A stretch of DNA of 64,000 bases from Alphaproteobacteria bacterium (GTDB taxonomy: Bacteria > Pseudomonadota > Alphaproteobacteria > ATCC43930 > CGMCC-115725), in NCBI GenBank assembly GCA_028871055.1, contig JAGWON010000008.1, positions 62,001-126,000 on the forward strand. Reading direction: 5' to 3'. The notes under the pieces are model-generated. The model searched no databases, was not told the DNA's origin, and saw only the letters and a list, made by a program, of their open reading frames with translations. A program made the translations under genes and the position numbers. Below are positions 1 through 64,000 of the stretch, piece after piece (position 1 is the stretch's first letter; each line of letters begins with the position of its first letter).

Positions 1-104
1 AGGATGAAGGAGGGCTCATCGGCCGCCCATGCCGCCACCGTCGCCACCAGCGGCATAAGTCCCAGCAGGGCGACGCCAAAGGGGGCTCCTCGCCGGTTTG
101 GCAT
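1..104 (-). CDS. partial exported protein, N-terminus only
   Basis: Only about 34 codons lie in the window; the gene runs off the left edge. From the ATG at 104 the protein begins MPNRRGAPFG, then has a hydrophobic stretch at residues 8-27 ending in AWA before ADE, which is a good Sec signal peptide with a signal peptidase I site. The same frame is open upstream to about position 312 and has another ATG at 230, but the extra residues show no recognisable feature, so the signal-peptide start is preferred. Function cannot be stated. It would be the gene downstream of the cytochrome c gene on the same strand. Confidence 0.45.
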   Translation of the reverse strand, partial: MPNRRGAPFGVALLGLMPLVATVAAWAADEPSFI

Positions 105-399
105 CTGACGCGAAAACCCGGCCAGGGCGTGGATGATCCGCTTGGCGGTCTCCCGCACGTATCGCTGATTTCGATCGCCGGTGTGCCTCACGCCAACAAT
201 CCCTTCAGTCCCCGCGATGCCCGGAAGCATCGATTCGGTCGCTCTGCCGTAGACCTTCGCCACGCCGACACCCCAAAATGTGCTCCCTTCTAGCCTAACT
301 GCGATTGCTAATCAATCGCAAACAGACCCAAAACAAACTCACCGCTGGTCTGACAGATTTTTCTACCAGCGGGCTAGACGGCCCAACGCGCCGAGCCGA
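105..399. other. intergenic stretch with one dyad
   Basis: I see no convincing gene here. Short open frames on the plus strand (from about 280 and 305) are antisense to the cytochrome gene and lack ribosome sites or domain signals. The only structured element is the 21-base dyad at 300-320. Confidence 0.5.
300..320. promoter_or_regulatory. 8-bp-arm inverted repeat, possible operator
   Basis: TGCGATTG, five bases, CAATCGCA: a perfect dyad with 8-bp arms. No T-run follows on either strand, so it does not look like a terminator. It lies downstream of the minus-strand cytochrome gene and upstream of the partial exported-protein gene, where an operator for the latter would be expected. The regulator is unknown. 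Confidence 0.35.
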
Positions 400-819
400 T
401 CAGTTGTCCTTCGCCCCTTCACGAATCCAACTGCGGATCGTGTCGCGGTCGCAACTCGAAAGCTGTTTCTTGCCATGCGGCATGCGCAATTCGGCCGACG
501 CTTGCCAATCGAGCAGCCACATCAGGTTGCAGGTGTCGGGACTGCCTGGAATGACCATGAGGCCGAATTTGGTGCCCTTCATCAGCCCGGCATAGGTCGT
601 AAGGTCGAGACCGCTCTTCTCGAATCCCTCACCGCCCGGTTGATGGCAGGAGATGCAGCGGCCTTTGAAGATCGGCGCGATATCGTCCGCATAGCTGATC
701 GGTGCCGGGTCGGCGGCGCGGACCTGCCGCGCCTGCATGGACAGTGCGGTGGTCAACGCAGCAACACCACCGGCGATCGCGAGTGCCAATTTGCGACGAT
801 TGATATCACCTGGTTTCAT
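400..819 (-). CDS. exported mono-haem cytochrome c
   Basis: A 139-residue periplasmic c-type cytochrome. The N-terminus has NRRKLALAIAG followed by a hydrophobic run, which fits a Tat or Sec signal (cleavage near QVRA/AD). The haem motif is C55-I-S-C58-H59 and M113 in LRMPHGKK is the likely distal ligand. Two further cysteines (C97, C123) could form a disulfide. The start is the ATG at 819; the in-frame TTG at 834 is rejected. The gene diverges from the molybdoenzyme operon and has a perfect FNR/FixK box 36 bases upstream of the ATG, so it is inferred to be expressed with that operon and to carry electrons to or from it. No direct evidence for its partner. Confidence 0.75.
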   Translation of the reverse strand: MKPGDINRRKLALAIAGGVAALTTALSMQARQVRAADPAPISYADDIAPIFKGRCISCHQPGGEGFEKSGLDLTTYAGLMKGTKFGLMVIPGSPDTCNLMWLLDWQASAELRMPHGKKQLSSCDRDTIRSWIREGAKDN

Positions 820-854
820 GCAAGCAATATTCAAAGCCTGTATTCGGTCCGTCC

Positions 855-868
855 TTGATCTGAATCAA
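855..868. promoter_or_regulatory. FNR/FixK-type box
   Basis: TTGATCTGAATCAA, a perfect match to the FNR/FixK/Anr consensus TTGAT-N4-ATCAA. It lies 36 bases upstream of the cytochrome c start on the minus strand and 289 bases upstream of the divergent molybdoenzyme operon. Its distance from the cytochrome ATG is short for a classical activating position at -41.5, so the exact role is open. Confidence 0.75.
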
Positions 869-1072
869 GTTCATCCGGCGGCATCGCATGTTCGTCGCCT
901 GCAAATGCGACATAGCGTCTCATCGACGGGCCGACGCGCACGCAAGGTCGACCGTTTCAAATGGCTGGCGAGAGTCTGAATCCGATCAGAGCGCGCTTTT
1001 AGCCGTGACAGGACGATGATCGCGGGTCATACGGAGCATCGCATAGGTAATATCGCGTATAGTTCCGCCCAA

Positions 1073-1086
1073 TTGATTCAGATCAA
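1073..1086. promoter_or_regulatory. FNR/FixK-type box upstream of molybdoenzyme operon
   Basis: TTGATTCAGATCAA, a second perfect TTGAT-N4-ATCAA site. Its centre is 78.5 bases before the ATG at 1158. A -10-like CATAAC at 1108-1113 would put the transcription start near 1120, with the box centred near -41.5, the normal class II activating position of FNR. This supports induction under low oxygen. Confidence 0.8.
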
Positions 1087-1157
1087 TACGGCCTCGCTGC
1101 ACTGCATCATAACGCTGATCGTCGTTGTGTCCGGCATCTATTCAGCGGAGGCGGACG

Positions 1158-2102
1158 ATGCATCAGGCGGACTCGCCGGTTAAACCAGAGGTTCCAAGCC
1201 GCCGCCAGTTGCTAAGCCGATTATCCGCCGGCGCCGCCGTCACAGCCGCCGCGGCTGCGACCGTCAAGGCCGCTATCGCACAGCCCAATCCCGAAACGCA
1301 CGCGCTGCCGGCTTATGCTGTGAGCGGCCGCGAGGCCGGCATGGATTTCTACGACTTCCACGGCCGCGAGGCCTTCGCCTACACCAAGAAGGACGGCAAC
1401 CTCGCGGTCGAAGGACAGGACGGCAAGCGTTGGACGATGCTCATCGACCTGCGCAAGTGCGTCGGCTGCCAGTCCTGCACTGCGGCCTGCAAGTTCGAGA
1501 ACAATATTCCCGAAGGCAGCTTCCGCACCTGGGTTCCCGACCTCGAGATCGGCACCTACCCCGAGGCGCGGCGCGCCTTCTTGCCCCGGCTGTGCAATCA
1601 CTGCGAGCGCCCGTCCTGCATCGAAGTGTGCCCGGCCGATGCCACGTGGCAGCGCAAGGACGGCATTGTCGAGATCGACTACGACCGGTGTTGGGGTTGC
1701 GGCTCCTGCGTCAACGCCTGTCCCTACGACGCCCGCTTCATCAATCCGATCACCCACACGGCCGACAAGTGCAATTTCTGCGCTCAGCGCGTCGACCAGG
1801 GTCTGCGGCCGGCTTGCGTCGAGACCTGCGTCGGCGGCGCGCGGCAGTTCGGCAACCTGAACGATCCCAACGATCCGGTTGCCCGGCAGATCAAGAGCGA
1901 GCCGGTGCAGGTCTTGAAGCCCAGCACCGGCAACCAGCCGCGCGTCTTCTACATCGCGCTGCCGGACCAGCTGCAGAACAATCTGCCGGGTCGTCCGACC
2001 TTGTGGTCGGAGATGTTCAAGGAGGCCGGTTTCAAGAATCCCGAGAGCGAGACCGCCGGAGTTTGGCAGATCGTCGCGACGCAGGAGGCCGACCATGGCT
2101 AA
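1158..2102 (+). CDS. Tat-exported 4x[4Fe-4S] ferredoxin subunit, TtrB-like
   Basis: A 314-residue electron-transfer subunit of a DMSO-reductase-family enzyme. Residues 14-42 form a Tat signal (S-R15-R16-QLL, then an Ala-rich core). Sixteen cysteines form four cluster motifs: C101-C104-C107-C111, C146-C149-C154-C158, C178-C181-C184-C188 and C205-C208-C220-C224. Export by its own Tat signal and a fused-length N-terminus are features of the TtrB group. The ATG at 1158 is chosen because GGAGG lies at 1147-1151; an upstream TTG at 1125 is ignored. The gene order B-C-A matches ttrBCA. It should pass electrons between the NrfD-type subunit and the catalytic subunit at the periplasmic face. Tetrathionate is inferred as substrate only from family resemblance. 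Confidence 0.8.
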   Translation: MHQADSPVKPEVPSRRQLLSRLSAGAAVTAAAAATVKAAIAQPNPETHALPAYAVSGREAGMDFYDFHGREAFAYTKKDGNLAVEGQDGKRWTMLIDLRKCVGCQSCTAACKFENNIPEGSFRTWVPDLEIGTYPEARRAFLPRLCNHCERPSCIEVCPADATWQRKDGIVEIDYDRCWGCGSCVNACPYDARFINPITHTADKCNFCAQRVDQGLRPACVETCVGGARQFGNLNDPNDPVARQIKSEPVQVLKPSTGNQPRVFYIALPDQLQNNLPGRPTLWSEMFKEAGFKNPESETAGVWQIVATQEADHG

Positions 2103-3276
2103 TCCGTTAACCACCCCGCAGCCGGTCGTCCCCGCCGCGCCGCTGCACGAATGGTGGAACATCGACCACTCGCGGCCGTTCTCGCTGCTGTTCGGCAATT
2201 ATTCCTGGCTGCTCGGCGCCGCCGGCGGCCTGACCGTCATCTGGGCGATCTACGTCCTGGCGGGCCGCCGCAAAGGGGTCGAATACCGTTTTGCGATGCC
2301 GCTCGCGGTGGCGCTGATCGTCGCCGGATTTCTCAACGTGCTGTCGGAAGCGGAACAGCCGTCCCGCATCCTCTACGGCTATGTTCTCGGCTGGCAGTAC
2401 TGGGACACCGCGATCATCAAGTACGGCATCATCCTGCTGCCGCTCTACCTAGTGCTGTGCTGGTGGCTGACGTTCCAGGCCATGGATCGCCAGGCGCTCG
2501 GCGCCGCCATCGCGCGGCTTGGTCCGGGTTTGGGTGTCCTTGCCGACATCTTCTCCCTCTGGAGCCGGCGCTACTCGGTGCTGGAGGCGGCCGGCCCGCG
2601 CCGCTGGATCGTCGGCGTGGTGATTGTTCTGTCGCTGTTCGCGCCGATGTACTCCGGCATCTTCCTGATGAACGAGCACGGCGCAGCGATCTGGAATTCG
2701 CCGGCGCCGGCGCTCTTGTTCATGGGCAGCGCCGTGGCGCAAGGCGCGCTGATGATGATGGTCGTGCTGCCGGCGCTGGCCTGGCTGGCGACCGGCCGCG
2801 ACGCGCCGTCGTTGGTCGCGCCGCTGCGCTGGACCGCGGTCATCAGCATCGCGATCGAAGCGGTGGTGTGGTTCGGCTGGATGTGGTGGATCGGCCGCTT
2901 CGGCAGCATCGAGGATCTGCGGGCCGCCGATCTCTATATGGGGCCCTATGCGTCGACGGTTTTCTGGAACTGGACCGTCGTCGGCGTCGTCGGCCCGCTG
3001 CTGTTGCTGGTGACGCCGCTTGGCCGGCGGCGCTGGGCGCAATGGCTGGCCGCGCTCGGCGTCATGTGGGGCAGCTACGCGGTGCGCATGCTGGTCCTGA
3101 TCGGCGGCGAGGCGCTGATCCGCAGCGGCGCCGGCTATCAAGCCTTCACCGCGAGCGCAGAGGTCCTGCGCTACACCGGCTTCAGCGTGCTGGTATTCAT
3201 CGGCATGCTGGCCGTTCTGTTGCTTGCGCTTCCGGCGGATCGGGCGCCGGAGCTCGGCTCGTCGTCCGCTCGCTGA
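2095..3276 (+). CDS. NrfD/TtrC-type quinol-interacting membrane subunit
   Basis: A 393-residue polytopic protein of the NrfD/PsrC family, which exchanges electrons between the quinone pool and a periplasmic iron-sulfur protein. Hydrophobic segments run nearly throughout (for example residues 33-52, 70-86, 104-124, 176-195, 210-235, 250-270, 300-318, 325-345, 365-385). The start overlaps the end of the ferredoxin gene by 8 bases and is preceded by AGGAGG, so translation is probably coupled. Its position between the ferredoxin and the catalytic subunit fits TtrC. Length is somewhat above the roughly 340 residues of enteric TtrC. Confidence 0.78.
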   Translation: MANPLTTPQPVVPAAPLHEWWNIDHSRPFSLLFGNYSWLLGAAGGLTVIWAIYVLAGRRKGVEYRFAMPLAVALIVAGFLNVLSEAEQPSRILYGYVLGWQYWDTAIIKYGIILLPLYLVLCWWLTFQAMDRQALGAAIARLGPGLGVLADIFSLWSRRYSVLEAAGPRRWIVGVVIVLSLFAPMYSGIFLMNEHGAAIWNSPAPALLFMGSAVAQGALMMMVVLPALAWLATGRDAPSLVAPLRWTAVISIAIEAVVWFGWMWWIGRFGSIEDLRAADLYMGPYASTVFWNWTVVGVVGPLLLLVTPLGRRRWAQWLAALGVMWGSYAVRMLVLIGGEALIRSGAGYQAFTASAEVLRYTGFSVLVFIGMLAVLLLALPADRAPELGSSSAR

Positions 3277-3305
3277 CCGGATAATGGATCGATAGGAGCG
3301 TAGCG

Positions 3306-6300
3306 ATGATCAAGCGCAGAACTTTCCTCAAGGCCGCGGCCGTCGGTGGCGTCGGTGCCGGGTTCGGCGGTTTCTACGACACGCTCTATCACCTCGTTCC
3401 CTTCAACGACCGCGGCCGCAAGGCGCTCCATCGTGTTTACGGCAACGCCGACAGCCCCGAGTGGCTGCGCGATCCGGCCACCGGCAAGCTGGCGCCCAAT
3501 CCCGACTGGACCCTGCGCCACACCGTGGATTTGCAGTGCCACAGCGAATGCGGCCTGCGGGTCAAGATCAACCGCAAGACCGGGCGGGTGCAACGCATCA
3601 TCGGCAATCCCTACCATTCCCACACCTTGATCGACTACGCCGGACCCGACACGCCGCTGCTGGCAACGGCGGCCTTTCCGGGCACGGTCTGCGCCCGCGG
3701 CAACGCCGGCATCCAGACCGCCTACGACCCGTACCGCATCACCGTGCCGCTCAAGCGCAAGGGCGCGCGCGGCAGCGGCCAGTGGCAGCCGATTAGTTGG
3801 GAACAGTTGATCAAGGAAGTGACCGACGGCGGCAAGATTTTCGCCGACACCGGCGATCCCGCGAGCCAGGATATCGACGTTCTGGGCTTCAAAGGACTCT
3901 ACGCCAAGCGCGGCGAGCTGATGAATCCTGACGCGCCCGAGTTGGGCCATCGCACCAACGGCTACGTGTTCGAGGGCGGCCGCATCGTCGGCAGCCGCAA
4001 GGCCTTCGCGCTCCGCTTCAACCAGGCCTTCGGCAGCGTCAACTGCTTCGAGCACACCAATATCTGCGAGGTCAGCCATCACGTCGCGACCGCGCAGGTC
4101 TATCCCGGCCAGCACATGACCAAGCCCGACGTCATGGCGGCCGAGTTCATCATCTACTGGGGAACCCAGCCGGGCGACGCCAATTTCCCGATGCAACTCT
4201 TCGCCAAATACGCGGCCCAGGCGCGGGCCAAGGCCGGCGGACTTAAATATGTCGTGGTCGATCCGCTGCTGAGCCGCGGTGGCGTGATGGGCGATAGTGC
4301 CGCGTGGTTGCCGATCAAACCCGGCACCGACGGCGCCCTCGCCCTCGCCATGATCCGCTGGATTATCGAGAACGGGCGCTACAACGCCGATTACCTCAGC
4401 CATCCGACCCAGAAAGCGGCGGAAGCCGCCGGCGAGTTGTCGCACACCGACGCCGCGCATCTGGTGGTCGACGATCCCGCCCACGCCGCGCACGGCCGCT
4501 TCCTCACCGCGAAGCTGGCCGGTGTCGCCGGCCAGGCGAAGGATCCCGAGCTCGATCGCATGGTGATCGACGCCGATCGCAAGACGCCGGTCGCGGCGGC
4601 GAGCAACTCGCGCGCGCTCGTCGAGTACACTGGCACGGTCAACGGCATACGGGTGAAGAGCGCGTTCACACGGTTGCGCGAGGCCGCGGCCGCCCACACG
4701 ATCGAGCAATATGCGGAAATCTGCGGCATCGGCGCCGAGAAGATCGTCGCTCTGGCGCGCGAGTTCACCAGCCACGGCCGCAAGGCGGTGTGCGAGGCCT
4801 ATCGCGGCCCGTGCAAGCATCCCAACGGCTATTACAACACCGTCGCGATCCTCTTGCTCAACCTGCTCGTCGGCAACTCCAATTGGACCGGCGGGCTGAC
4901 CCTGGGCGGCGGCGGCTATCCCGCCGCCAAGGGCCGTTACGACGTGATGGCCGTGCCCGCCGCCAAGGGTGCCGCGTACGGCGTGAAGCTGTCGCGCGAG
5001 GAGGTGCGCTACGAGGATTCGAGCGAATACAAGCGCAAGGTGGCCGCGGGACAGAATCCCTATCCAGCGAAGCGGCCGTGGTTCCCGTTGAGCTTCGACG
5101 TCTTTTCCGACCTGGTGCCGTCGGCGGTGCAGCGCTACCCCTACGGCGTCGACATCCTGTTCTGGATGATGGCGACGCCGTTCTACAGCGTCCCCGGCCA
5201 GGGCAACGACGAGTTGATCGCCGCGGTCAAGGACCCCAAGAACATCCCGTTGATCATCGCCTGCGACATCGTCGTCGGCGATACCAGCATGTATGCCGAC
5301 TACATCGTTCCCGACGGCACGTTCCTCGAGTACTGGACGCAGATCGATACCATGCCGACGACCCTGACCAGGGGCACCGGCATCCGCTGGCCGGTCATCG
5401 AGTTGACGGAAAAGGCGCCCGACGGCCGGCATATGTGCCTCGAAGAGTTTCTGATCGACGTCGCTAAGCGCATCGGCATGCCCGGCTACGGCGCGAATGC
5501 GATCCCCGACGCCGGCGGACGGATGTGGCCGCTGCATCGCAAGGAGGATTGGTACCTGAAGGCCACGGCGAACGTCGCCTTTGCCTCCGGCGGACCCGAT
5601 GAGCGGGTTCTCGACGTCACCGCCGAGGAGATGCAGGTCAACGACCTCGGCGGCTTCCGCGACACGTTCAAGGCGACGCTGAAGCCGGAGGAGTGGCCCA
5701 AGGCGCTGTCGGTATTGGCGAAAGGCGGGCGCTTCGAGCCGCATGGCAATGCGCGCCAAGGCGACAAGCTCACCCATCGCTTCACCAAGACGCTGCACTT
5801 CTACGCCGAGGAAGTCGCGCTGACCCGCAACAGCATGACGGGGGAGCCCTTCCTGGGCACGACCACCTGGGTCGAGCCGACGACGGCGCTGGGCACGCCG
5901 CTCGACAAGCTCGACAATCCCAAGGACTGGCCGCTGACCATCCTCACCTTCAAGGGGGCGCTGCAGACCCATTCGCGACTCGCCTCGAACTACGTGCTGC
6001 GCCAGATCATGCCGGTCAACGGCATCCAGGTGGCCGCCGCCGACGCGCGCCGCCTCGGCATCCGCGACGGCGAGCAGGTCTGGGTGGTGACGCCGCACGG
6101 CAAGCGCAAGGCCACCGCGGTGGTGATCGAAGGCTTGCGGCCCGGCGTGATCACCTTCAATGTTGGCTACGGCCATTGGGGCTACGGCGCCACCAACTAC
6201 CAGCTCGGCGGCAAGCGCATCGAGGGCGATCGCGTCCGCCGCGCCGGCATCCATCTCAATCCGATCATGCGCCGCGATCCGGGCGTCGAGCAGATGGCGC

Positions 6301-6377
6301 TGATGGATGTGGTCGGCGGTAGCGTCGTCTTTTTCAACACCCGCGCCCGGCTCGAAAAAGACGGCGCCCATGTCTGA
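3306..6377 (+). CDS. molybdopterin oxidoreductase, TtrA-like catalytic subunit
   Basis: A 1023-residue Tat-exported member of the DMSO reductase family, near the length of enteric tetrathionate reductase TtrA. Residues 2-20 form the Tat signal (KRRTFLKAA). The N-terminal cluster site reads D75-x2-C78-x3-C82-x46-C129; the first cysteine normally present is an aspartate. C254 in NICEVSHH is the likely molybdenum ligand. The C-terminal molydopterin-binding domain covers roughly residues 880-1005 (SNYVLRQIMPVNG onwards). TAGGAGCG precedes the ATG. Reaction: two-electron reduction or oxidation of a sulfur or metalloid oxyanion in the periplasm; the true substrate (tetrathionate, selenate, arsenate or another) cannot be told from sequence reading. 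Confidence 0.8.
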   Translation: MIKRRTFLKAAAVGGVGAGFGGFYDTLYHLVPFNDRGRKALHRVYGNADSPEWLRDPATGKLAPNPDWTLRHTVDLQCHSECGLRVKINRKTGRVQRIIGNPYHSHTLIDYAGPDTPLLATAAFPGTVCARGNAGIQTAYDPYRITVPLKRKGARGSGQWQPISWEQLIKEVTDGGKIFADTGDPASQDIDVLGFKGLYAKRGELMNPDAPELGHRTNGYVFEGGRIVGSRKAFALRFNQAFGSVNCFEHTNICEVSHHVATAQVYPGQHMTKPDVMAAEFIIYWGTQPGDANFPMQLFAKYAAQARAKAGGLKYVVVDPLLSRGGVMGDSAAWLPIKPGTDGALALAMIRWIIENGRYNADYLSHPTQKAAEAAGELSHTDAAHLVVDDPAHAAHGRFLTAKLAGVAGQAKDPELDRMVIDADRKTPVAAASNSRALVEYTGTVNGIRVKSAFTRLREAAAAHTIEQYAEICGIGAEKIVALAREFTSHGRKAVCEAYRGPCKHPNGYYNTVAILLLNLLVGNSNWTGGLTLGGGGYPAAKGRYDVMAVPAAKGAAYGVKLSREEVRYEDSSEYKRKVAAGQNPYPAKRPWFPLSFDVFSDLVPSAVQRYPYGVDILFWMMATPFYSVPGQGNDELIAAVKDPKNIPLIIACDIVVGDTSMYADYIVPDGTFLEYWTQIDTMPTTLTRGTGIRWPVIELTEKAPDGRHMCLEEFLIDVAKRIGMPGYGANAIPDAGGRMWPLHRKEDWYLKATANVAFASGGPDERVLDVTAEEMQVNDLGGFRDTFKATLKPEEWPKALSVLAKGGRFEPHGNARQGDKLTHRFTKTLHFYAEEVALTRNSMTGEPFLGTTTWVEPTTALGTPLDKLDNPKDWPLTILTFKGALQTHSRLASNYVLRQIMPVNGIQVAAADARRLGIRDGEQVWVVTPHGKRKATAVVIEGLRPGVITFNVGYGHWGYGATNYQLGGKRIEGDRVRRAGIHLNPIMRRDPGVEQMALMDVVGGSVVFFNTRARLEKDGAHV

Positions 6378-7017
6378 GCCGAGCCTGTCGCGATTGCTCG
6401 CGGCGGCCGCGGCATTGCTGTTGCACCCGCCCGACGCATCGACGTTGGCAGTTCTTGCCGAAAGCAACGGGATCGAGATCGATCCGGCGCAGGCGAAGCA
6501 GGATTTCTATGACGTGTTGTGCGTGCCCCAATCCGGTCGGTACATCCCGTCCTATGCGCACGTGCTTGCTCAGGGCAGGGTGCGGGACGGCAACTGGTGG
6601 CATTTCCCGCCGCCGCGCTTCGACGGCGGCGATGCCTTGGCGCGTTGGTACGATGCGGTCGGCTTCGACACCCTGCAGCTCGACGCCGACCCGATGCTCA
6701 AGGGACCCCATCGGCCGCTCGACCAGATCGGCTTCGTCCTCGCATACCTGGCGGGGTTGGTCGCGAGCCGCGAGACCGGTACGACCGACAAGGCCACCGC
6801 CGACGCCATCATCGCCGGTTTCTTGACCGAGCATGTGGGGGCTTGGCTCGATCGCTTCTGCAATCTTCTCGGTGGTAGCGGAAGCCCGTATCTGGAAGCT
6901 GTCGCGAACGCCGTGCTCGAAGCCCTGCTGATGGCTCGCGCGGACTTTCCGGCCCCGGTCGTCGAGACAACGTCCGCGGAAGTCTCATATGCACGGCCAG
7001 AGGTGATACAGCCATGA
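6370..7017 (+). CDS. TorD/DmsD-family Tat proofreading chaperone
   Basis: A 215-residue, largely helical cytoplasmic protein (MSEPSLSRLLAAAAALLLHPPD...). It has the TorD/NarJ pattern FYDVLCVPQSGRYIPSYAHV near residues 45-65 and the DHLGFVLAYLA-type segment (LDQIGFVLAYLAGLV) near 117. Such chaperones bind the Tat signal of the cognate molybdoenzyme and hold export until cofactor insertion. The start overlaps the end of the catalytic-subunit gene by 8 bases, so it is co-translated. The client is inferred to be the molybdoenzyme encoded just upstream. Confidence 0.72.
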   Translation: MSEPSLSRLLAAAAALLLHPPDASTLAVLAESNGIEIDPAQAKQDFYDVLCVPQSGRYIPSYAHVLAQGRVRDGNWWHFPPPRFDGGDALARWYDAVGFDTLQLDADPMLKGPHRPLDQIGFVLAYLAGLVASRETGTTDKATADAIIAGFLTEHVGAWLDRFCNLLGGSGSPYLEAVANAVLEALLMARADFPAPVVETTSAEVSYARPEVIQP

Positions 7018-7352
7018 GCGCGAAACCCAAGGACGAATTGCCCGGCTTCGCCCGCCGCGTCGCGGAAACGAAGCAGGAATTGTGGAAGGCTTACGAGAAG
7101 CTCGGCCAAGCGTGTACCGAGGCCGGCCCGCTCACCGGCACGGTGCTCCATTGCGTCAAGCTGGCGCTTGCCATCGGCGGCGGCAGCGAAGGCGCCGTTC
7201 ACAGCCATGCCCGGCGCGCGCGCGCCGCCGGGGTCGCACCGGAAGCGATCCGCCACGTCGCGTACCTCGCCGTCACGACGCTCGGCTTTCCGCGCGCCGT
7301 CGCCGCCTTGACCTGGATCGAGGACGTGCTGTCGCCGTCCTCCGATGCGTGA
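7014..7352 (+). CDS. AhpD/carboxymuconolactone decarboxylase-like protein lacking the CxxC pair
   Basis: A 112-residue all-helical protein of the CMD/AhpD fold: the core LALAIGGGSEGAVHSHARRA (residues 50-69) followed by AVTTLGFPRAVAAL matches the family helix pair. In AhpD the equivalent position holds a redox-active CxxC next to the histidines; here it reads S-E-G-A with H63 and H65 kept, so peroxidase or disulfide chemistry is unlikely. Other cysteines are C34 and C47. ATGA overlap with the chaperone gene shows membership of the molybdoenzyme operon. Role unknown; assembly or small-molecule handling is a guess. Confidence 0.65.
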   Translation: MSAKPKDELPGFARRVAETKQELWKAYEKLGQACTEAGPLTGTVLHCVKLALAIGGGSEGAVHSHARRARAAGVAPEAIRHVAYLAVTTLGFPRAVAALTWIEDVLSPSSDA

Positions 7353-7665
7353 GCGAACTCTGAAATCCCCAGGTGTCGTCGGGCTGACGCGCCGTCAATG
7401 GATGCGTTGCTGCGTGGGCGGGCTGCTGTTGGCGATGGCGGGCATTGAATCGGCACATGCTGACGCCAAACTGCCGAAGGCCGCCGTCTCTTACCGAGAT
7501 CATCCGAATGGCAGCAAGGAGTGCGCGAACTGTTCCCACTATATTCGCGCTATTGGCGCGGCCGATCCGGAGGCGCCGGGGCGTTGTCAGATCGTGGCCG
7601 GGCCCGTCGGCCCGCAGGGCTATTGCATCGTTTACGCGGAGCGCAATCCCAAAAACGGCTGTTGA
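7345..7665 (+). CDS. high-potential iron-sulfur protein (HiPIP), Tat-exported
   Basis: A 106-residue protein with a Tat signal (L-T-R16-R17-QWMRCC then GGLLLAMAG, cleavage near SAHA/DA). The mature part has the HiPIP cysteine pattern C60-x2-C63-x17-C81-x12-C94, with C94 in GPQGYC, the typical G-Y/W-C context of HiPIPs. These small periplasmic [4Fe-4S] proteins shuttle electrons between the bc1 complex or membrane enzymes and periplasmic acceptors or donors. The start overlaps the preceding gene by 8 bases, making it the last gene of the molybdoenzyme operon. A HiPIP is not a usual partner of ttrBCA, which makes the electron path of this operon unusual. Confidence 0.8.
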   Translation: MRERTLKSPGVVGLTRRQWMRCCVGGLLLAMAGIESAHADAKLPKAAVSYRDHPNGSKECANCSHYIRAIGAADPEAPGRCQIVAGPVGPQGYCIVYAERNPKNGC

Positions 7666-7694
7666 GCCGCCTCAAGACCACGTCAACATGGCGC

Positions 7695-7724
7695 GGTCGT
7701 GGCAGCGACCCTGGTTCTTTTTCA
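7695..7724 (+). terminator. possible weak terminator after the HiPIP gene
   Basis: GGTCG, six bases, CGACC, then CTGGTTCTTTTTC. The stem is only 5 bp and the T-run is displaced, but it sits in the 60-base gap between convergent genes at the end of the operon. Confidence 0.3.
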
Positions 7725-7725
7725 G

Positions 7726-8469
7726 CTAGCGGCCGCCCGAGATGCCAAGGATCGCGCCTGAGACGTAGGACGCCTCGGACGACAGCAGCCACAGGATCGC
7801 GTTTGCCACCTCGTCCGGCCGGCCCGGGCGTTTCATGGGCGCGCCCGGAAGCAAGCGCGCCAACCGGCCAGCGGGATGGAGTTCGGTGTCGACAATGCCG
7901 GGGCTCACGGCATTGACGCGGATGCCCTCGGTGGCGACTTCTTGCGCGAGGCCGAAGGTGAATGTGTCGATCGCCGCCTTCGTCGCGGCGTAGGGCACCG
8001 TCTCGCCGGCGCCGCCGAGCCGCGCCAGGACCGACGAGACATTGACGATCGCGCCGCCGCCGCCGCCGTGCTTAGTCGACATGCGCTTCACCGCTTCGCG
8101 CGTGCACAGCATCGTGCCGATGACGTTGATGGCGAACAGCTCTTCGAGCGGCGCGGCCGCGGCTGCATCGAGCCGACCGAGGGGGCCCAGGATTCCGGCG
8201 TTGTTGACGAGGGCCGTGACGCGGCCAAGCGCCTGGTCGGTTTCGGCGAAAAGCCGCTCGACGTCTGATTCGTGCGCGACGTCGGCCGCGATCGCGACCG
8301 CCTTGCCGCCGGCCTTGACGATGCCCGCCACGACCGCGTCGGCGCGCGCGCGATTGCCCTTGTAATTGACGGCGACGGCATAGCCGTGACGCGCGGCGCC
8401 GGCAGCGACCGCCGCGCCGATGCCCCGGCTGCCGCCGGTGACGATCAGAACCTGCGATGATGCAATCAT
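7726..8469 (-). CDS. short-chain dehydrogenase/reductase
   Basis: A 247-residue classical SDR. Nucleotide-binding TGGSRGIG is at residues 11-18, NNAG at 89-92, and the catalytic set is S145/S146, Y160 and K164 (YAATK). The VNYKGN segment after beta-2 suggests NADP(H) preference. It resembles FabG or glucose 1-dehydrogenase-type enzymes, but the substrate cannot be deduced. AAAGGGAAAG precedes the ATG. It is convergent with the molybdoenzyme operon and divergent from mepA, so it is probably transcribed alone. Confidence 0.85.
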   Translation of the reverse strand: MIASSQVLIVTGGSRGIGAAVAAGAARHGYAVAVNYKGNRARADAVVAGIVKAGGKAVAIAADVAHESDVERLFAETDQALGRVTALVNNAGILGPLGRLDAAAAAPLEELFAINVIGTMLCTREAVKRMSTKHGGGGGAIVNVSSVLARLGGAGETVPYAATKAAIDTFTFGLAQEVATEGIRVNAVSPGIVDTELHPAGRLARLLPGAPMKRPGRPDEVANAILWLLSSEASYVSGAILGISGGR

Positions 8470-8523
8470 GGCTTTCCCTTTGCGCTTGCCGGACCGGCCA
8501 GACTATGCCCAACCTTTAAAGCC

Positions 8524-9378
8524 ATGATACGCACTGCGACGCTGAGTGCGACCGTGTTGATCGGGTTGCTGCTGAGCGTTCCAGTCAGGGCAGGGTCGTG
8601 GAGCGATCCGACGCTGATGCCGTCGCCGGGTCCGGCGCAGGTCATCGGCGCGCCGTGGAACGGATGCGTCGCCGGCGCGGCTTCGCTACCGTGGCAGGGG
8701 CCGGGATACGAGGTCCTTCGCTCGAGCGAGTATCGCTATTTCGGCCATCCGGCCACGGTCGGCTTCGTCGAACGGCTCGGCCGCCGCGCCCACGCTGCCG
8801 GCCTGCCGCTGTTCTATGTCGGCGACATGGCGCAGCCGCGCGGCGGGCCGATGTCGTCCAACCACGTCTCGCACGAGACCGGCGTCGACGTCGACATCTG
8901 GCTCACGCTCGATACCGTGCCGAATCTGCCGGACGCGGTACGCCAGACGCTCGAGCCGCCGGCGATGGTGCTGCCCGATCAGAGCGCGATCGATCCGGCG
9001 CGGTTCGGTCCGCGCCAGGTGACGCTGTTGCGCCTCGCGGCGGGCGATCCCGCGGTCGATCGCATCTTCGTCAATCCGGCGGTCAAGCGGGCGCTGTGCG
9101 AAGGCTTCGGCGGCGCGGGACGGGGTGACCGGACTTGGCTGCGGCGTGTGCGGCCGTGGTACGGCCACGAGGCGCACTTCCATGTCCGGCTCAAATGCCC
9201 GGCCGGCTCGCCACAATGCCGGAGCCAGCCGCCGGTGCCGCCGGGCGACGGCTGCGACCCCGCCATATTCGCTTGGTGGTCGCAGGAACTCAGCAAGCCG
9301 AAGCCGGCCGTGCCGCCGCCGCCGCGCGTCCCGCCGCCGTTGCCCGCCGCCTGCACCGCGCTCGTCCCGGCAAGGTAG
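8524..9378 (+). CDS. mepA: penicillin-insensitive murein endopeptidase MepA
   Basis: A 284-residue periplasmic LAS-type metallopeptidase that cleaves D-Ala-meso-DAP crosslinks in peptidoglycan. A signal peptide covers residues 1-23 (cleavage near VRA/GS). The zinc site is visible: H114 and H117 in SSNHVSHETGVDVD with D124, and H215/H218/H220 in GHEAHFHV. Length is close to the family norm of about 270. A proline-rich tail (residues 255-280) follows the catalytic domain. The 54-base gap to the divergent SDR must hold its promoter. Confidence 0.9.
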   Translation: MIRTATLSATVLIGLLLSVPVRAGSWSDPTLMPSPGPAQVIGAPWNGCVAGAASLPWQGPGYEVLRSSEYRYFGHPATVGFVERLGRRAHAAGLPLFYVGDMAQPRGGPMSSNHVSHETGVDVDIWLTLDTVPNLPDAVRQTLEPPAMVLPDQSAIDPARFGPRQVTLLRLAAGDPAVDRIFVNPAVKRALCEGFGGAGRGDRTWLRRVRPWYGHEAHFHVRLKCPAGSPQCRSQPPVPPGDGCDPAIFAWWSQELSKPKPAVPPPPRVPPPLPAACTALVPAR

Positions 9379-9486
9379 CCGACGCTTGCCGCGCCGCTGT
9401 CGGATGCCTTGACGCCGGTGTCGAGGATTCCGACGTCGGCACAAATAAATGTAAAGTAATGAATCAGAGACGTAAGACAACGGTGC

Positions 9487-9506
9487 GGTTTTTACAGGAA
9501 AAAACC
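9487..9506. promoter_or_regulatory. dyad upstream of the OmpA-family gene
   Basis: GGTTTTT, six bases, AAAAACC; a perfect 7-bp-arm dyad in a 150-base AT-rich stretch between mepA and the OmpA-family gene. It is 31 bases before a TATAAT at 9537-9542. An operator is possible; nothing identifies the regulator. Confidence 0.3.
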
Positions 9507-9513
9507 AAGTAAA

Positions 9514-9542
9514 CACTTGCCGTTTGGTGCGTTAACTATAAT
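9514..9542 (+). promoter_or_regulatory. candidate promoter of the OmpA-family gene
   Basis: A perfect -10 hexamer TATAAT at 9537-9542 lies 47 bases before the ATG. The -35 is weak: CACTTG at 9514-9519 gives a 17-base spacer, while TTGCCG at 9517-9522 would leave only 14. Confidence 0.4.
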
Positions 9543-9589
9543 AATGCCTATTGACGACCCATCTCAGACGTGCCGGTGAGGAGATCCCG

Positions 9590-10687
9590 ATGAATTTTGC
9601 TCGCGCCTCGGCCCTGGGCCTGATGCTCTGCGCGCTGGCGGGGCCGGCCTTCGCCCAAACCTTCGGCTCGCCCGGCACCGGCCCCAACGGTCCCTATCTG
9701 CGCGGCGAAGGCGGCTGGTCGCACATGAACGACATGACCGGTCATACCACGACCGGCACGATCTACACCTCGAAGCAGGACGAAGGCTTTGCCGTCGGCG
9801 GCGCGGCGGGCTGGAAGCTCGACCAGCTGCGGCTCGAGCTCGGCCTCGATTTCAGCAATTCCGGCATCAAGGAAATCGATCTCAACAACGTGCCCAGCGC
9901 ATCGGCGAGTGGCTCGGTCAAGAACACCAGCGGCATGGTTCGGGCGTTGTGGGATCTGCGCACCGGCACGCCGTTCGTGCCGTATATCGGCATCGGCGTC
10001 GGCGCGTCGCACGTCACGCTCGACAACGCGCGCTACAACGGCACCACGCTCAGCAATTCGTCCGACACCGTCTTCGCCTATGAGCCGATCGTCGGCGTCA
10101 ACTATCTGATCCTGCCTAATATCGCGCTCGGTCTCGAATACCGCTACTTCGCCACTGTCGATCCGTCGTTCAGCTATGCGCCAGGCGGCCGGCTGGGACT
10201 GAAGAACGAAAGCCACAACGTGCTCGCCAGCTTGACCTGGTATTTCGGCGTGCCGGAGCCGACGCCGGCGATGCAGCCGGGCCCGACGATCTATCAGCCG
10301 CAGCCCGAAGCCGGGCCGCCGGCCGTTCCGCCACCGGTGCCGCCGCCGCCGCCCGCACCGCTGGTCTATATCGTCTTCTTCAACCTCAACAGCGCGGCCC
10401 TGACGCCTGAGGGTCATCAAGTAGTCGCGCAGGCGGCAAGCGCGTTCCAGCAGAACGGCAAGGCCGAGATCAAGCTGACGGGTTATACCGATACGGCCGG
10501 CTCGCCGCGCCATAATCTCGCGCTGTCGCGGGTCCGCGCCGTCGCCGTGCGCGACGAACTCGTACGGCTCGGCGTGCCGGCGAGCGACATCGGCATCGCC
10601 TGGAAAGGCGAGGCCGATCTGCGCGTCCCGACGGCCAATGGCGTGCGCGAGCCGCAAAACCGGCGCGTCGAGATCGTGATTCCGTAG
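9590..10687 (+). CDS. OmpA-family outer membrane protein
   Basis: A 365-residue protein with a signal peptide (residues 1-21, cleavage near AFA/QT), an N-terminal eight-stranded beta-barrel-like region (about 25-225, with alternating patterns such as LGLEYRYFATV), a proline-rich linker (230-265, PPPVPPPPPAP) and a C-terminal OmpA peptidoglycan-binding domain (270-365). That domain holds the signature TGYTDTAG...RHNLALSRVRAV and ends NRRVEIVIP. It anchors the outer membrane to peptidoglycan. The ATG at 9590 is chosen because GAGGAG lies just upstream; an in-frame TTG at 9551 is ignored. A strong terminator follows, so it is a single-gene unit. Confidence 0.9.
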   Translation: MNFARASALGLMLCALAGPAFAQTFGSPGTGPNGPYLRGEGGWSHMNDMTGHTTTGTIYTSKQDEGFAVGGAAGWKLDQLRLELGLDFSNSGIKEIDLNNVPSASASGSVKNTSGMVRALWDLRTGTPFVPYIGIGVGASHVTLDNARYNGTTLSNSSDTVFAYEPIVGVNYLILPNIALGLEYRYFATVDPSFSYAPGGRLGLKNESHNVLASLTWYFGVPEPTPAMQPGPTIYQPQPEAGPPAVPPPVPPPPPAPLVYIVFFNLNSAALTPEGHQVVAQAASAFQQNGKAEIKLTGYTDTAGSPRHNLALSRVRAVAVRDELVRLGVPASDIGIAWKGEADLRVPTANGVREPQNRRVEIVIP

Positions 10688-10708
10688 ATCGCGCGGGGGG
10701 AGAAGGAA

Positions 10709-10740
10709 AGAAGGCCCGGCCCCACCGGGCCTTCTTTTTT
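10709..10740 (+). terminator. strong intrinsic terminator
   Basis: AGAAGGCCCGG, five-base loop CCCCA, CCGGGCCTTCT, then TTTTT. Perfect 11-bp stem followed by a T-run, 21 bases after the stop codon of the OmpA-family gene. Confidence 0.92.
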
Positions 10741-10776
10741 GCGCGCGGCAATCAATTCCTCCAGGCATGACCAACA

Positions 10777-10855
10777 GGATTGCTTTCGCCGCGCTTCGCA
10801 CTGCGTCGCAATGACGACCAAGTCACGTCATTGCGAGCCGAAAGCGAAGCAATCC
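10777..10855. repeat. dispersed palindromic repeat, GCGAAGCAATCC family
   Basis: Two inverted arms: GGATTGCTTTCGCC...GTCGCAATGACG and CGTCATTGCGAGCC...GCGAAGCAATCC. Relatives occur at 14001-14084 and 43742-43822. Short intergenic palindromes of this wording are common in alphaproteobacterial genomes. They fold as a long hairpin and code for nothing. Confidence 0.8.
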
Positions 10856-10921
10856 AGATCGTGACATCGCCGCGGTGGAAAATTTCGCCGGTCGTTCTAT
10901 GGTGTCGCCCCGCGAGGCACC

Positions 10922-11509
10922 ATGACCATCCCGTTCGCGCAGCCGTTCCACGAATTCGCGCGCCTGTTCGCCGAGGCCAAGGCCAAGGAGCCGTCGGAGC
11001 CCGAGGCGGCGACGCTGGCGACGTCGACGCGCGACGGCCACCCGTCGACGCGCGTGGTGCTGATCAAGGAAGCGAACGAGCGCGGCTTCGTCTTCTATAC
11101 CAATCTCGAAAGCCGCAAGGCGCGCGAGCTCGCGGTCAATCCGCGCGCGGCGCTGCTCTTTCATTGGAAGTCGCTGGCGCGCCAGGTCCGCATCGAAGGG
11201 CCGACCGCGCCGGTGTCGCCGGAACAGGCTGACGCCTATTTCGCCTCGCGTCCGCGCGAAAGCCAACTCGCCGCCTGGGCCTCGCGCCAGTCGCATGCGG
11301 TTGAAAGCCGCAGCGCGCTCGAGGCGCGCTTTCGCGACGCCGCGGCCCGGTTCGCCGGCCGGAAAGTGCCGCGGCCGGAATTCTGGTCGGGTTACCGGCT
11401 GGTGCCGGACTATTTCGAGTTCTGGACCTTCCGCCCGCATCGGCTGCATGATCGCGAGGCCTATATTCGCGACGGCGAGGGTTGGCGCGGCGAGAGGCTG
11501 TTCCCATGA
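10922..11509 (+). CDS. pdxH: pyridoxamine 5'-phosphate oxidase
   Basis: A 195-residue FMN enzyme that oxidises pyridoxine or pyridoxamine 5'-phosphate to pyridoxal 5'-phosphate in the last step of vitamin B6 synthesis and salvage. Visible family motifs: RVVLIKEANERGFVFYTNLE (residues 41-60), SRKARELAVNPRAALLFHW, RQVRIEG, and the C-terminal RPHRLHDRE...W-R-G-ERLFP end that completes the active site. Length is at the family norm. It overlaps the following cation exporter gene by 4 bases (ATGA), so the two form an operon. Confidence 0.95.
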   Translation: MTIPFAQPFHEFARLFAEAKAKEPSEPEAATLATSTRDGHPSTRVVLIKEANERGFVFYTNLESRKARELAVNPRAALLFHWKSLARQVRIEGPTAPVSPEQADAYFASRPRESQLAAWASRQSHAVESRSALEARFRDAAARFAGRKVPRPEFWSGYRLVPDYFEFWTFRPHRLHDREAYIRDGEGWRGERLFP

Positions 11510-12432
11510 GCGAGGCGATTCCGCGGGGGGAATCGATACAGCGCGTCGGCGTGCTGATGCGCCGGGCGACCTATGCGTCGATCGCCGTCGCCGGCCTTCT
11601 GGTGGCGGTCAAGCTCGGCGCCTGGATCGAGACCAATTCCGTCAGCCTGCTGTCGAGCCTCATCGATTCTCTGCTCGACGGCGCGGCGTCGCTGGCGAAC
11701 CTGGTCGCCGTGCGCCAGGCGCTAGTGCCGCCCGATCGCGAGCATCGCTTCGGTCACGGCAAGGCGGAGCCGCTGGCGAGCCTCGGCCAGGCCGCGTTCA
11801 TCGCCGGCTCGGCGGTGCTGCTGCTGATCGAGGCGATCCAGCACCTGATCCATCCGCGGCCGATCACCAACACTCGGGCCGGCCTCGCGGTGATGATCTT
11901 CGCCGTCGCGGTGACGCTGGTGCTCGTGCTTTATCAGCGCTCGGTCGTCAAGCGCACCGGCTCGCTGGTGATCAGCGTCGACGCGTTCCACTACCGCGCC
12001 GATCTGGTGCTCAACGTCGCGGTGATCGCCGCGCTGCTGCTGACGGTCCAGCTCCACTACGTCCTGATCGACCCGATTTTCGGCGGCGCCATCGCGCTGT
12101 GGATCATCTGGGGCGCTTGGCAGGTCGCGAACAGGGCGGTCGTCCAGCTCATGGACCGCGAGCTTCCCGATGTCGAGCGCGAGCGCATCCGCGCCATTGC
12201 GCTGGCGCATCCCGAGGTGCGCGCCGTGCACGACATGAAGACGCGCGCCGCCGGACCGATCTCGTTCATTCAGATCCATCTCGAGATGGACGGCAGCCTG
12301 CCGCTGACCCAGGCGCATCGCATCGCCGACGAGGTCGAGGCCAGCATCCTGGCGATCTATCCGCGGTCCGAGGTGATCATCCACGAGGATCCCGCCGGCA
12401 TCAACGAGCCGCGCGCCGCCTATACGCATTAG
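11506..12432 (+). CDS. CDF-family divalent cation efflux protein (FieF-like)
   Basis: A 308-residue inner-membrane cation/proton antiporter. It has six hydrophobic segments in residues 20-190 and a cytoplasmic ferredoxin-like C-terminal domain (about 200-300). The transport site of the CDF family is present: D54 and D58 in SLIDSLLDG of helix II, and H162 and D166 in FHYRAD of helix V. The HxxxD form in helix V is typical of Zn/Fe/Cd transporters such as FieF rather than Mn-type DxxxD members. GAGAGG precedes the ATG at 11506, which overlaps the pdxH stop codon. Confidence 0.9.
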   Translation: MSEAIPRGESIQRVGVLMRRATYASIAVAGLLVAVKLGAWIETNSVSLLSSLIDSLLDGAASLANLVAVRQALVPPDREHRFGHGKAEPLASLGQAAFIAGSAVLLLIEAIQHLIHPRPITNTRAGLAVMIFAVAVTLVLVLYQRSVVKRTGSLVISVDAFHYRADLVLNVAVIAALLLTVQLHYVLIDPIFGGAIALWIIWGAWQVANRAVVQLMDRELPDVERERIRAIALAHPEVRAVHDMKTRAAGPISFIQIHLEMDGSLPLTQAHRIADEVEASILAIYPRSEVIIHEDPAGINEPRAAYTH

Positions 12433-12459
12433 GAATCTTGCCGATACAGCCCTTAGCAT

Positions 12460-12557
12460 CGTCATTCCCGCGAACGCGGAAATCCAGGGCAAGCGACGTA
12501 CACTTGTCCTGGGCCCCCGCTCCCCGCCTGCGCGGGGACAAGCTTCGCGGGGACGAC
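12460..12557. repeat. dispersed palindromic repeat, CGTCATTCCCGCG family
   Basis: Starts CGTCATTCCCGCGAACGCGG, passes AATCCAGG, and ends in GCGGGGACAAGCTTCGCGGGGACGAC. It lies between a cation exporter gene and an SDR gene. A second member is at 42186-42290. Elements with this wording are widespread intergenic palindromes in alphaproteobacteria. Confidence 0.8.
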
Positions 12558-12605
12558 GCAAGGGTGTCGCTTTCTTTTAATCCGCCGTCACCCTAAGCTT
12601 CGCGC

Positions 12606-13346
12606 ATGAACACCGAGCGCAAGACCATCCTGCTCACCGGCGCGAGTCGCGGCATCGGCCACGCCACGGTGAAGCGCTTCAGCGACGCCGGCTGGCGCGT
12701 CATCACGTCGTCGCGCGACCCGGTGCCGCCGGAATGCAAGCGCGATCCGAACTGGACGCAGCACATCACCGCCGACCTGTCGCAGACCCAGGCGGTCGAG
12801 GGCTTCGTCGGCGCCGCGCTGCAGGAGCTGGGCGACGCGCCGCTCCACGCGCTGGTCAACAACGCCGGCGTCTCGCCCAAGACGCCGTTCAAGGAGCGGC
12901 TCGGTTGCTTGAACGGCGATCTCGGCGAATGGCGCCAGGTGTTTCAGCTCAATTTCTTCACGCCGGTGATGCTGGCGCGCGGCCTCGCCGGCCCGCTGAG
13001 CAAGGGGAAGGGCACGATCGTCAACGTCACCTCGATCGCCGGCCACGCCGTCCATCCCTTCGCCGGCTCGGCCTATTCGACGTCGAAGGCGGCGCTGTCG
13101 GCGCTGACGCGCGAGATGGCGGTGGAGTTTGCCGAGCTCGGCATCCGCGTCAACGCGGTGGCGCCGGGCGAGATCGTGACCGCGATGCTGTCGCCCGAGA
13201 CCGAGGTGCTGCTGCCGCGCATCCCGCTGCACCGGCTCGGCACGCCGGAGGATGTCGCTGCGACGATCTTCTATCTGTGCTCGTCGGAATCGGCCTACGT
13301 CACCGGCACCGAGATTTTCGTCACCGGCGGGCAGCATTTGTATTGA
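12606..13346 (+). CDS. short-chain dehydrogenase/reductase
   Basis: A 246-residue classical SDR with TGASRGIG at residues 11-18, NNAG at 85-88, and catalytic S143, Y157 and K161 (YSTSK). The PGEIVTAML segment and the C-terminal YVTGTEIFVTGGQHLY are typical of FabG-like oxidoreductases. No strong ribosome site precedes the ATG, which leaves the start slightly uncertain. Substrate unknown. It is convergent with the regulator gene that follows. Confidence 0.85.
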   Translation: MNTERKTILLTGASRGIGHATVKRFSDAGWRVITSSRDPVPPECKRDPNWTQHITADLSQTQAVEGFVGAALQELGDAPLHALVNNAGVSPKTPFKERLGCLNGDLGEWRQVFQLNFFTPVMLARGLAGPLSKGKGTIVNVTSIAGHAVHPFAGSAYSTSKAALSALTREMAVEFAELGIRVNAVAPGEIVTAMLSPETEVLLPRIPLHRLGTPEDVAATIFYLCSSESAYVTGTEIFVTGGQHLY

Positions 13347-13369
13347 GCGCCAGAATGGCGGCGTCACGT

Positions 13370-13924
13370 TCAGCCGCGCAGCCGCGCCAGCTTGCCCTCG
13401 AGCTGGGCGATGTCGGCGTCGAGCCAGTCAAGATAGGACGACGGCGCGCCGGCATCGGTCTTGCGCAGCTCGGCGAGGCGCGCGATTTCGCCCTCGACGG
13501 TTTCGCCGATATGCGCGACCTGCGCTTCGCGCTCGGGCGGGTCAAGATGGTGCAGGAAGCGCAGCTTCAAGAGGACGGCAAGCCGAGTGAGGTCACCGAG
13601 CGGTGGCTTGAGCCGCGCCTGGAGCAACGTCGCGAGGGTGGCGCGGCCAGCCGGCGTCAGGGTCAGCACCGCGTTGTCGGCCATGCCCTTGCCCGCGCTC
13701 GCCGACGCCAGGCCCTCGACGATCAGCGCCTCGAGCGACGTGCCCATCATGTCGAGCGACGGCGCCGCGATCCGGCCGGTGAACTGGCGGATCTGGCCGG
13801 CGAGGTCGCCGTAGCGGCGCGGGCCTTCGGCGAGAAAGCCGAGCGCCGCCAGCTTGATGGCCTCGGCGGGAATCAGGGGTTCGCGGAACACGGCCGCGAT
13901 TTTAGCGCAAAATCGGGTCCGCAT
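13370..13924 (-). CDS. PadR-like transcriptional regulator
   Basis: About 184 residues. The N-terminal half fits a winged helix (EAIKLAALGFLAEGPRRYGDLAGQIRQF...LEALIVEGLAS...LTLTPAGRATLATLL), followed by a helical C-terminal part with repeated leucines and acidic residues (GETVEGEIARLAELRKT...YLDWLDADIAQLEGKLARL), as in PadR proteins with a Vir_act_alpha_C dimerisation helix. The ATG at 13924 is used; an ATG seven codons upstream is equally possible. Targets unknown. Confidence 0.7.
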   Translation of the reverse strand: MRTRFCAKIAAVFREPLIPAEAIKLAALGFLAEGPRRYGDLAGQIRQFTGRIAAPSLDMMGTSLEALIVEGLASASAGKGMADNAVLTLTPAGRATLATLLQARLKPPLGDLTRLAVLLKLRFLHHLDPPEREAQVAHIGETVEGEIARLAELRKTDAGAPSSYLDWLDADIAQLEGKLARLRG

Positions 13925-14000
13925 GCCGCATGGCTTCACCGGCATTGCAACGCTGCACGGAGTGCGGCGGAGGCACCGATGGCGGGGGATTCGGAGGCAA

Positions 14001-14084
14001 GTCGTTGCGACGAACGCAGCGACGAAGCGATCCCGTCAACGTCGAACGGCGCCTGGCTTGCTTCGCTGCGCTCGCAATGACGGG
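14001..14084. repeat. dispersed palindromic repeat, GCGAAGCAATCC family
   Basis: Inverted arms CGTTGCGACGAACGCAGCGACGAAGCGATC and TTGCTTCGCTGCGCTCGCAATGACG, about 20 bases apart. It is a degenerate member of the family at 10777-10855. It fills most of the gap between the PadR-like gene and hemA. Confidence 0.75.
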
Positions 14085-14125
14085 TTCGCTGGAGAACGAA
14101 AGGAGGGGCAAGGCCCCGTCCGGCC

Positions 14126-15331
14126 TCAGGCGACGCGGCGGATCGGCAGGCGCGACCAGACGTCGGAGAGCGCCGCGACCAGAGTCTCGATGTCCTGGTC
14201 GGAATGGAGCGGCGTCGGCGTGAAGCGCAAACGCTCGCTGCCGCGCGGCACGGTCGGATAGTTGATCGGCTGGACGTAGATGCGATGGCGCTCGAGCAGG
14301 TCGTCCGACGCCTCCTTGCACAGCCGCGCATCGCCGACCAGCACCGGCACGATATGACTCTCGCTCGGCATCACCGGCAGCTTCGCCGCGGCGAGCCGCT
14401 GCTTGAGCCGCGCGGCACGCTCCTGATGGCGGTGGCGCAGCTCGGTGGCGCCCTTGACGTAGCGGATACTGGCGGCGGCGCCGGCGGCGATCGCCGGCGG
14501 TAGCGAGGTGGTGAAGATGAAGCCCGGCGCGTAGCTGCGCAGGAAATCGACCAACGCGGCCGATGCCGCGACATAGCCGCCCATCAAGCCGAAGGCCTTG
14601 GCCAGCGTGCCCTGGATCAGGTCGACGCGGTCCATGACGCCGTCGCGCTCGGCGACGCCGGCGCCGCGTTCGCCGTAGAGGCCGACGGCGTGCACCTCGT
14701 CGAGATAGGTCATCGCGCCGTAGCGGTGCGCGACGTCGCAAATCTCGCCAATGGGCGCGATGTCGCCGTCCATCGAATAGACCGACTCGAACGCCACCAG
14801 CTTGGCCCGCGAAGCGTCCGCCGCCTTCAACAGCCGTTCGAGATCGGCCGGATCGTTGTGCTTGAAGATGTGTTTTTCGGCGCCGCTATGGCGGATGCCC
14901 TGGATCATCGAGGCGTGGTTGAGCGCGTCGGAGAAGACGATGCAGCCCGGCAGCTGCGAGCCCAGCGTCGCCAATGCCGCCTCGTTGGCGACGTAGCCCG
15001 AGGTGAAGGCGAGCGCCGCCGGCTTGCAGTGGAGATCGGCGAGTTCGCGCTCGAGCGCGACGTGGTAATGCGTGGTGCCCGAGATGTTGCGCGTGCCGCC
15101 GGCGCCGGCGCCGGTCGTGTCGATGGCCTGGCGCATCGCCGCCAGCACGTCGGGATGCTGGCCCATGCCGAGATAGTCGTTCGAGCACCACACGGTGATC
15201 TCGCCGCCGCGCGCGTGATCGTGGGCGCGCGGAAAGGCGCCCGCCCGGCGCGCGATGTCGGTGAACACCCGGTAGCGGCCTTCGGCCTTCAAGGCATCGA
15301 GCCGCGTCTTGAAGAAAGTCTCGAAATCCAT
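14126..15331 (-). CDS. hemA: 5-aminolevulinate synthase
   Basis: A 401-residue PLP enzyme of the alpha-oxoamine synthase family that condenses glycine and succinyl-CoA to 5-aminolevulinate, the first step of tetrapyrrole synthesis in alphaproteobacteria. The N-terminus [30 protein letters not shown] (51-60), [12 protein letters not shown] (79-90), D211 in [11 protein letters not shown] and the PLP lysine K245 in GTLAKAFG are all present. Length is at the family norm. A sigma-70-like promoter lies at 15366-15394. Its presence is strong evidence for an alphaproteobacterial host. Confidence 0.96.
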
Positions 15332-15365
15332 GTCGGGGAGAACCCTTCCGTGGAACTATTGAACG

Positions 15366-15394
15366 ATTATAACCGCTTACGACTATCGCGTCAG
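15366..15394 (-). promoter_or_regulatory. candidate hemA promoter
   Basis: On the minus strand, CTGACG (15394-15389), a 17-base spacer and TATAAT (15371-15366), 35 bases upstream of the hemA ATG. Perfect -10, four of six matches at -35. It overlaps the 3' end of the upstream aminotransferase gene. Confidence 0.55.
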
Positions 15395-16785
15395 GCCCGC
15401 AATGAGGCCGGTTGTCGCGGCAAAAGCCGCGCCGTCGTGTCGTCGAGGGCCTTGCCGAAGCGGTCGAGCATCTCGTCGATCTCCGATTCCGTGATTACCA
15501 GCGGCGGGGAAAACGCCTGAGTATCGCCGATCTGACGCAGGATCAGACCGTGCTTGTACATTTCTGCCGTGAGGATGCTGCCGGCGCCTTGATCTGCATC
15601 AAACGGCGTCTTTTTCGCCTTGTCCTTGACCAGTTCGACCCCCGCCACCAGGCCGATGCCGCGCACCTCGCCGACCAGGGGGTGGTCGGCGAAGCGCCGG
15701 CGCAAGCCGTCCTGGAGGCGCGGCGCAACCTTCTGGATATGCGCGAGGATGTTGCGCTCCTCGTAGATCTTGAGCGCCTCGATCGCCACCGCGCAGCACA
15801 CCGGATGGCCGGAATAGGTGTTGCCGTGGGCGAAGATGCCGATCCGGTCGCTCTCGTCGGCGAGCACCTGGTAGATCGCGTCGCTGACGACGGTCGCCGA
15901 GATCGGCAGATAGGCCGAGGACAGCGCCTTGGCGACGGTGATGATGTCGGGCTTCAGGTCGAAGGTCTCGGTGCCGAACATCTTGCCGGTACGGCCGAAT
16001 CCCGTAATGACTTCGTCCGCAATAAACAGCACGTCGTATTTCGTCAGCACCTTCTGGATCTTCTCGTAATAGGTCCGCGGCGGCACAATGACGCCGCCGG
16101 CACCCATCACCGGCTCGGCGATGAAGGCCGCGACCGTGTCGGGGTCCTCGCGCTGGATCATCAGCTCGAGATTCTCGGCCAGCCGCGTGGCGAAATCCTC
16201 CTCGCTCTCGCCCGGATGGGCGAAGCGGTAGTGGTGCGGGCAATCGGCGTGGCGGATGCCGGCGATCGGCAGGTCGAACGAGCGATGGTTGTTGGGCAGG
16301 CCGCTGAGGCTCGCGGTCGCCACGGTGACGCCGTGATAGCCCTTCAGGCGCGCGATGATCTTCTTCTTGCGCGGGCGGCCGCGCGCGTTGTTGTAGTACC
16401 AGACGATCTTGACGGCGGTGTCGTTGGCCTCGGACCCCGAGTTGTTGAAGAAGGCGTGCGACATCTTCACCGGCATCATGGCGAGGAGCCGTTCGGCGAG
16501 CTCGCCGACCACCTCGTGCGACTTGTGATGGAACGAGTGATAGAAGCTGAGCTTGCGCATCTGCCGCGCGGCGGCCTCGACTAGGCGCTCCTCGCCGAAG
16601 CCGAGCGCGGCGCACCACAGCCCGGCACAGCCCTCGAGGTACTCCTTGCCGGCCTCGTCCTTGACCCAGACGCCCTTGCCTTCGGTCACCAGCAGCTCGC
16701 CTTGGCGTTCCAGCCGGCGATGGTTGGCGTAGGGATGGAGATGGAAGGCGATATCGCGGCTGGCGGCCGAATTGCCTCGCGGCAT
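15391..16785 (-). CDS. class III aminotransferase (omega-amino acid/pyruvate type)
   Basis: A 464-residue PLP enzyme of the acetylornithine/omega-aminotransferase class. NNSGSEANDTA (114-124), D257 in FIADEVITGFGRTG and the PLP lysine K286 in ITVAKALSSAYLP are visible. The N-terminal FHLHPYANHRRLE and G-L-W-C-A-A-L-G features resemble aspartate aminotransferase-family omega-amine:pyruvate transaminases; polyamines or beta-alanine are possible substrates. The ATG at 16785 is chosen because AAGGA lies just upstream; the frame is open for another 73 codons but that part is low-complexity and unlike the family. Confidence 0.88.
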   Translation of the reverse strand: MPRGNSAASRDIAFHLHPYANHRRLERQGELLVTEGKGVWVKDEAGKEYLEGCAGLWCAALGFGEERLVEAAARQMRKLSFYHSFHHKSHEVVGELAERLLAMMPVKMSHAFFNNSGSEANDTAVKIVWYYNNARGRPRKKKIIARLKGYHGVTVATASLSGLPNNHRSFDLPIAGIRHADCPHHYRFAHPGESEEDFATRLAENLELMIQREDPDTVAAFIAEPVMGAGGVIVPPRTYYEKIQKVLTKYDVLFIADEVITGFGRTGKMFGTETFDLKPDIITVAKALSSAYLPISATVVSDAIYQVLADESDRIGIFAHGNTYSGHPVCCAVAIEALKIYEERNILAHIQKVAPRLQDGLRRRFADHPLVGEVRGIGLVAGVELVKDKAKKTPFDADQGAGSILTAEMYKHGLILRQIGDTQAFSPPLVITESEIDEMLDRFGKALDDTTARLLPRQPASLRA

Positions 16786-16984
16786 GACGGAATCCTTCGA
16801 GCGCTGGCGGGTGGCGGCGCAGCTACTATCCGCCGCGGCGGTGGCCGGCGTCAAATCCGGCCGCCAGTTGGCCTGCGACGAGCGACTCGCGGATTCACCG
16901 CCTGCGGCATCCCGTCGCAGGGGGCGCCGCAAGGCTTTCATTTGCGGCGGCAATTTCTCCGTGTCAGGGAATGTGTCCCGCGAG

Positions 16985-17005
16985 TTATCCACGGCACTAT
17001 CCACA
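16985..17005. promoter_or_regulatory. pair of DnaA-box-like 9-mers
   Basis: TTATCCACG (16985-16993) and CTATCCACA (16997-17005), each one mismatch from TTATCCACA, 12 bases apart and in the same orientation. They lie in the gap between divergently read genes. No origin-type AT-rich unwinding region or further boxes are present, so a DnaA-responsive promoter or a DnaA-titrating pair is more likely than an origin. Confidence 0.4.
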
Positions 17006-17101
17006 GATTGTTACAACGCCGCGTAATTGATGCTGGCGCCCGCGCCGGCCGCCGACCCATGCTTCGTCCGCTTCCGCCGTTCCCCGCCTGAAGGCCGACA
17101 C

Positions 17102-17281
17102 ATGTCCGGGCTGCCGCCGCTCGATGATAAGGATTTCGACAACCTCGACATGGACCGCGTCGTCGCCGATCCGGACTATCGCCGGCGCGTGATCGACCGC
17201 CTGCGGCGCGATCCGCGCTTGGCCGAGAAACACCGCCAGGGCTCGTTGTTCTACGAGCCGCCGCCGCCCGACGAGGAATAG
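17102..17281 (+). CDS. small acidic hypothetical protein
   Basis: A 59-residue protein (MSGLPPLDDKDFDNLDMDRV...EPPPPDEE), rich in Asp, Glu, Arg and Pro, with no membrane segment. GAAGG is spaced well before the ATG at 17102. The middle part DPDYRRRVIDRLRRDPRLAEKHRQ is likely helical and strongly charged. Family not recognised. It ends one base before the convergent permease gene. Codon use matches the neighbourhood. Confidence 0.55.
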   Translation: MSGLPPLDDKDFDNLDMDRVVADPDYRRRVIDRLRRDPRLAEKHRQGSLFYEPPPPDEE

Positions 17282-17282
17282 C

Positions 17283-18149
17283 TCAGCGCCGCCGGCGCGG
17301 ATCGAGCGCCTGCTGCAATCCGTCGCCCAGCAGATTGCACGCCATCACCGTCAGGAAGATCAGCGCGCCGGGATAGACGGCGAGCATCGGCGCGAGCGCG
17401 ATGGTCTCCTCGGCGCCGGTCAGCATGTTGCCCCAGCTCGCGAGCGGCGGCGCCACGCCGAGGCCGAGGAAGCTCAGCACCGATTCGAGCAGGATGATCT
17501 CGCCCACCGCGAGCGAGGTCGCGACGATGATCGGCGTCGCCAGATTGGGCAGGATGTGGACCAGCATGATGCGCCGGTGGCTTGCGCCCAGCGCCTCGGC
17601 GGCGCGCACGAAATCCTGTTGCCTGAGCGAAAGCGTCGTGCCGCGCACCAGCCGCGCCACAGTGGTCCAGCCGACCAGCGTCACCAGCACGATGATGCGA
17701 TAGAGGCTCATCGCCTCGGAATCGCGCAGCGCCGCGGGCACGCCGAGCTTGTGCAGGTCGGCCGCCGCCAGCACGACGAGCAGCGGCAGCAGCGGCAGCG
17801 CGATCACGCCGTCGGTGAGGCGCATCAGCAGGGCGTCGAGCCGGCCGCCGAAATAGCCCGCGACGAGGCCGATGGCGGTGCCGAGCACCGCGGCGGCGAG
17901 CGCCGCCGTGATCCCGACGAGCAGCGACACCTGGCCGCCCGCGAGCAGCCGCAGCAGCAGATCGCGGCCCAGCTCGTCGGTGCCGAGCGGATGGCGGAGC
18001 GACGGAGCGGCGAAGCGATGGTAGAGGTCGACCGTGTCCGCATGCGCGCCGAGCGCCTGCGCGATCCACGGCGTCAGCACGACCGCGAGCGCCAGCGCCA
18101 GCAGCACGCTGCCGCCGAAGCGCACGCGGGGCTGCGCCAGCGCGCTCAT
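17283..18149 (-). CDS. peptide ABC transporter permease, OppC/DppC type
   Basis: A 288-residue inner-membrane permease. An N-terminal helix (residues 10-35) precedes the OppC-type segment HPLGTDELGRDLLLRLLAGG (about 72-91) and five further helices. The EAA loop region reads DFVRAAEALGASHRRIMLVHILPN (about 188-211), the contact site for the ATPase. The ATG at 18149 overlaps the OppB gene by 4 bases. It works with the permease and binding protein encoded upstream to import peptides, nickel chelates or similar solutes. Confidence 0.9.
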   Translation of the reverse strand: MSALAQPRVRFGGSVLLALALAVVLTPWIAQALGAHADTVDLYHRFAAPSLRHPLGTDELGRDLLLRLLAGGQVSLLVGITAALAAAVLGTAIGLVAGYFGGRLDALLMRLTDGVIALPLLPLLVVLAAADLHKLGVPAALRDSEAMSLYRIIVLVTLVGWTTVARLVRGTTLSLRQQDFVRAAEALGASHRRIMLVHILPNLATPIIVATSLAVGEIILLESVLSFLGLGVAPPLASWGNMLTGAEETIALAPMLAVYPGALIFLTVMACNLLGDGLQQALDPRRRR

Positions 18150-19099
18150 CGGTAGGCGATCCGCGGATCGGCCGCGGCATAAGCGAGATCGGCGGCGAAA
18201 TTGGCGAGCAGCGTCATCAGCGTGGCGAACAGCAGTCCGGCGAGGGCGAGGTTGTAGTCGTTGCCGAGCACCGCGTCGTAGATCAGCTTGCCCATGCCGG
18301 GATAGGCGAACATGGTCTCGGTGACGAGCGCGCCCGAGAACAGCGAGCCGAACGACAGCGCCACCACGGTGATGAGCGGAATGAGCGCATTGCGGAGCGC
18401 GTGACGCGTCAGGATGCGCGCCTCGCCGGCGCCCTTGGCGCGCGCGGTGCGGATATAGTCCTGGTGCAGCGTCTCCATCATCGCCGCGCGCATGTAGCGG
18501 AGCTGCGGTCCGAAATTGACCAGCGTCAGCGTGATCACCGGCAGCACCAGGTGATCCGCGCGGTCGGCGACGCCGCCGGCGCCGATGGTCGCGGCGCCGC
18601 CCGGCGGCAGCCAGCCGAGCTGGACCGCGAACACCAGGATCAGCATCAAGGCAAGCCAGAACGACGGCACCGAGATCGTGGCAAAGCTGGACAGATTGGC
18701 GACGCCATCGAACCACGAGCCGGGCCGCCGCGCCGCCAGCAAGCCCAGCGGCCAGGCGAGCGCGAGGGTGAGCGCGAAGCTCATTCCCATCAGCAGCGCG
18801 GTATTGCCGAGGCGCGGGATGAGCACCGCGAGCGTCGACCGTGCGTAGAGCCGCGAATAGCCGAAATCGCCGTGCAGCGCCGCGCCGAGCCAGGCGGCAT
18901 AGCGCTCCAGGAGCGGCTTGTCGAGGCCGTAGAGCGCCTTGAGCCGCGCCGCGTCGGCCACCGTCAAATGCGGGTTGGACGCGATCATGAGATCGACCGG
19001 ATCGCCGGGCATCAGCCCGATCAGCGCATAGATCACCAGCGACATGACCGCCAGCACGACCAGGATCTCGACGATCCGCCGGACGACGAAGCGGCTCAT
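18146..19099 (-). CDS. peptide ABC transporter permease, OppB/DppB type
   Basis: A 317-residue permease starting MSRFVVRRIVEILVVLAVMS, with the OppB-type N-terminal helix, GLMPGDPVDLMIASNPHLT (28-46), LDKPLLERYAAWLGAALHGDFGYS and the EAA loop DYIRTARAKGAGEARILTRHALRNALIP. It is the second permease half of the importer and overlaps the OppC gene by 4 bases. The ATPase genes that normally follow are not in this locus. Confidence 0.9.
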   Translation of the reverse strand: MSRFVVRRIVEILVVLAVMSLVIYALIGLMPGDPVDLMIASNPHLTVADAARLKALYGLDKPLLERYAAWLGAALHGDFGYSRLYARSTLAVLIPRLGNTALLMGMSFALTLALAWPLGLLAARRPGSWFDGVANLSSFATISVPSFWLALMLILVFAVQLGWLPPGGAATIGAGGVADRADHLVLPVITLTLVNFGPQLRYMRAAMMETLHQDYIRTARAKGAGEARILTRHALRNALIPLITVVALSFGSLFSGALVTETMFAYPGMGKLIYDAVLGNDYNLALAGLLFATLMTLLANFAADLAYAAADPRIAYR

Positions 19100-19130
19100 C
19101 GCGCGCTGGCAGGATTGGATGAGCGGTGGT

Positions 19131-19214
19131 GCGCCCTTCGACTGCGCTCAGGGTGAGGCGCTTTTCTTGGTGCCATCACAAATGTTCCTCATGCTGAGCG
19201 TAGTCGAAGCACGC
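19131..19214. repeat. inverted repeat, CTTCGACTGCGCTCAG family
   Basis: Arms GCGCCCTTCGACTGCGCTCA...GGTGAGG (19131-19158) and CCTCATGCTGAGCGTAGTCG...AAGCACGC (19187-19214) are imperfect inverted copies around 28 bases. It occupies most of the gap between the binding-protein and OppB genes of one ABC operon. Similar intergenic palindromes are common in alphaproteobacteria. As RNA it would form a long hairpin, which could lower permease expression relative to the binding protein. Confidence 0.75.
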
Positions 19215-19236
19215 ACGATGTCCATGCAAGCGTCGG

Positions 19237-20913
19237 TCATTGCGCGCGGGCCTGGGCGCCGCGGCCGACGGCGTGCCATTGCTCGACCCAGAAGGTCGAC
19301 GGATATTCGTGTCCGGTCGGCGTCACGCCAGCGAGCCATTTCGGCAGGATGAACGCGTCGGCGCGGAAATAGAGCGGCAATGCCGGCAGCTGGGCGGCGT
19401 AGAGCGCTTCGAGCCGGTGCCACAGCACCGCGCGTTTGGCGCGGTCGAGCTCGGTCTCGATCGCGTCGAGGAGCTGGTCGGCCTCGGCGTTGCGCCAGCC
19501 GACAAAATTCTCGCCGCTCCAGTTGTTGGCTGGCGACGGAATTTCGTCGGAGCGGAGTTCAGATCGTGGCACGTCCTCGGGCGCGGCGGACCACGCGAAC
19601 ATCGCCATCCGGAACCTGCGCTTGATCATGCTGTCGCCGAACAGTACGCGCGCCGGCTGGTTCTTGAGCCGCACCGCGATGCCGACGTCGCGCCACTGGC
19701 TCTGCAGCACCTCCTCGACCAGCTCGCGCGAGCGGTTGCCCGACGTGGTGGCGAGGGTGAGGACGAGGCGCCGGCCGGCGGCGTTGCGGCGCACCGCGGT
19801 GCCCTTGGCGTGCCAGCCGGCGGCGTCGAGCAGCGCCCGCGCCTTGGCCGGATCGTAGGGATAGCGCGGCACGTCGGCGGTGTAGACCCAATCGAGCGGC
19901 GGCACGAAGCTGTTGGCAACCGGGTCGCGCCCGGCGAAGAGCTCCTGGCCGATCGCCCCTCGGTCGATGGCATAGAGCAAGGCCTGGCGCACGCGCAGAT
20001 CGGCGAGAACCGGATCGTCGAGATTGAGGTCGATGTGCTCGTAATTCAGTCCCGGCTTGTAGATGATGTTGAACGCGCCGCGGTGGCGCTGCGCGAACGC
20101 CAGCGCCTCGTCGAGCGGCAGGCCAAGCTCGCCCGCCACCATGTCGAGCCCGCCGGCGAGCAGATTGGCCTCGAGCGCGGCGGTGTTCTCGACGGACCAG
20201 ACGACGATGCGGCGGAAGTAGGGACGCCGGCCACCCCACGCCGGGTTGCGCTCGAGCACGATGTGCGAGCCGGGCGCGACCTCGGTGATGCGATAGGGTC
20301 CGTCATAGAGGCCGCGCACGGTCGGATCGGTGTCATAGCGCGAGCGGATGCGATACTCCGCTGGCTGGGCGAAAGCCGCGCGCTCGATCCGCGCCGGCAA
20401 GATCTCGAAATCGTTGAGCGCCGCGTAATCGAACGTCAGGCGATCCAACGTGACGGTGAAGGTGCGGGCGTCGATCGCCTTGACGTCGATCATGCGGCGA
20501 TAGAGTTCGGCCTCGGCAACGCCGGTCTGCGGATTGCGTCCGACCTGCCAGGAGAAAACCGCGTCGTCGCCGGTCACCGGCGTGCCGTCGTCCCAGCGCG
20601 CGTCGGCCTTGAGCGTATAGGTCAGGCGCACGCCGGTCTTGCCGTCGGGCAGGGCGATCTTCTGCGCCAGCCCGTTGGCGAAGCTCGGCAGCGTCTCGCA
20701 CAGCATGCAGACGAGCTTCCAGTCGGCGTCGTAGGTGGTGAGCGGCCGGCGCACCAGGCCGAGCACGTAGCTCTTCGCCACCATCGGGTTGATCAGCGGA
20801 TTGAGCGTCGCCGGGAACTGGCTGATGCCGATGGAAAGCTCATCGGCGCGTTCCGCGGCGTACGCGGCCGCCGGAACGAGCAGGCAAAGGAGGACGACAA
20901 GGACTCGCCGCAT
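19237..20913 (-). CDS. ABC transporter substrate-binding protein, SBP_bac_5 family
   Basis: A 558-residue periplasmic binding protein. Signal peptide at residues 1-19 (cleavage near AYA/AE). The family signature appears as LSIGISQFPATLNPLINPMV, LTYTLKADARWDDGTPVTGDDAVFSW, DPTVRGLYDGPYRI and the C-terminal TGHEYPSTFWVEQWH. It binds peptides or other small solutes and delivers them to the two permeases encoded downstream. Absence of a lipobox suggests a free periplasmic protein. Ligand not predictable from the sequence. Confidence 0.9.
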   Translation of the reverse strand: MRRVLVVLLCLLVPAAAYAAERADELSIGISQFPATLNPLINPMVAKSYVLGLVRRPLTTYDADWKLVCMLCETLPSFANGLAQKIALPDGKTGVRLTYTLKADARWDDGTPVTGDDAVFSWQVGRNPQTGVAEAELYRRMIDVKAIDARTFTVTLDRLTFDYAALNDFEILPARIERAAFAQPAEYRIRSRYDTDPTVRGLYDGPYRITEVAPGSHIVLERNPAWGGRRPYFRRIVVWSVENTAALEANLLAGGLDMVAGELGLPLDEALAFAQRHRGAFNIIYKPGLNYEHIDLNLDDPVLADLRVRQALLYAIDRGAIGQELFAGRDPVANSFVPPLDWVYTADVPRYPYDPAKARALLDAAGWHAKGTAVRRNAAGRRLVLTLATTSGNRSRELVEEVLQSQWRDVGIAVRLKNQPARVLFGDSMIKRRFRMAMFAWSAAPEDVPRSELRSDEIPSPANNWSGENFVGWRNAEADQLLDAIETELDRAKRAVLWHRLEALYAAQLPALPLYFRADAFILPKWLAGVTPTGHEYPSTFWVEQWHAVGRGAQARAQ

Positions 20914-20949
20914 TCTGCGCGGCGAGCATATCAGACCGGGCCGTTGGCC

Positions 20950-21147
20950 TTAAGCGCGCTTGGCCTTGATGGTATCGAGCCGGCGCGGCAGCAGCCGGTC
21001 GCCGGCATTGCCATAGAGCGCGTCGAAGATGCGCAAGCCGTCGCGCGCGTCCATGAAGTCCTGGACCTGTTCGTCGAGCGACAGCGTCGTGGATTTTGCC
21101 CGCGTGCTCCGGCCGCGCCGCATCGCCATCGTGTCGATATTCGCCAT
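20950..21147 (-). CDS. small hypothetical protein behind a hairpin-forming leader
   Basis: A 65-residue soluble protein (MANIDTMAMRRGRSTRAKST...TIKAKRA) with a basic N-terminus, an acidic middle (LDEQVQDFMDARDGLRIFDALYG) and a basic tail. AAAGGGGG stands just before the ATG at 21147, within reach of two alternative hairpins in the 61-base gap after the upstream oxidoreductase gene. Family not recognised. It is co-directional with both the oxidoreductase and the ABC operon, so it may be in either transcript. Confidence 0.55.
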   Translation of the reverse strand: MANIDTMAMRRGRSTRAKSTTLSLDEQVQDFMDARDGLRIFDALYGNAGDRLLPRRLDTIKAKRA

Positions 21148-21155
21148 TTCAACCC

Positions 21156-21189
21156 CCTTTAGCCATTCGGCTAAAAAACAGGCTAAAGG
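21156..21189 (-). promoter_or_regulatory. alternative leader hairpins at a ribosome site
   Basis: In the transcript, CCUUUAGCC (21189-21181), then UUUAGCC (21175-21169), then GGCUAAAGG (21164-21156). The last segment can pair with either upstream copy: 7 bp with a GAAU tetraloop, or 9 bp with a 16-base loop. The pairing segment runs into the GGGGG ribosome site of the small gene, so folding could control its translation. No T-run follows the stem, so it is not a terminator. Confidence 0.4.
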
Positions 21190-21208
21190 TTGAGGAGTTT
21201 CTAAATAG

Positions 21209-22303
21209 TTACCCGGCAATTCGGGCCGGAAATCCTCGGGTTTCGGCCGATCGGCCGGCGAACCGGGGCATCACTGTCTCGCTGAACAGACGCAACGAGC
21301 GCTCCGCCGCGTCGTAGGACAGGTCATTGAAGTTGACTTGGAGCGAGGCGCATTCGAAGCCACCGACCTCGTCGTTGTAGCGCGCCACCTGATCGGCGAT
21401 CTCGTCGGGCGAGCCGATCCAGGCGCCGCCGCCCTTGACCTGGGTGTCAATCGTCTCCTTGGCCAGAATCTCGGCGATCTTGTCATAGCCTGGATAGTCC
21501 TTGGAGCTCATCGTGCCCCAGTCGGCGGTGGCCGAGGCGATCGCCTTGAGATAGCGGTTAAGCGGATCGCGCGCGACCTCGAACGCCTTCTGCCGCGTCT
21601 CGGCGCAATACATGTGGAAGGCGAGCATGACACGGCCCTTGCCGGGATGCCCGGCCTGCTTCCAAGCATCGCGATAGAGCCCGAGCAGCTCCTTCATCTT
21701 TCCGCCGGCCATCGGAATACCCATGATCGCGTGTCCGGCCTTGCCGGCGGTGACGAAGCTTTCCGGCGTGGCGATGGCGGCGACCCAGAACGGCGGCCGC
21801 GGCTTCTGCGTCGGCCGCGGCAGCGAGGTCACGTTCTTGAAGCTGTGGAACTTGCCCGCGTGGCTCGCGGTGTCCTGCTCGAGCAGGACGCGCACCTGCT
21901 CCATGCCCTCGGTGAAGCGCTCGCGGCTCTCGTTCACGCTCACCTTGAAGTTGGCGAACTCGTAGGGCAGGAAGGCGCGGGCGAAGCCGACCTCGAGCCG
22001 GCCGCCGGAGATCGCGTCGAGCATGCCGATCTCGCCGGCGAGCTTCAGCGGATTGTTGAACACCGGCAGCACCGCGCCGGTGACGAGGCGGGCCTTCTTG
22101 GTGCGCTGCGCCGCCGCCGACAGGAACACGACCGGATTGGGCGTGTAGCCGCCATAGGGCCGGAAATAGTGCTCGACCGTACGGACGTGGGCCCAGCCGC
22201 AGCGATCGGCGTAATCGACGAGGCGCAGGCACTCGTCGAAATACTGCGCGCCGGACTTCTGATCCGGCCCGACGCACGGGAAAAACTGCATGCCGAATTC
22301 CAT
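21209..22303 (-). CDS. LLM-class flavin-dependent oxidoreductase
   Basis: A 364-residue luciferase-like monooxygenase (TIM-barrel, F420 or FMN dependent). MEFGMQFFPCVG at the start, RTVEHYFRPYGGYTPNPVVFLSAAA, the GRLEVGFARAFLPYEFANF segment and the C-terminal WIGSPDEIADQVARYNDEVGGFE are typical. The ATG at 22303 is chosen because GGGAGGG lies 5 bases upstream; the ATG ten codons earlier lacks a ribosome site. A MarR regulator is divergent and probably controls it. Substrate unknown. Confidence 0.85.
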   Translation of the reverse strand: MEFGMQFFPCVGPDQKSGAQYFDECLRLVDYADRCGWAHVRTVEHYFRPYGGYTPNPVVFLSAAAQRTKKARLVTGAVLPVFNNPLKLAGEIGMLDAISGGRLEVGFARAFLPYEFANFKVSVNESRERFTEGMEQVRVLLEQDTASHAGKFHSFKNVTSLPRPTQKPRPPFWVAAIATPESFVTAGKAGHAIMGIPMAGGKMKELLGLYRDAWKQAGHPGKGRVMLAFHMYCAETRQKAFEVARDPLNRYLKAIASATADWGTMSSKDYPGYDKIAEILAKETIDTQVKGGGAWIGSPDEIADQVARYNDEVGGFECASLQVNFNDLSYDAAERSLRLFSETVMPRFAGRSAETRGFPARIAG

Positions 22304-22336
22304 GGCGCCCTCCCAGGCAAGCCGCTTGTTCATCGC

Positions 22337-22348
22337 TCATTCGAATGA
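22337..22348. promoter_or_regulatory. 12-bp palindrome between LLM and MarR genes
   Basis: TCATTCGAATGA is a perfect 12-bp palindrome in the 107-base gap between the divergent oxidoreductase and MarR genes. MarR dimers bind palindromes of this size at their own promoters, so it is a reasonable operator candidate. Confidence 0.45.
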
Positions 22349-22410
22349 ATACAGATCGTCAGTACACTGTCAAGTTGTCGGGCAGCGGCGGCCGTGCTAG
22401 AGGAAACGGC

Positions 22411-22899
22411 ATGGCCATCGTCGAGCTCCATTCCGCGCCCGGCCACCTCATCCGCCGCCTGCAACAGATTGCGGTCGCGCTGTTCATGGCGGAGACCCGG
22501 GACTTCGACCTGACGCCGCTGCAATACGCGGCGCTGCTGGCGATCCGCGAGAACCCGGGTTGCGACCAGACGACGCTGGCGCATTACGTGGCGCTCGATC
22601 GCTCGACGATCGCCGACGTGGTCGGACGGCTCGAAAACAAGGCGCTCATCCGGCGCAAGCCGGGCGCGCGCGACCGCCGGACCAAGCGACTCGACCTGAC
22701 CGCCGCGGGACGCCGGCTGGTCGCCGCCGCGTCGCCTGCGGTGGCCGCGGTGCAGGACATGATCCTCGCGCCGCTCAAGCCCGCGGAACGAGCCCTGTTC
22801 ATGACTCTGCTGCGCCGCCTGGTGCATCTCAACAACGAGCACAGCCGCGCTCCGCTGCGCTTGAACGGCGAGGAATCGCGCCCACGTAGAACGGCGTGA
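22411..22899 (+). CDS. MarR-family transcriptional regulator
   Basis: A 162-residue winged-helix regulator. LQYAALLAIRENPGCDQTTLAHYVALDRSTIADVV forms the helix-turn-helix and RLENKALIRRKPGARDRRTKRLDLTAAG the wing, with the DxRxK signature of MarR proteins. The ATG at 22411 is preceded by GAGGAAAC; the longer frame from 22345 has no ribosome site. Divergent from the LLM oxidoreductase, which is its likely target, and overlapping the next gene by 4 bases. Confidence 0.88.
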   Translation: MAIVELHSAPGHLIRRLQQIAVALFMAETRDFDLTPLQYAALLAIRENPGCDQTTLAHYVALDRSTIADVVGRLENKALIRRKPGARDRRTKRLDLTAAGRRLVAAASPAVAAVQDMILAPLKPAERALFMTLLRRLVHLNNEHSRAPLRLNGEESRPRRTA

Positions 22900-23453
22900 C
22901 CATATACACGATCGGCCATTCGATCCGCGGCCTCGACGAATTCCTCGCCCTCCTGCGCGAGCACGGCATCGAGTGCGTGGTCGACGTGCGCAGCATTCCG
23001 CGGTCCGGCCGCTATCCGCATTTCAACGGCGGCGCCCTCGCGCCGGCGCTGGCCGGTGCCGGCATCGTCTATCGCCACATGCCGGGGCTGGGCGGCCGGC
23101 GCGGGCGGCGGAAGGGCGCGCCGTCGCGCAACACCTTCTGGCGCGAGGAGGGATTCCGCAATTTTGCCGACTATGCCGAAGGCCCGGACTTCGCCCGCGC
23201 CTTCGCCGAGCTGCGCGCGCTCGCCTATAAGCGGCGGACGGCGATCATGTGCGCCGAGGCCGTATGGTGGCGCTGTCACCGCCGGATCATCGCCGATTAT
23301 CTGGTCGCCGCGGGCGAAGAGGTTCGCCATATCCTTGGTCCCGGCAAGGTCGAGACCGCGGTGCTCACGCCCGAGGCGCGCGTCTTGCCGGGCGGCGCGC
23401 TACGCTACGCCGCGCCGAATCTGCTCGACGGCGTCGCCGTCGACGGTGGCTAG
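22896..23453 (+). CDS. DUF488-family protein
   Basis: A 185-residue cytoplasmic protein. The family motifs are clear: TIGHS at the N-terminus, VDVRSIPRSGRYPHFN (about 29-44), the conserved LGG near residue 65, and CAEAVWWRCHRRIIADYL (114-131), where the cysteine pair and histidine are conserved. DUF488 proteins have no settled biochemical role. The GTG start overlaps the MarR stop codon, which indicates translational coupling. Confidence 0.85.
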   Translation: MTIYTIGHSIRGLDEFLALLREHGIECVVDVRSIPRSGRYPHFNGGALAPALAGAGIVYRHMPGLGGRRGRRKGAPSRNTFWREEGFRNFADYAEGPDFARAFAELRALAYKRRTAIMCAEAVWWRCHRRIIADYLVAAGEEVRHILGPGKVETAVLTPEARVLPGGALRYAAPNLLDGVAVDGG

Positions 23454-24049
23454 GCGGCGCCCGAGATCCGCTGCCGGCCGAGCTTGTCGGTGTGCGCCAG
23501 AGTCTGCTGCAGCTGCGCGTCCGCCTGGTAGGTCATCTTGGCGAAGACGCGCAAAAAGGTGTCGGTGCGCGGCAGTTGGAACAGCGTCTCTTCGTCGTCG
23601 CCAGCGGCGCTGCGCGCCGAGACGACGACGACATTGTCCTGCGGCGTCAGGATCAGCTCGCTCAACGACATGCCCGGCCCGGTGATGTATTCGACCAGGC
23701 GCTGCGGCCGGTCTTCGGTGCTCGCGATCGTCATGCGATAGGGCACGCGGCTCGCCACGCACTCGATCAGGGCGCGGGTGAAAGGCGACAGGAAGCTCTC
23801 GTCGAAGCCCAGCACGGCGATCGCTTGGTCATCCGACGCCGACGAGCGGATCTCGAGCGTCGCCCACAGCGAGGCACGGCCGCCGAAATAGTCGACCGAG
23901 GCGAGATCGAGGTTGAGGGAATCGATCGGCTGCGGCGGCGATATCGCCTGGCTGGACAGGAAGGCGAAGCACGCGGGCTCGCGCTTGAGGCTGAGCGTCG
24001 TCGCCGCTTCGAGGTTGCAGTCGGTCAGGGCGTGGGTCGAGTAGGCCAA
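23450..24049 (-). CDS. conserved-looking hypothetical protein
   Basis: About 199 residues, no signal peptide or membrane segment, and coding character in line with neighbours. Not recognised. The C-terminal part (DTFLRVFAKMTYQADAQLQQTLAHTDKLG) is likely helical; the middle is beta-rich. No ATG is available near the N-terminus; the TTG at 24049 has GGAGG five bases upstream and is preferred over the TTG at 24070. It is convergent with the DUF488 gene, with a 4-base overlap. The dyad at 24083-24105 lies just upstream. Confidence 0.6.
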   Translation of the reverse strand: MAYSTHALTDCNLEAATTLSLKREPACFAFLSSQAISPPQPIDSLNLDLASVDYFGGRASLWATLEIRSSASDDQAIAVLGFDESFLSPFTRALIECVASRVPYRMTIASTEDRPQRLVEYITGPGMSLSELILTPQDNVVVVSARSAAGDDEETLFQLPRTDTFLRVFAKMTYQADAQLQQTLAHTDKLGRQRISGAA

Positions 24050-24082
24050 GGGCGCCTCCGTTCTCCGCAATTTTATGCAATT

Positions 24083-24105
24083 CGCGTTAAAGGAAGCATA
24101 ACGCG
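24083..24105. promoter_or_regulatory. dyad upstream of the hypothetical gene
   Basis: CGCGTTA, nine bases, TAACGCG: perfect 7-bp arms in the 114-base gap between the TSUP exporter gene and the hypothetical gene, about 34 bases before the latter's start. It could be an operator or the hairpin that ends the cys transcript. Confidence 0.35.
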
Positions 24106-24163
24106 CCGGTCACAGCCCGGCACCGGCGCCGGAATGTTCGCCCCGATCGCGGAGCCTTGAGGG

Positions 24164-24955
24164 TCAGAAGATCAGCCGGCCGCCGGCGGCGATCAGCGTC
24201 ACCGCCAGGACGAGGCGCAGCGCCGCATCCGGCACCCGGGTCGCCGCATAGCTCCCGGCGACGATGCCGGGCAGCGAGCCGAGGAGCAAGGCGCCGAGGA
24301 GATCCCAGTTGATCGAGCCGAGGGCCCAATGGCCGATGCCGGCGATGAGCGTGAGCGGCACGGCATGGGCGATGTCGGAGCCGACGATGCGCGCAACCGG
24401 CAGTCGGGGATAGAGCAGCAACAGAGCGGTCGCGCCCAGGGCGCCGGCACCAACCGAGGAAATCGGCACCAGTACGCCGAGGGTCGCGCCGGTGGCGACC
24501 GTGAGCCAGAACCGGCGCTGCGGCGCGAGCGCAGCGAAGCGCTCGCCGTACCGTGCCATGATGCGGCCGCGGAAAATCAGCACGAAAGCGGACGTGAACA
24601 GCGCACAGCCGAGAACCACGGTGATCAGATGGTGCGCCACGGGACTGGCGAGATCGAGCCGCGACAGCGCGAACAGCGTCAGCGCCGTCGTCGGCATGCT
24701 GCCGGCGGCGAGCCGGCCGACGATGCGCCAATCGACCGTGCCGGTGAAGCCGTGGACCGCCGTGCCAGCGGTCTTGGTGGCGGCGGCAACGAGCAGGTCG
24801 GTGCCGACCGCGGTGGCGGGCGAGACGCCGAACAGCAGGATCAGCAGCGGCGTCATCAGCGAGCCGCCGCCGATGCCGGTCATGCCGACCAGCACGCCGA
24901 CGGCAAATCCCGAGATCGGATAGAGCAGGCCAGCCGCGTGAACGGGGATCATCAC
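24164..24955 (-). CDS. TSUP-family (TauE/SafE) sulfur-compound permease
   Basis: A 263-residue membrane protein with about eight hydrophobic segments. The two family repeats appear as GFAVGVLVGMTGIGGGSLMTPLLI (residues 17-40) and VGAGALGATALLLLYP (about 165-180). TSUP proteins move sulfite, sulfate, sulfoacetate or related anions. Six bases after cysN in the same operon, it is inferred to take part in sulfur assimilation, either importing sulfate or exporting excess sulfite. Confidence 0.85.
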   Translation of the reverse strand: MMIPVHAAGLLYPISGFAVGVLVGMTGIGGGSLMTPLLILLFGVSPATAVGTDLLVAAATKTAGTAVHGFTGTVDWRIVGRLAAGSMPTTALTLFALSRLDLASPVAHHLITVVLGCALFTSAFVLIFRGRIMARYGERFAALAPQRRFWLTVATGATLGVLVPISSVGAGALGATALLLLYPRLPVARIVGSDIAHAVPLTLIAGIGHWALGSINWDLLGALLLGSLPGIVAGSYAATRVPDAALRLVLAVTLIAAGGRLIF

Positions 24956-24961
24956 GTGCGC

Positions 24962-26224
24962 TCAGCGTTCGATCATGCCGGCGGCGACGGTCGCGTGGGT
25001 CTGCTCGTCGATCAGGATGAAGGCGCCGGTGGCGCGATTGGCGCGATAGGCGTCGAAGGCGATCGGCGAAGCGGCGGCGATGCGAACCCGGGCGATGTCG
25101 TTGCGAACGAGGCCGGCCGCGGGCTCGGCCGTCAGCGTTGCGACGTCGATACGATGCACGACGTCCTGGATATGGCCCATGGCGGTGCGCGTGCCGCTCT
25201 TGATCAGGTAGCGGCGTCCTGTGGCGAAAGGCTCGTCGTCGAACCAGCAGATCGTCGCTTCGAGGCGGTTGGCGACCGTAGCGAGCGCCGCCGGGTGGAC
25301 GAGAACGTCGCTGCGGGCGATATCGACCGCGTCGTCGACCTCGATCGCAACCGATTGCGGCGCCGCGGCGCGAACGAGCGGTCCTTCGAAGGTGGTGATC
25401 GCGCGAACGCGGGTGGCGATGCCCGAGGGCAGGGCCACGACCGCGTCGCCGACCGCGACCTCGCCCGATTCGATGCGGCCGAGGTAACGGCGGCTCTGGC
25501 CCTTGGCCGCAATGACGCGCCGCACCAGCTGGACCGGAAAGCGGAGCGGAAGCGTCCGCCCATCCACCGCCGGCGGCAGGCCTTCGAGGATGGCCAACAG
25601 CGGCTGGCCCTCGTACCAGTTCATGCGCGCGCCGGGAAAGACCACGTTGTCGCCGAACTTCGCCGACAGCGGCACCAGGATCGGCGGTTCGGCGCCAAGC
25701 GCCGCGGCGAAGGCCGCGACCGAGCCGGCGACCGCATCGAACGGCGCACGCGCGAACTCGACCAGGTCCATCTTGTTGACCGCGATCACCAGGTGCCGGA
25801 TGCCGAGGAGGTGGGCCAGGAACATGTGCCGGCGGGTCTGCACCGTCATGCCGTTGCGCGCGTCCACCAGGATCACCGCGGCATCGGCCGTGCTGGCGCC
25901 GGTTACCATGTTGCGCGTGTACTGCTCGTGGCCGGGCGTGTCGGCGATGATGAATTTGCGCCGCTTGGTGGCGAAATAGCGGTAGGCGACATCGATGGTG
26001 ATGCCTTGCTCGCGTTCCGCCGTCAGTCCGTCGGTCAGGAGCGAGAGGTCGACGTCCGCATCGCCGTTGCGCGCGGCAATGCGCTCGAGCGCGCCGAGCT
26101 GGTCGCGCGGCACCGCGTTTGCGTCGAACAGCAGGCGGCCGATGAGCGAGCTCTTGCCATCGTCGACGCTGCCGGCCGTGGTGAAGCGCAACAGCCGGGC
26201 GTCCGTGCGGTGCGGGAACGGCAT
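24962..26224 (-). CDS. cysN: sulfate adenylyltransferase large subunit
   Basis: A 420-residue GTPase subunit of ATP sulfurylase, which drives formation of adenosine 5'-phosphosulfate. GTPase motifs are visible: GSVDDGKSSLIGRLLFD (G1, about 16-32), DTPGHEQYTRNM (G3) and NKMD (G4). The protein stops at about 420 residues, so it has no fused APS kinase (CysC) domain, in agreement with the APS-reductase type of CysH here. Its ATG shares one base with the cysD stop (TGATG). Confidence 0.95.
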   Translation of the reverse strand: MPFPHRTDARLLRFTTAGSVDDGKSSLIGRLLFDANAVPRDQLGALERIAARNGDADVDLSLLTDGLTAEREQGITIDVAYRYFATKRRKFIIADTPGHEQYTRNMVTGASTADAAVILVDARNGMTVQTRRHMFLAHLLGIRHLVIAVNKMDLVEFARAPFDAVAGSVAAFAAALGAEPPILVPLSAKFGDNVVFPGARMNWYEGQPLLAILEGLPPAVDGRTLPLRFPVQLVRRVIAAKGQSRRYLGRIESGEVAVGDAVVALPSGIATRVRAITTFEGPLVRAAAPQSVAIEVDDAVDIARSDVLVHPAALATVANRLEATICWFDDEPFATGRRYLIKSGTRTAMGHIQDVVHRIDVATLTAEPAAGLVRNDIARVRIAAASPIAFDAYRANRATGAFILIDEQTHATVAAGMIER

Positions 26225-27189
26225 CAGAAGTATCCGGCCCGTTTCCGCTCTTCCATCGAAGCATCGGAGGTCTGATCGTCGAGGCGGGTCGCGCCGCGCT
26301 CGCTAACCTCGGCGGTCAGGATTTCGGCGATGATCTCGGCCACGGTCGCGGCCTTCGATTCGACCGGCAGCGTGCAGGAGACATCGCCCACCGTGCGGAA
26401 GCGCACGATGCGGGTTTCGATTCGGTCGTGCTCGCCGAGATCGACGGCGTCCGCGACCGGCAGCAGGCTGCTGCCGCGCACGGCAACCGACCGCGGATGC
26501 GCGTAATAGAGACGCGGCAGCTCGAGCCCTTCGTGGGCGATGTATTGCCACACGTCGAGCTCGGTCCAGTTGCTGAGCGGAAAGACGCGCATGTGCTCTC
26601 CGGGATCGAGGCGCGTGTTGTAGAGGCTCCACAATTCCGGGCGCTGGCGGCGCGGGTCCCATTGGCCGAAGGCGTCACGGAACGAGAAGATTCGCTCCTT
26701 GGCGCGCGCCTTTTCCTCGTCGCGGCGCGCGCCGCCGATGCAGGCGTCGAAGCCGAATTCGGCGATAGCGTCGAGCAGCGTCACGGTCTGCAGCGCGTTG
26801 CGGCTCTGGTTGGCGCGCTTCAGCCGCACGCGGCCGCGGTCGATCGAATCCTGGACCGTGCGCACGATCAAACGCTCGTCCGACTGCGCAACGATGCGGT
26901 CGCGGAACTCGATCACCTCGGGGAAATTGTGGCCAGTGTCGACGTGCAGCAGCGGAAACGGAAACCGTCCCGGCCGGAACGCCTTCTCGGCGAGACGCAG
27001 GAGAATGGTCGAATCCTTGCCGCCCGAGAACAACAGCACCGGGTTGCGGAATTCCGCGGCGACCTCGCGCAGAACGTGGATCGCCTCGCTCTCGAGCGCA
27101 TCGAGATGCGCGCCGAACGGCACCGGCGAAACGTCGTTCGATACGGCAAGCGGAGCCGCCGGTAGGGCCATGATTTCGGCGCCGCTCAC
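26224..27189 (-). CDS. cysD: sulfate adenylyltransferase small subunit
   Basis: A 321-residue PP-loop ATPase subunit of ATP sulfurylase. The ATP-binding motif LLFSGGKDSTILLRLAEKAF, then LLHVDTGHNFPEVIEFRD, FDACIGGARRDEEKARAKER, FPLSNWTELDVWQYI and the C-terminal MEERKRAGYF are all typical. The GTG at 27189 overlaps the cysH stop and has GGAGAG upstream, so it is preferred over the ATG at 27171. Operon cysH-cysD-cysN-TSUP. Confidence 0.94.
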   Translation of the reverse strand: MSGAEIMALPAAPLAVSNDVSPVPFGAHLDALESEAIHVLREVAAEFRNPVLLFSGGKDSTILLRLAEKAFRPGRFPFPLLHVDTGHNFPEVIEFRDRIVAQSDERLIVRTVQDSIDRGRVRLKRANQSRNALQTVTLLDAIAEFGFDACIGGARRDEEKARAKERIFSFRDAFGQWDPRRQRPELWSLYNTRLDPGEHMRVFPLSNWTELDVWQYIAHEGLELPRLYYAHPRSVAVRGSSLLPVADAVDLGEHDRIETRIVRFRTVGDVSCTLPVESKAATVAEIIAEILTAEVSERGATRLDDQTSDASMEERKRAGYF

Positions 27190-27875
27190 GACGCTCTCCG
27201 GTGCGGGTGCAGGCCGCACTCGCGGTGCTCGGCCGACTCCCACCACCAGCGTCCCGCCCGGACGTCCTCGCCCGGGCCGATGGCGCGCGTGCATGGCGCG
27301 CAGCCGATGCTCGGATAGCCGCGGTCGTGAAGCGCGTTGTAGGGAACGGCGTGCCGGCGGATGTAGGCCCAGACTTCGTCCTGCGACCAGTCGGCCAGCG
27401 GGTTGAACTTGTCGAGCCCGTGCTCGGCGTCCCATTCCCGCGTCGGCAAGTCGCGTCGGGTGACCGACTGCTCGCGGCGCTGCCCAGTGATCCACGCGCG
27501 GTTGCCGGCCAGCGCGCGCTTGAGCGGCTTCACCTTGCGGATGAAGCAGCATTGCTGGCGCAGCGCCTGGCTGTCGTAGAACGCATTCGGACCGTGCGCC
27601 GCGACGTAGCGTTCGACGTCGGCGGTCTCGGGCGAGAACACGGCCACCGGGATCCGATAGCGCCGCGCCGTCGAATGCATGAGCGAATAGGTCTCCTCCG
27701 GCAGGCGGCCGGTATCGAGCGTGAACACGCCGATCAACAGGCCGTGGCGCGCAATCAGGTCGATCAGCACCATGTCCTCCGCGCCGAAGCTCGCGGCGAG
27801 CACGGCGGGCGCATGATCGCCGACGATGGTCCGCAGGAGTTCCAGCGTCCGACGGGTCCGCGTTTCTTCTTCCAC
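27186..27875 (-). CDS. cysH: assimilatory APS reductase, CysH type
   Basis: A 229-residue PP-loop reductase that converts adenosine 5'-phosphosulfate (or PAPS) to sulfite with thioredoxin electrons. C109-C110 (QQCCFIRKVKPL) and C192-x2-C195 (GCAPCTRAI) form the [4Fe-4S] site typical of APS rather than enteric PAPS reductases, and C220 in ECGLH is catalytic. The GTG at 27875 is chosen because AGGAG stands seven bases upstream; the frame is open further but AT-rich and unlike the family. First gene of the sulfate-assimilation operon. Confidence 0.93.
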   Translation of the reverse strand: MEEETRTRRTLELLRTIVGDHAPAVLAASFGAEDMVLIDLIARHGLLIGVFTLDTGRLPEETYSLMHSTARRYRIPVAVFSPETADVERYVAAHGPNAFYDSQALRQQCCFIRKVKPLKRALAGNRAWITGQRREQSVTRRDLPTREWDAEHGLDKFNPLADWSQDEVWAYIRRHAVPYNALHDRGYPSIGCAPCTRAIGPGEDVRAGRWWWESAEHRECGLHPHRRAS

Positions 27876-27933
27876 CTCTAGTCTCCTGGCCGATAAAATG
27901 ACGTTCTGGCTTGTGATAACATTTAATTTGCTG

Positions 27934-27950
27934 ATTCTCCAACGTAGAAT
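27934..27950. promoter_or_regulatory. LysR-type dyad near the cysH start
   Basis: ATTCT-N7-AGAAT, a perfect 5-bp-arm dyad containing the T-N11-A core of LysR-type sites. It lies in a roughly 90-base AT-rich island upstream of cysH, next to a minus-strand TATAAT (27956-27951). CysB or Cbl-like proteins are LysR-type and control such operons. Confidence 0.4.
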
Positions 27951-27968
27951 ATTATAATAGGACATTAT

Positions 27969-27984
27969 ACTAAGTGTTATTAGT
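27969..27984. promoter_or_regulatory. second dyad upstream of cysH
   Basis: ACTAA-N6-TTAGT, a perfect dyad centred 26 bases from the first. With the TATAAT at 27956-27951 as -10, it covers the -35 position, where no sigma-70 hexamer is visible; this is how activator-dependent promoters look. Confidence 0.4.
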
Positions 27985-28059
27985 GGCCGCGCGTAAGGCC
28001 GTAAAACCCGAGAATTTGGCAATTATGGCGACCGCGGAAGCCGGCGGATCGGTTAAGAC

Positions 28060-29046
28060 CTAACGCAACAGGCGGTCGAAGAAGCCGATGTTGAAATCGA
28101 CCGGCATCGTGATCGGCGCGGTTCGGCCCCAATAGCGCTGCGGTACCGGCGGCACAGGCGAGCCGTCGTGCAGCATGGCGAGGGCGGCCTGGTCGAGGAG
28201 CGGATTGCCCGAACTGCGCGTGATCCAGGCGCCCGTGACCGTACCGTCATGCGCCAGGGTGAAGGCCACGATGACGGTGCCTTCCTGCTTCTTCTTCAAG
28301 GCGTCGTCGGGATAACGCTTGTAGCGTTCAAGATGGCGGCGCACCCGGTCGAGATAATCGTCCGCGGTGCCGGTGCCGCGGCCCGGACCGCCAGCACCCT
28401 GGCTGACGCCGAAATTGCCGTTGCCGGCGCTACCGACGCCTTCCATACCGGTGCCGATGGCCGCCGGGTTTCCGGTCGTGGCGAGCTCGGTTGCGGGCGC
28501 TGGCTGCGCCGGCGCCGGTGTCGGTGTCGCGGTTACTTCGGGCGCTGGCTCGGGCGCGGGCTGCGGCGCGGGCGCGGCAGTCGGCTTGACGACGCGCGGA
28601 TGCGACACCGATTTGTGCTGGCGCGGCTTGGGCGGCGTCGTATCGCGCAGCTTGACGACGGTTTGCGCCGGCTTCGGCGGCGGCAAGGGCGGCGCGGTGT
28701 CGCTCGCCAGCGGGACCGTGTCGCTCGGTGAGGCGCGCGCCGGCGCGCTGGCGTTACGCTGCGTTGCGGCGTTGCGCTCACCGGGCAGGCGGGCGGCGCC
28801 GCCGCTGCCGCCCGGCGAGCCCGAAGCGCCGCCCGTGCCCTCAAACTTGATCGTCACCGGCGGAAACACGACTTCCTGCGCCGGCGGAATGCGCCAAAGG
28901 CCGATGAGAAGCGCGAGGATCAGGCCATGCAGGAGTAGCGAATTGGCGATGCCGCGCCACAGGCGCTTGCGGTCGTTCCGGTCACGGAATTGATCCGCCG
29001 GTTCAGGCGTTATCGGGGTGTAGACGCCCTCGGTCGCCACAGCCAT
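28060..29046 (-). CDS. TonB-family energy transducer
   Basis: About 328 residues: a single N-terminal transmembrane helix (SLLLHGLILALLIGLW, about 35-50), a long Gly/Pro/Ala-rich periplasmic spacer, and a TonB C-terminal domain (about 230-325; YLDRVRRHLERYKRYPDDALKKKQEGTVIVAFTL and the GTVTGAWITRSSGNPLLDQAAL signature). It transmits proton-motive energy to outer-membrane receptors. No exbB, exbD or receptor gene is adjacent, so it is an orphan. The ATG at 29046 is used; a TTG seven codons upstream is possible. Confidence 0.85.
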   Translation of the reverse strand: MAVATEGVYTPITPEPADQFRDRNDRKRLWRGIANSLLLHGLILALLIGLWRIPPAQEVVFPPVTIKFEGTGGASGSPGGSGGAARLPGERNAATQRNASAPARASPSDTVPLASDTAPPLPPPKPAQTVVKLRDTTPPKPRQHKSVSHPRVVKPTAAPAPQPAPEPAPEVTATPTPAPAQPAPATELATTGNPAAIGTGMEGVGSAGNGNFGVSQGAGGPGRGTGTADDYLDRVRRHLERYKRYPDDALKKKQEGTVIVAFTLAHDGTVTGAWITRSSGNPLLDQAALAMLHDGSPVPPVPQRYWGRTAPITMPVDFNIGFFDRLLR

Positions 29047-29159
29047 CGCGCGCGTGAAGCCCTGCAATAGACGACATGGCGCCGAATGCCAAGCAAATCA
29101 ACAGCCTGGGGTGATTCCGGCGACCCCTTCGGGGGGACCGCCGCGACGGGGAAGACGCG

Positions 29160-29951
29160 ATGACGGCTCGCGATAGCTTTGCAATGCCCGAACCGCGCAG
29201 TGTCGGCGGCATCGCGGCCGTCGCCGGCCCGATGCTGGCCCTCGGCGCGCTGCTCGGATTTGCCATGGCGCCCGCCGGCTGGCGTCTCGGCCTCTGGTAC
29301 TACGACGTGTCGTTCGCGATCATGCGCTACGCCGCCTATGTCGCGCTGGTCGCGGCGGCGGTGTCGTGCGTCGCGCTGTTCGGCTGGATGCGGCTGTCGC
29401 CGTGGCGCCGCGCGGCGACGCTCGGCGCGCTGGCGATCGCCGCAGTCGTAGTCGCCGTGCCGTGGCACTACGCGCGACTCGCCGCTACGACGCCGCCGAT
29501 CCACGACATCACCACCGACCCGGTCGATCCGCCGCCGTTCTGGGCCGTGTTGCCGTCACGGCTGGCGGAGAACGCCAACGCCGTCGAATATGGCGGACCG
29601 GCGGTGGCCAAGCTGCAGCGCGCATACTATCCGCGGATCGCGCCGGTGATCACACCGCTGCCGCCGCGCCAGGCGTTCGCCGTCGCGTTCGCGGTCGCGC
29701 AATCGATGCCGGGATGGATCGACGTGATCGCCGAGCCCGGCGCATGGCGCATCGAGGCGAGCCAGGAATCCTTCTGGATGCGCTTCACCGACGACGTCTC
29801 TATCCGGATCGCGTCGCAGGCCGCCGGCAGCCGGATCGACGTGCGCTCGCTGTCGCGCCAGGGTCGCGGCGATTTCGGCGTCAATGCCGCGCGCGTCACG
29901 GCCTATCTCGAGGCGCTCGAGGCGCGGCTGGCCGCCGTCGGCAGCCGCTAG
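29160..29951 (+). CDS. DUF1499 membrane-anchored protein
   Basis: A 263-residue protein with three N-terminal hydrophobic helices (about 15-35, 55-75, 82-100) and a C-terminal DUF1499 domain (about 115-260). The HDITTDPVDPPPFWAVL motif, YPRIAPVITPLPPRQAF and the IEASQESFWMRFTDDVSIRI core mark the family. DUF1499 proteins have no established function. It is divergent from tonB. Confidence 0.8.
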   Translation: MTARDSFAMPEPRSVGGIAAVAGPMLALGALLGFAMAPAGWRLGLWYYDVSFAIMRYAAYVALVAAAVSCVALFGWMRLSPWRRAATLGALAIAAVVVAVPWHYARLAATTPPIHDITTDPVDPPPFWAVLPSRLAENANAVEYGGPAVAKLQRAYYPRIAPVITPLPPRQAFAVAFAVAQSMPGWIDVIAEPGAWRIEASQESFWMRFTDDVSIRIASQAAGSRIDVRSLSRQGRGDFGVNAARVTAYLEALEARLAAVGSR

Positions 29952-30050
29952 GCGCCTCGGCCGGATTGCAGCCGGCCGTCGCGTGTGGCAAGTTTGCCGC
30001 CCTTCCGAACCGCTCAATCACCGCCTGACCCACGAAAGGACGACGTCGTC

Positions 30051-30893
30051 ATGAAATTGCTGCGCTTTGGCCCAGCGGGCCGGGAGAAGCCGGGCCTGCT
30101 CGACAAGAGCGGACAGATCCGCGACCTCTCCGGCGTCATCGCCGACATCACGCCGGACCAGCTTGCGCCCGCCGCGCTCGACAAGCTGCGCAAGCTCGAC
30201 CCGTCGAAGCTGCCCGCGGTTTCGGGCCATCCGCGTCTCGGTCCGCCGATCGCCAACGTGCCGAAGATCGTCGCCGTTGGCCTCAACTACATCGATCACG
30301 CCAACGAGGCGACGATGAAGATTCCGACCGAGCCGGTGTTGTTCATGAAGGCGATCACGTCGTACGCGGGCCCGAACGACGACGTCATCCTGCCCAAGAG
30401 CTCGATCAAGGGCGACTGGGAGGTCGAGCTCGGCATCTTCATCGGCACCAAGGCGCAATATGTCTCTAAGGCGGACGCGCTTAAGCACGTGGCCGGCTAC
30501 ACCATCGTCAACGACGTCTCCGAGCGCAATTTCCAGCTCGAACGCGGTCCGCAATGGATGAAGGGCAAGGGCTGCGACACCTTCTGCCCCACCGGGCCAT
30601 GGCTGGTGACGCCCGACGAGGTCGCCGATCCCCAGAATCTCGAGGTGATGTGCGAGGTCAGCGGCCAGGTCATGCAGAAGGCCCCGACCAAGGACATGAT
30701 CTTCGACTGCGCGACGATCGTCAGCTATACGAGCCAGTTCCTGACCCTGATGCCCGGCGACCTGATCGCCACCGGCACGCCGTCGGGAGTGGGGCTTGGC
30801 CGCAACCGCTTCCTCAAGGCGGGCGATGTCATGCGCCTGACGATCACCGGGCTCGGCGAGCAGCGGCAGAACGTCGTTGCCTACCGCGGCTAA
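30051..30893 (+). CDS. fumarylacetoacetate hydrolase-family protein
   Basis: A 280-residue metal-dependent hydrolase or isomerase. LNYIDHANEATMKIPTEPVL (about 77-97), the metal-binding WEVELGIFIG with E-x-E, and TGTPSGVGLG (about 245-254) are FAH hallmarks. Family members act on 2-oxo acids such as 2-hydroxyhepta-2,4-diene-1,7-dioate, acylpyruvates or ureidoglycolate; the substrate here is not determined. AAAGGA precedes the ATG at 30051. Confidence 0.88.
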   Translation: MKLLRFGPAGREKPGLLDKSGQIRDLSGVIADITPDQLAPAALDKLRKLDPSKLPAVSGHPRLGPPIANVPKIVAVGLNYIDHANEATMKIPTEPVLFMKAITSYAGPNDDVILPKSSIKGDWEVELGIFIGTKAQYVSKADALKHVAGYTIVNDVSERNFQLERGPQWMKGKGCDTFCPTGPWLVTPDEVADPQNLEVMCEVSGQVMQKAPTKDMIFDCATIVSYTSQFLTLMPGDLIATGTPSGVGLGRNRFLKAGDVMRLTITGLGEQRQNVVAYRG

Positions 30894-31007
30894 GACGCAG
30901 GCGCGCCGCCCGCCGGCCGGCTCGTCCGCATGCTGGCGGCGGAGCCGGATTCGCGCTAACCTAAACTGTTATTTAGCCTGTCTTGGGGAGGGGATTTCCT
31001 GACCGCC

Positions 31008-31535
31008 ATGTACGACCGCCGTCCTGATTTTTTTCGTGCCGATGACGCGCCGCCGACTGGCCGACGCGTCGAGGGCAAGGTGAAATGGTTCAACGTCGCC
31101 AAGGGCTTCGGTTTCGTGACCTTGCCCGACGGCACGCCAGACGCTTTCCTGCCGATGGCGGTCTTGCGCCGCGCGGGGTATGGCGAGGCGTATGAAGGCG
31201 CCGCGATCGTCTGCGAGGTCGGCGCCGGCGCCAAGGGCCCGCTGGTGGTCAACGTGCTGAATCTCGACAACAGCACGGCGGCGCCCGCCGGCGGCGGCGC
31301 GCGCGCGGGTGCGCCGCGCGGTCCGGCCCAGACGATGCACGGCGCGGTCAAATGGTTCGAGTCCGGCAAGGGCTACGGCTTCATCGCGCCAGAGGGCGGC
31401 GGCAAGGACATCTTCGTCCACATCACCGCCTTGCGGCGGAGCGGCGTCGAGGCGCTCGAACCCGGTCAGCGGGTGCGCGTCGACGTCATCGAGGGCCGCA
31501 AAGGCCTCGAGGCGGATCACATCACGCTGCTGTAA
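31008..31535 (+). CDS. double cold-shock-domain protein
   Basis: A 175-residue protein with two OB-fold cold-shock domains. CSD1 (about 20-80) begins GKVKWFNVAKGFGFVTLPDG; CSD2 (about 112-175) begins GAVKWFESGKGYGFIAPEGG. RNP1 (KGFGFV, KGYGFI) is intact in both; RNP2 is canonical only in the second (DIFVHI), the first reading DAFLPM. A Gly/Ala linker joins them. It binds single-stranded RNA or DNA. The promoter region is AT-rich (about 30955-30985). Confidence 0.92.
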   Translation: MYDRRPDFFRADDAPPTGRRVEGKVKWFNVAKGFGFVTLPDGTPDAFLPMAVLRRAGYGEAYEGAAIVCEVGAGAKGPLVVNVLNLDNSTAAPAGGGARAGAPRGPAQTMHGAVKWFESGKGYGFIAPEGGGKDIFVHITALRRSGVEALEPGQRVRVDVIEGRKGLEADHITLL

Positions 31536-31609
31536 AACCGGCTGGCGCCGGAACCGGCGCCTCGCAACACGGTTCGGTTGTTTCGGAGGGGGCGTCAGAG
31601 CGAGTCGTC

Positions 31610-32236
31610 ATGGATCTGCAAGATACGCTCAAGACCTATCGGCTGTTTTCGGGCTCCTACGATTTCGTCTTCGGCCCGATCTTCCATCCCGGCCGCAAGG
31701 CCGCGGTGCGCATCGCCAACAATCTGCCGGGCCAGCGCATCCTCGAGGTCGGCGTCGGCACCGGGTTGTCGCTGCCCTATTTCCGGCCGGATTCCGAGAT
31801 CACCGGCATCGACGTCTCGGCCGAAATGCTGGCCAAGGCGAAGGCGCGGGTCGCGCGCAAGCATCTCGCGCAGGTCAAGGCGCTGCACGTGATGGACGCC
31901 GAGCGGACCACCTTCGCCGACAGCAGCTTCGACGCGGTGCTGGCGCTCTACGTCGCGTCGGTGGTGCCCAATCCGGCGCGCTTTGCGGCCGAGATCCGGC
32001 GCGTCTGCCGCCCCGGCGGCACCATCGTCATCGTCAATCATTTTGCCAGCGAGAACTGGCTGATGAGCCGGTTCGAGAAGGCGCTCGCGCCGCTCGCCGG
32101 CAAGATCGGCTTCCACGCCGATTTCCCGCTCGAGGATTTCCTCACCGCCGGCAAGCTCGACGTGCGCGACATTCGGCCGAGCAACCTGTTCGGCTATTGG
32201 AAGCTCCTGCGCTGCGTCAACGACAAGGCCGCCTGA
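31610..32236 (+). CDS. SAM-dependent methyltransferase, PmtA-like
   Basis: A 208-residue class I methyltransferase with motif I ILEVGVGTGLSLP (44-56), ITGIDVSAEML (motif post-I) and VPNPARFAAEIRRVCRPGGTIVIVNHF (motif IV). The beginning MDLQDTLKTYRLFSGSYDFVFGPIFHPGR closely fits the Rhodobacter-type phosphatidylethanolamine N-methyltransferase, which makes phosphatidylcholine at the inner membrane. The symbol is left blank because a ubiquinone-type methyltransferase is hard to exclude by eye. Confidence 0.75.
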   Translation: MDLQDTLKTYRLFSGSYDFVFGPIFHPGRKAAVRIANNLPGQRILEVGVGTGLSLPYFRPDSEITGIDVSAEMLAKAKARVARKHLAQVKALHVMDAERTTFADSSFDAVLALYVASVVPNPARFAAEIRRVCRPGGTIVIVNHFASENWLMSRFEKALAPLAGKIGFHADFPLEDFLTAGKLDVRDIRPSNLFGYWKLLRCVNDKAA

Positions 32237-32261
32237 GCGACCGGGACGGCCGGTCGCCTCA
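32234..32261. terminator. hairpin between convergent genes
   Basis: TGAGCGACCGG, five bases, CCGGTCGCCTCA: an 11-bp stem with one bulged base, spanning the ends of the two convergent genes. No T-run on either side, so termination is only suggested by position. Confidence 0.35.
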
Positions 32262-34031
32262 GATCAGGTCGAGATCGAAGCCCATCACCGTTTGGCCGCC
32301 GGTCACCGCGGGCAGCAGCGCCGGCGCCTGCGCCAGGCGGTGCTCGGCGTAGAACCGCGCGGTCGCGATCTTAGCTTCGAGGAAGCGCCGCTCGCCGGCG
32401 CCCGCCTTCAGGCGCCGCATAGCGGCGGCCGCACTCTCCGCCATCAGCCAGCCGCCGGCGACCGTGCCGAGCAATCTCAGATAGGGCTCGGAGCCGGCCA
32501 GCGCCGCGCCCAGATCGGCGCCCGCGGTTTCGAGCAGCGCCGCGGTCGCGCGCTCCACCGCATCGATGCCGCGCGCCAGGTGGCCGTCCGCATCCTGACC
32601 GTCGCGCGCAGCGAGCGACCGGCGCATGTCGGCGACGAAATCGGCGGCGGCGGCGCCCTGGTCGCGCAGCAGCTTGCGGCCGACCAGGTCGTTGGCCTGG
32701 ATGCCGTTGGTGCCTTCGTAGATCGGCGCGATGCGCGCGTCGCGCCAATGCTGGGCGGCGCCGGTCTCCTCGATGAAGCCCATGCCGCCGTGGACCTGGA
32801 TGCCGGTACCGGCGACCTCGACGCCAAGATCGGTGCACCACGCCTTGACCACCGGCGTCATCAGATCGAGCCGCGCCTGCGCCTTGGCGCGCCGCGACTT
32901 GTCGGGGTGGCGGCGGGCGCGGTCGGCCTCGCCGGCGGTGTAGTAGGCGAGTGCCCGCGCGGCCTCGCTCGCCGCGCGCATCGACAGCAGCATGCGCCGT
33001 ACGTCGGGATGATGAAGGATCGGCAGGCGCGCGCCGTCCCGGGCGGCGACCGGCTTGCCCTGGACGCGCTCGCGCGCATAGGCGCGCGCGCGCTGATAGG
33101 CGCGCTCGCCGATGGCGACGCCCTGCAGTCCAACGTGGAGCCGCGCCACGTTCATCATGATGAACATGCCTTCGAGGCCGCGGTTCTCGGCGCCGACGAG
33201 TGTGCCGACGGCGCCGCCGTTGTCGCCGTAGGACATTACGCAGGTGGGGCTCGCGTGGATGCCGAGCTTGTGCTCGAGGCTGACGCAGCGCAGGTCGTTG
33301 CGCGCGCCCAGGCTGCCGTCGTCGTTGACCAGGAATTTCGGCGCCAGGAAGAGCGAGATGCCCTGGCTGCCGGCGGGTGCGTTGGGCAGCCGGGCGAGCA
33401 CGAAATGGACGATGTTCTCGGCCATGTCGTGCTCGCCGTAGGTGATGAAGATCTTCTGGCCGGTGATGCGATAATGGTCGCCCTCGCGCACCGCCCGCGT
33501 ACGCAGCGCGCTCAGATCAGAACCCGCCTGCGGCTCGGTCAAATTCATGGTGCCGGTCCACTCGCCAGAAACCAGACGACCGAGATAGACGCGCTTCTGC
33601 TCCGGCGTGCCGAGCAATTCGAGCAATTCGCACGCCCCGATGCTGAGCATCGGGCAGAGCGACCAGGCGAGATTGGCGCTCATCCACATCTCGTTGACCG
33701 CGGCGTTGAGCACGACCGGCAGGCCCTGGCCGCCATGGTCCGGCGAGGCGGCGAGCCCGGTCCAGCCGCCTTCGGTATAGGCGCGGTAGGCTTCCTTGAA
33801 GCCGGCGGGCGTGTGGACGACGCCGTTCTCGAGCCGGCTCTGCTCGATGTCGCCGACGCGATTGAGCGGCGCGACGACGTTCACCGCGAGCTTCGCCGCC
33901 TCGCCGAGCACCGCGTCGACCAGGTCGGGCGCGACGCCGTCGCAGCCCGGCAGCTTGGCGATCTCCGGCAGCTTGGCGATCTCGTCGAGCGCGAAGCGCA
34001 TCTCGTCGAGCGGCGCGGCGTAGTCGCTCAT
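32259..34031 (-). CDS. acyl-CoA dehydrogenase, long DmdC-like type
   Basis: A 590-residue FAD enzyme, longer than ordinary acyl-CoA dehydrogenases because of an extra C-terminal domain (about 475-590). MNLTEPQAGSDLSALRTRA (FAD/substrate loop), VHGGMGFIEETGAAQHWRDARI and YEGTNGIQANDLVGRK (catalytic Glu in YEG) are present. The length and IGACELLELLGTPEQK region match 3-methylmercaptopropionyl-CoA dehydrogenase (DmdC)-type proteins; the true acyl group is not known. The ATG at 34031 overlaps the FAD dehydrogenase gene by 4 bases. Confidence 0.88.
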   Translation of the reverse strand: MSDYAAPLDEMRFALDEIAKLPEIAKLPGCDGVAPDLVDAVLGEAAKLAVNVVAPLNRVGDIEQSRLENGVVHTPAGFKEAYRAYTEGGWTGLAASPDHGGQGLPVVLNAAVNEMWMSANLAWSLCPMLSIGACELLELLGTPEQKRVYLGRLVSGEWTGTMNLTEPQAGSDLSALRTRAVREGDHYRITGQKIFITYGEHDMAENIVHFVLARLPNAPAGSQGISLFLAPKFLVNDDGSLGARNDLRCVSLEHKLGIHASPTCVMSYGDNGGAVGTLVGAENRGLEGMFIMMNVARLHVGLQGVAIGERAYQRARAYARERVQGKPVAARDGARLPILHHPDVRRMLLSMRAASEAARALAYYTAGEADRARRHPDKSRRAKAQARLDLMTPVVKAWCTDLGVEVAGTGIQVHGGMGFIEETGAAQHWRDARIAPIYEGTNGIQANDLVGRKLLRDQGAAAADFVADMRRSLAARDGQDADGHLARGIDAVERATAALLETAGADLGAALAGSEPYLRLLGTVAGGWLMAESAAAAMRRLKAGAGERRFLEAKIATARFYAEHRLAQAPALLPAVTGGQTVMGFDLDLI

Positions 34032-35440
34032 AGCACCTTGCCCGGGTTCATGATGCCGTCGGGGTCGAGCGCCGCCTTCACCCGCCGCATCATCTCGAGC
34101 TCGAGCGGCGCGGCGTAATGCGCGAGCTCGTCGCGCCGCATCAGGCCGATGCCGTGCTCGGCGCTGATCGAGCCGCCGAGCGAGACGACGATGTCGTGGA
34201 CGATGCGGTTGAACTCGGCCCAGCGCTTCAGATAGACGGATTTGTCGGCACCCGCCGGTTGCATCAGGTTGAAATGGATGTTGCCGTCGCCGACGTGACC
34301 GAAAGGATAAGGCCGGATGCCGGGCAGACGCGCGCCGACCGCCGTACTCCCGCGGACGATGAATTCCGCCACCTTGCTGACCGGCACCGAGACGTCGTGC
34401 TTGATGCTGCCGCCGAGCTTTTCCTGCAGTTCGGCGACCCCGGCGCGGATGCGCCACAGTTCGCGGCGCTGCGCTTCGCTTTCGGCGATGGTGCCGTCCT
34501 GCACCAGATTCGCCGCCATCGCCACGGCGAGCAGCGCCTCGAGCGCCGCGCGGAGATTCGCGCCACTGCGGCTGGTCGAGATCTCGACCAGCGCGTACCA
34601 CGGGTGTCGGGCGGCGAGCGGATCGTGGAAGCCCTGGCCGTGCTGCACCACGTTGTCGATGCCGATGCGCGGGATGAGCTCGAAGCCGGTGAGCTGATCG
34701 CCGGTCGCGGCGCGGGCGCGCGCGAATAGCTCCATCACGTCCTCGACGCGCTTCAGGCCGACCAGCGCGGTCTCGACCTCGCGCGGGCGCGGGAAGAGCT
34801 TGAGCGTCGCCGCCGTGATGACGCCGAGCGTGCCCTCGGCGCCGATGAAGAGCTGTTTCAGGTCGTAGCCGGTGTTGTTCTTGCGCAGGCCGCGCAGCCC
34901 GTTCCACACCCGTCCATCCGGCAGCACGACTTCGAGGCCGAGCGCAAGCTCGCGCGCGTTGCCGTAGCGCAGCACGTTGATGCCGCCAGCATTGGTCGAC
35001 AGGTTGCCGCCGATCTGGCACGAGCCCTCGGCGCCGAGGCTCAGCGGGAAGAGGCGGTCGGCCGCCTCGGCGGCGCGCTGCAACTCGGCCAATACGCACC
35101 CCGCTTCGGCGGTGATGGTGAAGTTGAGCGCGTCGAGCGCGCGGACGCGGTTCATGCGGCCGAGATTGATGAGGACGCCGTCCTTGCCGGCGACCGCGCC
35201 GCCCGACAGGCCGGTGTTACCGCCCTGCGGATAGACCGGCAGGCGGGCTTCGGCGCAGATCGCCACCAGCTGCGCGACTTCCTCGGTCGCGGCCGGCCGC
35301 AGCACGGCGAGCGCGGCGCCGCGATAGAGGCCCCGCTGCTCGTGGAAATAGGGCTCGGCGTCGGCGCCCTCGACCACACCCTTCGGCCCGACGACGGATT
35401 TGAGGCGCGCGATCGCGTCGGCTGGGACGATGGTGTCCAT
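34028..35440 (-). CDS. FAD-binding dehydrogenase, D-lactate/D-2-hydroxyglutarate type
   Basis: A 470-residue flavoprotein of the VAO/GlcD family. The FAD-binding PCMH domain (about 40-215) has PVYPQGGNTGLSGGAV and GSCQIGGNLSTNAGGINVLRYGN; the C-terminal FAD-oxidase domain (about 220-465) has NLMQPAGAD...HFN and the metal-site ISAEHGIGLMRRDEL near residue 430. It oxidises D-2-hydroxy acids and passes electrons to ETF or a cytochrome. It overlaps the acyl-CoA dehydrogenase gene by 4 bases, which fits a shared ETF-linked acid catabolism. Confidence 0.88.
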   Translation of the reverse strand: MDTIVPADAIARLKSVVGPKGVVEGADAEPYFHEQRGLYRGAALAVLRPAATEEVAQLVAICAEARLPVYPQGGNTGLSGGAVAGKDGVLINLGRMNRVRALDALNFTITAEAGCVLAELQRAAEAADRLFPLSLGAEGSCQIGGNLSTNAGGINVLRYGNARELALGLEVVLPDGRVWNGLRGLRKNNTGYDLKQLFIGAEGTLGVITAATLKLFPRPREVETALVGLKRVEDVMELFARARAATGDQLTGFELIPRIGIDNVVQHGQGFHDPLAARHPWYALVEISTSRSGANLRAALEALLAVAMAANLVQDGTIAESEAQRRELWRIRAGVAELQEKLGGSIKHDVSVPVSKVAEFIVRGSTAVGARLPGIRPYPFGHVGDGNIHFNLMQPAGADKSVYLKRWAEFNRIVHDIVVSLGGSISAEHGIGLMRRDELAHYAAPLELEMMRRVKAALDPDGIMNPGKVL

Positions 35441-35481
35441 GGCTAAAGCCCTATCGCTCCCGACGGGGTGCCGTCCAGTCC

Positions 35482-36429
35482 TCAGTTGGACCGGCCACGC
35501 GCGGCGCGGCGCAGGCGGTCGTTGATCGCGGCGCCGAGGCCGGTCTCGGGAATCGGCATGACGGCGATGGCCTTGAAGCGCGGCTGGTCGAGCGTGCGCA
35601 ACGCCGCGAACAGGTTGGCCGCCGCCTCGCCGAGATCGCGCGACAGCGACAGGTTGATCGTTTCGGCCGCGCCCGGCAGCGGCGCACCGAAGGCGAGCAG
35701 CGCCTCGTCCGCGGCGACCGCGGTCGCCTCGAGGCGCAGCGGCCGCGCCGGTGCGTAATGGCGCTCGAGCCGGCCCGGCGAGCGCGGCGCATTATCGTCG
35801 CCGGCGCCGGCCAGCGGACCGAGCGCGGCTTCGATCTGCTCGCGGGTCACGCCCCCAGGCCGCAACAGCGCTGGCCGTTCTTCGGATACATCGAGCACGG
35901 TGGATTCGATGCCGACGCGGCACGGTCCGCCGTCGAGCACCGCGGCGATGCGGCCGTCGAGCTCGGCGATGACGTGGTCGGCGGTGGTCGGGCTGACATG
36001 GCCCGAGCGATTGGCGCTGGGCGCGGCGAGGGGCCGTCCGGTCGCGCGCAGCAGCGCCTGCGCCAGGGCGTGCGCCGGCGCGCGCAGCGCGACGGTATCG
36101 AGCCCGGCGCTCGCCAGACGCGAGACCGGACAATCGGCGCGGCGCTTCAGCACCAGGCTCAGCGGACCGGGCCAGAAGCGCCGCGCGAGATCGCGCGCCC
36201 GCTCGTCGAACACCGCGAGCAGCTCCGCGGCGGCAAGACTTTCGACATGGACGATCAGCGGATTGAACTGCGGCCGCTCCTTGGCGGCGAAGATCGCGGC
36301 CACGGCGCGATCGTTGGTGGCGTCGCCGCCGAGGCCATAGACCGTCTCGGTCGGAAAGGCGACCAGCGCGCCCTGCACGAGCAGTTCCGCCGCGCGACCC
36401 AGGCTCGCGCCGGTCAATCGCTCGATCAC
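35482..36429 (-). CDS. tsaC: L-threonylcarbamoyladenylate synthase
   Basis: A 315-residue Sua5-type enzyme that makes threonylcarbamoyl-AMP from threonine, bicarbonate and ATP for tRNA t6A37 modification. The YrdC domain (about 5-190) has ALVAFPTETVYGLGGDATND, KERPQFNPLIVH and the PSANRSGHVSPT segment; a C-terminal Sua5 domain (about 205-310) ends the long form. The GTG at 36429 overlaps the cysQ stop codon. Confidence 0.93.
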   Translation of the reverse strand: MIERLTGASLGRAAELLVQGALVAFPTETVYGLGGDATNDRAVAAIFAAKERPQFNPLIVHVESLAAAELLAVFDERARDLARRFWPGPLSLVLKRRADCPVSRLASAGLDTVALRAPAHALAQALLRATGRPLAAPSANRSGHVSPTTADHVIAELDGRIAAVLDGGPCRVGIESTVLDVSEERPALLRPGGVTREQIEAALGPLAGAGDDNAPRSPGRLERHYAPARPLRLEATAVAADEALLAFGAPLPGAAETINLSLSRDLGEAAANLFAALRTLDQPRFKAIAVMPIPETGLGAAINDRLRRAARGRSN

Positions 36430-37196
36430 GTCCGGCCGCGCGCGACGAACGCCGGATTGCGGTAGGCCGGCTTGCCGTAGCCGAGCCGCGCGCCGTCGAG
36501 CGTGGTGACGCTGCCGCCTGCCGCCTCGAGGATTGCCTGGCCGGCGGCGGTGTCCCACTCGCAGGTCTCGCCGTAGCGCGGGTAGTGATCGGCTGTGCCT
36601 TCGGCGATGAGGCAGAACTTGACCGCGCTGCCCATCGGCCGGTGCACGGCGCCGGACACGGTCTCGAGATAGGCGTTGATCCGCCGTGATACGCCATGGA
36701 GACGGCTCGACAGAACGATGGGGTTGGCCGGCGCAAAGCGGGCGGCGATCTTTTCGGGCTTACCGCCGGCGCGTTGGCGCGTCGCGGTGCCCGGACCGGC
36801 GGCGGCATAGGTCGTGTGCTGCGTCGGCACGCCGACGACGCCGAGCACCGGCCAGCCGTTCTCGATCAGGCCGATATTGACGGTGAACTCGTCGCTGCGG
36901 TCGACGAAACCGCGCGTGCCGTCGAGCGGATCGACCAGCCAATAGCGCGGCGCCAGCGTCGCCGGCAGGCCCGAGGCCGCGACCTGCTCCTCGGCGACGA
37001 TCGGGATGTCGGGCGCGGCCCGTTCGAGCACGGCGACGATCAGCCGCTCGGCCTCCTCGTCGGCCAGCGTCACCGGCGACTGGTCGGCCTTGCGCCGCAC
37101 CTCGAAGGGCGTGGCGTAGATCTTGAGGATCGCGGCGGCGGCGGCTTCCGCGCCGCGGCGGGCGGCTTCGAGCAGGGCCGTGCGGCTCGCCGTCAA
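36426..37196 (-). CDS. cysQ: 3'(2'),5'-bisphosphate nucleotidase CysQ
   Basis: A 256-residue Mg-dependent phosphatase of the inositol monophosphatase fold that removes 3'-phosphoadenosine 5'-phosphate. Metal site motifs are IVAEEQ (E of motif 1), LVDPLDGTRGFVDR (DPxDGT) and CEWDTAAGQAILEAAGG (WDxAAG). The start is a TTG at 37196 that overlaps the TGA of the upstream gene (TTGA); no ATG fits the family N-terminus. Both flanking junctions are translationally coupled. Confidence 0.9.
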   Translation of the reverse strand: MTASRTALLEAARRGAEAAAAAILKIYATPFEVRRKADQSPVTLADEEAERLIVAVLERAAPDIPIVAEEQVAASGLPATLAPRYWLVDPLDGTRGFVDRSDEFTVNIGLIENGWPVLGVVGVPTQHTTYAAAGPGTATRQRAGGKPEKIAARFAPANPIVLSSRLHGVSRRINAYLETVSGAVHRPMGSAVKFCLIAEGTADHYPRYGETCEWDTAAGQAILEAAGGSVTTLDGARLGYGKPAYRNPAFVARGRT

Positions 37197-39517
37197 CGGC
37201 GCGCCTGCCGGATTGCGCGCCACACGGCGTGCGGCGTCGCCGGCATCTCGATGGTCGCGATGCCGAGGCCGGCGAGGGCGTCGACTACGGCGTTCATCAC
37301 CGCCGGCGGCGCGCCGATGGCGCCGGCCTCGCCCGCGCCCTTGATGCCGAGCGGATTGGTTCGGCACGGCACGACGTTGGTGGCGAACTCGATCGCCGGC
37401 ATGTCGGCGGCGTGAGGCAGCGCGTAGTCCATGAACGAGCCGGTGAGCAGCTGGCCGCCGGCGTCGTAGACGCAGCCCTCGATCAGCGCCTGGCCGATGC
37501 CCTGGACCACGCCGCCGTGCACCTGGCCGGCGAGCAGCAGCGGATTCACCACGTTGCCGAAATCGTCGACCACGACGTAGCGCAGTACGGCGGTGACGCC
37601 GGTTTCGGGATCGATCTCGACCTCGCAGACGTGGCAGCCGTTGGGAAAGGTGTGCGCGGCCGGAAGGTAATGCGCCTTCTCGTCGAAGCCCGGCTCGAAG
37701 CCCGCCGGCAGCAGCAGCGGATTGAACGCTGCCTGCGCGATCTCGGCGATGCCGACCCGCTTGTCCGTTCCGGCGACGGTATAGAATCCGTCGGCGAATT
37801 CGATGTCGGCCTCGGCGGCCTCGAGCCGATGCGCGGCGATCGTCTTGCCCTTGTCGATGAGGCGCCGGACGGCGATACCAAGCGCGTTGCCCGCGACCGG
37901 CAGCGAGCGCGAGCCGCCGGTGCCCCGGCCGAAGCCGACTATGTCGGTGTCGCCCTGATGCACGCGCACGCGCTCGAAGGGTAGACCGAGACCGTCGGCG
38001 ACGAGCTGCGCGTAGGCGGTCTGATGGCCCTGGCCGGTCGATTGCGAGCCGACGATGACGGTGACCGCGCCGCTCGTATCGAAGCGGATCTCGGCCATCT
38101 CGTCGAAGCCGCCGCCGCATTGCTCGATATAGGTCGAGACGCCGAGACCGCGCAGCTTGCCGCGCGCCTGCGATTGCGCCCGGCGCGCGGCGAAGCCGTC
38201 GGCGTCGGCGTGCGCGAGCGCGTCGGCGAGGTTCTTGGCGAATTCGCCGCTGTCGTAGGTCATGCCGAGCGCGGTCTTGAACGGCATGGCGTCGGGCGGA
38301 ATGAAGTTGCGGCGGCGCAGTTCGGTCGGCCGCACGCCGAGCTGGCGCGCGGCGTGATCGACCAGCCGCTCGAGCACGTAATTGGCCTCGGGCCGGCCGG
38401 CGCCGCGATAGGCGTCGACCGGGACGGTGTTGGTGTAGACGCCCTTGACGCGCACCACCGCGGCCGGCGTGCGATAGACGCCGGCCAGCATCGCGGTGCC
38501 CGCCATGGTCGGAATGAAGGTGCCGAAATTCGACAGATAGGCGCCGAGATTGGCGACGGTCTCGACGTCGATCGCCAGGAAGTTGAGGCCGGCGTCGAGC
38601 GCCAACCGCGCGCGCGTGACATTATCGCGGCCATGCGCGTCGGTGAGGAAGGATTCGCTCCGCTCGCCGATCCATTTCACCGGCATGCCGAGCTTGCGCG
38701 CCGCATGGAGCACCAGGCCCTGCTCGGGATAGAGGAACAGCTTCATGCCGAAACCGCCGCCGACGTCGGGCGTCACCACGCGGAAGCGGTTCTCGGGCAG
38801 CTTGAAGACGTTGGCCGCGAGCAGCCGGCGGATCGCGTGCGAGCCCTGGGTCGAGGTATAGAGCGTGAAGCGTTCCTCGCCGGCATCGTACGATCCCAGC
38901 GCGCCGCGCGGCTCCATCGAATTGGCGACGATGCGGTTGTTGACCATGCTCAGCTCGACGACGTGCCGCGCCTTGGCGAACGCGGCCTCGACCGCCTTGC
39001 GATTGCCGCTCTCCCAGTCGAAGCAGAGGTTGCTCGGAATGTCGTCCCAGACCAGCTTCTGGCCGGGCGCAGCCGCGCCGGCGGTGTCCGCGACCGCGGG
39101 CAGAATCTCGTAATCGACCCGGATCAGTTCGGCGGCGTCCTTGGCGGCGGCGACGGTCTCGGCGACGACGAAAGCGATGCCGTCCCCAACGTGCCGCGCG
39201 CGGCCGACCGCGAGCAGCGGATGCTCGACCATCCGGATGCGGCTGCCGTCGCGGTTCTTGAGCGGCACGACGCAGGGAATCCGGCCGATGCCGTCGCGCT
39301 CGAGATCGGCGCCGGTGAAGACGGCAAAAACGCCGGGCGCCGCCCGCGCCGCCGCCGCGTCGATGGCGCGGATCGTCGCGTGCGCATGCGGCGAGCGCAG
39401 GACGTAGCCCGCCGCATGGCGCGGCAATACGATGTCGTCGGTGTAGCGGCCGCTGCCGGTGATGAAGCGGCGATCCTCGCTGCGCCGCACCGGCTGGCCC
39501 ATGCCGAACTGTCCCAT
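37193..39517 (-). CDS. xanthine dehydrogenase-family molybdopterin-binding large subunit
   Basis: A 774-residue large subunit of the molybdenum hydroxylase family. GSGRYTDDI near the start, TQGSHAIRRLLA, PDVGGGFGMKLFLYPEQ (about 244-260), AYRGAGRPEANYVLERL (about 336-352), and the catalytic glutamate in GIKGAGEAGAIGAPPAV near the C-terminus are seen. The AYRGAG form is unlike the AYRC motif of true CO dehydrogenase CoxL, so it is an aldehyde, xanthine or other N-heterocycle hydroxylase type. No [2Fe-2S] or FAD subunit gene is adjacent, so partners must be encoded elsewhere. The ATG at 39517 is used; 39502 is possible. Confidence 0.88.
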   Translation of the reverse strand: MGQFGMGQPVRRSEDRRFITGSGRYTDDIVLPRHAAGYVLRSPHAHATIRAIDAAAARAAPGVFAVFTGADLERDGIGRIPCVVPLKNRDGSRIRMVEHPLLAVGRARHVGDGIAFVVAETVAAAKDAAELIRVDYEILPAVADTAGAAAPGQKLVWDDIPSNLCFDWESGNRKAVEAAFAKARHVVELSMVNNRIVANSMEPRGALGSYDAGEERFTLYTSTQGSHAIRRLLAANVFKLPENRFRVVTPDVGGGFGMKLFLYPEQGLVLHAARKLGMPVKWIGERSESFLTDAHGRDNVTRARLALDAGLNFLAIDVETVANLGAYLSNFGTFIPTMAGTAMLAGVYRTPAAVVRVKGVYTNTVPVDAYRGAGRPEANYVLERLVDHAARQLGVRPTELRRRNFIPPDAMPFKTALGMTYDSGEFAKNLADALAHADADGFAARRAQSQARGKLRGLGVSTYIEQCGGGFDEMAEIRFDTSGAVTVIVGSQSTGQGHQTAYAQLVADGLGLPFERVRVHQGDTDIVGFGRGTGGSRSLPVAGNALGIAVRRLIDKGKTIAAHRLEAAEADIEFADGFYTVAGTDKRVGIAEIAQAAFNPLLLPAGFEPGFDEKAHYLPAAHTFPNGCHVCEVEIDPETGVTAVLRYVVVDDFGNVVNPLLLAGQVHGGVVQGIGQALIEGCVYDAGGQLLTGSFMDYALPHAADMPAIEFATNVVPCRTNPLGIKGAGEAGAIGAPPAVMNAVVDALAGLGIATIEMPATPHAVWRAIRQARR

Positions 39518-39624
39518 TGGCGGAGAATCTCGGTCTTGGGAATGAAGGCCGGTAAAATAGCGGCGGATGCACGGGCCGACCAATCCCTTTTTCGCCCGGT
39601 TGCCATGACCGAACGGAGACAGCG

Positions 39625-40344
39625 ATGTGCGGGCGCTACACGCTGACGACGCCGGCCGAGGTGCTGCACGATGTGTTCGGCTTCGTCGAGCGGCCGAACC
39701 TGCCGGCGCGCTACAACATCGCGCCGAGCCAGGAGGCGCCGGTCATGCGCCAGCGCCGCCAACCCAAGGGCGAGCGCACGGTGCAGAGCCTGCGCTGGGG
39801 GCTGATCCCGTCCTGGGCCAAGGACGCGCGCATCGCGTCGTCGCTGATCAACGCGCGCGCCGAAACCCTGTCGTCGCGGCCGGCCTTCGCCAAGGCGCTG
39901 CGCCAGCGGCGCTGTGCCGCGCTGGCCGACGGCTTCTACGACTGGTCGGGCGAGGGCGCGGCGAGGCAGCCCTATCTGGTGACGCGGCGCGACGGCGCGC
40001 CCTTCGCCTTCGCCGGTCTATGGGACCGCTGGATCGAGCGCCGGGACGGCGCCGCGACGCCGGTCGATACGTTCACCATCGTCACCACCGCGGCGAACGA
40101 GTTGCTGCGGCAACTGCATCCGCGCATGCCGGTGATCCTGACGGGCGCAGCGCTCGATGCCTGGCTCGATCCCGAGAGCAATCCGGTGCGCATCGCGGCC
40201 GCGCTGCGCGGCGCGCCGAGCGCGGCGCTGCGCTACGTGCCAGTGAGCAAGCGGGTGAATTCGGCGCGCGTCGACGAGCCGGAGCTGGCGGCGCCAGTCG
40301 GGCCGGAGACGGTCGGCATGGATGCCGGCGCATCGATCCAGTAG
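39625..40344 (+). CDS. SRAP-domain protein (YedK/HMCES)
   Basis: A 239-residue SOS-response-associated peptidase-fold protein that forms a covalent thiazolidine link with abasic sites in single-stranded DNA. Catalytic C2 (MCGRYTLTTP), N in ARYNIAPSQ, E in INARAETL, and H in HPRMPVIL form the known active site. RWGLIPSWAKD and FYDWSG are additional family motifs. It has a monocistronic appearance. Confidence 0.94.
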   Translation: MCGRYTLTTPAEVLHDVFGFVERPNLPARYNIAPSQEAPVMRQRRQPKGERTVQSLRWGLIPSWAKDARIASSLINARAETLSSRPAFAKALRQRRCAALADGFYDWSGEGAARQPYLVTRRDGAPFAFAGLWDRWIERRDGAATPVDTFTIVTTAANELLRQLHPRMPVILTGAALDAWLDPESNPVRIAAALRGAPSAALRYVPVSKRVNSARVDEPELAAPVGPETVGMDAGASIQ

Positions 40345-40386
40345 GCTCGGCGCGGCACGGAACATCGGTCGGTTCGGAAAACGGAA

Positions 40387-41376
40387 ATGGCAGAGATTTC
40401 GGCCGCATTCGGCACATCGCATACGCCGATGCTGAACAGTCCGGCGGAGGACTTCCCGAAGCACGCGGCCCTCGATCGCGCAAGCCGCCCGCTCTACGAC
40501 AAATCCGGACGCCGCAGCACCTATGACGAGCTCGAGCGCAACGGCGATCCGACGATCCTGCGCGAGATCACGCCTGCGGTGCTGGCGGAGAAGGCGGCGC
40601 GCTGCCAGGCCGGCATCGCTCGCCTGGCCGACGCCATCCGCGATGCGGCGCTGGATGCGCTGATCGTCGTCGGTGACGACCAGCACGAGCAGTTCTTCGA
40701 CGACAACATGCCGGCAATCTCGCTCTTTTGCGGCGAGGAAATTCCGAACACCGTCGCGGCGCTGCCCGACGATGCGCCCGAATTCTGGAAGCAGGCGCGC
40801 GCGCAGTACCATGAGCCGTCCGGCACCCGCCATTATCCGGTGGCCGCGGCGCTGGCGCGGCATCTGATCGATGCCCTCGTCGAGCGCGAGTTCGACGTCA
40901 GCGTCTCGCAGCGCCTGTCGGTGGCGCGCGGCGAAGGGCACGCATTCGGCTTCGTCCACCGGCGGCTGATGGTCGATACGCCGATCCCGATCGTACCGAT
41001 TGCGCTCAACACGTATTACCCGCCGAACCAGCCGCCGCCGCGTCGTTGCTACCGCCTGGGGCAAGCGATCCGTGCAGCGACCGAAGCCTGGTCGCGGGAC
41101 CAACGCATCGGCATCCTCGCGTCGGGCGGGCTCAGCCACTTCGTCGTCGACGAAGCCCTCGATCGGCTGGTGCTGGATGCGTGCCGGCGCAAGGACGCCG
41201 CGGTACTGTCGTCGCTGCCGACGCAACGGCTCGAATCGGGCAGCTCCGAGATTCGCAACTGGATCGTCGTCGCCGGCGCGGCCGAGCAGCTCGCGCTGCG
41301 GTGGTGCGACTACATTCCGTGCTATCGCTCGACCGCGGGCACCGGGACCGGCGTCGCCTTCGCAACCTGGAGCTAG
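40387..41376 (+). CDS. LigB-type extradiol ring-cleavage dioxygenase
   Basis: A 329-residue member of the class III extradiol dioxygenases (protocatechuate 4,5-dioxygenase beta/LigB fold). H12 in GTSHTPML, the central DALIVVGDDQHEQFF segment and a late histidine in ASGGLSHFVVDEALDRL are candidate iron-site residues. No LigA-type alpha subunit is adjacent. The aromatic substrate cannot be predicted; 2-aminophenol, gallate or protocatechuate types are options. It overlaps the convergent DsbA-like gene by 4 bases. Confidence 0.82.
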   Translation: MAEISAAFGTSHTPMLNSPAEDFPKHAALDRASRPLYDKSGRRSTYDELERNGDPTILREITPAVLAEKAARCQAGIARLADAIRDAALDALIVVGDDQHEQFFDDNMPAISLFCGEEIPNTVAALPDDAPEFWKQARAQYHEPSGTRHYPVAAALARHLIDALVEREFDVSVSQRLSVARGEGHAFGFVHRRLMVDTPIPIVPIALNTYYPPNQPPPRRCYRLGQAIRAATEAWSRDQRIGILASGGLSHFVVDEALDRLVLDACRRKDAAVLSSLPTQRLESGSSEIRNWIVVAGAAEQLALRWCDYIPCYRSTAGTGTGVAFATWS

Positions 41377-42125
41377 CTGCCCTTCTTGTCCTTGCGGGCG
41401 GCGACGATGAGTTGGCGCAGGCCGTCGATGTCGACCGCGCCCATGGTGAGCTTGTCGCCGATCACCATCGCCGGCGTGGCGTCGACGCCGAGGGCGTCGG
41501 CAAGCGCGTAGTTGCGCTGGATAATCGCGTTGGTCTTGGCCGAGGCCATATCGTCCTTGAGCCGGGCCATGTCGAGGCCGGCTTCCTGCGCGACCTTCAT
41601 CACCGCGGCGTCGTCGATCGTGCCCCGGAGCGCCATCATGCGGTCGTGGAACGCCGCGTATTTGCCCTGCTTGCGCGCGGCGATGGCGACGCGCGAGGCA
41701 TAGACCGAGACCGGGCCGAGGATCGGGAACTCCTTGTAGACGACGCGGAGCTTGCCGTCCTCCTTGATCATCGCCTCGAGCGAGGGTTCGAGCGCCTTGC
41801 AGTAGGGACAGCGATAGTCGAAGAACTCGACCAGCGTCACGTCGCCCTTGGGATTGCCGCCGACCGCGGAATCGGGATCGTGCAGCAGCTCGGCGCGCCT
41901 GGCGACGATCGCCTTCTGCTGCTCCGCCGCCTTCGCCGCGGCGGCTTTCGCCTGCGCCGCTTTCAGCGAGTCCATGACCGTCTCGGGATGCTGAAGCAGA
42001 TAGTCGTGGATGATGCGGTCGAGCTGCTGCTTCTGCTGCGGCGAGAACGATTGCGCCGAGGCCGGCGGCGCCGCGACCAGGGCGACGGCGAGCACGGCCA
42101 GCATGGCGGTGGCGAATTCCGTCAT
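41373..42125 (-). CDS. exported DsbA-family thiol oxidoreductase
   Basis: A 250-residue periplasmic protein. Signal peptide 1-25 (cleavage near ASA/QS), an Ala/Gln-rich helical N-terminal extension (28-80), and a thioredoxin/DsbA domain with active-site C106-P-Y-C109 and the cis-proline loop DATPAMVIG. The N-terminal extension and the CPYC site are typical of alphaproteobacterial Com1/DsbA2-like proteins. AAGGAAG stands before the ATG at 42125, so the upstream ATGs are not used. Confidence 0.9.
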   Translation of the reverse strand: MTEFATAMLAVLAVALVAAPPASAQSFSPQQKQQLDRIIHDYLLQHPETVMDSLKAAQAKAAAAKAAEQQKAIVARRAELLHDPDSAVGGNPKGDVTLVEFFDYRCPYCKALEPSLEAMIKEDGKLRVVYKEFPILGPVSVYASRVAIAARKQGKYAAFHDRMMALRGTIDDAAVMKVAQEAGLDMARLKDDMASAKTNAIIQRNYALADALGVDATPAMVIGDKLTMGAVDIDGLRQLIVAARKDKKGS

Positions 42126-42185
42126 CGCGCTTCCTTTCATTCTACATTCTAAGAGCGAATTCCGTTCCGGCGAGATCACAATCGG

Positions 42186-42290
42186 TCGTCGTTCCCGCGC
42201 ACGCGGGAATCCAGGAGCGAGCGACGCGCCGCCGCCCCCGGATCAAGTCCGGGGCAGGCCTTGGACCCCCGCTTCCGCGGGGGTGACGGC
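42186..42290. repeat. dispersed palindromic repeat, CGTCATTCCCGCG family
   Basis: Starts TCGTCGTTCCCGCGCACGCG, passes GGGAATCCAGG and the inner palindrome CCCCGGATCAAGTCCGGGG, and ends in CCCGCTTCCGCGGGGGTGAC. It lies between the DsbA-like and M48 genes, which are read in the same direction. Same family as 12460-12557. Confidence 0.82.
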
Positions 42291-42329
42291 CAAGATTAAT
42301 CGACGTCATCGAAATCCCGCCTTCAGCCC

Positions 42330-43682
42330 CTATGACTTGTCGCGAAGTTGCTTGGCTTGGCTGTAGATGTCCTGGGCACGCTGGCGCTGGGGACCGGCGG
42401 GCAAGAGCTTGCGCGCGCGCTGCGCCTGCTGGATCGCGGTCTTGTAGTCGCCGTTCGCCATGCCTTCCTCGGCGAGGCTGAGCGCCGCCATGCCGATGTT
42501 GTTGCTCCGGCCATAGGCGATCGCCAGGAAATGCCAGGCGTCAGGATTGTCGCTCTCGAAGGCGACGGCGCTGGACAGCTGCGCCAGGGCCTTCGGCAAG
42601 AGGGCGGGGTCGTTGGTCTCGAGCTCGACCTGGGCCAGCTCGACGCGCATCAAGGGCGCGTCGTTGAGCGCGACCGCGCGCTGATAAGGCGCCACCGCCT
42701 CGGCGACGCGCCCATTGTCGAACAGGATCTGGCCCTTGAGCTCCCAGAAATAGGGATTGTTCGGCTCGTCGTGAATCAGGCCATCGATCTCCGCTAGCGC
42801 CTTGTCCAGCTCCGGAATGCGGTAATAGGCGATCGTCCGGGCGTAACGCGCCGGCACCGATTTGTCGCTCGCGGGATATTTGGCCAGCGTCTCGGCCGGC
42901 GGATCGAGGAAGCCGTGAAGTTTGGCCTTCACGTTGTTGAGCATCGCGATCCATTGCGGCGGATCCGGATTGTTCGTATAGGGCGAGTGGGCGACGTGCT
43001 GGCGCACGTAATCGATACGCTCGCTGGTGAGCGGGTGGGTGCGCAGATAGGGGTCCTGGCGCGCCGCCGACAACAACTCCTCGGGCTCGAGGATATCGAA
43101 GAAATCGAGCAGGCCCTTGGACGATTGATGGGTCTTGTCGAGGAAAGAGAGGGCGGCGTGGTCGGCCGCGCCTTCCTGTGCCACCGAGAACGACAGGAAC
43201 GAGCGCTCGCCGACGCCTTCGCCGCCGGCCATCGCGCCGCCAATCCCGCCGGGCTGGCCGCCGGCGACTGCGGCAGCGCCGCCGACCACCATGGCGATGA
43301 TGGCCTTGATCGTCGCGTCCTTCATCTCGGCCTGGAAGCGCGCGAGATGGCCGCCGGCGATGTGGCCGGTTTCGTGCGCCGTGATGCCGACCAGCTCGTT
43401 GGGCCGTTCGGCGCGCTCGATCGTGCCGGTGTTCATGAAGATGTTCTGGCCGCCAGCCACGAACGAATTGAGCTGCGGATCCTGGACGATGTAGAAGTGC
43501 AGGGCATTGGGATCGAGCCCGGCGGCGCGCCAGACCGGCATTTCAAAGGTGCGGAGCATGGTCTCGGTCTCGACGTCGCGGATGAGGTTCGGCGAATTGT
43601 CATCGGCCGCCGCCTGTTGGACGAGCATGACGCTCGCCGCCAGCAGCAGGCAAACCGCCTTGAAACCTGTGCTCAAACGCAA
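42330..43682 (-). CDS. BepA-like M48 metalloprotease with TPR region
   Basis: About 450 residues. A signal peptide precedes ADDNSPNLIRDVE. The M48 domain has the zinc motif HETGH (103-107, counted from the TTG) and the downstream E in VGERSFLSFSVAQEGAADHAALSFL. The C-terminal half (about 280-450) is built of TPR-like helix pairs. BepA proteins degrade misfolded outer-membrane proteins and help LptD assembly. The TTG at 43682 gives a normal signal peptide; the ATG at 43733 would add 17 unusual residues in front and lacks a good ribosome site. Confidence 0.85.
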   Translation of the reverse strand: MRLSTGFKAVCLLLAASVMLVQQAAADDNSPNLIRDVETETMLRTFEMPVWRAAGLDPNALHFYIVQDPQLNSFVAGGQNIFMNTGTIERAERPNELVGITAHETGHIAGGHLARFQAEMKDATIKAIIAMVVGGAAAVAGGQPGGIGGAMAGGEGVGERSFLSFSVAQEGAADHAALSFLDKTHQSSKGLLDFFDILEPEELLSAARQDPYLRTHPLTSERIDYVRQHVAHSPYTNNPDPPQWIAMLNNVKAKLHGFLDPPAETLAKYPASDKSVPARYARTIAYYRIPELDKALAEIDGLIHDEPNNPYFWELKGQILFDNGRVAEAVAPYQRAVALNDAPLMRVELAQVELETNDPALLPKALAQLSSAVAFESDNPDAWHFLAIAYGRSNNIGMAALSLAEEGMANGDYKTAIQQAQRARKLLPAGPQRQRAQDIYSQAKQLRDKS

Positions 43683-43741
43683 ATTCCCGGCTCCGCTTCC
43701 ATCCTGGGCAAAGAATCTCCAACCGGCATACATCTTATGCC

Positions 43742-43822
43742 GTCGTCGCGAGAAGCGAAGCGACGAAGCGATCCAGCTTGCGTGGCGCTCCCTGGATTGC
43801 TTCGCCTACGGCTCGCAACGAC
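43742..43822. repeat. dispersed palindromic repeat, GCGAAGCAATCC family
   Basis: Arms GTCGTCGCGAGAAGCGAAGC and GGATTGCTTCGCCTACGGCT-CGCAACGAC are inverted around about 25 bases. Third member of the family seen at 10777-10855 and 14001-14084. Confidence 0.75.
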
Positions 43823-44090
43823 ACGCGAGCGAACCGGGGTGGAAGCTGCACCGCGACCAGGGCAATATGGAGACCATCCAAGGAAATCCTGCTTAGACGT
43901 CGTCGCTGCCGGGGTCAACGACGATTCCCGCGATCCGGTCCGGTTTTGATTTTCGCTGGCAGTTCCGTGCCGACTGCCTATTTCATGGCACCTTCATAGC
44001 ACCGCCGGACGGGAGAGGGGCGAGCGAGAAGGGCGAAACTGGCGATATCCGAAACCGTGCCGCGCGAACGCCCCCGCGGCGCCCCGGGCG

Positions 44091-44132
44091 TTGACAGAAC
44101 GCGCTTGTACGCTTATATAGAATGGTGTACGC
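44091..44132 (+). promoter_or_regulatory. strong promoter with flanking direct repeats
   Basis: TTGACA (44091-44096), a 17-base spacer, TATATA (44114-44119). Two identical copies of TGTACGC (44106-44112 and 44126-44132) are spaced 20 bases apart, two helical turns, one inside the spacer and one just after the -10. The arrangement suggests a regulator binding one face of the DNA. It reads toward the leader frame and the aminotransferase gene. Confidence 0.6.
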
Positions 44133-44158
44133 AAAACACGTACCAGGGCGGTGAAGAC

Positions 44159-44380
44159 ATGCAGCTGAGGTCACTTAAGCCATTGACGGATGCGAGATTT
44201 CTGGATTCAGGGGGTCGCCCGCGCATAGCGGCGGCGAACGGTCGGGCGGAAAATAAATTTTACCGAACGAAGCCAATTGGCGGCTCCGCAACGGCCGAAA
44301 AAATTAAAATCGACAAAACAAACCCAATTTTTGGCTTAGCGCCACGACCGCGCTGGCGCGTCGGCCGCAGTTTTTCATGA
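44159..44380 (+). CDS. possible 73-residue leader protein, AT-rich
   Basis: An open frame from the ATG at 44159 (MQLRSLKPLTDARF...) whose stop codon overlaps the aminotransferase ATG as ATGA. It sits directly behind a strong promoter, but its ribosome site (GGTGAAG) is weak and the middle (44245-44335) is much more AT-rich than the neighbours. Two imperfect copies of a short unit appear: F-Y-R-T-K-P-I-G-G and I-D-K-T-N-P-I-F-G. It may be a coupled leader peptide or just an untranslated leader containing a small repeat. Function unknown. Confidence 0.3.
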   Translation: MQLRSLKPLTDARFLDSGGRPRIAAANGRAENKFYRTKPIGGSATAEKIKIDKTNPIFGLAPRPRWRVGRSFS

Positions 44381-45525
44381 CCCTCAAGGTTTCCGCACGC
44401 GGACGCGTTCCGCCCTTCATCGTGATGGACGTGCTGCGCGACGCCAACGCCCGCGCGGCCGCGGGCAAGGACGTGCTGCATCTCGAAGTCGGACAGCCTT
44501 CGACGCCCGCGCCCCGGGGCGTGATCGAGGCGGCGCGCGCGGCGCTCGACCGCGACGTGCTGGGCTATACCGACGCGCTCGGCCTGCCGGCGCTGCGCGC
44601 GGCGATCGCGGGCTATTACCGCAGCCGCTACGGCGTTGCGCTCGACCCGGCACGGGTCGTGGTCACCACCGGATCGTCGGCCGGCTTCATCCTCGCCTGC
44701 CTCGCCGCGTTCGAGCCGAACGACAAGGTGGCGATTTGTAGTCCGGGCTATCCCGCCTATCGCAACATCCTGACCGCACTCGACCTGGTTCCGGTGGAGC
44801 TGACCGCCGGTGCCGACGAGCGTTATCAGGTGACGCTCGACCGCCTGCGCCGGCAGGGCAACGGCGTCGAGGGCCTGATCGTCGCCAGCCCGGCCAATCC
44901 GACCGGCACCATGATTCCGCCGGACGAGCTCGGCGCCATCGCGCGCCATTGCCGCGATGCCGGCATTCGGCTGATCTCGGACGAGATCTATCACGGCATC
45001 ACCTATGGCGCGCCGGCCGCGACCGCACTTGCCTTCGATCCGCAGGCGATCGTGGTCAACAGCTTCTCGAAATACTTCTCGATGACCGGCTGGCGGGTCG
45101 GCTGGATGGCGGTGCCGGACGACATGGCGCGCGCGGTCGAATGCCTGGCGCAGAATCTCTATGTCTCGCCGCCGGCGCTGTCGCAGCACGCGGCCATCGC
45201 CGCGTTCGATTGCCGTGCCGAGCTCGATGCCAACATCGCGCGCTATGCCGAGAACCGCGCCCTGCTGCTGCGTGAGCTGCCGGCGGCGGGCTTCGGTCGG
45301 CTCGCGCCGTCGGACGGCGCGTTCTATCTCTATGCCGACGTCGCGCATCGCAGCAACGACAGCGAGGAATTCTGCCGCCGGCTATTGCGCGAGACCGACA
45401 TCGCGCTGACGCCGGGCACGGATTTCGATCCGCGCCGCGGCCGCGCGACCGTGCGCCTTTGCTATGCCGGCTCGCGCGCCATCATCGCCGAAGCAGCGCG
45501 CCGGCTCAAGGCGTGGCGTGGCTAA
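44377..45525 (+). CDS. class I aminotransferase (aspartate-type)
   Basis: A 382-residue PLP enzyme of fold type I. VLGYTDALGLPALRAAIAGYY (61-81), SPANPTGTMI (171-180), D202 in LISDEIYHGITYG and the PLP lysine K232 in NSFSKYFSMTGWRVGW are visible; R near the C-terminus in VRLCYAGS binds the substrate carboxylate. Such enzymes, often next to rne and M48/DsbA genes in alphaproteobacteria, are annotated as aspartate or aromatic aminotransferases; the exact substrate is uncertain. Confidence 0.9.
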   Translation: MTLKVSARGRVPPFIVMDVLRDANARAAAGKDVLHLEVGQPSTPAPRGVIEAARAALDRDVLGYTDALGLPALRAAIAGYYRSRYGVALDPARVVVTTGSSAGFILACLAAFEPNDKVAICSPGYPAYRNILTALDLVPVELTAGADERYQVTLDRLRRQGNGVEGLIVASPANPTGTMIPPDELGAIARHCRDAGIRLISDEIYHGITYGAPAATALAFDPQAIVVNSFSKYFSMTGWRVGWMAVPDDMARAVECLAQNLYVSPPALSQHAAIAAFDCRAELDANIARYAENRALLLRELPAAGFGRLAPSDGAFYLYADVAHRSNDSEEFCRRLLRETDIALTPGTDFDPRRGRATVRLCYAGSRAIIAEAARRLKAWRG

Positions 45526-45534
45526 GCGACGCCG

Positions 45535-48363
45535 TCAACGGCGCCACCAACCCTTTTTGGGATTGGACGCGGGCCCGGTGACGTCGTGCGCCGGCGGGAC
45601 GTTGTGCTGAATCGGCTGCCGCTCGGCCTCGGCGGGCGCAGGCTCCGGCGCGCGTTCGGCCGCTGCCGCGCGTGGCGTCGGCTCATAGGCCGGCGGCGCA
45701 GCCGGTGTGGGCGGTCGTTCCGGCGTCTCCGCCACCGGCGGCGCATAGCGCTCGGCCGGCGGCGTGAACCCTTCGGTCTCGTGCGACGGCGTCGCAGGAA
45801 CGGGCTCGCCGCCCGATGGCTCGCCGCGATGCTCGCCGCCGCGACCACGCCGGCGCCGACCGCCGCGCCGGCCGCGCCGCCGCCGACGCCGGCCTTCTTC
45901 CGGCTGGCCCGGCTGAGCCAGCTGTTCGTTGCCGGGCTGCGGTTCGATGAGATGCGGTTGCTCCTCGTGCGGCAGCTCGGGCTGTTCGCCTTCGGGTTGG
46001 CCCGGCTCTTCGTCGCTGCCGCCGGGTACATAGCCGGGTTCGCCCGGCAACAGGGCAAAGGACGGCCGGAACACGCGCTCGCCGCTCGGTTGTGGCGCGC
46101 CGCCGCGGGGTTCGCCGCCGGGCTGGTGGCCTTCCCCGCCGTGGAACGGCGCCTCGCCGTGGCGACCGCGGCCGCCGCGGCGTCCGCGCCGACGCCGCCC
46201 GCGCCGTTGGCCGCCCGGTGCACCGTCGGTCTGGCCATGGGCGTGCTCGCCGCCGCCACGGCCGCGCTCGTCTCCTTCCGCGGGTTCGGCGGCCGTCGCC
46301 GTGAAGGGCTCGGGCGACGTTGCCAGACCCGGAACGCCTGCAGCCTCGGCGATCTCGGTTTCCGCTTCCTCGACCGGCTGAGGCAGCGGTATCGCCGCCG
46401 GCAGCGCCGCGACTTCCGCCGGCGTCAGCGCGCGCAGCCGCTCGAGCTTGTACTGCGGCGGGATGAGCGCGCTGTCGGTCTTGATGAAGACGTGCATGCC
46501 GCAGCGCGCCTCGATCTGCTGCAAGGTCGCGCGCTTCTGGTTGAGCATGTAGAGCGCGACCGGCTCGGGCACGGCGACGCTGATTTCGCCGGAGCGGCGG
46601 CGCACGCCTTCCTCTTCGATCGCGCGCAGGACGTGCAGCGCCGTCGATTCCGTCGAGCGGATGTGACCGGTGCCGCCGCAATAGGGGCAAGGCTGGGTCG
46701 AGGTCTCGAGCAGCGACGGCCGCAGGCGCTGGCGCGACAGCTCGAGCAGGCCGAACGGACTGATGCGGCCGATCTGGATGCGGGCACGGTCCTGGCGCAT
46801 CGCCTCCTTGAGCCGACGTTCGACGGCGTGCTGGTTGCGCGAAACCTCCATGTCGATGAAATCGATGACGATCAGGCCCGCGAGGTCGCGGAGCCGCAGC
46901 TGGCGCGCGATCTCGTCCGCCGCCTCGAGATTGGTCTTGGTCGCCGTCTCCTCGATGTTGCGCTCGCGCGTCGAGCGGCCGGAATTGACGTCGATCGAGA
47001 CCAGCGCCTCGGTCGGATTGATGACGACATAGCCGCCGGACTTGAGCTGCACCGTCGGCGAATGGATCGCGTCGAGCTGTCCCTCGATCGGATAGCGCTG
47101 GAACAGCGGTACGTTGGGATCGCGATAGAGCTTTACGCGCCGGGCGTGGTCCGGCATCAGCATTTGCATGAACGAGCGGGCGTTGTGGTAGCCGGCTTCG
47201 CCGTCGACGACGATCTCCTCGATGTCGCGGCTGTAGAGGTCGCGGATGGCGCGCTTGATGATGTTGCCTTCCTCGTAGATCAGCGCCGGTGCGGTCGATT
47301 TGAGCGTGAGTTCGCGAATGTCGTCCCACAACCGCCGCAGGTATTCGAGATCGCGCTCGATCTCGGGTTTGGAGCGTTCGCTGCCGGCGGTGCGGACGAT
47401 GACACCCATGCCCTCCGGCACCTCGAGATCGCTCATCAGATCCTTGAGGCGGCGGCGGTCGTTGGCGCTGGTGATCTTGCGCGAGACGCCGCCGCCGCGC
47501 GGCGTGTTCGGCATCAGCACGCAATAGCGGCCGGCGAGGGAGATATAGGACGTGAGCGCGGCGCCCTTGTTGCCGCGCTCCTCCTTGGTGACCTGCACCA
47601 GCATGATCTGGCGCCGCTTGATCACTTCCTGGATTTTGTAGTGGCGGAAGGGGCGTCTGGTCGGCCGGCGCGTCTCCTCGATTTCGTCGCCGCCGAGGGT
47701 CTCGACGCTTGTCTCGGTCGGCGGCGCCTCCGTCCCTTCGCCAGGCGCCGCGGATTCGGCGGGCTGCATTTCGCTGGACGGCGCGGACTCGCCTTCGGTG
47801 CCGGCCGCGAACGGCTCGGTTTCGGGCTGCGTCAGATCCAGCGTTTCATCGGGCGCCGCCGCCTCGCCGGCGGTATCGGCGGCATCGTCGCGGTGAAAGT
47901 CGTCGCGTTCGGCGTGGTCCGGCTCGCTCGAAGCCTCGGCGACGTCGAGCGGGCCGCTCGAGAGTTCCTCGGGCGGCGCGTCGAGTGCCGCGGCTTCGCG
48001 CATTTCGGTCGGCTCTCGCGGGACATCGAGGCCGGCCTCTTCGCGCTCTTCCTCGCGCCGGTTCTCGTCGGCCTCGGCGACGCGCTCGGCCTCAAGCGCC
48101 GCCTCGCGATCGGCGACCGGAATCCGGTAGTAGTCGGGATGGATCTCGCTGAAGGCGAGGAAGCCGTGGCGATTGCCGCCGTATTCGACGAACGCGGCCT
48201 GGAGCGACGGCTCCACGCGCGTCACCTTGGCGAGATAGATGTTGCCCTTGATCTGTTTCTTAGTCGACGTCTCGTAATCGAATTCGACGAGACGGTTGCC
48301 GTCGAGCACCACCACCCGAGTTTCTTCCGGGTGAGCGGCATCGATGAGCATGCGCTTGGTCAT
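45535..48363 (-). CDS. rne: ribonuclease E
   Basis: A 942-residue RNase E/G. The S1 domain begins KGNIYLAKVTRVEPSLQAAFVEYG and is split by an acidic insert (about 85-240) as in alphaproteobacterial RNase E. The RNase H-like and DNase I-like parts follow, with IDVNSGRST and LIVIDFIDM carrying the catalytic aspartates, and the zinc-link CPYCGGTGH (about 565-573). The C-terminal 300 residues are disordered, with Arg/Gly-rich RNA-binding blocks (GRRRRGRRGGRGRHG; RRRRRGRRGGRRRRGR) and Pro/Glu-rich stretches that would scaffold a degradosome. It ends KKGWWRR. Confidence 0.95.
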   Translation of the reverse strand: MTKRMLIDAAHPEETRVVVLDGNRLVEFDYETSTKKQIKGNIYLAKVTRVEPSLQAAFVEYGGNRHGFLAFSEIHPDYYRIPVADREAALEAERVAEADENRREEEREEAGLDVPREPTEMREAAALDAPPEELSSGPLDVAEASSEPDHAERDDFHRDDAADTAGEAAAPDETLDLTQPETEPFAAGTEGESAPSSEMQPAESAAPGEGTEAPPTETSVETLGGDEIEETRRPTRRPFRHYKIQEVIKRRQIMLVQVTKEERGNKGAALTSYISLAGRYCVLMPNTPRGGGVSRKITSANDRRRLKDLMSDLEVPEGMGVIVRTAGSERSKPEIERDLEYLRRLWDDIRELTLKSTAPALIYEEGNIIKRAIRDLYSRDIEEIVVDGEAGYHNARSFMQMLMPDHARRVKLYRDPNVPLFQRYPIEGQLDAIHSPTVQLKSGGYVVINPTEALVSIDVNSGRSTRERNIEETATKTNLEAADEIARQLRLRDLAGLIVIDFIDMEVSRNQHAVERRLKEAMRQDRARIQIGRISPFGLLELSRQRLRPSLLETSTQPCPYCGGTGHIRSTESTALHVLRAIEEEGVRRRSGEISVAVPEPVALYMLNQKRATLQQIEARCGMHVFIKTDSALIPPQYKLERLRALTPAEVAALPAAIPLPQPVEEAETEIAEAAGVPGLATSPEPFTATAAEPAEGDERGRGGGEHAHGQTDGAPGGQRRGRRRRGRRGGRGRHGEAPFHGGEGHQPGGEPRGGAPQPSGERVFRPSFALLPGEPGYVPGGSDEEPGQPEGEQPELPHEEQPHLIEPQPGNEQLAQPGQPEEGRRRRRRGRRGGRRRRGRGGEHRGEPSGGEPVPATPSHETEGFTPPAERYAPPVAETPERPPTPAAPPAYEPTPRAAAAERAPEPAPAEAERQPIQHNVPPAHDVTGPASNPKKGWWRR

Positions 48364-48845
48364 GCTGAACTCCGAGGTGCGCGCACGCGCCCGCGCGAAG
48401 GACGGGCGGCGGCGTCAACCTCATGGCTGCGAAGCCGGCGACAGCACAGCCCGTTCTGTGTTCGAACCGGGCTAGAGCAAGGGTCATTTCGAGACTCTCT
48501 GGCTGCCGCAAGCCGGCCGTGGCCGGCGCAGGCTTCTGGGTTTGATCAAACCGCGTGGTCCTCTGGCGTCCCGGCGGGGCGCGTCGCCGCATCCCGAACC
48601 GCCGCGTCGCCCTCTCCGGCCTTAGGCCGCAAGCGGACTGCAGTATTTCGCACCCTCAAGATACAGACGGCGGCACGCCGCGGCAACCGCCACGTGCGGC
48701 GCGGCGGCCGACGTCGGCGATCGGGTGCCGCGGCAGCGCTTTTATCCTTGGAAAGCCGCCTCGATGGGGCCATAAAACCCGCCGGGATCGCGCGTCGCCG
48801 GCCGATGGAAACCACCGGCGATTTGTGGGAATGGCGCCCGGAATT
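48364..48845. other. 482-base divergent region between rne and mrcA
   Basis: No gene is convincing here, although one frame stays open into mrcA. It must contain the rne leader (RNase E genes often have a long structured 5' leader used for autoregulation) and the mrcA promoter. Structured elements: GCCGGCC-GT-GGCCGGC at about 48512-48527 and the 14-bp palindrome at 48539-48552. Confidence 0.5.
48539..48552. promoter_or_regulatory. 14-bp perfect palindrome upstream of rne
   Basis: GGTTTGATCAAACC is fully palindromic. It resembles an FNR-type half-site pair (TTGAT/ATCAA) but without the 4-base spacer, so it is not an FNR box. It lies 176 bases before the rne ATG. Confidence 0.3.
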
Positions 48846-51299
48846 ATGACCAAGCTGCTGAAAATCTTATTCGTTTTGGTGCTGTTCGGCGGCGTTGCGG
48901 GCGTCGGCGTGGTCGGTCTGGCGGTTTGGTATTTCGGCCGCGATCTGCCCGATTACCAGCAACTGACGAACTATCAGCCGCCGGTGGTGACACGGGTCTA
49001 TGCCGGCGACGGGCGCCTGCTGTCGGAGTACGCGACCGAGAAACGCGTCTTCGTGCCGGTGAGTGCGATGCCGCCGCTGGTCATTCACGCGTTCCTGGCG
49101 GCCGAGGACCGCAATTTCTATTCCCATCCCGGCATCGATCCGCTTTCGATGGTGCGCGCGGCCGTTACTGACCTGTTCCGTCTCGCGGAGCACCGCCGCC
49201 CGGTCGGCGCCTCGACCATCACCCAGCAGGTGGCGAAGAACTTTCTTCTGACCAACGAACTGTCGCTCCAGCGCAAGATCAGAGAGGCGCTCATCGCCAT
49301 CCGCATGGAACAGGTGATGAGCAAGGACCGCATCCTCGAGCTTTACCTGAACGGCATCTATCTCGGCGGCGGTACCTATGGCGTCGCCGCCGCAGCGCTC
49401 AATTATTTCAACAAGCCGCTCGACGAGCTCAGCGTCGACGAGGCGGCCTTCCTCGCCGCACTGCCTAAGGCGCCGAACCACTACAATCCGCTGCGCCATC
49501 CCGAGGCGGCCAAGGACCGGCGCGATTGGGTGATCGACCGCATGGTCGATGCCGGATTCATCATGCCGCAGCAGGGACGCGACGCCAAGGCGCAGCCGAT
49601 CATTCTGCGCAAGCGCGATGCGACCGAGATGGCGCGCGCCGACTACTTCAACGAAGAAGTGCGACGTGAATTGATCGCGCGCTACGGCGACAGGACGGTC
49701 TACGAGGGCGGGCTGCTGGTTCGCACGAGCCTCGACCCCGGGCTGCAGGCGGACGCGGACAAGGCGCTGCGCGGCGCGCTCGAGGCCTACGATCGGCGCC
49801 ACGGCTGGCGCGGGCCGGTGGCGCATATCTTGCTCGCCGACGACTGGCAGTCGCAGCTTGCCGCCGTGCCGATACCGGCGGGTGCCGCCGATGTCGGATG
49901 GTCGTTGGCCGTCGTGCTGTCGACCGAACACAATGCGGCGACGATCGGCTTCGCCGACGGCGGACACGGTCAGATTCCATACGACGAGCTGCGCTGGGCG
50001 CGGAAAGAGCTGAGCGACAATGCGCTGGGCCCGGTGCCGGCGACGGCGGGATCGGCGGTAGCGGCGGGGGACGTGGTTCTGGTGCAGCGGCTGGATGCTT
50101 CGGGCAAGGTCTATGGGTTGCGGCAGATTCCCGATGTTTCGGGGGCTTTGGTGGCGCTGGATCCGCACACCGGTCGGGTTCTGGCGATGAGCGGGGGCTT
50201 CAGCTTTGCGATGAGCCAGTTCGACCGGGCGACGCAGGCGAAGCGGCAGACCGGCTCGGCGATCAAGCCGTTCATCTATCTGGCGGCGCTCGATCACGGC
50301 TTCACGCCGTCGACGCTGGTGCTGGATGCGCCGTTCGTGGTGGATCAGGGTCCGGGCCTGCCGAAGTGGAACCCGACCAATTACGAGCACCGGTTCTATG
50401 GTCCGGTGCCGCTGTTCTTCGGGTTGCAGGAGTCGCTGAACCTGGTGACGGCGCGGGTGGGGACAACAGTGGGCTTGCCGATCGTCGCGCAGTATCTGGT
50501 GCAGCGCTTCGGCATTCTCGACGCCATGCCGCTGGAGGATTCCTACATTCTGGGCGCCGGGGTGACGACGCCGCTGCGACTGACGACGGCCTACGCGATG
50601 CTGGTGAACGGCGGCAAGCTGATTCATCCGACCTTCATCGACCGGGTTCAGGACCGCAACGGGGCCACCATCTATCGTGCCGATGATCGGCCGTGCGTGG
50701 GCTGCAACAACGTGGCATGGACGGGTCAGGCGCCGCCGGAGCTGCCGGATCAGCGGGCGCAGATCGCCGATGCGCGGAGCTGCTATCAGGTGGTCTCGAT
50801 GCTGGAGGGGGTGGTGCAGCGCGGCACCGGTCGGATCGTGTCGTCGGTGGGAAAGCCGCTCGCCGGCAAGACCGGGACGACGAACGATTCCAACGACACC
50901 TGGTTCGTGGGCTTCGCGCCCGACCTGGTGGCCGGCGTCTTCGTCGGCTTCGACCAGCCCCGGAGCCTGGGCAAGCACGAGGTCGGCGCCACCGCGGCGG
51001 CGCCCGCCTTCCGCGACTTCATGGCCGCCGCGCTCAAGGGCAAGCCCGGCATCCCCTTCCGCATCCCGCCCGGCATCGAGCTGGTGCGCATCAACGGCCG
51101 CACCGGGCAACTCGCCAAGACCGGCGACCGCAACGTGATCTGGGGTGCCTTCAAACCCGGCACCGAACCGACCGGCGAGCCAAGCCAGGTGGTCAGCGGC
51201 AACGGCGTCACGCTTGGCGTCGGCGAGCTGGCGCCCAACGGCAACGAAGCCGGCGGCACCCAACCGGCTCCCCGTAGCGGCACGGGCGGCCTATATTGA
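48846..51299 (+). CDS. mrcA: penicillin-binding protein 1A
   Basis: An 817-residue bifunctional peptidoglycan synthase. An N-terminal membrane anchor (residues 5-29) is followed by the GT51 glycosyltransferase domain with catalytic E87 in AAEDRNFYSHPG and GASTITQQVAKNFLLT, and the transpeptidase domain with S471 in TGSAIKPF and K675 in AGKTGTTND. It polymerises and crosslinks cell-wall glycan at the periplasmic face of the inner membrane. The ATG at 48846 is chosen as it directly precedes the anchor. Synonymous codon choice changes between about 50030 and 50830 (many GGG, CGG and GTG codons). Confidence 0.95.
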   Translation: MTKLLKILFVLVLFGGVAGVGVVGLAVWYFGRDLPDYQQLTNYQPPVVTRVYAGDGRLLSEYATEKRVFVPVSAMPPLVIHAFLAAEDRNFYSHPGIDPLSMVRAAVTDLFRLAEHRRPVGASTITQQVAKNFLLTNELSLQRKIREALIAIRMEQVMSKDRILELYLNGIYLGGGTYGVAAAALNYFNKPLDELSVDEAAFLAALPKAPNHYNPLRHPEAAKDRRDWVIDRMVDAGFIMPQQGRDAKAQPIILRKRDATEMARADYFNEEVRRELIARYGDRTVYEGGLLVRTSLDPGLQADADKALRGALEAYDRRHGWRGPVAHILLADDWQSQLAAVPIPAGAADVGWSLAVVLSTEHNAATIGFADGGHGQIPYDELRWARKELSDNALGPVPATAGSAVAAGDVVLVQRLDASGKVYGLRQIPDVSGALVALDPHTGRVLAMSGGFSFAMSQFDRATQAKRQTGSAIKPFIYLAALDHGFTPSTLVLDAPFVVDQGPGLPKWNPTNYEHRFYGPVPLFFGLQESLNLVTARVGTTVGLPIVAQYLVQRFGILDAMPLEDSYILGAGVTTPLRLTTAYAMLVNGGKLIHPTFIDRVQDRNGATIYRADDRPCVGCNNVAWTGQAPPELPDQRAQIADARSCYQVVSMLEGVVQRGTGRIVSSVGKPLAGKTGTTNDSNDTWFVGFAPDLVAGVFVGFDQPRSLGKHEVGATAAAPAFRDFMAAALKGKPGIPFRIPPGIELVRINGRTGQLAKTGDRNVIWGAFKPGTEPTGEPSQVVSGNGVTLGVGELAPNGNEAGGTQPAPRSGTGGLY

Positions 51300-51338
51300 G
51301 TTCGTACCGAATTGGCTTTCGATATTCGAGGATGACCG

Positions 51339-52479
51339 ATGCGCGCTGAAATCGAGACGATTGCCGCGGAGATTCGACGCTCCCTGGCGCTGCTGCGGAG
51401 GCATCTTTGACTGGGACAAGTCGAGCGCCCGCCTGGCCGAGTTGAATCGCGCCGTCGAGGCGCCGGACTTTTGGAATGATTCCGAGCGTGCCCAGCAGCT
51501 CATGCGCGAGCGCACGCGGCTCGAAAAAAGCATCGGCGGCTATCGCCGGATCGAGCAGGAGCTTTCCGATACGATCGCGCTTGCCGAGATGGCCGAGGCG
51601 GAAGGCGACCAAACCATGCTCGACGAGGCGCAAAAGGCGCTCGGCAAGTTGGGCGACGACGTCAAGGCGCGCGAACTCGACAGTTTGCTGTCGGGCGAAG
51701 CTGACGGCAACGACGCCTATCTCGAGGTCCATGCCGGCGCCGGCGGCACCGAAGCGCAGGACTGGGCTGAAATGCTGCTGCGCATGTACATGCGCTGGGC
51801 CGAGCAGCACGGCTACAAGGTCGAATGGATCGAGGAGAGCGCGGGCGAGGGGGCCGGAGTCAAATCGGCGACCGTCCGATTCATCGGTGAAAACGCCTAT
51901 GGCTGGCTCAAGACCGAGAGCGGTGTGCACCGGTTGGTGCGTATCTCGCCGTTCGACGCCAATGCCCGGCGGCAGACCAGCTTCGCGTCGGTGTGGGTCT
52001 ATCCGGTGGTCGACGAGAAGATCAACGTCGAGGTGCAGGACAAATACCTGCGCGTCGACACCTATCGCTCGTCGGGTGCCGGCGGCCAGCACGTCAATAA
52101 GACCGACAGCGCGGTGCGCATGACGTATGCGCTGCCCGGCCAGGAACCGGTGGTGGTGGCGTGCCAGAGCGAACGCTCGCAGCATCAGAATCGCGCCAAG
52201 GCGACGGCGATGCTCAAGGCGCGGCTTTACGAGAACGAGCTGCAAAAGCGCGAGGCGCAGGAGGCGGCGATCAACGCGGCCAAGACCGATATCGGCTGGG
52301 GCCACCAGATCCGCTCGTATGTCCTTCAGCCCTATCAGATGGTCAAGGACCTGCGGACCGGCGTCGAGACCGGCAATACCGGCGCGGTGCTCGACGGCGA
52401 TCTCGACCGCTTCCTCAAGGCGTCGCTGGCGGCTCGCATCAAGGGGGCCGATGCCGCCACCGCCTCGCCGACGCCCTAG
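51339..52479 (+). CDS. prfB: peptide chain release factor 2, with programmed +1 frameshift
   Basis: A 379-residue RF2 that reads UGA and UAA. The first 23 codons (51339-51407) end in CTT followed by an in-frame TGA at 51408-51410 and a C, the classical CTT-TGA-C slip site, with GGAGG (51397-51401) just upstream as internal Shine-Dalgarno. After a +1 shift translation continues as D-W-D-K from 51409. SPF (tripeptide anticodon, in VRISPFDAN) and GGQ (in SSGAGGQHVNKTDSAV) are present. Frameshifting is favoured when RF2 is scarce, so expression is autoregulated. GAGG precedes the ATG; it follows mrcA by 39 bases. Confidence 0.96.
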
Positions 52480-52760
52480 CCAATTCGTCTAAATATCTGA
52501 ACTATTTAGAGGATTTAAAGGCACCAGGCAGGGCTGCACACTGTCTTAAAACTGAGACGCTTTAACTAAAAATGAGTCATGGAATCCAAGAGGTTAACCA
52601 CGACTCCTGCTACCAAATTTAATGATAGTGTGATAAACTATGTCTTAACAACGAAATTTCCTAAAAGTTGCTTGGTGCCAACAATACTGGAAATCTTTGG
52701 CGGAGTCCCGACCGGCTTTCCTGCATTCCCGGACACGACGCGATGGTGGTCGCGTCGCGC
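52480..52760. other. AT-rich stretch after prfB
   Basis: About 280 bases with clearly lower GC than the surroundings up to about 52690. It starts with the dyad CTAAATA-N7-TATTTAG at 52489-52509. No frame has a plausible ribosome site or domain signal. It may be a decayed insertion or a regulatory region. Confidence 0.45.
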
Positions 52761-52931
52761 TCAGATCATCGGGAAGCTGAAAGCCAGGAGCGCGACGCCG
52801 CTCACCAGCAAATCGCCGCCCCAACGCTCGAGTTGGGTCTGGTGGAGGGGGAATTTCGCGGCTGCAAGCACCGAAGTCGCGCCGAATACAACGCCAATCA
52901 CGCCCACGATCAGCAGCACCATCGCCTCCAT
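52761..52931 (-). CDS. small two-helix membrane protein
   Basis: A 56-residue frame starting MEAMVLLIVGVIGVVFGATS. Residues 4-24 and 40-55 are hydrophobic enough to span the membrane, separated by the polar loop KFPLHQTQLERWGGD, which would form a hairpin. The ribosome site is weak. Sequence quality (no low-complexity, sensible membrane pattern) suggests a real small gene; no family recognised. It reads away from the membrane-protein gene at 53054. Confidence 0.45.
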   Translation of the reverse strand: MEAMVLLIVGVIGVVFGATSVLAAAKFPLHQTQLERWGGDLLVSGVALLAFSFPMI

Positions 52932-53053
52932 CTGGCAAGCCAGCGGGCCTGTTATGCAAGGCGGCGGTAAAGATTCGGTTTCGCCGTTGTTCGGACTCCT
53001 CGTTTTCTCCTTCCGCGCGAGCGACTGAGCCGGGCGCGACAGGGGGAGGGGTC

Positions 53054-54076
53054 ATGGCGGCGAATCGAAGCAATTTGACTCGAATTGTGCTGTCCGCTGT
53101 GTCCTTGGCGCTGGCGCCGGGCGCGGCGGAAGCACACGTCAAATGGTTCGCGCATTACGACGTGCCGGAACAGCCGGCGCCCCTGCACCAGGTATTCAAC
53201 GCGACCTTCTCGCAATACGTTGCGACGGCGGCGGTCCTGTTATGGGCGCTCAGTTACCTCGAGCGTCACCGGCTGGGCGTCGTGCTCACGAACTCGCTCG
53301 ATCGATTGAGCGCGGGACTCAAGCCTACCATCGAAGCGCTCTATCGCGGCGGGACGGCCGTTTTCTTTATCGCGCTGTGGGTGCTCGGCGACGTCATCCT
53401 GACGCCGGAGCTCAAGACTGATTCTCCCGTCATCCCCTGGCTGCAGGCGGCGATGGCGCTCGGTATGCTCTGGCGGCGGACCATGCCGTTGTCGGCGCTG
53501 GGCATCGCCTTCCTCTACGCCTATGGCGTTTATGCCTACGGCATTTTTCACATGCTCGATTATCCGATCTTTCTGGGTCTCGCCGCCTATCTCGCGCTGA
53601 CGGGCCTCGATCTCGATTTCTTCGGGCTGCGCCCCGTCGACGTCGCGCGTTGGGGAGCCGCGTTCACCTTGATGTGGGCGGCGATGGAGAAGTGGGCGTA
53701 TCCCGACTGGACCTACCCGATGCTCAACACGCATCCCGAACTGGCGATGGACCTCAATTCGCGGTTCTACATGATCGCCGCGGGCGTGCTCGAGTTCAGT
53801 CTGGCTTTCGCTCTGATCTGGACACCGCTAGTACGGCGGTCGGCAGCGCTGGTCTTGTCCATCATGTTCGCCAGCGCCGTCTTCGATTTCGGCAAGATCG
53901 ACGCCATCGGCCATTCGATGATCGTCGTCGTTCTTATCAGCATCCTGGTCGATGAGAAGCCGGATACCCGCCATTCCCCGCTCTTGGCTCCGGTCGCCTA
54001 TGGCGCCGCATTGGCCGCCTATTTAGGGGCATATTGGGGTTTACATGCGCTTATCTATGGAACAGTGATCTGGTGA
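53054..54076 (+). CDS. multi-pass membrane protein of unknown family
   Basis: A 340-residue protein. Residues 1-27 resemble a signal peptide (cleavage near AEA/HV), so the mature protein would start HVKWFAHYDVP. About eight hydrophobic segments follow (for example 55-72, 95-113, 125-140, 150-170, 178-195, 205-220, 250-275, 280-300, 318-338). Histidines and aromatic residues cluster near the start of the mature protein and after the middle (WTYPMLNTHPELAMD). The general layout resembles DoxX-like or DUF-type membrane proteins, but I do not recognise the family. GGGGGAGG stands before the ATG region. Its last codons are duplicated downstream. Confidence 0.75.
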   Translation: MAANRSNLTRIVLSAVSLALAPGAAEAHVKWFAHYDVPEQPAPLHQVFNATFSQYVATAAVLLWALSYLERHRLGVVLTNSLDRLSAGLKPTIEALYRGGTAVFFIALWVLGDVILTPELKTDSPVIPWLQAAMALGMLWRRTMPLSALGIAFLYAYGVYAYGIFHMLDYPIFLGLAAYLALTGLDLDFFGLRPVDVARWGAAFTLMWAAMEKWAYPDWTYPMLNTHPELAMDLNSRFYMIAAGVLEFSLAFALIWTPLVRRSAALVLSIMFASAVFDFGKIDAIGHSMIVVVLISILVDEKPDTRHSPLLAPVAYGAALAAYLGAYWGLHALIYGTVIW

Positions 54077-54153
54077 GATGGGGGTGGCGGTCCGCTGGAT
54101 ACTTATCTATGGAACAGTGATCTGGTGAGACGGGAGCGGCGGTCCGCTGGATA
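54050..54153. repeat. tandem 52-bp direct repeat across a stop codon
   Basis: Two copies of a 52-base unit (54050-54101 and 54102-54153) begin CTTATCTATGGAACAGTGAT and end GTCCGCTGGATA, differing at three positions. The first copy contains the last eight codons and the stop of the membrane-protein gene, so the gene's 3' end has been duplicated behind it. A fragment TTATCTAT recurs at 54173-54180. Confidence 0.93.
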
Positions 54154-54209
54154 ATTGTCAGCCCCGTAACCGTTATCTATCATTAGCACGATTTTCTTCG
54201 GGACCCCGC

Positions 54210-56099
54210 ATGCTAGACCGGATTTGGCGCGACGTCAGGGCGAAAGGCCCGGCATCTGCGCTGGCCGTCGCAGGGGTGAGTCGGGCGCGAGGCTGGCAGG
54301 ACACCAAGTTCCTTCTCAAGGTCCGCTGGCGCGCGCTGTTGCGGCAGCTTGACCGCCGCCATCTGCGCAGCAACGAGATCGCGCTGACCGTGCTTGGGGT
54401 CGTCCTGGGCGCGGCGATCGGCATTGGCGTCGTCATCGTGCGACAGCTTTCGCAATGGCTACACCAGATGACGTTTCATCTGCCGCCCGACCACCTGCTG
54501 AGCGAGGGTATCGGTCTCGCCTGGTGGCGCGTGCTCATCGTGCCATGCATCGGTGGCTTGGTGGTGGGGATAACGACGTTGGTGATTCGCCGCTTCCGAC
54601 CACGCGAGGTGGTCGATGCCATCGAGGCGAACGCGCTCTACGGCGGCAAAATGTCGTTGATCGACAGCGCCAACCTCACCATTCTGACATTGCTGTCAGG
54701 CGGGTTCGGCGCGTCGGTCGGCCTCGAAGCCGCCTATACGCAGATGGGCGCCGGGTTTGCGTCGAACGTCGGCGAAGTTCTGCGCTCGCGTCGCAACGAC
54801 ATGCGCACGCTCGTCGGTTGCGGTGCCGCGGCGGCAATCGCCGCTGCATTCAATGCGCCGCTTGCCGGCGCCTTTTATGCGTTCGAGCTGGTGATCGGCA
54901 GCTATTCGCCCGCCGTGCTCGCGCCGGTATCGGGGGCCGCGCTGGCGGCGACTTTCGTCGAGCGGCTGATCGGCCCGGCCCGTCCGATCTTCTTCGTCTC
55001 GGAATCGATAACGATCGGCGGATGGGATTATCCGCTGTTCGGGTTGCTCGGCGTCCTCGCGGCGGGCATTGGGATCGCAACCATGATCTGCGTCACGTGG
55101 GTCGAGCGCGGCTTCCGCCGCAACTCGATTCCGGTCTGGGCGCGCTCTATCATTGGCGGCGTCGCGGTCGGACTCATCGCATTCTTCTGGCCCCAAGTCC
55201 TCGGCAGCGGCCATGGCGCAATCGAGGCGGTGATCGCCAACAATTTTCCGCCCCTGGCGTTGGCGCTGTTGCTGCCGGCTAAAGCCTTGGCATCGGCTCT
55301 TTCGGTCGGCTCGGGGTTCCGCGGCGGTTTGTTCAGCTCGTCGCTGTTCCTCGGCAGCATCTTCGGGGCAGCCGCCGGCGCGTTCCTGGCGATCTTGTTG
55401 CCCGGCCTTGGGATCGATCGGCTGGCCTATACCATCGTCGGCATGGGAACAATGGCGGCGGCGATCGTCGGCGCGCCGGTGACCATGATTCTGCTCACGC
55501 TCGAAATGACGGCGAATTTCTACGTCACCATCGGCGTGACCGTCGGCGTCATCGTCGCATCGACGATCGTGCGGTCGACTTTCGGTTATTCCTTCGCTAC
55601 CTGGCGGTTCCATTTGCGCGGCGTGCCGATCCGCGGCGCGCTGGATATCGGCTGGATCCGCGACCTGACAGTTCGCAAGCTGATGCGGCGCGATATCCAT
55701 ACCGTCTCCGAGAATCTTCCGCTCGCCGAATTGCGGGCGCAATGCCCACTCGGCGGCACCAAGCGCGTGTTCCTGCTCGATGCCAACGGCGATTATGCTG
55801 GAATGGTCGTGACCGCCGATGCGCACAACCCCGATCTCGACGAGCGCATGGCGACATTGCGGGCGGCGGACCTGCGCCAGGCCGAGACCCAGTTCCTGCT
55901 GCCGCACCAGAACGTTCGCGCCGCGCTCGATCGCTTTGTCAACGCCGAGGTCGAGGCCCTGCCGGTGCTGGCAAGCGCGACCGACCGCAAGGTCATCGGC
56001 TTTGTCACGGAAGCCTATGCGCTTCGCCGTTACAACCAGGAGCTCGAGCAGGCACGCGGCGAGGAATTTGCCGATCCGACACTGTTCGGACCGGCGTGA
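54210..56099 (+). CDS. ClC-family chloride channel/antiporter with CBS region
   Basis: A 629-residue membrane protein. The ClC core (about 50-470) contains GGFGASVGLEAAYTQMG (the helix D-F region with the gating glutamate kept as GLE), AAFNAPLAGAFYAFE (helix G/H) and GSGFRGGLFSSSLFLGS (helix N selectivity segment). The C-terminal region (about 485-610) has two CBS-like segments (DLTVRKLMRRDIHTVSENLPLAEL; AALDRFVNAEVEALPVL). It moves chloride or a similar anion. A long N-terminal basic extension (1-45) is unusual. Confidence 0.88.
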   Translation: MLDRIWRDVRAKGPASALAVAGVSRARGWQDTKFLLKVRWRALLRQLDRRHLRSNEIALTVLGVVLGAAIGIGVVIVRQLSQWLHQMTFHLPPDHLLSEGIGLAWWRVLIVPCIGGLVVGITTLVIRRFRPREVVDAIEANALYGGKMSLIDSANLTILTLLSGGFGASVGLEAAYTQMGAGFASNVGEVLRSRRNDMRTLVGCGAAAAIAAAFNAPLAGAFYAFELVIGSYSPAVLAPVSGAALAATFVERLIGPARPIFFVSESITIGGWDYPLFGLLGVLAAGIGIATMICVTWVERGFRRNSIPVWARSIIGGVAVGLIAFFWPQVLGSGHGAIEAVIANNFPPLALALLLPAKALASALSVGSGFRGGLFSSSLFLGSIFGAAAGAFLAILLPGLGIDRLAYTIVGMGTMAAAIVGAPVTMILLTLEMTANFYVTIGVTVGVIVASTIVRSTFGYSFATWRFHLRGVPIRGALDIGWIRDLTVRKLMRRDIHTVSENLPLAELRAQCPLGGTKRVFLLDANGDYAGMVVTADAHNPDLDERMATLRAADLRQAETQFLLPHQNVRAALDRFVNAEVEALPVLASATDRKVIGFVTEAYALRRYNQELEQARGEEFADPTLFGPA

Positions 56100-56241
56100 T
56101 CTCCATTCGTTAAATTTCGTAAAGGGGCGCAGGCGTTTGGTCGTTCGGTGCGACCTGCCAAATCTGCAAGAAGGCGCGCTTTAACACAAATTTAGCCGCA
56201 ATGCCTTCACTCTAGGCGAGGTGCCGCCTAGGGAAACGATC

Positions 56242-58155
56242 GTGTCTCAACCGCCGCATGCAGGCGCCCAGATCGGGTCGCAAGCCGTCGCGCGCTTCGC
56301 GCGCTCGATGGGCATGACGATCCGCGGCAAGATTCTGCTCGCGTTCTTCGCACTCGCGGCGTTGACCGGGGGGCTGGGTTTCTACGCCGTCAACAGCGTC
56401 GTCGAGTCCGGCCGCTTGGTGGTCGAGACCTACGACAAGCCGTTGATGTCCATCAGCTATGCACGGCTCGCGTTGTCGAACTTCACGGCGGTGGAAGTTG
56501 CTCTGACCGACCGAGTGATGTCGCACGATCCGGCCCGGCGGCAAGAGCTCGACGTGCGCATGAGCGACCTCGCCGATTCGGTCGCCGAGGATCTTGCGGT
56601 AACCGAGAGTCGGTCCCTGTCGCAGCGTGCCGCGGTCGCGGCGCACGATACGGCGGCAGCGATCGTCAATTGGAACAACATGCGGCGCGAACTGATCGAC
56701 GGCAGCAACGACGAGGCTGATCGCGAGACGCTGCTCGCGCGCGCCAAAGCCATCGACGACGATTTCGACAATCTGGTCGAAGTGACGGCGGAGGACGGCT
56801 TCAAATTTCGCGAGAGCGCTTTGGCTTCGATCGCGCGCTATCGCACACTCAGCATAATCGCCACGCTTGCGGCGGTGCTTCTGGGCGCGACCATCGCGCT
56901 GCTATTGGTGCGGCGAATGGTCCGGCCGATCGCGACGGCATCGTCCGCCGCCCGTCGCATTGCGGAGGGCGAGCTCGACGTCGAGATCGGCACGGCCGGC
57001 AATGACGAGCTCGGTCAGCTGCTCGGCTCGATGGCCGTCATGCGCGACAACATCCGCGGCATGATGGAACGCGAGATCGCCGCCCGGCGCTCGGCGCAAA
57101 ACCGGCTGGTCAACGCGCTCGAGAACAGCGCAGAGGGCGTCGTCCTTGCCGACGCTGGCGGCAGCATCCTGATCGCCAATTCGCAGGTCACGGCTTTCTT
57201 TCCGAGCCTTGCCGGTCATCTCGCGCCTGGCGCTCCATTCCCCGAAATACTCGAGAAAGCGCTGACCGAGCCGCGCGGCGAGATATGCGTCGACGGCGTT
57301 CGCTGGCTCCATCTGAGCCGAAGCGCGACGTCAGATGGCGGCTTCGTCGTGATCATCAGCGATATCTCCGCCCTCAAGGAGCGCGAGCTTGCCTTGAGTG
57401 CGGCGAAAGAGCAGGCCGAGGCCGCAAACCGCGCAAAGACCGAATTCCTGGCCAACATGGGCCACGAGTTGCGCACGCCGCTCAATGCGGTGATCGGGTT
57501 CTCGGAAATCATCGCCGGCGAGATGATTGGGCCGGTCGGTCAGCCGTCGTACAAGGAATTCGCGAACGACATCATGCGCAGCGGCCGCCACCTGCTCGAG
57601 ATGATCAACGACATCCTCGACTTCACCAAGTGCGAAGGCGGCAGCCTCGAGATCATGCCGGAGCCCCTCGACGCGCAATCCGCGATCGCGCATGCCGCCG
57701 AATCCTTTGCCCGGGACGCGGAACGCGGCCAGCTGACCCTTGCCGTCGCTCCGGGGGACGGTTCGCTGTGGCTGCTGGCTGATTCGATGCGCTTGCGGCG
57801 CGTCCTGCAGCAACTGGTATCCAACGCCGTCAAGTTCACGCCGGCCGGGGGCCATATCACTCTTTCTGCCAAGCGCGGCCGTGACGGGTTCGTCGCCCTG
57901 TCGATTGCCGATACGGGCATCGGCATGCGTCCCGAGGACATTGCGGTTGCACTCTCGCCGTTCAGTCAGGTCGACAGCAGCTTGTCGCGCCGGTACGAGG
58001 GCACCGGCATGGGATTGCCGCTGTGCAAGGGCGTCATCGAACTGCACGGCGGACGGCTCGAGATCGCCAGCGCACTCGGCCAGGGCACGACCATGACCAT
58101 TCTGCTCCCCGAAGCCGTGCGCACTCCCCACGTTGCGACGGTGGCGACGTGCTGA
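56242..58155 (+). CDS. membrane sensor histidine kinase
   Basis: About 637 residues: an N-terminal TM (about 30-52), a periplasmic four-helix-type sensor region, a second TM (about 202-222), HAMP (about 222-275), a PAS-like segment (290-375), a coiled linker, then HisKA with the phosphorylated histidine in FLANMGHELRTPLNAVIGFSE, and HATPase_c with N in LVSNAVKFTP, DTGIGM and GTGMGLPL. The kinase domain is complete. No response regulator is adjacent. The GTG at 56242 is preceded by AGGGAAA; the GTG at 56221 is an alternative. It overlaps the next gene by 7 bases. Confidence 0.88.
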   Translation: MSQPPHAGAQIGSQAVARFARSMGMTIRGKILLAFFALAALTGGLGFYAVNSVVESGRLVVETYDKPLMSISYARLALSNFTAVEVALTDRVMSHDPARRQELDVRMSDLADSVAEDLAVTESRSLSQRAAVAAHDTAAAIVNWNNMRRELIDGSNDEADRETLLARAKAIDDDFDNLVEVTAEDGFKFRESALASIARYRTLSIIATLAAVLLGATIALLLVRRMVRPIATASSAARRIAEGELDVEIGTAGNDELGQLLGSMAVMRDNIRGMMEREIAARRSAQNRLVNALENSAEGVVLADAGGSILIANSQVTAFFPSLAGHLAPGAPFPEILEKALTEPRGEICVDGVRWLHLSRSATSDGGFVVIISDISALKERELALSAAKEQAEAANRAKTEFLANMGHELRTPLNAVIGFSEIIAGEMIGPVGQPSYKEFANDIMRSGRHLLEMINDILDFTKCEGGSLEIMPEPLDAQSAIAHAAESFARDAERGQLTLAVAPGDGSLWLLADSMRLRRVLQQLVSNAVKFTPAGGHITLSAKRGRDGFVALSIADTGIGMRPEDIAVALSPFSQVDSSLSRRYEGTGMGLPLCKGVIELHGGRLEIASALGQGTTMTILLPEAVRTPHVATVATC

Positions 58156-59234
58156 CGCCGAAAGTGATCCGAGCCATCAGCCGCGGCCGGAAGTCGCGAA
58201 CCCGCTGGGTCGCGGTATGCTGCCTCGCCGGGCTGACGCTGCTGGCGTACGACGAGTTGCCTGGAATGACCGCGCATGCGCAGCGACCATCGGACGCCGG
58301 CCTTGTAAAACTGAAAGCGGAGTTCGCCCGGCCCAAGGCTATTCCGTTCTCGGCTGACGATCCTTCTTCCAAAGCCAAGGCGCACTTGGGCGAACTGCTG
58401 TTCTGGGATCCCATCCTGTCGGGCAACGGTACCCAGTCGTGCGCCAGCTGTCATAACCCCGGCCTCTCGTGGACCGACGGCCTACGCCACGGCATGGGCG
58501 TGAAGGAAATGAAGACCCATACGCCGACGTTGCTGAACGTGGCGTGGGCACCGATTCTCGGCTGGGACGGCCATTTCCGCTCGTTGGAGGTGGTCGCTTT
58601 CGCGGGGCCGATCACCAATCCGGGCATCATGAACCGCAAGGAAGGCGACTTGGTCGCTGCGCTCCAGGCAATACCGGGATATCGCGCGGCGTTTACGACC
58701 GCCTTTACCGACCACGCGATCACGCAGGCGCACATCGCGGAAGCCCTGGCGACCTTCGAGCGCACCATCGTCTCAGGCACCGCTCCGTTCGACCGCTGGA
58801 TCGCCGGCGACGAAAACGCGATCGGCGCACGGGCGAAGCGCGGCTTCATGCTGTTCACCGGCAAAGCCGGCTGTGCCGAATGCCATAGGGGCTGGGCCTT
58901 CACCGACGAGGGCTTCTACGACGTCGGCACGGCGACCGGCGACGATATCGGCCGCGCCCGGCTCTTCCCGAATACGGTCAAGCTCAAATATGCGTTCAAG
59001 GTGCCGACGCTGCGCGACGTGGCACGGCGTGCGCCCTACATGCACAACGGCTCCGAGGCGACGCTCGCCGACGTCATCGATCTCTATGATCGCGGCGGCA
59101 TCGACCGGCCGAGCCGTTCCGACCTGATCAAGCCGCTCCATCTGACGCCGGGCGAGAAGGTCGATCTGATCGCCTTCCTGGAAACCCTGACCGCCAATCC
59201 GAAGCCGGAGCGCGTTCCCGTCCTGCCGCGTTGA
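58149..59234 (+). CDS. di-haem cytochrome c peroxidase
   Basis: A 361-residue MauG/CcpA-family protein. An N-terminal membrane anchor or signal (about 20-37) precedes two haem motifs: CASCH in SCASCHNPGLSW and CAECH in GCAECHRGWAFT, with TPTLLNVAW and MHNGSEATLADVIDLYDRGG as additional family markers. It reduces hydrogen peroxide with electrons from a periplasmic cytochrome or cupredoxin. The GTG start overlaps the histidine kinase stop, suggesting co-expression. Confidence 0.88.
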   Translation: MLTPKVIRAISRGRKSRTRWVAVCCLAGLTLLAYDELPGMTAHAQRPSDAGLVKLKAEFARPKAIPFSADDPSSKAKAHLGELLFWDPILSGNGTQSCASCHNPGLSWTDGLRHGMGVKEMKTHTPTLLNVAWAPILGWDGHFRSLEVVAFAGPITNPGIMNRKEGDLVAALQAIPGYRAAFTTAFTDHAITQAHIAEALATFERTIVSGTAPFDRWIAGDENAIGARAKRGFMLFTGKAGCAECHRGWAFTDEGFYDVGTATGDDIGRARLFPNTVKLKYAFKVPTLRDVARRAPYMHNGSEATLADVIDLYDRGGIDRPSRSDLIKPLHLTPGEKVDLIAFLETLTANPKPERVPVLPR

Positions 59235-59237
59235 AAC

Positions 59238-59591
59238 TTATTTCACCGTCACCACAAGGTGCATGGTGGGATGGATGGCGCACAGCACCTGGTAGGTGCC
59301 AGGGTGATCGAATTCCAGATCCACCGTTGTGCCCACCGGCTGTTCGCCGGAGTCGAACTTCATCGTCGCCGAATCGACATAGACATGGTGGGTCACGCGG
59401 TCGTCATTGATGACGTGGACGACGGTGCCGCGCGCGATGATGAGCGTGTCCGGATGAAAATGGCGGTTGCGCTGGCTCACGATGACGATATTGACGGCAC
59501 CCGCAACCGGAACCACGACCGATAGAAATACTGCCAGCGCAAGAACGCCGCCGGTTAGATCCGATTTTCGTGGCGTCACGCGAAAAGCCAT
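59238..59591 (-). CDS. exported cupredoxin (plastocyanin-like)
   Basis: A 117-residue blue copper-type protein. A hydrophobic signal or anchor lies at residues 13-31. Type 1 copper ligands are visible: H in VTHHVYVDS, then C, H and M in VLCAIHPTMHL. The loop C-x3-H-x2-M is the usual short type. It is convergent with the peroxidase gene with only 3 bases between; functional pairing as the peroxidase's electron donor is plausible but not shown. Confidence 0.85.
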   Translation of the reverse strand: MAFRVTPRKSDLTGGVLALAVFLSVVVPVAGAVNIVIVSQRNRHFHPDTLIIARGTVVHVINDDRVTHHVYVDSATMKFDSGEQPVGTTVDLEFDHPGTYQVLCAIHPTMHLVVTVK

Positions 59592-59658
59592 CTGCCGATG
59601 TTAGCACGCCGACCGGAAACACGTCGTAGCGATCGCGGATGCCGCGGAAACAGCCGGA

Positions 59659-60123
59659 TTACGTCGCTTTGATCGCGCCGAGCACTTCCTCGGCATGGCC
59701 GGGCACTTTGACTTTACGCCAAATACCGCGGATCACACCCTTCTCGTCGACGAGAAAAGTTGTGCGTTCGATGCCCATGTACTTGCGTCCGTACATGCTT
59801 TTCTGGACCCAGACGCCGTAGCGCTCCGTCACCTTGCCCCCTTCGTCGGACGCGAGCGTGAACGGCAGCTTGTATTTGTTCTTGAACTTGTCGTGGGAAG
59901 CGACGGAGTCGCGCGATATGCCGATCACCGCCGCATCGGTATGTTGAAACTTCGGAAACAGATCGCGGAACTGGCAGGCCTCGGCGGCGCAGCCCGAGGT
60001 GTCATCCTTCGGGTAAAAGTACAGCACCACTGTCCCGCCTCTGAGGTCCGACAGCTTCACCTTGCCGCCGCCGTCGGCTGGCAGAGTGAAATCCGGGGCT
60101 TTGTCGCCGATCTCGAGAGTCAT
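59659..60123 (-). CDS. bcp: thiol peroxidase, Bcp/PrxQ type
   Basis: A 154-residue atypical peroxiredoxin that reduces hydrogen and organic peroxides. YFYPKDDTSGCAAEACQF holds the peroxidatic cysteine and, five residues on, the resolving cysteine typical of the PrxQ alpha-2 helix. The N-terminal GDKAPDFTLPADGG is the family hallmark. It overlaps the end of glnE by 4 bases, an arrangement common in alphaproteobacteria. Confidence 0.93.
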   Translation of the reverse strand: MTLEIGDKAPDFTLPADGGGKVKLSDLRGGTVVLYFYPKDDTSGCAAEACQFRDLFPKFQHTDAAVIGISRDSVASHDKFKNKYKLPFTLASDEGGKVTERYGVWVQKSMYGRKYMGIERTTFLVDEKGVIRGIWRKVKVPGHAEEVLGAIKAT

Positions 60124-63092
60124 GGTGCGCGCTCCTCCGCCATCTTGGTTGCCGCGGTCTCGACCAACCGGCGATAGAGGCCATAGGCGGCGCGGGCAGC
60201 AACATCCATATCCCGCTTGAGTGCGGCGAAGTCAATCGCGCCCGCATCGCGTGCGATCAACGCCTTGACGGCGGCCGGCGTGTCCGATTCATCGAACGGT
60301 TCTGGCACCGTCAGCTTCAATATCCCTTGCACGTTCCGCCACAGCATCAGGGCGCGGGTCAGCGTCTCGGCATCGGTACGCGCAAGCGATCCGTTCGCGG
60401 CTAGGGCAGCCAATGCCGCCATCGTATTTGGGTAAAGCACCGCCTCTGTATGGACCGCATCGCGCAGCTGGAAATATTGCGCGATGAACTCGATGTCGAC
60501 CATGCCGCCGCGGCGGTGCTTGACGTCAAATGGAGATGGATTGCGGTGCGCATCGGCGATGCGCTCTCGCATTTCGACGACGTCGCGGGCCAGCGTCTTC
60601 GCGTCACGGGATCGGACCAGGACCGCGCGCACCTCGGCCATGGCGCGCTTCCGCAAACGCGGATCACCGGCGACCGGGCGCGCCCGCGTCAGGGCCATCC
60701 GCTCCCATGTCCAGCCGAGTTCGCGGTGATAGCGGCGGAACGCTTCCAGGCTCGACGCCACCGGGCCGGCGGTGCCGGACGGCCGCAGCCGCATGTCGAC
60801 GTCGTAGAGCTTGCCTTCGCCGGTCAAGGCCGTCAGCGCATTGATGAAGCGCTGCGACAGGCGCGCGTAGTACGCGGGAGCCGCCAGGGGCTGCGCACCG
60901 CCCGCGCTTTCGGCGCCGGCCGGCGCATCGTAGATCAGGATCAGGTCGAGATCCGATGCGAAGGTCATTTCGCGGCTGCCGAGCTTGCCGAGGCCGAGCA
61001 CGGCGATGGCGCCGCCGGCGACGCGGCCATGCGTGCGGACAAACTCCGCAATGACGCGCGGCAGCAGCTCGGCCAAGGCGGTTTCGGCGATGTCGGCAAA
61101 GGCACTACCCGCCGACTCGCCGTCAAGCCGGTTGCGCAGGACCTGGACCCCGACCTGGAATTTGCGCTCCGCGACCCAGCGTCGAACGAGATCGAGCATT
61201 TCTTCCGCATGGCGAGCGCGATCGAGCAGGCGGGCAAGATCGGTGCCGAGTCCCGCGCGCGACGGCAGCGGGTCGAAGAATCCTGACGCCAGCACGCCGT
61301 CGAGCAGGCCCGGCCGCTGCGCCAAGGTCTCGGCGAGCGTCGGTGCCGCGCCCATGATCTCCGCCAGCAGGTCGAGCAGGGCCGGATTTTGATAAAGCAG
61401 CGAGAACAACTGCACGCCCGCCGGCAACCGGCCGAGGAAATGGTCGAAGCGGATAAAGGCTGCGTCCGGCACGGCGCAGGCGCCGAACGACCTCAGCAAG
61501 ACCGGCACCAGCTCGGTCAGCAGCTCGCGCGCGCGTTGACTGCGCGTCGCGCGATAGCGTCCATGGTGCCAGGCGCGCACGATCGCCGCGACCGCGACTG
61601 GATCGGCGAAGCCCAGGCCCGTCAATGTCTTGAGCGTCTCGGGGTCGTCCTCGCTGCCGGTAAAGACGAGATTTCCCGGTGCCGCCAGCGATGGCGCCTC
61701 CTCGAACAGGTTGGCGTAGTGGCCTTCGACGATCTCGAGCCGGCGGGTGAGCGCCGCGGCGAAATCGTCCGGCGTGGCAAAGCCGAGAAACAGCGCCAGT
61801 CGCCGCACGCCGTCGGCGTCTGCGGGGATGGTATGGGTTTGCGCATCGTCGACCATCTGGAGTCGGTGTTCAACCCGACGCAGGAAGCGGTAGGCTTCGG
61901 CGAGCTCAGCGGCCGCCTGGCGCGAGACGTGGCCGGTGGCGGCAAGCGCTTCGAGGGCCGCGACCGTGCCGCGGTCGCGCAGCTCCGGCTGACGACCGCC
62001 CCAGATCAGCTGCTGCGTCTGCGCGAAGAACTCGACCTCGCGGATGCCGCCGCGGCCGAGCTTGATGTTGTGGCCGGCGACGGCAATGGTCGCGCCGCCG
62101 CGCTGCGCGTGAATCTGCCGCTTGATCGAATGGATGTCTTGGATCGCCGCGAAGTCGAGATGCTTGCGCCAAAGAAACGGCGTCAGAGCGGCGAGGAAAT
62201 CGCGCCCGGCGTCGAGATCGCCGGCGATCGGCCGCGCCCGGATCAGGGCGGCGCGTTCCCAGTTCTGTCCCGCGCTTTCGTAGTAGACGAGCGCCGCCGG
62301 CAGCGACAGCGCGGGTGGTGTCGAGCCTGGATCGGGGCGCAGCCGCAGGTCGGTTCGGAATACGTAGCCTTCGTCGGTGCGGTCGGCCATCATGCGGACG
62401 ACGTCCTGCGCCATTCGCGTGAAGAGCGTTTGCGGGTCGTGCTCGCTGGTGGCGTGCGCCTTGTCTGGATCGAACAGAACGATGAGGTCGATGTCGCTCG
62501 AATAGTTGAGCTCGCCGGCACCTAGCTTGCCGACTGCCAGCACGATGAACCCGCTGTTGCGTGCCGGATCGGCGTCGTCGTTCCGCTCGATCTCGTTGCG
62601 AGCGACGGCGGCGGTCAGGAGGTGACGCACCGTCAGCGCCAGCGCGCTTTCGGCAAAACCGCTCAGGGCGTTCATCACGCGTTCCAGCGGCCACAGGCCG
62701 GCGATGTCGGCGATGGCAATCGTCAGCGCCGCCCGGCGCTTGAGGCGCCGCATTTCGGCCGCGATCGCATCGCGCGGCATCGTTGGCGCGAGATCGCGGT
62801 TGAGCCCGGAAATGAGTTCAGCGAAAGTAGCCGCCGCGCCCCGGCGCCAGAGCCGGGCGAGCAGGGCCGGCTCCCTGAGACAGCATTGGGCTAGGTAAGG
62901 GCTGTTGCCAAAGAGGGTCGTGAGCAACCGGCGGCCAGCGGAATCCGCGGCAAGATCGCGCATGAAGCTGGCCAATTCCGTGTCATGCGATTCGCCGGCG
63001 GTTTCATGCCAGCGTGCGAGACCGACGGCAGCGGCCGCGTCGTCGGCGGGTGGTGGGAGATTGGCGTAGGTGTCGAACGACGGCAATGACAT
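60120..63092 (-). CDS. glnE: bifunctional glutamine synthetase adenylyltransferase/removing enzyme
   Basis: A 990-residue enzyme that attaches and removes AMP on glutamine synthetase in response to PII. Two nucleotidyltransferase domains are seen: GAGELNYSSDIDLIVLFD (about 191-208, deadenylylase) and GKLGSREMTFASDLDLILIY (about 700-720, adenylyltransferase), each with the GxD-x-D metal site. Each is followed by its GlnE linker (SIKRQIHAQRGG...LGRGGIREVEFFAQ; MREVRAV...HRRGGMVDIEFIAQ). Length is at the family norm. Its ATG overlaps the divergent start at 63091. Confidence 0.95.
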   Translation of the reverse strand: MSLPSFDTYANLPPPADDAAAAVGLARWHETAGESHDTELASFMRDLAADSAGRRLLTTLFGNSPYLAQCCLREPALLARLWRRGAAATFAELISGLNRDLAPTMPRDAIAAEMRRLKRRAALTIAIADIAGLWPLERVMNALSGFAESALALTVRHLLTAAVARNEIERNDDADPARNSGFIVLAVGKLGAGELNYSSDIDLIVLFDPDKAHATSEHDPQTLFTRMAQDVVRMMADRTDEGYVFRTDLRLRPDPGSTPPALSLPAALVYYESAGQNWERAALIRARPIAGDLDAGRDFLAALTPFLWRKHLDFAAIQDIHSIKRQIHAQRGGATIAVAGHNIKLGRGGIREVEFFAQTQQLIWGGRQPELRDRGTVAALEALAATGHVSRQAAAELAEAYRFLRRVEHRLQMVDDAQTHTIPADADGVRRLALFLGFATPDDFAAALTRRLEIVEGHYANLFEEAPSLAAPGNLVFTGSEDDPETLKTLTGLGFADPVAVAAIVRAWHHGRYRATRSQRARELLTELVPVLLRSFGACAVPDAAFIRFDHFLGRLPAGVQLFSLLYQNPALLDLLAEIMGAAPTLAETLAQRPGLLDGVLASGFFDPLPSRAGLGTDLARLLDRARHAEEMLDLVRRWVAERKFQVGVQVLRNRLDGESAGSAFADIAETALAELLPRVIAEFVRTHGRVAGGAIAVLGLGKLGSREMTFASDLDLILIYDAPAGAESAGGAQPLAAPAYYARLSQRFINALTALTGEGKLYDVDMRLRPSGTAGPVASSLEAFRRYHRELGWTWERMALTRARPVAGDPRLRKRAMAEVRAVLVRSRDAKTLARDVVEMRERIADAHRNPSPFDVKHRRGGMVDIEFIAQYFQLRDAVHTEAVLYPNTMAALAALAANGSLARTDAETLTRALMLWRNVQGILKLTVPEPFDESDTPAAVKALIARDAGAIDFAALKRDMDVAARAAYGLYRRLVETAATKMAEERAP

Positions 63093-64000
63093 GAGCGGCG
63101 CGGCCGGTGGGAAGTCGCCGCAGCCTGCGCGTGCGCCGAAGCGCGGTCAAGATCGCCGCGGCGCGCATGTGCGGTTTCTCCGTCACCTCGCCGTCGGCGT
63201 TGTGGCCAGCGTGCTGGTTGCCGCGGCGCTGGTCGGTGCGGCGGCATGGCGCCTGTCGCAGGGGCCGATCATTCTCGACCGAGTGACCTCCTATCTCTCG
63301 TCCGCGCTCTCGAGCGGGCCCAACGGCGTGCTGGTCACTATCGACCACACGGTGCTGAGTTGGTCGCATGGCCGCCTGCGCCTTGTCGCTGACGGCGTCC
63401 ACCTCAACCAGCCTACCAGCGGTGCGCATCTGACGTTTGGCGCAATGCAGATCGGATTCAGCCCATGGGCGCTGCTGCACGGGACGCTGGCACCGTCGCG
63501 CGTGGTGCTCGACCGCCCGGATTTGCGTCTGGTGCGCGCGTCCGATGGCTCGTTTCATCTCGCACTCGGCGGCGAGAGCGAACAAACCGGCGAATTCTGG
63601 GGCGCGCGGCTGACCCGCGATCTGGCGGAGGCGCCGGGAAGCGGCGGACCGCTCAGCTATCTCACCGATTTCGCGATGAACGGCGCGACGCTGACCGTCG
63701 ACGACAAATCGCTCGGCGTAACCTGGCGCGCCGATCGCGTCGCGATCGCCATGCATCGCAGCAAGGCAGGTCTCAACGGCACCATGCGGCTCGCGGTTGG
63801 CCTTGCCGGCAAGCAAGCGCTGCTGAGCGGCCGTCTCGATTACCGCGCCACCGGTGAGCTTTCGGTCAAGATCGATTTTGACAGCCTCAATCCGGCGTTG
63901 TTCGCGCCCGCCGCGCCAGCGCTTGAGCCGCTCGGCGCGGTGAACCTGCCGGTCTCCGGTGAGATGGCGCTCGGCTTCGACACCGAGACGCTGGCAATCG
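63091..64000 (+). CDS. AsmA/DUF3971-like envelope protein, C-terminus cut by the window
   Basis: At least 303 residues; continues past the right edge. A basic N-terminus (about 1-27) precedes one membrane-spanning segment (HLAVGVVASVLVAAALVGAAAW), then a periplasmic beta-rich region with repeats such as LRLVADGVHL, PSRVVLDRPDLRLVRASDG and ATLTVDDKSLGVTWRADRVAIAM. This matches the AsmA/YhdP superfamily (DUF3971), thought to bridge the envelope and carry lipids. The ATG at 63091 shares two bases with the glnE start; a GTG at 63169 is an alternative start that would leave a 76-base gap. Confidence 0.72.
   Translation, partial: MSGAAGGKSPQPARAPKRGQDRRGAHVRFLRHLAVGVVASVLVAAALVGAAAWRLSQGPIILDRVTSYLSSALSSGPNGVLVTIDHTVLSWSHGRLRLVADGVHLNQPTSGAHLTFGAMQIGFSPWALLHGTLAPSRVVLDRPDLRLVRASDGSFHLALGGESEQTGEFWGARLTRDLAEAPGSGGPLSYLTDFAMNGATLTVDDKSLGVTWRADRVAIAMHRSKAGLNGTMRLAVGLAGKQALLSGRLDYRATGELSVKIDFDSLNPALFAPAAPALEPLGAVNLPVSGEMALGFDTETLAI

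Follow-up and report, generated by a model that had tools for sequence, protein, structure and literature searches.

The operon analysed here belongs to a broad lineage of molybdoenzymes that comprises TtrA, SrdA and the alternative arsenate reductases [PMC7331816, PMC10100899], and some members of this lineage are already suspected to be arsenate reductases. Its nearest large sister group is that of the enterobacterial tetrathionate reductase TtrBCA, which shares with it the B-C-A gene order, twin-arginine (TAT) signals on A and B and an NrfD-type anchor, but has another Mo-site motif and other sensors and lacks the TorD-CMD-HiPIP-cytochrome set described below. Also of this broad lineage are the Ttr-type enzymes of Pyrobaculum aerophilum (PAE1265) and Melioribacter roseus (MROS_1076), which are induced by arsenate; the M. 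roseus gene adjoins ArrTSR and ars genes, and its transcript was raised with arsenate, not clearly significantly [PMC5492636]. Two kinds of arsenite oxidase are also relevant. Arx (arxB'ABCD, arxXSR) likewise has ferredoxin, NrfD and TorD subunits, but its catalytic subunit is of the ArrA/ArxA family, its gene order differs and it has no HiPIP. Aio is under AioXSR-type control and uses a periplasmic high-potential acceptor, but AioA forms a different branch and is partnered by a Rieske protein.

The window, the whole 64,000-nucleotide stretch of alphaproteobacterial DNA that was analysed, carries near one end a seven-gene locus which an initial annotation described as tetrathionate-reductase-like. 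Computational analysis of this locus and its relatives suggests a different substrate, and the most probable role is a membrane-anchored arsenic oxidoreductase.

Organisation of the operon

The features of the region are as follows, in window coordinates.

400-834, minus strand: exported mono-haem c-type cytochrome (CxxCH) with a PSCyt1 domain, divergent from the operon (Pfam PF07635, 31 bits).
855-868: FNR-type box TTGATctgaATCAA, exact consensus, proximal to the cytochrome gene.
1073-1086: FNR-type box TTGATtcagATCAA, exact consensus, 85 bases before the ferredoxin start.
1158-2102, plus strand: B subunit, a four-cluster ferredoxin with a TAT signal (best NCBIfam match TtrB, 262 bits, below the cut-off of 416).
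2095-3276, plus strand: C subunit, predicted to be a divergent NrfD-type membrane anchor on the quinone side (PF03916 and TtrC matches of relatives; structure model against ActC and PsrC).
3306-6377, plus strand: A subunit, the Mo-bisPGD catalytic subunit, with a TAT signal and Mo-ligand Cys254 in EHTNICEVSHH (TtrA model, tree and motif).
6370-7017, plus strand: D, a maturation chaperone of the TorD/NarJ family (PF02613, 24 bits).
7014-7352, plus strand: small CMD-fold protein with EGAVHSH instead of the AhpD CxxC (PF02627, 45 bits).
7345-7665, plus strand: HiPIP with a TAT-type signal and four cluster Cys (PDB HiPIP 3h31, E 1e-8; Iro model 48 bits, below the cut-off of 100).

All seven genes named in the initial annotation, the B-C-A molybdoenzyme, TorD, CMD protein, HiPIP and divergent mono-haem cytochrome c, are present. 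The six co-directional genes (ferredoxin, NrfD, Mo subunit, TorD, CMD, HiPIP) overlap at four of the five junctions, so that the description of all starts as overlapping holds except between nrfD and ttrA, where there is a 29-base gap. Both FNR boxes lie between the divergent cytochrome gene and the operon.

The window's NrfD alone matched no Pfam or NCBIfam model, and a PDB profile search with the anchor sequence gave no match. Among the anchors of its closest relatives, however, 5 of 11 match NrfD (PF03916, best E 4.5e-18), with TtrC matches too, and the predicted fold of the window's protein (mean pLDDT 69.6) matches ActC of alternative complex III and PsrC (2vpw_C). The NrfD fold is therefore assigned through relatives and a structure model, as a prediction. 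The anchors of the window (2095-3276), L011, L012, L013 and L018 fall into two types that are 33% alike, against roughly 69-73% for the Mo subunits, a pattern that an exchange of the anchor or its rapid evolution would give.

The CMD protein had been called AhpD-like. The fold is confirmed, but the CxxC of AhpD is missing and AhpD peroxidase chemistry is thus not expected; an AhpD-type peroxide defence was dropped as a role for lack of this Cys pair. The HiPIP assignment rests on the four cluster Cys and the match to a solved HiPIP. Elsewhere in the window, a small exported cupredoxin-like protein (59238-59591, minus strand) is a possible further periplasmic electron carrier.

Relationships of the catalytic subunit

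A scan of genome contigs gathered 80 relatives of the window's A subunit, of which 12 are ∼65-82% identical to it and the next drop to 40% or less. A search of the order added one further member (L098, in genome G013) to this set; genome G012 carries the same contig as L019. In a tree rooted on the ArxA proteins of L115 and L119, and containing no named SrdA sequence, the window's A subunit lies in its own clade of 14 (SH-aLRT 100) and does not group with ArxA. Enterobacterial plasmid enzymes, 51% identical to the window's subunit and its closest relatives outside the clade, join it with full support, and the clade plus plasmid enzymes (17) are sister to true Ttr (16 rows, support 97). A group of 51 rows from many phyla stands apart from all of these. 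Phylogeny thus places the subunit outside characterised TtrA, and the suggestion of a distinct enzyme in the initial annotation is upheld. The operon type is rare: it was found in 3 of 43 genomes of the order, the three further genomes of the genus all lacked it, and no clade member beyond the window was detected among 385 genomes of the class and 398 of the phylum.

Membership of the broad TtrA/SrdA/alternative arsenate reductase lineage is indicated by nearest relatives, a Cys Mo ligand, the B-C-A order and the TAT signal on B. Models for other arsenic enzymes gave scores far below their cut-offs (ArrA NF041714, 93 bits against 1600; AioA TIGR02693, 20 bits against 359), and the gene order B-C-A-D is unlike arxB'ABCD.

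A tetrathionate reductase, or a thiosulfate dehydrogenase operating in reverse, working with a HiPIP was the starting view. TtrA and TtrB are the best-scoring NCBIfam families for the A and B subunits, gene order and the TAT signal on B are as in Ttr [PMC2500031], and true Ttr is the sister group. Against this, the window's A subunit scores 682 bits and that of L011 708 bits with the TtrA model (NF011567), far under the curated cut-off of 1750, while an enteric control (L079) reaches 2042. As two members of the true Ttr group also fall below the cut-off (1263 and 1149 bits), this score alone is not decisive. True TtrA proteins are, moreover, only 34-40% identical to the window's, with 34-36% for those of enterobacteria. 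Since the MAG SKS4.bin47 encodes a clade enzyme (L011) alongside a true Ttr (L020), the two are unlikely to be functional duplicates.

The Mo site also differs. Around the Mo-ligand Cys (C254) the window's sequence is EHTNICEVSHHVA, the clade reads H(T/V)NxCE(V/L)SHH and the plasmid group HTNICELSHH; the true Ttr motif, CG followed by R four positions on, is absent. In the large group, CExSHH is found in 22 of 50 members, 12 of these 22 with an X sensor gene, and most others have HTTVCQGSLYF. The HxNxCExSHH of the clade resembles the HTTxCEQSHH of ArrX-linked relatives and not TtrA. Together with the neighbouring genes described below, the tree and the motif led to tetrathionate being dropped, and this substrate is now considered improbable.

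The alternative arsenate reductases MROS_1076 and PAE1265 and their group are like the window's enzyme in sharing the broad lineage, XSR/ArrTSR and ars genes nearby, and a CExSHH or HTTVCQ motif, and in having a Cys-less CMD beside some members. They differ in forming a separate clade, about 35-38% identical, with arsenate-type X sensors, and neither a HiPIP nor the divergent cytochrome was found in this group. The window's Cys-less CMD (EGAVHSH) has counterparts of about 40-43% identity directly after the Ttr-type Mo gene in L043, L066 and L078, from Ignavibacteria and relatives; that it accompanies X-linked enzymes in Ignavibacteria suggests that it is tied to the same chemistry.

Conservation of accessory genes and promoters

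Co-occurrence of all seven genes, proposed earlier as a check, was seen only in part. The full set is confined to the window, L014 and L015, with the HiPIP gene preceding the CMD gene in the latter two. The HiPIP gene is present in 9 clade loci (window, L011-L016, L018, L019), with the cluster Cys kept in all 9, and is absent beside L009 and L017 (Rhodopila globiformis). CMD is kept in 4 (window, L009, L014, L015), as is the divergent cytochrome (window, L014, L015, L016), the last three cytochromes being 40-45% identical to the window's. TorD is found in every clade locus whose contig reaches far enough. Beside the operon of L013, at 4875-5480, is an ArsD-CMD fusion whose CMD domain keeps the CxxC.

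Of 13 upstream regions, 7 have an exact FNR box (L009, L012, L014, L015, L016 and L098 besides the window), where shuffled sequences give an expectation of 0.0075, and near matches occur in L019, L027, L013 and L092. The host also encodes a regulator of the Crp/Fnr type (L127) that has a Cys cluster near its N terminus. FNR control, as first proposed, is consistent with these findings. Sigma-54 -24/-12 sites, with one mismatch, were found only in L011 and L018 (2 observed against 0.115 expected), and these two loci carry XSR genes with a sigma-54 response regulator and have no FNR boxes.

Arsenic-linked genes and direction of electron flow

In L011 and L018 the X-S-R genes are divergent and lie upstream of the operon, as has been described for arx clusters [PMC6549141]. 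Their X proteins match AioX in the PDB with E 3e-58 and ArrX with 1e-40, matches to PhnD/PtxB being far weaker, and among plasmid relatives the X of L011 comes closest to that of the Sulfuricella arx cluster (70.7% identical). Both retain the seven arsenic-pocket residues named for AioX [PMC5908839], namely Tyr88, Cys106, Tyr131, Ser161, Ser163, His192 and Asp210, and an AioX/ArxX-type loop. A tree of X proteins splits into arsenite-type and arsenate-type (100/100), with X of L011 and L018 among AioX/ArxX, whereas the X proteins of the 51-row group have another loop and group with ArrX. Since X proteins of Alpha-, Beta- and Gammaproteobacteria are usually arsenite-type, this assignment may partly follow taxonomy.

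Sensors of the AioX/ArxX kind bind the substrate of the cognate enzyme, and arsenite was bound by AioX and ArxX, whereas antimonite and selenate were not [PMC5908839]. The AioX-family sensors of the clade accordingly speak against another chalcophile oxyanion, selenate or antimonate/antimonite, as substrate. Such a substrate would agree with the position of SrdA in the same broad lineage [PMC10100899, PMC7331816] and with the origin of one plasmid relative in Enterobacter ludwigii Sb-9, from tailing mud, and is judged rather unlikely.

Arsenic resistance genes adjoin the operon in L013 (arsA, arsD, arsC, arsR) and L014 (arsB, arsR). Counting these, 4 of 14 clade loci have X or ars genes nearby, whereas none of the 16 true Ttr loci does (p 0.037, or 0.018 with the plasmid group counted once); X itself is present at 18 of 50 loci in the large group, again against none of the 16 (p 0.003). 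That only 4 of the 14 have such neighbours, within the locus DNA examined, counts against an arsenic substrate. The window's operon itself has no arsenic gene next to it, and X was not found in the host genome, in a search run without a positive control. The host has acr3 and arsC together on another contig (read by eye), a pair that is commonplace. On a plasmid of Azoarcus sp. KH32C (L116, 688-17495), arsenite-type X-S-R and ars genes adjoin a PhsA-like B-C-A-TorD enzyme that looks arsenic-linked.

The plasmid sister enzymes are embedded in ars islands of plasmids (IncFII and others) from Citrobacter arsenatis LY-1, C. freundii, E. ludwigii Sb-9 and Salmonella London (L092, L093, L094, L129), flanked by arsDABC and another arsC, seen in part in some plasmids. 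They share the Mo motif, the first four genes and an FNR-like box with the window's operon but lack CMD, HiPIP and cytochrome, and their annotation goes no further than hypothetical, DsrO and molybdopterin-dependent oxidoreductase. No report on this plasmid sister or on the HiPIP-bearing clade, or linking a Ttr-type enzyme, a HiPIP and arsenic, was found among open-licence papers.

Sensors, neighbouring genes and Mo-site motif together make arsenic the best-supported substrate, and probably the correct one, in place of the tetrathionate implied by the initial annotation. The direction is less firmly supported. We favour, at a probability of about one in two, a periplasmic, membrane-anchored molybdoenzyme for arsenic oxyanions that would most likely oxidise arsenite under low oxygen. 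TorD would insert the cofactor, and the Mo-bisPGD would take two electrons from As(III) in the periplasm. The ferredoxin subunit would pass these outwards. From there ubiquinone would receive them by way of the NrfD anchor, or the respiratory chain by way of the co-encoded HiPIP and mono-haem cytochrome c, or both routes would be used. FNR-type regulators would switch the operon on at low oxygen, an arsenite-sensing XSR/sigma-54 switch taking their place in L011 and L018.

Oxidation is favoured by the arsenite-type sensor, the HiPIP and the quinone of the host. Host UbiA scores above its cut-off, MenD does not and MqnA/D are absent, which indicates that ubiquinone is the only quinone made. One haem-copper oxidase was found, aa3-like by its neighbours. 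Contig C15 of genome G000 (L110:4220-7039) encodes an enzyme of the type II DMSO reductase family (1329 bits with TIGR03479, above the cut-off), and by eye the adjoining ORFs look like chaperone and cytochrome subunits.

The main rival is a respiratory arsenate reductase under FNR control, in which electrons would pass from quinol via NrfD and ferredoxin to arsenate, the HiPIP and cytochrome being accessory or serving another process. FNR boxes in most clade promoters fit reduction at least as well as oxidation, and the arsenate-type sensors in relatives of the large group, the arsenate-induced enzymes of P. aerophilum and M. roseus, and the plasmid sister inside the ars island of C. arsenatis LY-1 point the same way; Citrobacter can make menaquinone. 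However, only arsenite-type sensors were found within the clade. Ubiquinone (∼+110 mV), the sole quinone of the window's host, is poorly placed to reduce arsenate near neutral pH, although this argument is weakened by arsenate being a stronger oxidant at acidic pH. The potential of a HiPIP is too high for arsenate to be reduced at about neutral pH, which makes the HiPIP an implausible donor. Arsenate reduction is accordingly the less likely direction for this operon, while the lack of a HiPIP beside the R. globiformis operon counts against the favoured reading of arsenite oxidation. The two are not exclusive, since bidirectional enzymes are known in this molybdoenzyme superfamily.

The initial proposal of electron flow to periplasmic carriers (HiPIP and cytochrome c) fits the data, and its 'oxidase running in reverse' was well guessed. 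Somewhat more tentatively, Aio and Arx could be joined by a third type of arsenite oxidase in this clade, one that arose separately inside the TtrA lineage and has a HiPIP and a cytochrome c as its dedicated electron acceptors; its plasmid-borne sister in enterobacteria would act as a respiratory arsenate reductase.

In genome surveys such operons would receive the label tetrathionate reductase or that of an unnamed molybdopterin oxidoreductase, and arsenic respiration would consequently go unseen. From its gene context, the plasmid enzyme is a candidate plasmid-borne respiratory arsenate reductase, and hence a candidate for growth on arsenate without ArrA, as reported and left unexplained for Citrobacter TSA-1 [PMC9751042]. 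If arsenite oxidation is the correct reading, the clade would add a separate enzyme type to Aio and Arx together with a new acceptor route, and bacteria would have a further way to respire arsenic.
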